Shown here: piece by piece, positions 1 to 13,188 of the stretch | Layout of the letters: the number at the start of each line of letters is the position of its first letter | Numbering within the stretch: the stretch's first letter is position 1 | From: Clostridiales bacterium | GTDB taxonomy: Bacteria; Bacillota; Clostridia; Lachnospirales; WQUN01 | Direction of reading: 5' to 3' | NCBI GenBank assembly: GCA_031254075.1 | Contig: JAIRVD010000171.1 | Span: 1-13,188 of the forward strand | DNA: 13,188 nucleotides | The notes under the pieces: generated by a model | Told to the model about the DNA's origin: nothing | Seen by the model: only the letters and a program-made list of their open reading frames with translations | Databases searched by the model: none | Translations under genes and position numbers: made by a program

Positions 1-545
1 TAAAAAATTAACATCCCTGTTGCAACTTCGGCGGCTTTCGAGTCGCCTTTTAAGATGCGGACAAGTTCCAGCGCGAAGTCAGCAGAGGTTCCGGGACCTT
101 TCGACGTCGTGATATTGCCATCCGTAATCGTCGAAAGCTGTCCGATTTTTTTTGCGTGAAGGTCGTCCTCGCATGTCGGATAACAAACCGCCGTTTTATT
201 CTCAAGAATTTTCAGCACTCCGAGAACCGTCGGCGCGGCGCAAATCGCCGCGATTCGTCCGCCTTCGGAATTGTGCAGCCGAAGAAGCTCCAAAAAAAGC
301 TTATGTTTTTTATAAGTCGCAGTACCCGGACCGCCCGGAAGAATAAGCATCGAACCTTGGATATCGTGAAGCCCGTCCAAAACCATATCCGTCTTTACCG
401 TGATATCATGCGAACCCGTCACTTCGTGGTTGCCCGTCAGCGAAACGCTCACGACGTTCACGTTGCCGCGCCGCAAAATATCAAGCGTGGTAATTGCTTC
501 AATTTCTTCAAAACCATCAACGAAAAAAACAATTGCTTCATACAT
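1..545 (-). CDS. DJ-1/PfpI (ThiJ) family protein, 3' end cut by window edge
   Basis: The - strand reads openly from an ATG at 545 to the window edge, giving 181 codons plus the two bases TA, which could be the start of the stop codon or a Tyr codon. The protein opens MYEAIVFFVDGFEEIEAITT, the usual N-terminus of DJ-1/YajL-like proteins, with the conserved acidic residue around Glu14. The nucleophile-elbow motif AAICAAPTVLG puts the reactive cysteine near residue 102. LPGGPG (69-74) is the conserved Gly-rich turn, and GPGTSADFAL lies near the C-terminus. Family members are about 180-190 residues, so the gene is probably complete or one or two codons short. A GAGAGGCGG ribosome-binding stretch lies at 562-554. 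Proteins of this fold include chaperone, deglycase-like and peptidase-like members; the exact activity cannot be assigned from sequence. It is divergent from the ribosomal cluster and is not expected to take part in translation. Confidence 0.9.
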   Translation of the reverse strand, partial: MYEAIVFFVDGFEEIEAITTLDILRRGNVNVVSVSLTGNHEVTGSHDITVKTDMVLDGLHDIQGSMLILPGGPGTATYKKHKLFLELLRLHNSEGGRIAAICAAPTVLGVLKILENKTAVCYPTCEDDLHAKKIGQLSTITDGNITTSKGPGTSADFALELVRILKGDSKAAEVATGMLIF

Positions 546-602
546 GTTTAAAACCGCCTCTCGTGTTTTCATTCTACAAAAAAAATTTTTCTAAAAAAAG
601 CC

Positions 603-630
603 TTGACTTACAAAAATTATAGAGTATAAT
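603..630 (+). promoter_or_regulatory. Main sigma-A type promoter of the S10 cluster
   Basis: TTGACT at 603-608 and a perfect TATAAT at 625-630 are separated by 16 nt. Transcription would start near 637, giving an untranslated leader of about 79 nt before rpsJ. This is the only strong promoter-like pair that I see upstream of any gene in the cluster, and it sits where the S10 operon promoter is expected. Confidence 0.75.
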
Positions 631-643
631 CACTTTTTGTCGG
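616..643 (-). promoter_or_regulatory. Candidate divergent promoter for the DJ-1-like gene
   Basis: On the - strand a perfect TATAAT occupies 621-616. A CCGACA hexamer at 643-638 matches TTGACA at four of six positions, with a 16-nt spacer. A transcript would begin near 609 and give a leader of about 64 nt before the ATG at 545. The -10 box lies inside the spacer of the opposing S10 promoter, so the two could not be occupied by polymerase at once. The -35 match is weak, hence the modest confidence. Confidence 0.4.
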
Positions 644-715
644 CATGTTCTCAGAAGTTGTAATGAATGTGCGAGAGTGACACGCCCGGGTGCGTGAAAA
701 CATATGGAGGTACCC
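637..715 (+). promoter_or_regulatory. rpsJ 5' leader with a small hairpin
   Basis: This is the predicted untranslated leader between the promoter and rpsJ. CACGC at 681-685 and GCGTG at 692-696 can form a 5-bp stem with a 6-nt loop. GGAGG at 706-710 is the ribosome binding site, 5 nt before the ATG at 716. S10 operon leaders are known regulatory targets in some bacteria (L4 in Escherichia coli), but this short leader has no feature that I can equate with the E. coli structure. Confidence 0.4.
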
Positions 716-1027
716 ATGCAGAACCAAAAAATACGCATAAATTTGAAAGCATACGACCACAAGCTGATTGACCAGTCGGTGGTGCAGATTATAGAAACGG
801 CGAAGCGCACGGGTGCCGAAATTTGCGGTCCGATTCCGTTGCCTACTAAAAAAGAAGTTGTGACAATTTTACGCGCCGTTCACAAGTACAAGGATAGCCG
901 CGAACAGTTCGAAATGCGTACGCATAAGCGGCTTATTGATGTTCTTATGCCAACCCCGAAAACCGTTGACGCGTTAACCCGTTTGGACCTTCCCGACGGC
1001 GTGGACATCACGGTTAAGGTTATGTAA
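716..1027 (+). CDS. rpsJ: 30S ribosomal protein S10
   Basis: A 103-residue protein of normal family length, opening [20 protein letters not shown]. It contains the conserved [16 protein letters not shown] segment and ends [14 protein letters not shown]10 belongs to the 30S head and, in many bacteria, also joins the NusB-containing antitermination complex. An in-frame ATG at 704 exists, but it overlaps the GGAGG at 706-710. The ATG at 716, just after that site, gives the family's usual N-terminus and is chosen. It is the first gene after the promoter at 603-630, and rplC follows after 14 nt. Confidence 0.98.
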
Positions 1028-1041
1028 GGAGTGTATAAGAT

Positions 1042-1680
1042 ATGAAGAAAGCAATTATCGCCAGAAAACTCGGCATGACACAAATATTCGCGGAAAACGG
1101 GCAAATGATTCCCGTAACGGTGCTTGAAGCAGGACCATGTGTAGTGGTTCAAAAGAAAACCGTTGAAAAAGATGGCTATGCCGCATTGCAAGTAGGCTTC
1201 GGTGAAATCCGCGAGAAGCTCGTAAACAAGCCCGCAAAAGGACATTTCGCAGCGCATCTCGGCGTGAACGCCGCTCCGAAACGCGTGCTAAAGGAATTAA
1301 AACTCGACGACTGCGACAAATTCGAAGTCGGTGCGGAAATCAAAGCGGACATGTTTACCGCAGGCGACAAAGTAGATGTCGTCGCAACATCAAAAGGTAA
1401 AGGTTTTCAAGGCGCAATCAAACGCCACAACATGCATCGCGGTCCGATGACGCACGGTTCTAAATACCATCGCGGTCACGGTTCAATGGGACCGGGAACA
1501 ACCCCGGGTCGCGTTCGCAAAGGAAAGAAATTGCCGGGTCACATGGGCGCGAAGCAAACTACGGTTCAAAACATTGAAGTAATCCGCACAGACGCAGAAA
1601 AAAACTTGATTCTCGTACGCGGCGCAATCCCCGGAATTAAAGGTGCGCTCGTAACAATAAAAAGCACGGTTAAAGTATAA
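1042..1680 (+). CDS. rplC: 50S ribosomal protein L3
   Basis: A 212-residue protein opening [20 protein letters not shown], the standard bacterial L3 start. The central extension that reaches toward the peptidyl transferase centre is recognisable from [20 protein letters not shown], followed by [16 protein letters not shown]. The usual HRxPGSxG stretch reads HRGHGSMG here, a mild variation. L3 is an early assembly protein that nucleates 23S folding. An AGGAG site at 1027-1031 overlaps the rpsJ stop codon and lies 10 nt before the start. rplD follows after 14 nt. Confidence 0.98.
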
Positions 1681-1694
1681 AGGAGTTGAAAGTC

Positions 1695-2318
1695 GTGGCT
1701 TCAGTAGCAGTTAAAAATATTCGCGGCGATGCCGTCGGCAAAATGGAACTTGATGACACCCTGTTCGGGATAGAAATAAATAAACACGCGGTTCACATGG
1801 CTGTTGTGCAATATCTTGCAAACCAACGTCAAGGCACAAAGTCCACGAAAACCCGCGCAGAAGTACGCGGCGGCGGAGCGAAGCCATGGCGTCAAAAAGG
1901 AACCGGACGTGCGCGTCAAGGTTCAACGCGTTCACCGCAATGGACAGGCGGCGGTGTTGTGTTCGCACCGAAACCCCGTGATTTTTCCTTCAAATTGAAT
2001 AAAAAAATGAAAAGGCTCGCGTTAAAATCCGTTTTAACGGATAAATATCAAAGCGATAAATTAATCGTACTCGACAGCCTTTCGCTTCCCGAAATAAAAA
2101 CAAAGGAAATGGTCGGCGTCTGCAAAAACCTTGATATCGAAAAAGCATTGTTCGTAGTGGACGGCGGTTCAAATGAAAACGTAATTCTTTCCGCAAGAAA
2201 CATCCCCGGCATCAAAACCGCCGGAGTAAATACAATTAACGTTTACGATATTCTCTACTATGACAGTCTCGTAATCACACAAGACGCAATCAAAAAAATA
2301 CAGGAGGTGTATGCGTAA
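1695..2318 (+). CDS. rplD: 50S ribosomal protein L4
   Basis: A 207-residue protein started from GTG at 1695, reading MASVAVKNIRGDAVGKMELD. The TTG at 1686 is in frame but abuts the AGGAG at 1681-1685, leaving no spacing, so the GTG 9 nt after that site is preferred. The conserved loop that lines the exit tunnel is present as VRGGGAKPWRQKGTGRARQG, followed by SPQWTGGGVVFAPKPRDF. In E. coli, L4 also represses its own S10 operon; whether it does so here cannot be read from the sequence. The stop overlaps the rplW start (TAATG). Confidence 0.97.
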   Translation: MASVAVKNIRGDAVGKMELDDTLFGIEINKHAVHMAVVQYLANQRQGTKSTKTRAEVRGGGAKPWRQKGTGRARQGSTRSPQWTGGGVVFAPKPRDFSFKLNKKMKRLALKSVLTDKYQSDKLIVLDSLSLPEIKTKEMVGVCKNLDIEKALFVVDGGSNENVILSARNIPGIKTAGVNTINVYDILYYDSLVITQDAIKKIQEVYA

Positions 2319-2620
2319 TGGCAGACTTAAAGTATTACGATGTCATTTTCAGACCTCTTATGACGGAAAAAAGTATGAGCCTTCTTGATGAACAAACATA
2401 TTCATTCTACGTTCATCCGCAGGCAACAAAAACGCAAATCAAAGAAGCAGTAGAGCGTCTCTTTAATAATGTAACGGTGGCGTCGGTAAACACAATGAAT
2501 ACCCATCCGAAAAGACGCCAGCGCCGCGGCTCAAGACCGGGCGAAACGGCAAAGCGCAAGAAAGCAATCGTAAAATTAACCCCGGGCAGTAGCCCCATAG
2601 AATATTTCGAAGGCATCTAA
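2318..2620 (+). CDS. rplW: 50S ribosomal protein L23
   Basis: A 100-residue protein of normal length. Its start DVIFRPLMTEKSM is the conserved L23 N-terminal motif, and the basic central segment THPKRRQRRGSRPG matches the rRNA-binding loop. L23 sits at the tunnel exit, where trigger factor and SRP dock. The ATG overlaps the last base of rplD, and its AGGAGGTG site (2302-2309) lies inside rplD, so translation is probably coupled. A 99-nt gap carrying a structured repeat follows before rplB. Confidence 0.97.
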   Translation: MADLKYYDVIFRPLMTEKSMSLLDEQTYSFYVHPQATKTQIKEAVERLFNNVTVASVNTMNTHPKRRQRRGSRPGETAKRKKAIVKLTPGSSPIEYFEGI

Positions 2621-2630
2621 ATATGAAATC

Positions 2631-2711
2631 TTTTTTCCTGACGGAAAAAGACGTTTGCAAGAAAACACGTTGAAGCGTTCGTGATTTTTTTGCAGGCTGA
2701 TTGAAAAGGAG
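2631..2711 (+). repeat. Structured intergenic element, copy 1 (upstream of rplB)
   Basis: Hairpin 1 pairs TTTTTTCC (2631-2638) with GGAAAAAG (2643-2650) over a TGAC loop, with one terminal wobble. Hairpin 2 pairs GCAAGAAAACACG (2657-2669) with CGTGATTTTTTTGC (2680-2693) across a 10-nt loop (2670-2679). It has an inner CACG/CGTG helix, a bulged A at 2684 and one G·U pair. The tail continues to the AAGGAG site at 2706-2711, 8 nt before the rplB ATG. It is the most diverged of the four clear copies, but most substitutions are compensated in the stems. Confidence 0.8.
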
Positions 2712-2719
2712 AATTCCAT

Positions 2720-3553
2720 ATGGGCGTAAAACGCTATAGACCCATAACCCCCTCCCAACGGCAAATGACGGTTTCCGATTTTGCGGAAATTACAAAGTCA
2801 ACGCCGGAAAAATCTTTGACTGTTCACCTGAAAAAACATTCGGGACGCAACGGACAAGGAAAAATAACAGTTCGTCACAGGGGCGGCGGGGCAAAAATAA
2901 AATATCGCATAATTGATTTTAAACGCGACAAGGACGGCGTTCCCGCCAAAGTTGCCGCAGTTGAATATGACCCGAATCGCACCGCAAACATCGCGCTCTT
3001 GCATTATGCCGACGGTGAAAAACGCTACATCTTGGCACCAATCGGAGTAAGCGTGGGCGACAGCTTAATGAGCGGAGTTGAAGCGGAAATTCGTCCGGGT
3101 AACGCGCTCCCGATGAAAGTAATTCCCGTCGGAACGGAAATTCACAATATAGAAATGAAGCTCGGACGCGGCGCACAAATGGTTCGTTCTGCAGGAAATG
3201 TCGCGCAGCTCATGGCGAAGGACGAAAAATACGCAACAGTACGTCTTCCTTCGGGCGAAATGCGTCTTGTTCCCGTGAACTGCCGCGCAACAATCGGGCA
3301 AGTCGGAAATCCCGACAGTGAACTTATTAATGTAGGAAAAGCGGGTAAAAAGCGTCATATGGGAATTCGTCCGACCGTTCGCGGTTCGGTTATGAACCCG
3401 AACGACCACCCCCACGGCGGTGGCGAAGGACGCGCTCCAATCGGGCGTCCCGCTCCTTCAACACCTTGGGGCAAACCTGCGCTCGGATACAAAACCCGCA
3501 AGAAAAACAAGCAAAGTAATAAATATATTGTACGCAAACGCGGCAGCAAGTAA
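2720..3553 (+). CDS. rplB: 50S ribosomal protein L2
   Basis: A 277-residue protein, the family's usual length, opening [20 protein letters not shown]. It carries the conserved [18 protein letters not shown] segment and, near the C-terminus, the [15 protein letters not shown] motif. The histidine of that motif is known to be important for peptidyl transferase activity. The family's [15 protein letters not shown] follows. L2 binds 23S domain IV and supports subunit joining. The start is set by the AAGGAG at 2706-2711. It is flanked on both sides by long gaps (99 and 82 nt), each holding a copy of the structured element. Confidence 0.98.
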
Positions 3554-3555
3554 TC

Positions 3556-3627
3556 TTTTTGCCTACGGCAAAAAACATTCGCAAAAATGCGTTGGACATT
3601 CGCGATTTTTGCTCATTGATTTGGAGG
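3556..3627 (+). repeat. Structured intergenic element, copy 2 (upstream of rpsS)
   Basis: Hairpin 1 pairs TTTTTGCC (3556-3563) with GGCAAAAA (3567-3574) over a TAC loop. Hairpin 2 pairs GCAAAAATGCG (3581-3591) with CGCGATTTTTGC (3601-3612) around the loop TTGGACATT (3592-3600), with a bulged A at 3605 and one U·G pair. The tail CTCATTGATTTGGAGG (3612-3627) merges into the rpsS ribosome binding site. It begins 2 nt after the rplB stop codon, so it fills the whole gap. Confidence 0.85.
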
Positions 3628-3635
3628 CTCCGTAA

Positions 3636-3920
3636 ATGGGTAGGTCATTAAAAAAAGGGCCGTTCTGTGACGCGCACCTGATGAAAAAAGTTGAAGCGCA
3701 AGCCAGTGTTACAAGCAAATCCGTTATCAAAACATGGTCGCGCCGTTCAACGATATTTCCCGAAATGATAGGCTTTACAATTGCCGTTCACGACGGACGC
3801 AAACATGTGCCCGTGTATATCACGGAAGACATGGTAGGGCATAAACTCGGCGAATTCGCCGTAACGCGCACATACCGCGGTCACGGAAAAGATGCTGAAA
3901 AACGAAGTAAAGTGAAATAG
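3636..3920 (+). CDS. rpsS: 30S ribosomal protein S19
   Basis: A 94-residue protein opening [20 protein letters not shown], the highly conserved S19 start. [20 protein letters not shown] and [20 protein letters not shown] follow, and the end is [17 protein letters not shown]19 forms a complex with S13 in the 30S head and contacts the A-site region. GGAGG at 3623-3627 lies 8 nt before the ATG and belongs to the conserved tail of the preceding repeat element. The TAG stop overlaps the AGGAGG of rplV. Confidence 0.98.
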
Positions 3921-3932
3921 GAGGACGTCATT

Positions 3933-4322
3933 ATGGCGAAAGGACATAGAAGCCAGTATAAACAACAGCGCAATGAAGAAAATCGCGAAACGCGTCCGCA
4001 CGCTATTCACAAATATGCCCGAATTTCCGACCGTAAAGCAAGAATTGTTCTGGAGCAAATTAAGGGCAAGGGTGTAGTTCAAGCCGCCGCGATTTTGGAT
4101 TACAATCCGCGTTATGGTGCGTATCTAATCGGCAAAGTTTTGAAATCCGCCGTAGCAAACGCGGAAGAAAATCATTCAATGGACGCCGCGGATTTATTCG
4201 TAGAAGAAGTCCTTGCAGACCAAGGGCCCACAATGAAGCGCATTCAACCGCGCGGAAAAGGCCGTGCATATAGAATCAATAAGCGCACAAGTCACATCAC
4301 AATTGTATTAAACGAGAGGTGA
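3933..4322 (+). CDS. rplV: 50S ribosomal protein L22 with an N-terminal extension
   Basis: A 129-residue protein. The L22 core begins near residue 25 with [21 protein letters not shown]. It includes the tunnel-lining beta-hairpin region around [20 protein letters not shown] and ends [10 protein letters not shown]. The first 22 or so residues ([20 protein letters not shown]) are an extra polar, basic arm absent from the shorter 110-115-residue versions of the family. The ATG at 3933 is well supported by AGGAGG at 3919-3924, so the extension appears real. rpsC begins 4 nt after the stop. Confidence 0.96.
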
Positions 4323-4326
4323 ACTA

Positions 4327-5124
4327 ATGGGTCAAAAAGTAAACCCCCACGGTCTAAGGCTGGGCATAAATAAAGAATGGGATTCTGTATGGTACGCAGA
4401 AAAAGATTTTTCAAAATATCTTTTGGAAGACCATAACATTCGTCTGTTTATAAAAAAATATTTCAGGGACAGAAAGCCGGTTCCCGTAGACCCGAAAATT
4501 GCGCGCATTACAATTAAACGCACGACAAATCGCGTGAAGGTGACGTTGCATACGGCAAGTCCGGGTATCATCATCGGGCGAAACGGCGAAGCGATAAAAA
4601 ATTTGACGGACGCGGTTCAAAGATTAGTAGACCGCAATCCCGACGAATACAAAGCAGATGTAGAAATTCAAGAAATAAAACGGCCGGAGCTTAACGCGCA
4701 GCTTGTAGCGGAAGTCATCGCGAAGGATTTGGAAAACCGCGTAACGTTCCGCCGCGCGATGAAGCAAGCGATGACGCGCACAATGAAAAACGGCGCACGC
4801 GGAATCAAAACCGCAGTTTCGGGACGCCTCGGCGGCGCGGACATCGCAAGAACCGAGCATTACCATGAAGGAACGATTCCCCTGCAAACATTGCGTGCGG
4901 ATATAGATTACGGTTTTGCCGAAGCAGACACGACTTACGGAAAACTCGGCGTAAAAGTGTGGCTGTACAAAGGCGAAGTTCTTCCCGGGCAGGCGCGCCC
5001 GAGAGAAGACCGTCCATTCCGAGGAGAAAGACGGGAAGGAGCAGGCGATTATGCTAATGCCAAAAAGGGTAAAAAGACGCAAACAGTTCCGCGGTCGAAT
5101 GACCGGAAAGGCACTGCGCGGTAA
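4327..5124 (+). CDS. rpsC: 30S ribosomal protein S3 with a C-terminal extension overlapping rplP
   Basis: A 265-residue protein, longer than the usual 210-235. The start [20 protein letters not shown] is standard. The type II KH domain is marked by [15 protein letters not shown], with its GxxG loop at 84-87. The C-terminal domain includes [13 protein letters not shown] and ends in [14 protein letters not shown] (near 220). Residues 223-265 are a basic, low-complexity tail. The last 24 residues or so are encoded by the same DNA as the start of rplP in another frame. S3 lines the mRNA entry channel and has helicase activity with S4 and S5. The ribosome binding site is GAGAGGTGA at 4314-4322. 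Confidence 0.97.
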
Positions 5125-5506
5125 TTCGATAACTTACGGAACGTTTGGGCTTGTTGCAATGGAGCCGACTTGGATAACCGCAAACCAAATTGAAGCGGCG
5201 CGTATCGTTCTAAACAGAACAATGAAACGCGGCGGAAAAGTTTGGATTAAAATTTTCCCGGACAAACCCGTTACGGAAAAACCTGCCGAAACCCGTATGG
5301 GAAGCGGAAAGGGTTCGCCGGAATACTGGGTAGCTGTTGTAAAACCCGGGCGCGTTATGTTCGAAATCGCGGGAGCAGACGAAGAAACATCTCGCCGCGC
5401 GTTAAAACTTGCAAGTTATAAACTTCCGATTCGTTGCAAAGTTGTTTCAAAAGAAGAACTTGAAGCAATTCTCGCCGAAGCGGAACCGAAAGCAATAGCA
5501 GAATAA
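5051..5506 (+). CDS. rplP: 50S ribosomal protein L16
   Basis: A 151-residue protein opening [20 protein letters not shown], the typical L16 start. The middle includes [20 protein letters not shown], then [20 protein letters not shown], the conserved loop near the peptidyl transferase centre. The protein ends with an Ala/Glu-rich tail. L16 is a late assembly protein that helps position A-site tRNA. The ATG at 5051 is preceded by AAGGAG (5036-5041, 9 nt spacing). This start lies 74 nt inside rpsC, whose stop is at 5122-5124. A second in-frame ATG at 5057 would only remove two residues. Confidence 0.97.
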
Positions 5507-5523
5507 CAAGGAGGCTGAGGTAA

Positions 5524-5733
5524 ATGAAATCTAAGAAATACCTGGAGTCCCTTAAAGATAAATCCGTGGAAGAATTAAAAGTTGAACTCATCAGCACAAA
5601 AAAGGAATTGTTCAACCTGCGCTTCCAAAACGCCACTAACCAATTGGATAACACGGCGCGAATCGGCGAAGTTCGCAAGAATATCGCAAGAATTCAAACA
5701 GTAATGACACAGCGCACCAAAGGTTTGGCATAG
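5524..5733 (+). CDS. rpmC: 50S ribosomal protein L29
   Basis: A 69-residue protein. [20 protein letters not shown] followed by [20 protein letters not shown] is the two-helix L29 hairpin with its conserved LFNLRFQ turn, and ARIQTV completes the second helix. L29 lies next to L23 at the tunnel exit. AAGGAGG at 5508-5514 lies 9 nt before the ATG. The TAG stop is part of the next gene's AGGAGG site. Confidence 0.97.
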
Positions 5734-5744
5734 GAGGTTAAAAA

Positions 5745-6008
5745 ATGGAGACTCAAGCAAGAAACTTACGCAAAACAAGAGTTGGCAAAGTTGTAAGCGA
5801 TAAAATGGATAAGACAATCGTGGTTGCAGTTGAAAACCGCGTGCGCCATCCCGTAATCGGAAAAATTGTAAAACGCACTTATAAATTAAAAGCCCACGAC
5901 GAAACCAATTCCTGCGGAATCGGCGACAGGGTTCGCGTAATGGAAACGCGTCCGCTGTCAAAAGAAAAACGTTGGCGTTTGGTTACGATTCTGGAAAAAG
6001 CGAAATAG
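5745..6008 (+). CDS. rpsQ: 30S ribosomal protein S17
   Basis: An 87-residue protein opening [20 protein letters not shown], with the OB-fold signature [20 protein letters not shown] and the end [21 protein letters not shown]17 is a primary binder of 16S rRNA near the 5' domain. AGGAGG (5732-5737) overlaps the rpmC stop, and the gene starts 11 nt after that stop. Its own TAG stop overlaps the rplN binding site in the same way. Confidence 0.97.
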
Positions 6009-6020
6009 GAGGCGTAATAA

Positions 6021-6389
6021 ATGATACAACAGGAATCAAGACTAGCCTCTGCGGATAATTCGGGCGCGAAAGAACTTCTGTGTATTCGCGTTCTCGGCGG
6101 AAGCAAACGCCGTTACGCAAATGTGGGCGATATCATTGTGGCCTCGGTCAAAGACGCAACGCCCGGAGGCGTAGTTAAAAAAGGCGAGGTCGTTAAAGCA
6201 GTTATTGTCCGCACGGTAAAGGGACTCAGCCGTCCCGACGGTTCGTCCATTCGTTTCGACCAAAACGCTGCGGTTATTATTCGCGACGATAAAACACCAA
6301 GAGGTACTCGTATATTCGGTCCGGTAGCAAGAGAATTGCGCGAAAAACAATTCACGCGCATAGTTTCCCTCGCACCCGAAGTTTTATAG
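6021..6389 (+). CDS. rplN: 50S ribosomal protein L14
   Basis: A 122-residue protein with the invariant opening [40 protein letters not shown] and [20 protein letters not shown] follow, and the end is [12 protein letters not shown], all matching L14 at its usual length. L14 forms an intersubunit bridge and is the docking site of the silencing factor RsfS. AGGAGG at 6007-6012 lies 8 nt before the ATG. In the classical arrangement this gene opens the spc part of the cluster, but no new promoter is visible in the 12-nt junction, so read-through from the S10 part is inferred. Confidence 0.98.
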
Positions 6390-6402
6390 AAACGGTGATT
6401 TT

Positions 6403-6726
6403 ATGAATAAAGTAAAACTTAAACGCGGAGATATGGTTCAGGTCATCGCAGGCAAGGAAGTCGGCAGAACAGGTCGCATTCTTCTAATCGACCGCGAGAA
6501 AAGCAGAGTCGTTGTAGAAGGCTTAAACTTGCAAACGAAACACCAAAAACCCAACCGCGCAAATCAAAAAGGCGGGATAACCCGCCGCGAAGCCCCATTG
6601 CATATTTCAAACGTAATGTTTCTTCACAAAGACAGACCAACTCGTCTCGGCTATAAATTAGAAGAAACCGACGGCAAGGTTGTAAAAAAGCGTTACGCAA
6701 AATCAACGGGCGAAGTCATTGACTAA
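6403..6726 (+). CDS. rplX: 50S ribosomal protein L24
   Basis: A 107-residue protein with an N-terminal KOW motif (KRGDMVQVIAGKEVGRTGRI, about residues 7-26), then GLNLQTKHQKPNRANQKGGI and the HISNVMFLHKD segment of the L24 family. L24 starts 50S assembly near the tunnel exit. Its binding site is poor compared with its neighbours: only GGTGAT-like bases lie 5-9 nt before the ATG, so translation may depend on coupling to rplN, 13 nt upstream. A gap with a structured element follows before rplE. Confidence 0.97.
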   Translation: MNKVKLKRGDMVQVIAGKEVGRTGRILLIDREKSRVVVEGLNLQTKHQKPNRANQKGGITRREAPLHISNVMFLHKDRPTRLGYKLEETDGKVVKKRYAKSTGEVID

Positions 6727-6734
6727 ATGTAATA

Positions 6735-6803
6735 TTTTTGCCTTACGGCAAAACCGTTTGCAAAAAACGCTTATTCGCGATTTTTTGCTCACTGATTTGG
6801 AGG
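6735..6803 (+). repeat. Structured intergenic element, copy 3 (upstream of rplE)
   Basis: Hairpin 1 pairs TTTTGCC (6736-6742) with GGCAAAA (6747-6753) over a TTAC loop. Hairpin 2 pairs GCAAAAAACGC (6760-6770) with GCGATTTTTTGC (6777-6788) around a short loop TTATTC (6771-6776), with a bulged A at 6780. The tail CTCACTGATTTGGAGG (6788-6803) ends as the rplE ribosome binding site, 6 nt before its ATG. Its loop is shorter than in the other copies, while the stem and tail are retained. Confidence 0.85.
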
Positions 6804-6809
6804 TAAGCT

Positions 6810-7355
6810 ATGAGTCGGCTTAAAGGCATCTACGAAAAAGAAGTAGTAGACGGCATGATGAAAAAGTTCGGTTATAAAAATAAAATGGCTGTACCGAAAA
6901 TTGAAAAAGTTGTCGTTAATATTGGTTTGGGCGAAGCAAAAGAAAACGCAAAAGTTATCGAACATGCCACAAATGACATCGCAACAATCACGGGACAAAA
7001 AGCCGTTGTGACAAAAGCGAAAAAATCAATTTCGGCGTTTAAGCTTCGTATGGGAATGCCGGTTGGCTGTAAGGTAACACTTCGCGGTGCGAAGATGTAC
7101 AGCTTCGTTGACAGACTTATAAATGTAGCGATTCCGCGCGTTCGCGACTTTCGCGGTGTAAGTGCTGATTCTTTCGACGGGCGTGGTAACTATACGCTCG
7201 GAATCAAAGAGCAGTTAATTTTCCCCGAAATATCTTTTGATAAAATTGATAAACTTCGCGGGATGGAAGTTGTTTTTGTAACAACCGCTAAAACAGACGA
7301 AGAAGCTCGTGAGCTACTCGCGCTGTTCGGAATGCCCTTTATTCGTCCTTCGTAA
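6810..7355 (+). CDS. rplE: 50S ribosomal protein L5
   Basis: A 181-residue protein of usual length. It contains [20 protein letters not shown], then [20 protein letters not shown], then [20 protein letters not shown] and [18 protein letters not shown]5 binds 5S rRNA in the central protuberance together with L18 and contacts S13. GGAGG at 6799-6803 is part of the preceding repeat element. A 23-nt gap separates it from rpsZ, the longest ordinary junction in the cluster. Confidence 0.98.
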
Positions 7356-7378
7356 AAGGATTCAGGAGGAATTTTAAT

Positions 7379-7564
7379 ATGGCAAAGAAAGCCCTCGTAT
7401 TAAAAGCAGCAAGAAAACCGAAGTTTGCCGTAAGGGCATATAGACGTTGCAATATCTGTGGAAGACCGCACGCTACTTTGCGTAAATACGGCGTTTGTCG
7501 TATATGCTTCCGTGAATTGGCTTACAAGGGTCAGATTCCCGGTGTAAGAAAAGCAAGTTGGTAA
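7379..7564 (+). CDS. rpsZ: 30S ribosomal protein S14, zinc-binding type Z
   Basis: A 61-residue protein of the short S14 type (also named rpsN). Two CxxC pairs, C24-x2-C27 (CNIC) and C40-x2-C43 (CRIC), form the zinc site that marks the C+ type, and the end [17 protein letters not shown] is standard. The longer zinc-free paralogue is used by many bacteria under zinc limitation and would be elsewhere if present. S14 sits in the 30S head. AGGAGGA at 7364-7370 lies 8 nt before the ATG. The small S14 type at this locus fits Bacillota. Confidence 0.98.
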
Positions 7565-7579
7565 ACTAAAAATGTATTC

Positions 7580-7659
7580 TTTTTGCCTATGGCAAAAACC
7601 ATTCGCAAAAAAACGTGTTGAACATTCACGATTTTTTTGCTCATTGAATAGCTAGGAGG
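7580..7659 (+). repeat. Structured intergenic element, copy 4 (upstream of rpsH)
   Basis: Hairpin 1 pairs TTTTTGCC (7580-7587) with GGCAAAAA (7591-7598) over a TAT loop. Hairpin 2 pairs GCAAAAAAACGTG (7605-7617) with CACGATTTTTTTGC (7627-7640) around the loop TTGAACATT (7618-7626), with a bulged A at 7631. This is the longest and most regular stem of the four copies. The tail CTCATTGAATAGCTAGGAGG (7640-7659) leads into the rpsH binding site. Confidence 0.85.
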
Positions 7660-7666
7660 ATTGCCC

Positions 7667-8065
7667 ATGTTGTCCGATCCTATTGGGGATATGCTCACAA
7701 GAATCCGCAACGCGAACATGGCAAGGCACACTACCGTTGATATGCCTTCATCCAAAATGAAGGAGTCCATCGCATCAATTTTGGTGAAAGAGGGATATGT
7801 CAAGGGTTATGAAATAGTTCCGAACGGCGTTAAAAAAACCATGCGAATCACCCTTAAATATGGCAGAAGCAAAAACGAAAAAGTCATAGCGGGTTTAAAG
7901 CGCATCTCTAAACCGGGTTTACGTGTTTACGCCGGTTGCGAAGACTTGCCAAAAGTTCTTAACGGCTTGGGGCTTGCGATTGTTTCAACAAATAAAGGCG
8001 TTATGACAGACAAAGAAGCGCGCACATTGGGTGTTGGCGGAGAAGTCTTGGCGTTCATTTGGTAA
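7667..8065 (+). CDS. rpsH: 30S ribosomal protein S8
   Basis: A 132-residue protein opening [20 protein letters not shown]. The C-terminal signature [20 protein letters not shown], followed by [13 protein letters not shown], is diagnostic of S8. S8 binds 16S helix 21 and, in E. coli, represses the spc operon by binding near the rplE start. No copy of that E. coli site is recognised here. An upstream in-frame TTG at 7661 is too close to the AGGAGG at 7654-7659; the ATG at 7667 has normal 7-nt spacing and gives the family start. Confidence 0.98.
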
Positions 8066-8139
8066 AAATTTTTTTACCTGCGAAAGCATTTGCGAAGCGA
8101 ATGTGTGAGATGAAAAATAAAATTTCAAAACAGGAGGTG
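8061..8139 (+). repeat. Diverged two-hairpin element between rpsH and rplF
   Basis: The 80-nt gap has the same layout as the four clear elements but a different sequence. An inverted repeat, GGTAAAAA (8061-8068) with TTTTTACC (8071-8078), spans the rpsH stop codon. A second hairpin pairs CATTTGC (8087-8093) with GCGAATG (8097-8103) over GAA. An A/T-rich stretch follows before AGGAGGTG (8132-8139). Short blocks such as TTTTTACCTGCG and GCATTTGCG recall the other copies. Common origin is an inference. Confidence 0.45.
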
Positions 8140-8145
8140 CAGACC

Positions 8146-8688
8146 ATGTCAAGAATAGGAAAACTTCCTATTGAAATTCCTAGCGGAGTAACGGTTACAA
8201 TCGCTGCGGGAAATGAAGTTACGGTGAAGGGGCAGAAAGGAACATTAAGCCGCAAGCTTTCTGCCGACATGACCATCGCACAAGAAGAGGGCAAGTTAAC
8301 CATAACGCGTCCTAACGATTTAAAAAGATTTAAAGCAATGCACGGACTTACGCGTACGCTCATTAACAACATGGTTGTAGGTGTAACCGAAGGATATGTT
8401 AAGCGTTTGGAAATCAACGGTACAGGATATCGTGCCGCTAAAAGCGGAAACAAGCTTACGCTTAATCTCGGATATTCTCATCCAATCGAAATGGAAGACC
8501 CCGACGGAGTTGAATCTGCTGTTGAGGGAACGAATAAAATTACAATTTCCGGCATTGACAAGGAAAAAGTCGGTCAATATGCCGCAAATATACGCGAAAA
8601 ACGTCCCCCCGAACCTTACAAAGGCAAGGGTATTAAGTATGAAAACGAATATATCAGACGCAAAGCCGGCAAAGCCGGCAAGAAATAG
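8146..8688 (+). CDS. rplF: 50S ribosomal protein L6
   Basis: A 180-residue protein opening MSRIGKLPIEIPSGVTVTIA. It has the duplicated L6 fold, including LTRTLINNMVVGVTEGYVKR and the C-terminal signature PPEPYKGKGIKYENEYIRRK. The end AGKAGKK comes from a tandem 9-bp repeat (AAAGCCGGC twice, 8661-8678). L6 lies near the sarcin-ricin loop and the GTPase-associated centre. Several in-frame codons upstream reach into the gap, but AGGAGGTG at 8132-8139 with 6-nt spacing points to the ATG at 8146. Confidence 0.98.
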   Translation: MSRIGKLPIEIPSGVTVTIAAGNEVTVKGQKGTLSRKLSADMTIAQEEGKLTITRPNDLKRFKAMHGLTRTLINNMVVGVTEGYVKRLEINGTGYRAAKSGNKLTLNLGYSHPIEMEDPDGVESAVEGTNKITISGIDKEKVGQYAANIREKRPPEPYKGKGIKYENEYIRRKAGKAGKK

Positions 8689-8702
8689 GCAGGTGACAGG
8701 GT

Positions 8703-9077
8703 ATGATAAACAAACCGTGCCGCGCAGATGCGCGTAAAAAACGGCATTACAGGTTGCGCCGCAACCTTTCGGGAACGGCAACGCGCCCGCGCCTGACCGT
8801 TTTCAAGTCTAACAAATATATATATGCGCAGATAATTGACGATGTTAAGGGGCATACGCTCGCGAGCGCGTCCACGATGGATGCGGCGTTGGTTAAGGCG
8901 GAAAAACTCAAGTCTACATCGAATATCGACGCGGCGAAAATCGTCGGAGCAAGCGTGGCGAAAAAAGCAAAAGCTTTAGGCATCGAAGAGGTCGTATTTG
9001 ACAGAAGCGGGTATGTCTACCACGGAAAAATCGCGGCTTTGGCAGATGCTGCCAGAGAAGTTGGCTTGAAGTTCTAA
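8703..9077 (+). CDS. rplR: 50S ribosomal protein L18
   Basis: A 124-residue protein. It contains [20 protein letters not shown], then [20 protein letters not shown], then [20 protein letters not shown] and REVGLKF, the L18 family pattern. L18 binds 5S rRNA alongside L5. The binding site is of medium strength, AGGTGA at 8691-8696, 6 nt before the ATG. The rplF-rplR junction is 14 nt. Confidence 0.97.
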
Positions 9078-9093
9078 TAAAGGAGCCTGAAAT

Positions 9094-9609
9094 ATGAAAA
9101 AAATAGATGCAAACGCCTTGGATTTAAAAGACAAGGTAGTTTCGATTAATCGCGTAACGAAGGTTGTAAAGGGCGGACGCACATTCCGCTTTGCCGCGCT
9201 CGTGATTGTCGGCGACGAAGCCGGACATGTCGGAATCGGTCTCGGAAAAGCAAACGAAATTCCCGAAGCGATTCGCAAGGGCAAGGAAGATGCGAAGAAG
9301 AATATGATTTTTCTTGAAAAAAACGAAAACGATTCTTTGTATCACGAAATCGTCGGAAATTTTGGTGCGGCGAAGGTTCTAATGCGCCCCGCTCCGGAAG
9401 GAACCGGCGTTATAGCGGGCGGAGCCGTTCGTGCTGTTTTGGAACTCGCGGGCGTGCGCAACGTTGTTACGAAATCAATCGGTTCAAACAATAAGCATAA
9501 TGTCGTTAAAGCCACACTTTCGGGGCTTAAACAAATAAAAACTCCTTCCGTTGTGGCTCGCCTTCGCGGCAAGCCTGTAGAAGAAATTTATGAAGCGAGG
9601 AATTCCTAA
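9094..9609 (+). CDS. rpsE: 30S ribosomal protein S5
   Basis: A 171-residue protein. The double-stranded-RNA-binding N-domain includes [20 protein letters not shown] and [20 protein letters not shown]. The C-domain carries [20 protein letters not shown] and [21 protein letters not shown]5 lies at the mRNA entry site beside S3 and S4 and influences decoding accuracy. AAGGAG at 9080-9085 lies 8 nt before the ATG. The TAA stop shares one base with the rpmD start. Confidence 0.98.
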
Positions 9610-9782
9610 TGTTGAAAATCACGTTGGTGCGTTCGCCCATCGGCGCGAAACCGAAACATAGGGCAACAATCGAAGCTCTCGGATTGCGCAAACTTCATAT
9701 GACCGTTGAGCAAAGAGATAATCCCGCAATCAGGGGTATGATTCATCACGTAAAGCATTTGATTAAAGTTGAAGAAGCATAG
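9609..9782 (+). CDS. rpmD: 50S ribosomal protein L30
   Basis: A 57-residue protein opening [20 protein letters not shown], followed by [20 protein letters not shown] and a short basic C-terminal helix ([17 protein letters not shown]). This is the complete bacterial L30 fold at its normal size. The ATG at 9609 overlaps the rpsE stop by one base, and an AGGA-type site at 9598-9601 lies inside rpsE, so coupled translation is likely. It ends in TAG at 9780-9782, and rplO follows after 13 nt. Confidence 0.97.
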
Positions 9783-9795
9783 AAGGAGCGTTACC

Positions 9796-10236
9796 ATGAA
9801 ACTTGGGGAACTAAAACCCGCCAAGGGCGCGACAACAAAAGAATGGCGGCGCGGACGCGGTCACGGCTCGGGTAACGGAAAAACTTCCGGGCGCGGACAT
9901 AAGGGACAGAAATCTCGTTCGGGTAGCGGCGGAAAAGTCGGTTTTGAAGGCGGACAAATGCCTTTGTATCGCCGTCTTCCGAAAAGAGGGCATTCCTGCC
10001 GCAACACGAAGGAAATCGTTGCAATAAATGTTCAACTTCTTAATGTGTTCGAAGACGGTGCAATCGTTGATATAGCCGCGTTAAAGCAAAAGGGTCTTGT
10101 TTCTAACCCGCGCGACGGCGTTAAAATTCTCGGTAACGGAGAAATTTCAAAAAAACTAACCGTAAAGGTAAATTATTTCAGCCAATCAGCAGCCGAGAAA
10201 ATTAAAACTGCCGGGGGCAAGGCAGAGGTGATTTAA
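9796..10236 (+). CDS. rplO: 50S ribosomal protein L15
   Basis: A 146-residue protein opening MKLGELKPAKGATTKEWRRG. The Gly/Arg-rich N-terminal arm (GRGHGSGNGKTSGRGHKGQK) is typical, followed by GGQMPLYRRLPKRGHSCRN and a compact C-domain. L15 is a late assembly protein threading into 23S rRNA. Codons upstream are open in the same frame, but AAGGAG at 9783-9788 with 7-nt spacing fixes the ATG at 9796. The stop abuts the secY start directly. Confidence 0.97.
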   Translation: MKLGELKPAKGATTKEWRRGRGHGSGNGKTSGRGHKGQKSRSGSGGKVGFEGGQMPLYRRLPKRGHSCRNTKEIVAINVQLLNVFEDGAIVDIAALKQKGLVSNPRDGVKILGNGEISKKLTVKVNYFSQSAAEKIKTAGGKAEVI

Positions 10237-11571
10237 GTGTTTAAGATTTTTGCCAATGCTTGGCGCGTTGAAGATATACGCAAAAAAATGCTTTTCATTT
10301 TTCTTTTGCTCTTCATTTATCGGATTGGTGCCATTCTTGTTCCGCTTCCGGGGCTTGACTTGGAAGTTTTAAACAATGCGAGATATATTTCGGGAACCGA
10401 TTCGGGTGTAACGACTTTATTCTCGTTGCTTATGGGCGGTGAGCTCGGTACGGTTTTCGCGATGGGTATCGCACCGTATATTACGGCTTCAATTATTATG
10501 CAACTGTTGACTTACGCGATTCCGACGTTGAGCAGAATGCAAAAGGAAGACGAAGAGGGCAGAAAAAAAATCGGGCAAATAACGCGTTATCTTGCCGTAG
10601 GGCTTGCGGTGTTGCAAGCTGCGGGAACAGTTTTTTCATACACGCGTCACAATAATGGCGAAATAAATTTATTCAGCTCGCCGAATGATAATATGTTTGT
10701 TTACATCGTTGCGACCGTCGCGATGACGACAGGTACGATGTTCATTATGTGGCTTGCGGAGCTTTTGACTGAAAAAGGAATAGGCAGTGGTGCTTCGTTC
10801 TTGATTTTCGCGAATATTTTGGCAGGGCTTCCTGCGGGCGCTTGGACGTTCTGGAACATGATTACTGCGGAATTCGGAATTGTTTCCGTGCTTACCGTTG
10901 CGGTCTTGCTTCTTACCTTCGCGCTGATTATCGCTTTCGTTGTGCTTGTTCACGAGGGTGAGAGACGCATTCCCGTTCAGTATTCGAGAAAAGCGGCTTC
11001 GGGCGGACGCGGCATGTTCGGTGGAAATCATAACTCGTATATTCCGCTGAAGGTAAATATCGCGGGCGTGCTTTCAATCATTTTCGCGATGTCGCTGATT
11101 AGTTTTCCTGTGCAGATTGCGCAATTTTTCCCCGGAACCGTTGAAAATCCGTCATTTATAAGCAGAGTTGCCGCATATGTGGATTTCAGTGACTTACATT
11201 GGGTCGGTGCGATTTTGTATATAATTTTGATTTTTGCCTTTACACATTTCTATACGTCTTTTGCCGTCAACCCAATTGAAATGGCGGAGAATATGAAAAA
11301 GAACGGCGGCTTTATTCCGGGTATTCGTCCGGGTAAACCGACGAGTGAATTTATCCAAACAACCGTAAACCGTTTGTCTTGGATTGGCGCGTGTTTCTAC
11401 AGCTTGATTGCGATGACACCGATTTTAATGGGGATGCTTGTTCCCGAAATGTCGCGAATCGCGTTCGGCGGAACTTCGCTTTTAATCGTAACGGGCGTTG
11501 CGCTCGAATTCGTGAAACAACTCGAATCACAGCTTCTTATGCGTCACTACAAGGGATTTCTTGAGTCGTAA
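10237..11571 (+). CDS. secY: Preprotein translocase subunit SecY
   Basis: A 444-residue integral membrane protein with the expected ten hydrophobic segments. The first is near residues 18-39 (LFIFLLLFIYRIGAILVPLP). The plug and second segment are around 60-95, including GIAPYITASIIMQLLTYAIP, and the last segment is near 405-425. The cytosolic C5 loop holds GGFIPGIRPGKPT, whose Arg364 corresponds to the arginine known to be important for SecA function. It forms the protein-conducting channel with SecE and SecG. The start is GTG at 10237, immediately after the rplO stop, with GAGGTGA at 10225-10231 inside rplO. Translation is thus probably coupled. Confidence 0.98.
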   Translation: MFKIFANAWRVEDIRKKMLFIFLLLFIYRIGAILVPLPGLDLEVLNNARYISGTDSGVTTLFSLLMGGELGTVFAMGIAPYITASIIMQLLTYAIPTLSRMQKEDEEGRKKIGQITRYLAVGLAVLQAAGTVFSYTRHNNGEINLFSSPNDNMFVYIVATVAMTTGTMFIMWLAELLTEKGIGSGASFLIFANILAGLPAGAWTFWNMITAEFGIVSVLTVAVLLLTFALIIAFVVLVHEGERRIPVQYSRKAASGGRGMFGGNHNSYIPLKVNIAGVLSIIFAMSLISFPVQIAQFFPGTVENPSFISRVAAYVDFSDLHWVGAILYIILIFAFTHFYTSFAVNPIEMAENMKKNGGFIPGIRPGKPTSEFIQTTVNRLSWIGACFYSLIAMTPILMGMLVPEMSRIAFGGTSLLIVTGVALEFVKQLESQLLMRHYKGFLES

Positions 11572-11574
11572 GCA

Positions 11575-12321
11575 ATGGGGATTTTCATCAAGAATGACGA
11601 ACAAATCTCTTATATGCGAACCGCAGGAAAAATTGCCGCAAAAACACATGAATTGCTTTCAAAATATATTAAGCCGGGTGTCACAACCGCAGAGCTAAAT
11701 GCAATAGCCGAGGAATTCATCTTAAGCAATGACGCAAAGCCATCATTCATAGGGTACAGAGGTTTTCCGTCGGCTATTTGTACGAGTATCAATAATGAAG
11801 TGATTCACGGCGTTCCCGGTTTAAGAAAGCTCAGAAGCGGCGATATTATCAGTATTGACCTTGGTGTTTGCTTCAAACGGTTTCACGGTGACGCGGCACG
11901 AACATTTGCCGTCGGAAAAATTTCCGAGAAACATCAAATTCTAATCGACGTTACGGAGCAAAGTTTTTTCGCCGGATTAAAATGTTGCACGGAAGAAAAT
12001 CGGCTTCACGATATTTCAAACGCAATTGATGACTATGTAAAGCCGTTTGGCTTTGGAATAGTAAGCGAATGGTGCGGACACGGCGTCGGCAGACAGGTTC
12101 ACGAAGACCCGCAGATTCCGCACACAAGGCAACAAAAACGCGGCCCGCGTTTGCAACGCGGAATGACACTGGCAATAGAGCCGATGATTAACATCGGTAC
12201 GGAAGAAATCAACATGCTTGACGATACTTGGACAGTTACGACCCGGGACGGAGAATACTCCGCTCATTACGAAAATACTGTGCTGATAACAGACGGCGAA
12301 CCGGAGATTCTGACTATATGA
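11575..12321 (+). CDS. map: Methionine aminopeptidase, type I
   Basis: A 248-residue enzyme that removes the initiator methionine from nascent proteins. All five metal ligands are visible: Asp95 (SIDLGV), Asp106 (HGDAARTF), His169 (CGHGVGR), Glu202 (AIEPM) and Glu233 (AHYENT). The substrate-side histidines are His78 (VIHGVPG) and His176 (VHEDP). There is no SRC-type zinc-finger extension. The AHYENT stretch differs from the more common QFEHT around the last ligand, but the Glu is kept. No convincing ribosome binding site precedes the ATG, which lies 3 nt after the secY stop, suggesting re-initiation. adk, often found between these two genes, is absent. Confidence 0.97.
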   Translation: MGIFIKNDEQISYMRTAGKIAAKTHELLSKYIKPGVTTAELNAIAEEFILSNDAKPSFIGYRGFPSAICTSINNEVIHGVPGLRKLRSGDIISIDLGVCFKRFHGDAARTFAVGKISEKHQILIDVTEQSFFAGLKCCTEENRLHDISNAIDDYVKPFGFGIVSEWCGHGVGRQVHEDPQIPHTRQQKRGPRLQRGMTLAIEPMINIGTEEINMLDDTWTVTTRDGEYSAHYENTVLITDGEPEILTI

Positions 12322-12611
12322 AACGCGGAACAATTATTTTTTCTAAAATGGGACGCGATAAAGGCAGGGCAATGGTTGTTCTGGAAGAAGACGGTGAGTA
12401 TTTAACATTGGCGGACGGAAAACTGCGAACAATCGAAAAGCCAAAGAAGAAAAAGAAAAAACATGTTCAGCCAACAAACACGATAGTTCAAATGTTGCCC
12501 GAATGCGGGCGCGCGTTACAAGACGCAGATATCCGAAAACACATTAAATTTTTTTTGCAAAACAGCGAAGTCCCGGAGGGAGGTAAAGCGCATTGTCAAA
12601 AGACGATGTAA
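12318..12611 (+). CDS. KOW-domain RNA-binding protein (L14e-like), small
   Basis: A 97-residue protein started at ATG 12318, overlapping the map stop by 4 nt (ATGA). The N-terminal half has a KOW-like fold pattern: [20 protein letters not shown], then [20 protein letters not shown]. The run of lysines at about residues 43-48 is typical of this small family, which commonly sits between map and infA in Bacillota and resembles archaeal/eukaryotic L14e. The C-terminal 40 residues are less conserved in my reading, and the final six overlap infA. A role in ribosome binding or assembly is inferred from position and domain; no function is proven by sequence alone. Confidence 0.88.
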
Positions 12612-12811
12612 TTGAAGTAGAAGGCAAAGTCGTAGAAAAATTGCCTAACGCGACGTTCAAGGTTCAGTTGGAGAACGGACATATTATACTTGCGCACATA
12701 TCGGGCAAGCTGAGAATGAACTTCATTCGAATTATTCCCGGGGACAAGGTGCTGATTGAGATGTCACCATATGATTTAACCAAAGGAAGAATAGTTTGGA
12801 GAGATAAGTAG
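12593..12811 (+). CDS. infA: Translation initiation factor IF-1
   Basis: A 72-residue S1/OB-fold protein of exact family length. It reads [20 protein letters not shown], then [20 protein letters not shown], then [20 protein letters not shown] and VWRDK. IF-1 binds the 30S A site during initiation. The start is TTG at 12593: no ATG or GTG gives the conserved N-terminus, and GGAGGGAGG at 12575-12583 lies 9 nt upstream. The start is inside the 3' end of the KOW gene, with a 19-nt overlap. A non-AUG start on an initiation factor gene is noteworthy. Confidence 0.96.
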
Positions 12812-12823
12812 GAGGGTTTTAAC

Positions 12824-12937
12824 ATGAAAGTCAGACCGTCGGTAAAACCGATTTGCGAAAAATGTAAAATAATCAGACGCAAACGCGCGATTCGCGTAAT
12901 ATGCGAAAATCCGAAGCATAAACAAAGACAAGGTTAA
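12824..12937 (+). CDS. rpmJ: 50S ribosomal protein L36, zinc-binding type
   Basis: A 37-residue protein reading [20 protein letters not shown], then [17 protein letters not shown]. The zinc ligands Cys11, Cys14, Cys27 and His32 are all present, so this is the C+ form. It is the smallest protein of the 50S subunit and binds 23S rRNA near the L7/L12 stalk base. AGGAGG overlaps the infA stop (12810-12815), and the ATG at 12824 lies 12 nt after that stop. It opens the alpha-operon part of the cluster. Confidence 0.97.
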
Positions 12938-12951
12938 TTGGAGGTAAATGT

Positions 12952-13188
12952 ATGGCACGTATTGCAGGCGTTGACTTGCCAAGGGAAAAAAGAGTTGAAA
13001 TCGGGCTCACCTATATTCACGGAATCGGGCGTCCGAGTTCGAAAAGAATTTTAACGGAAGCGAAAATTAATCCGGACACACGCGTTCGCGATTTAACCGA
13101 CGACGAAGTTATTAAAATTCGTACCGTTATAGAATCATCTCAAATGGTGGAAGGTGACTTGCGCCGCGAGGTGGCACTTAATATTAAG
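12952..13188 (+). CDS. rpsM: 30S ribosomal protein S13, 3' end cut by window edge
   Basis: The first 79 codons of rpsM run in frame to the window end. The protein opens [20 protein letters not shown], followed by [20 protein letters not shown], the helix-turn region of S13, and [18 protein letters not shown]13 contacts S19, L5 and P-site tRNA. The full protein is normally about 120 residues. GGAGG at 12940-12944 is 7 nt before the ATG at 12952; an overlapping ATG at 12948 is out of frame. rpsK, rpsD, rpoA and rplQ would be expected next, outside the window. Confidence 0.97.

Follow-up and report, generated by a model that had tools for sequence, protein, structure and literature searches.

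A covarying three-way-junction repeat, probably mobile, in front of Shine-Dalgarno sequences in a ribosomal protein cluster of termite-gut Defluviitaleaceae

Four copies of a structured element in the S10-spc cluster

The window, that is the whole stretch of 13,188 nucleotides that was analysed, derives from a termite-gut lineage of the Defluviitaleaceae and carries an S10-spc ribosomal protein cluster in which the gaps before rplB, rpsS, rplE, and rpsH measure 99, 82, 83, and 102 nt, respectively. The initial annotation had described the same element in all four of these gaps, and this was borne out: an unfiltered covariance-model scan of the whole window gave 79–93 bits for exactly four copies, with the next match at 14.4 bits. 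The element is ~71–80 nt long at these junctions and lies on the forward strand in each. Copy 1 (2623..2702; 83.9 bits) is found at the rplW–rplB junction, copy 2 (3548..3621; 86.7 bits) at the rplB–rpsS junction, copy 3 (6727..6797; 79.1 bits) at the rplX–rplE junction, and copy 4 (7572..7649; 92.7 bits) at the rpsN–rpsH junction. The Shine-Dalgarno sequences (SDs) that follow, all on the forward strand and read from the sequence, are AAGGAG for rplB (2706..2711), GGAGG for rpsS (3623..3627), GGAGG for rplE (6799..6803), and AGGAGG for rpsH (7654..7659). The last of these is native by comparison with relatives, as is the AGCTAGGAGGATTGCCC directly after copy 4, which is near-identical in relatives without the element. 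Ordinary junctions had been described as 23 nt or shorter, which holds with the exception of the gap before rplF (8066–8145), at 80 nt and without a copy; its length and an alignment had suggested a fifth, degenerate copy, which was rejected, as an unfiltered search with the model, extended to E=10, gave no match in this gap.

The element had been presented as two hairpins. Both of these, here termed P2 and P3, are present, and what had been missed is an outer helix of 3–4 bp (P1), which encloses the two and itself covaries, so that the element is a three-way junction. Read 5′ to 3′, it consists of A-K-G-W, the 5′ strand of P1, P2, a short linker, the long P3, and the 3′ strand of P1, after which follows native sequence that is G-rich in most copies. 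Copy 1 comprises P1 at 2627–2630/2699–2702, P2 at 2631–2650, and P3 at ~2652–2698; copy 2, P1 at 3552–3555/3618–3621 (the 5′ strand overlapping the stop codon of rplB), P2 at 3556–3574, and P3 at ~3576–3617; copy 3, P1 at 6731–6734/6794–6797, P2 at ~6735–6754, and P3 at ~6756–6793; and copy 4, P1 at 7576–7579/7646–7649, P2 at 7580–7598, and P3 at ~7600–7645. P1 reads AATC/GATT in copies 1 and 2, AATA/GATT in copy 3 (with the innermost pair mismatched), and ATTC/GAAT in copy 4. The arms of P2 are mostly TTTTTGCC and GGCAAAAA. In the window's genus, the 3′ strand of P3 usually contains a bulged A, and the apical loop is usually of the GCG-TTGAAGCRT-CGC type. The swaps in the inner helix of P3 and the exchange of a T-A for a G-C pair in the first hairpin of copy 1 are as previously described.

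With a short G+C helix flanked by A- and T-tracts, P3 of the window copies resembles an intrinsic terminator or attenuator. We find this reading hardly credible: the G+C helix spans only 3–4 bp under a loop of ~9 nt, the T-tract is lost with the fold kept in some copies of g16, the genus richest in copies (e.g., L204, L223, and L225), and a terminator before rplB in S10-spc would cut off essential genes.

Covariation could not be proven from the four window copies by themselves; alignments of 10 and 116 copies establish it, at a level beyond chance. Both-sided changes were found in 9 of 27 pairs among the 10 copies (matched in 0 of 500 shuffles) and in 22 of 26 pairs among the 116 copies (550 cells vs. 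172 ± 16 in shuffled alignments; 0 of 500), the larger alignment having been fitted to the structure, towards which its pair counts consequently lean. The inner three pairs of P1 are all formed in 79 of the 94 complete alignment rows. The paired changes had been taken to imply selection on folded RNA, or on palindromic DNA; the covariation itself stands, but the mismatch counts do not secure selection at the RNA level. G-U versus A-C cells number 13:5 in P1, 12:4 in P2, and 38:56 in P3, where two pairs that may be misaligned contribute 31 of the 56 A-C cells. There is thus no clean RNA-strand signature, and the paired changes could also come from DNA-level folding or palindrome correction. Single-sequence folding of copies 1–4 was modestly better than that of shuffled sequences (z of −2.8, −1.3, −2.1, and −2.0), and the predicted minimum-energy folds of copies 3 and 4 leave hairpin 1 open, with its 5′ arm paired to the SD region; the case for the structure therefore rests on covariation and not on energy.

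Dispersal across the genome and the family

The covariance model returned eight full-length copies from the window's genome, the assembly of which is 78.5% complete: before rplB, rpsS, rplE, rpsH, rpsK, rpsD, rplK, and atpD. Ribosomal protein genes, which represent ~2% of all genes, thus lie downstream of seven of these eight copies and of 22 of 99 sampled sites; this excess is unexplained by target sequence alone. The genes downstream of the 99 sampled sites are very diverse. Across the family, matches occurred in 20 of 38 genomes and 8 of 18 genera, a tally that includes partial, P3-only matches belonging to other repeats. Such matches, itemised for two of the three g16 genomes, also inflate the 47, 84, and 49 matches recorded in these three. 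Phages and plasmids (one query each) and viral contigs (one pattern) gave no match to the element.

The four sites of the window are empty in five close relatives (L025–L029), with 0 of 19 readable junctions occupied, and copies in the S10 region were found in 3 of 29 relatives (of 80 loci fetched), at rpsJ, rpsN, rplN, rpsE, rpmJ, and rpsK. At the rpsK junction, a copy is present in 4 of the 29 loci that could be read (30 were examined, of which one was truncated; 33 of the 38 genomes gave a match), and at the tRNA-His site in 4 of 22 (24 examined, two truncated). At the empty rplE site of L027, TAA is directly followed by TGGAGG, with 71 nt absent; at rpsK, the empty site of G008 has TAG directly followed by CGGAGG, whereas in G000 the element separates TAG from TGGAGG. 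In these comparisons, which are between species, neither site shows a clear target-site duplication. Tandem arrays with a period of 70–81 nt are present at 13 of the 99 sites. Some occupied sites are common to several genomes: rpsK in all three g16 genomes, rplE in G000 and G047 (genus g11), rplK in g1 and g16, rpsN in G002 and G024, and tRNA-His in three genera. Such sites could represent old inheritance under constraint.

A ribosomal leader can be ruled out on the grounds of the dispersal, of positions that are not conserved within the genus, and of the lack of an Rfam match: the window gave none at gathering score, and a search of 2600–7700 up to E=1 returned only a weak match to Yfr8, at half its cut-off. 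With the ribosomal protein leaders of Rfam the element shares its structured nature and its place in ribosomal protein operons, but its position is not conserved. It should be noted that covarying elements in ribosomal protein operons are not to be taken for leaders until the rest of the genome has been checked.

The initial annotation had left the choice between a mobile extragenic repeat that had spread into a core operon and a cis-regulatory RNA that tunes stoichiometry. The dispersal, the empty junctions in close relatives, the copies at other junctions, and the tandem arrays fit the mobile repeat better, and we consider it probable that the copies in the four gaps belong to a dispersed, MITE-like family of structured repeats that is mobile and targeted in one orientation. 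Stoichiometry tuning finds no support in the positions occupied within the genus, which are not conserved; the strictly sense-oriented placement before SDs and the more widely shared sites still leave room for some RNA-level or positional role.

Orientation and the Shine-Dalgarno neighbourhood

An SD and start codon lie within 25 nt in sense at 73 of the 99 sampled sites, versus 3 of 99 at the other end on the opposite strand and 7.7% (380 of 4950) of random positions. A G-rich motif starts 0–4 nt after P1 at 74 of the 99 sites. All four tRNA-adjacent copies are next to tRNA-His, with GGTGGG, GGTGGA, or GGAGGG after the element; the rplK copies in G000 and G050 stand before GTGGGAG, ~30 nt upstream of the true SD; and a copy in rnpB of G004, inside the RNase P RNA, is followed by ATGAGG. 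At 13 of the 99 sites neither a called gene nor a G-rich motif follows P1, and the motif set is also missed by two copies in G024, one antisense in rnpB and one at rplK (GTGGAAG); either the G-rich motif is dispensable, or these sites have decayed. As an internal control, 19 copies of two other repeat families of the same genome, which have the P3 tip in common with the element, showed no SD adjacency.

The predicted accessibility of the SD, averaged over 70 sites, was 0.449 with the element, 0.436 with the element removed (P = 0.78), and 0.359 with the element shuffled (P = 0.0008). Site by site, the SD was predicted to be more accessible than with a shuffled element in only 41 of the 70 cases, and more than with the element removed in 30. 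Sequestration of the SD by the element is on average unsupported in this prediction.

The orientation could reflect a cis-acting RNA module under selection, which tunes or insulates translation at the cistron starts of highly expressed operons, possibly, in one variant, by switching to a fold that pairs the SD with the 5′ arm of P2. The bias of 73 against 3 sites is what such a module would lead one to expect; the 22 sites before ribosomal protein genes, the retention of rpsK in all three g16 genomes, of rplK in g1 and g16, and of rplE in g1 and g11, the strong covariation, and the alternative P2–SD fold of window copies 3 and 4 agree with it as well. Its position is not conserved among close relatives, however, and copies also precede tRNA-His or lie within RNase P RNA genes, in one case in antisense. 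Mean predicted SD accessibility is unchanged relative to no element, P3 shows no excess of G-U over A-C cells, and the downstream genes are very diverse; overall, we regard the module as rather unlikely.

The location within operons and the long P3 helices of some g16 copies (15–17 bp predicted in L223 and L204) would also suit a signal for mRNA processing or stability, for example a target of RNase III between cistrons; this enzyme cuts Correia elements (PMC10969869). The copy inside the RNase P RNA would sit where cleavage could be tolerated, but P3 varies in length and tRNA-His is matured by RNase P anyway, which makes a processing signal quite improbable.

On the preferred reading of a mobile repeat, the element would be mobilised, now or formerly, by an enzyme acting in trans, and would integrate in fixed orientation immediately 5′ of a GGAGG-like sequence. 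Most such targets would be SDs, and others would include the GGTGGG with which tRNA-His begins, GTGGGAG in the rplK leader, and a hairpin in the RNase P RNA. Insertions into operons such as S10-spc may be tolerated because the element is predicted to fold on itself and to leave access to the SD unchanged; consequences for processing, stability, or translation, if any, would be secondary.

Candidate enzymes and comparison with known repeats

The search for a mobilising enzyme covered the domains of Y1 transposases, reverse transcriptases (RVT_1), and IS110, none of which was found in the three g16 genomes at the thresholds used. Reverse transcriptase is present in the carriers G007 and G019, and IS110 in G000, G004, G007, and G019; both were rejected as partners, having no match in g16. 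No autonomous element sharing the P1 inverted repeat was seen in the search of these three domains. P3-like repeats near contig ends of G007, considered as a candidate for one, belong to another MITE-like family, D.

On the bottom strand, CCTCC lies 5′ of the start of the element, and P3 has a T outside the helix. A start 3′ of a short motif and an extrahelical T in a hairpin are typical of Y1 (HUH) chemistry. Mobilisation of a REPIN- or PATE-like element by a Y1 transposase (IS200/IS605 or RAYT type) would also account for the oriented insertion beside a short motif, the subterminal hairpins, the bulged base of P3, and the absence of a visible target duplication. Nevertheless, nine carriers (G000, G002, G004, G047, G019, G046, G050, G024, and G051), mostly drafts of 78–95% completeness (G019, 100%), gave no match to PF01797. 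Matches to this domain were found in one gene of G007 and otherwise in genomes with no or weak matches to the element model, and the 12 inverted repeats listed for the surroundings of the G007 gene include no clear match to P2 or P3. Membership in IS200/IS605 or RAYT, attractive as the anatomy is, was dropped on this absence from nine carriers, and we judge a Y1-moved element very improbable.

A tentative possibility is a new mobile class whose machinery, with an enzyme outside Y1, reverse transcriptase, and IS110, recognises SD-like GGAGG and inserts a self-folding three-way-junction cassette directly before it, one way. Such a class would repeatedly colonise the most conserved operons without breaking translation. 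The placement of the repeat in front of SDs in itself raises two testable questions: by what means an element can be directed to ribosome-binding sites, and how structured insertions into 5′ leaders become neutral or useful.

Among the best-ranked matches of a literature search with partial coverage, no repeat family targeted to SDs was recognised. Cyanobacterial SDR/STRR repeats are ~20–30 nt long and are also found in variable helices of RNase P RNA (rnpB); the likeness to these very small repeats in rnpB is one of description, and to our knowledge they are not known to target SDs. REPINs, as described in PMC3116915, are likewise hairpin-forming, non-autonomous repeats with compensatory changes and clusters, and consist of a pair of REPs in inverted orientation, with an associated RAYT gene. 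In contrast, P2 and P3 differ in sequence, their order is fixed, a closing helix is present, and the nine carriers above lack Y1 matches. The element resembles MITEs, which PMC10969869 describes as small, non-coding, A+T-rich, dispersed, and folding, and its dispersed non-coding copies were found in the genome and in relatives; it differs in that the terminal inverted repeat is only 3–4 bp, with letters that vary between copies yet stay paired, in that target duplication is not seen, and in its fixed orientation relative to genes.

The pneumococcal BOX, RUP, and SPRITE repeats (PMC3049150) are likewise short and interspersed, fold strongly, and belong to a Gram-positive lineage; they are transcribed within UTRs and judged parasitic by the authors, and the likeness is drawn from these descriptions. 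They are over-represented between convergent genes (PMC3049150), where small interspersed repeats do little harm, whereas the repeat described here occupies a highly sensitive spot of an operon, before the SDs of essential genes, in one orientation and recurring across lineages.

A structured element in ribosomal gaps and its dispersed copies

The window (contig C119 of a genome, G000, of 392 contigs and 78.5% completeness) encodes rpsJ through secY and further, the identities of rplB, rpsS, rplE and rpsH, as well as rpsN and rplF, being confirmed by Pfam. The nearest named relatives of this genome are Defluviitaleaceae MAGs, whose isolate names are those of a termite-gut study (PMC7024585). 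The initial annotation had claimed the same two-hairpin element in the gaps upstream of rplB, rpsS, rplE and rpsH (99, 82, 83 and 102 nt, respectively); one copy was found in each of the four, and the observation of a repeated, structured element holds and extends to dispersed copies, relatives included. A covariance-model scan found no copy in a fifth long gap, which is 80 nt in length and lies 5′ of rplF (window 8066-8145). The rplF junction of relatives likewise carries long, unrelated inserts.

The initial structure, set up from 10 copies, comprises three helices: the outer helix P1 (4 bp), the 8-bp helix P2, which is hairpin 1, and P3, which is hairpin 2 and includes an inner helix and, usually in the window's genus, a bulged A. 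In this alignment 96% of cells are paired and 9 of 27 pairs show both-sided changes, a covariation score reached by none of 500 shuffles. The covariance model gave 116 copies from 89 sources (the window, nine loci fetched earlier, and 79 of 80 chosen stretches, L222 being dropped as a duplicate of L110), a sample leaning to good copies because the stretches were picked from the best full-length model matches. In these 116 rows, both-sided changes occur at 22 of 26 pairs and in 550 cells; shuffles gave 172 ± 16 such cells, and slid versions no more than 157. The alignment was fitted to the structure, which biases these counts in its favor. The most informative helix is P1: all three inner pairs are intact in 79 of the 94 rows with complete strands (22 rows were dropped; mean 35.5 and maximum 46 in 5000 shuffles), and most genomes holding more than a few copies contain several different paired P1 types. 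The fourth, outermost pair is much weaker, all four being intact in 55 of 94 rows. P2 varies little among copies; P3 differs wholly in sequence between subfamilies with its pairing retained, the tip GCG-T-T/A-GAAGC-R-T-CGC being largely conserved in the window's genus and in g16, the three-genome genus richest in copies. A mismatch test on the helices gave no pointer to RNA as the folded form.

Position beside Shine-Dalgarno sequences and G-rich DNA

The element is a dispersed, structured repeat that neighbors the Shine-Dalgarno sequence (SD). In 76 cases out of 99 (single sites or arrays), an SD and an open frame follow in sense; a small number of those frames are short or truncated, and the one at L164 is no real gene start because another copy comes next. 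Within 25 nt of the P1 end, SD and start lie in sense at 73 of 99 sites. By comparison, a start lies at the opposite end on the other strand at 3 sites, and randomly placed points within these stretches have an SD and start in 7.7% of cases. Start codons most often lie 11-14 nt beyond P1, which places P1 right against the SD. Ribosomal protein genes (named via Pfam or similarity, with rpmA and two rpmJ genes recognized by inspection) are downstream at 22 of the 99 sites, the remaining genes being diverse (e.g., groEL, hrcA, and efp), and G000 has eight full-length copies, upstream of rplB, rpsS, rplE, rpsH, rpsK, rpsD, rplK, and atpD. Tandem arrays with a period of 70-81 nt make up 13 sites. 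Among the 23 sites where no frame was called are rpmA (by eye, L219), four tRNA-His genes, and the RNase P RNA site of G004.

At 74 of 99 sites, some of them without an SD, GGAGG or a closely similar G-rich motif starts 0-4 nt 3′ of P1. All four tRNA-adjacent copies, from three genera, stand directly 5′ of tRNA-His (L220, L211, L175, and L132) within a tRNA-Pro/Arg/His/Lys cluster (just His and Lys found at L132), and these four genes begin GGTGGG, GGTGGA, or GGAGGG; of the 22 readable tRNA-His loci, 4 hold a copy (24 surveyed, all tRNA-His by ARAGORN; L270 and L271 cut off). In G004 (L165, G004:C69), a full element lies in sense near the 5′ end of the RNase P RNA, within that RNA's helix P3, and is followed by ATGAGG; the RNase P RNA match of G000 (L008 1501-1521, G000:C361) is hairpin P2 alone. 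At rplK, GTGGGAG follows the copies of G000 and G050 with the true SD about 30 nt further downstream, and GTGGAAG, outside the motif set, follows that of G024. A GTGGGAG..CCAC-type stretch (GTGGAAG in L223) separates element and rplK in three genomes (L137, L204, and L223); it had no Rfam match at gathering score, and its sequence is suggestive of an L1-binding leader site. The clearest empty sites, rplE (L027) and rpsK (G008), have NGGAGG directly 3′ of the stop codon, and the occupied versions have the element between the two.

Most likely, the element is mobile and aimed at G-rich sequence. Insertion aimed at GGAGG-like DNA would yield both sense orientation and SD neighborhood with no regulatory function needed; counting against such targeting are 13 of the 99 sites, with neither called gene nor G-rich motif, and a copy on the opposite strand within the RNase P RNA gene (rnpB) of G024 (L309, G024:C4). 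The main rival is a cis-regulatory RNA. The predicted unpaired probability of the SD averaged 0.449 with the element in place; removing the element gave 0.436 and shuffling it 0.359 (70 sites; the other 29 of 99 lacked either a recognized motif and start or upstream sequence). Single sites scatter, the SD being more accessible than with a shuffled element in 41 of 70. These predictions fit a neutral insert.

Related repeats and candidate mobilizing enzymes

Three further MITE-like families share the tip of P3, bulged A included, in the form CGCG-TTGAAGCRTT-CGCG or a near variant of it: L142-L145, L147, and L148 in G000 (outer arms TATACCGGAACGCG..), L149-L162 without L159 in G000 (GGCAACCTCCGAAAACC..), and L244-L260 in G007 (TATAGCGGATTAA..). 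The P3 hairpin therefore seems to be a module that several of the lineage's repeats share. None of 19 copies of the two G000 families precedes an SD (from 21 weak matches, the RNase P match apart, L146 and L159 being omitted and ten further matches lying outside the sample). Their downstream sense frames, counted from 90 codons and so more strictly than at element sites, either overlap the repeat or begin at least 55 nt from it, and open frames of at least 120 codons enclose 7 of these 19 copies.

As a kind, the element is best grouped with MITEs, REPINs, and BOX elements, although it does not show all the tested features of any one of them. Searches for Y1 transposase, reverse transcriptase (RT), and IS110 domains found no mobilizing enzyme. 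Y1 had no match in nine carrier genomes; its matches, G007 apart, fall in genomes with no or just weak matches to the element model. Neither RT nor IS110 domains matched in any of the three g16 genomes; RT is present in G007 and G019, and IS110 in G000, G004, G007, and G019.

Occupancy among relatives

None of 19 readable junctions corresponding to the four window sites holds a copy in L025-L029 (rplB readable in four of the five), and some hold other inserts. Copies in the S10 region occur in 3 of 29 loci searched (80 fetched): 5′ of rpsN in L028, of rpsJ, rpsN, rpsE, rpmJ, and rpsK in L032, and of rplN in L039, L028 and L032 being probably the same genomes as G002 and G024. At rpsK, 4 of 29 readable loci hold a copy (30 inspected; L343 cut off), namely G000, alone among nine of its genus, and all three g16 genomes. 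Other shared sites are rplK (G000, G050, and G024), rplE (G000 and G047), rpsN (G002 and G024), and rpmJ (G050 and G024).

S10-spc junctions in other gut Clostridia carry inserts of their own, such as tandem units 5′ of rplC in L033, and an approximately 540-nt insert 5′ of rpsS, with a possible short frame inside, in L037 and L038.
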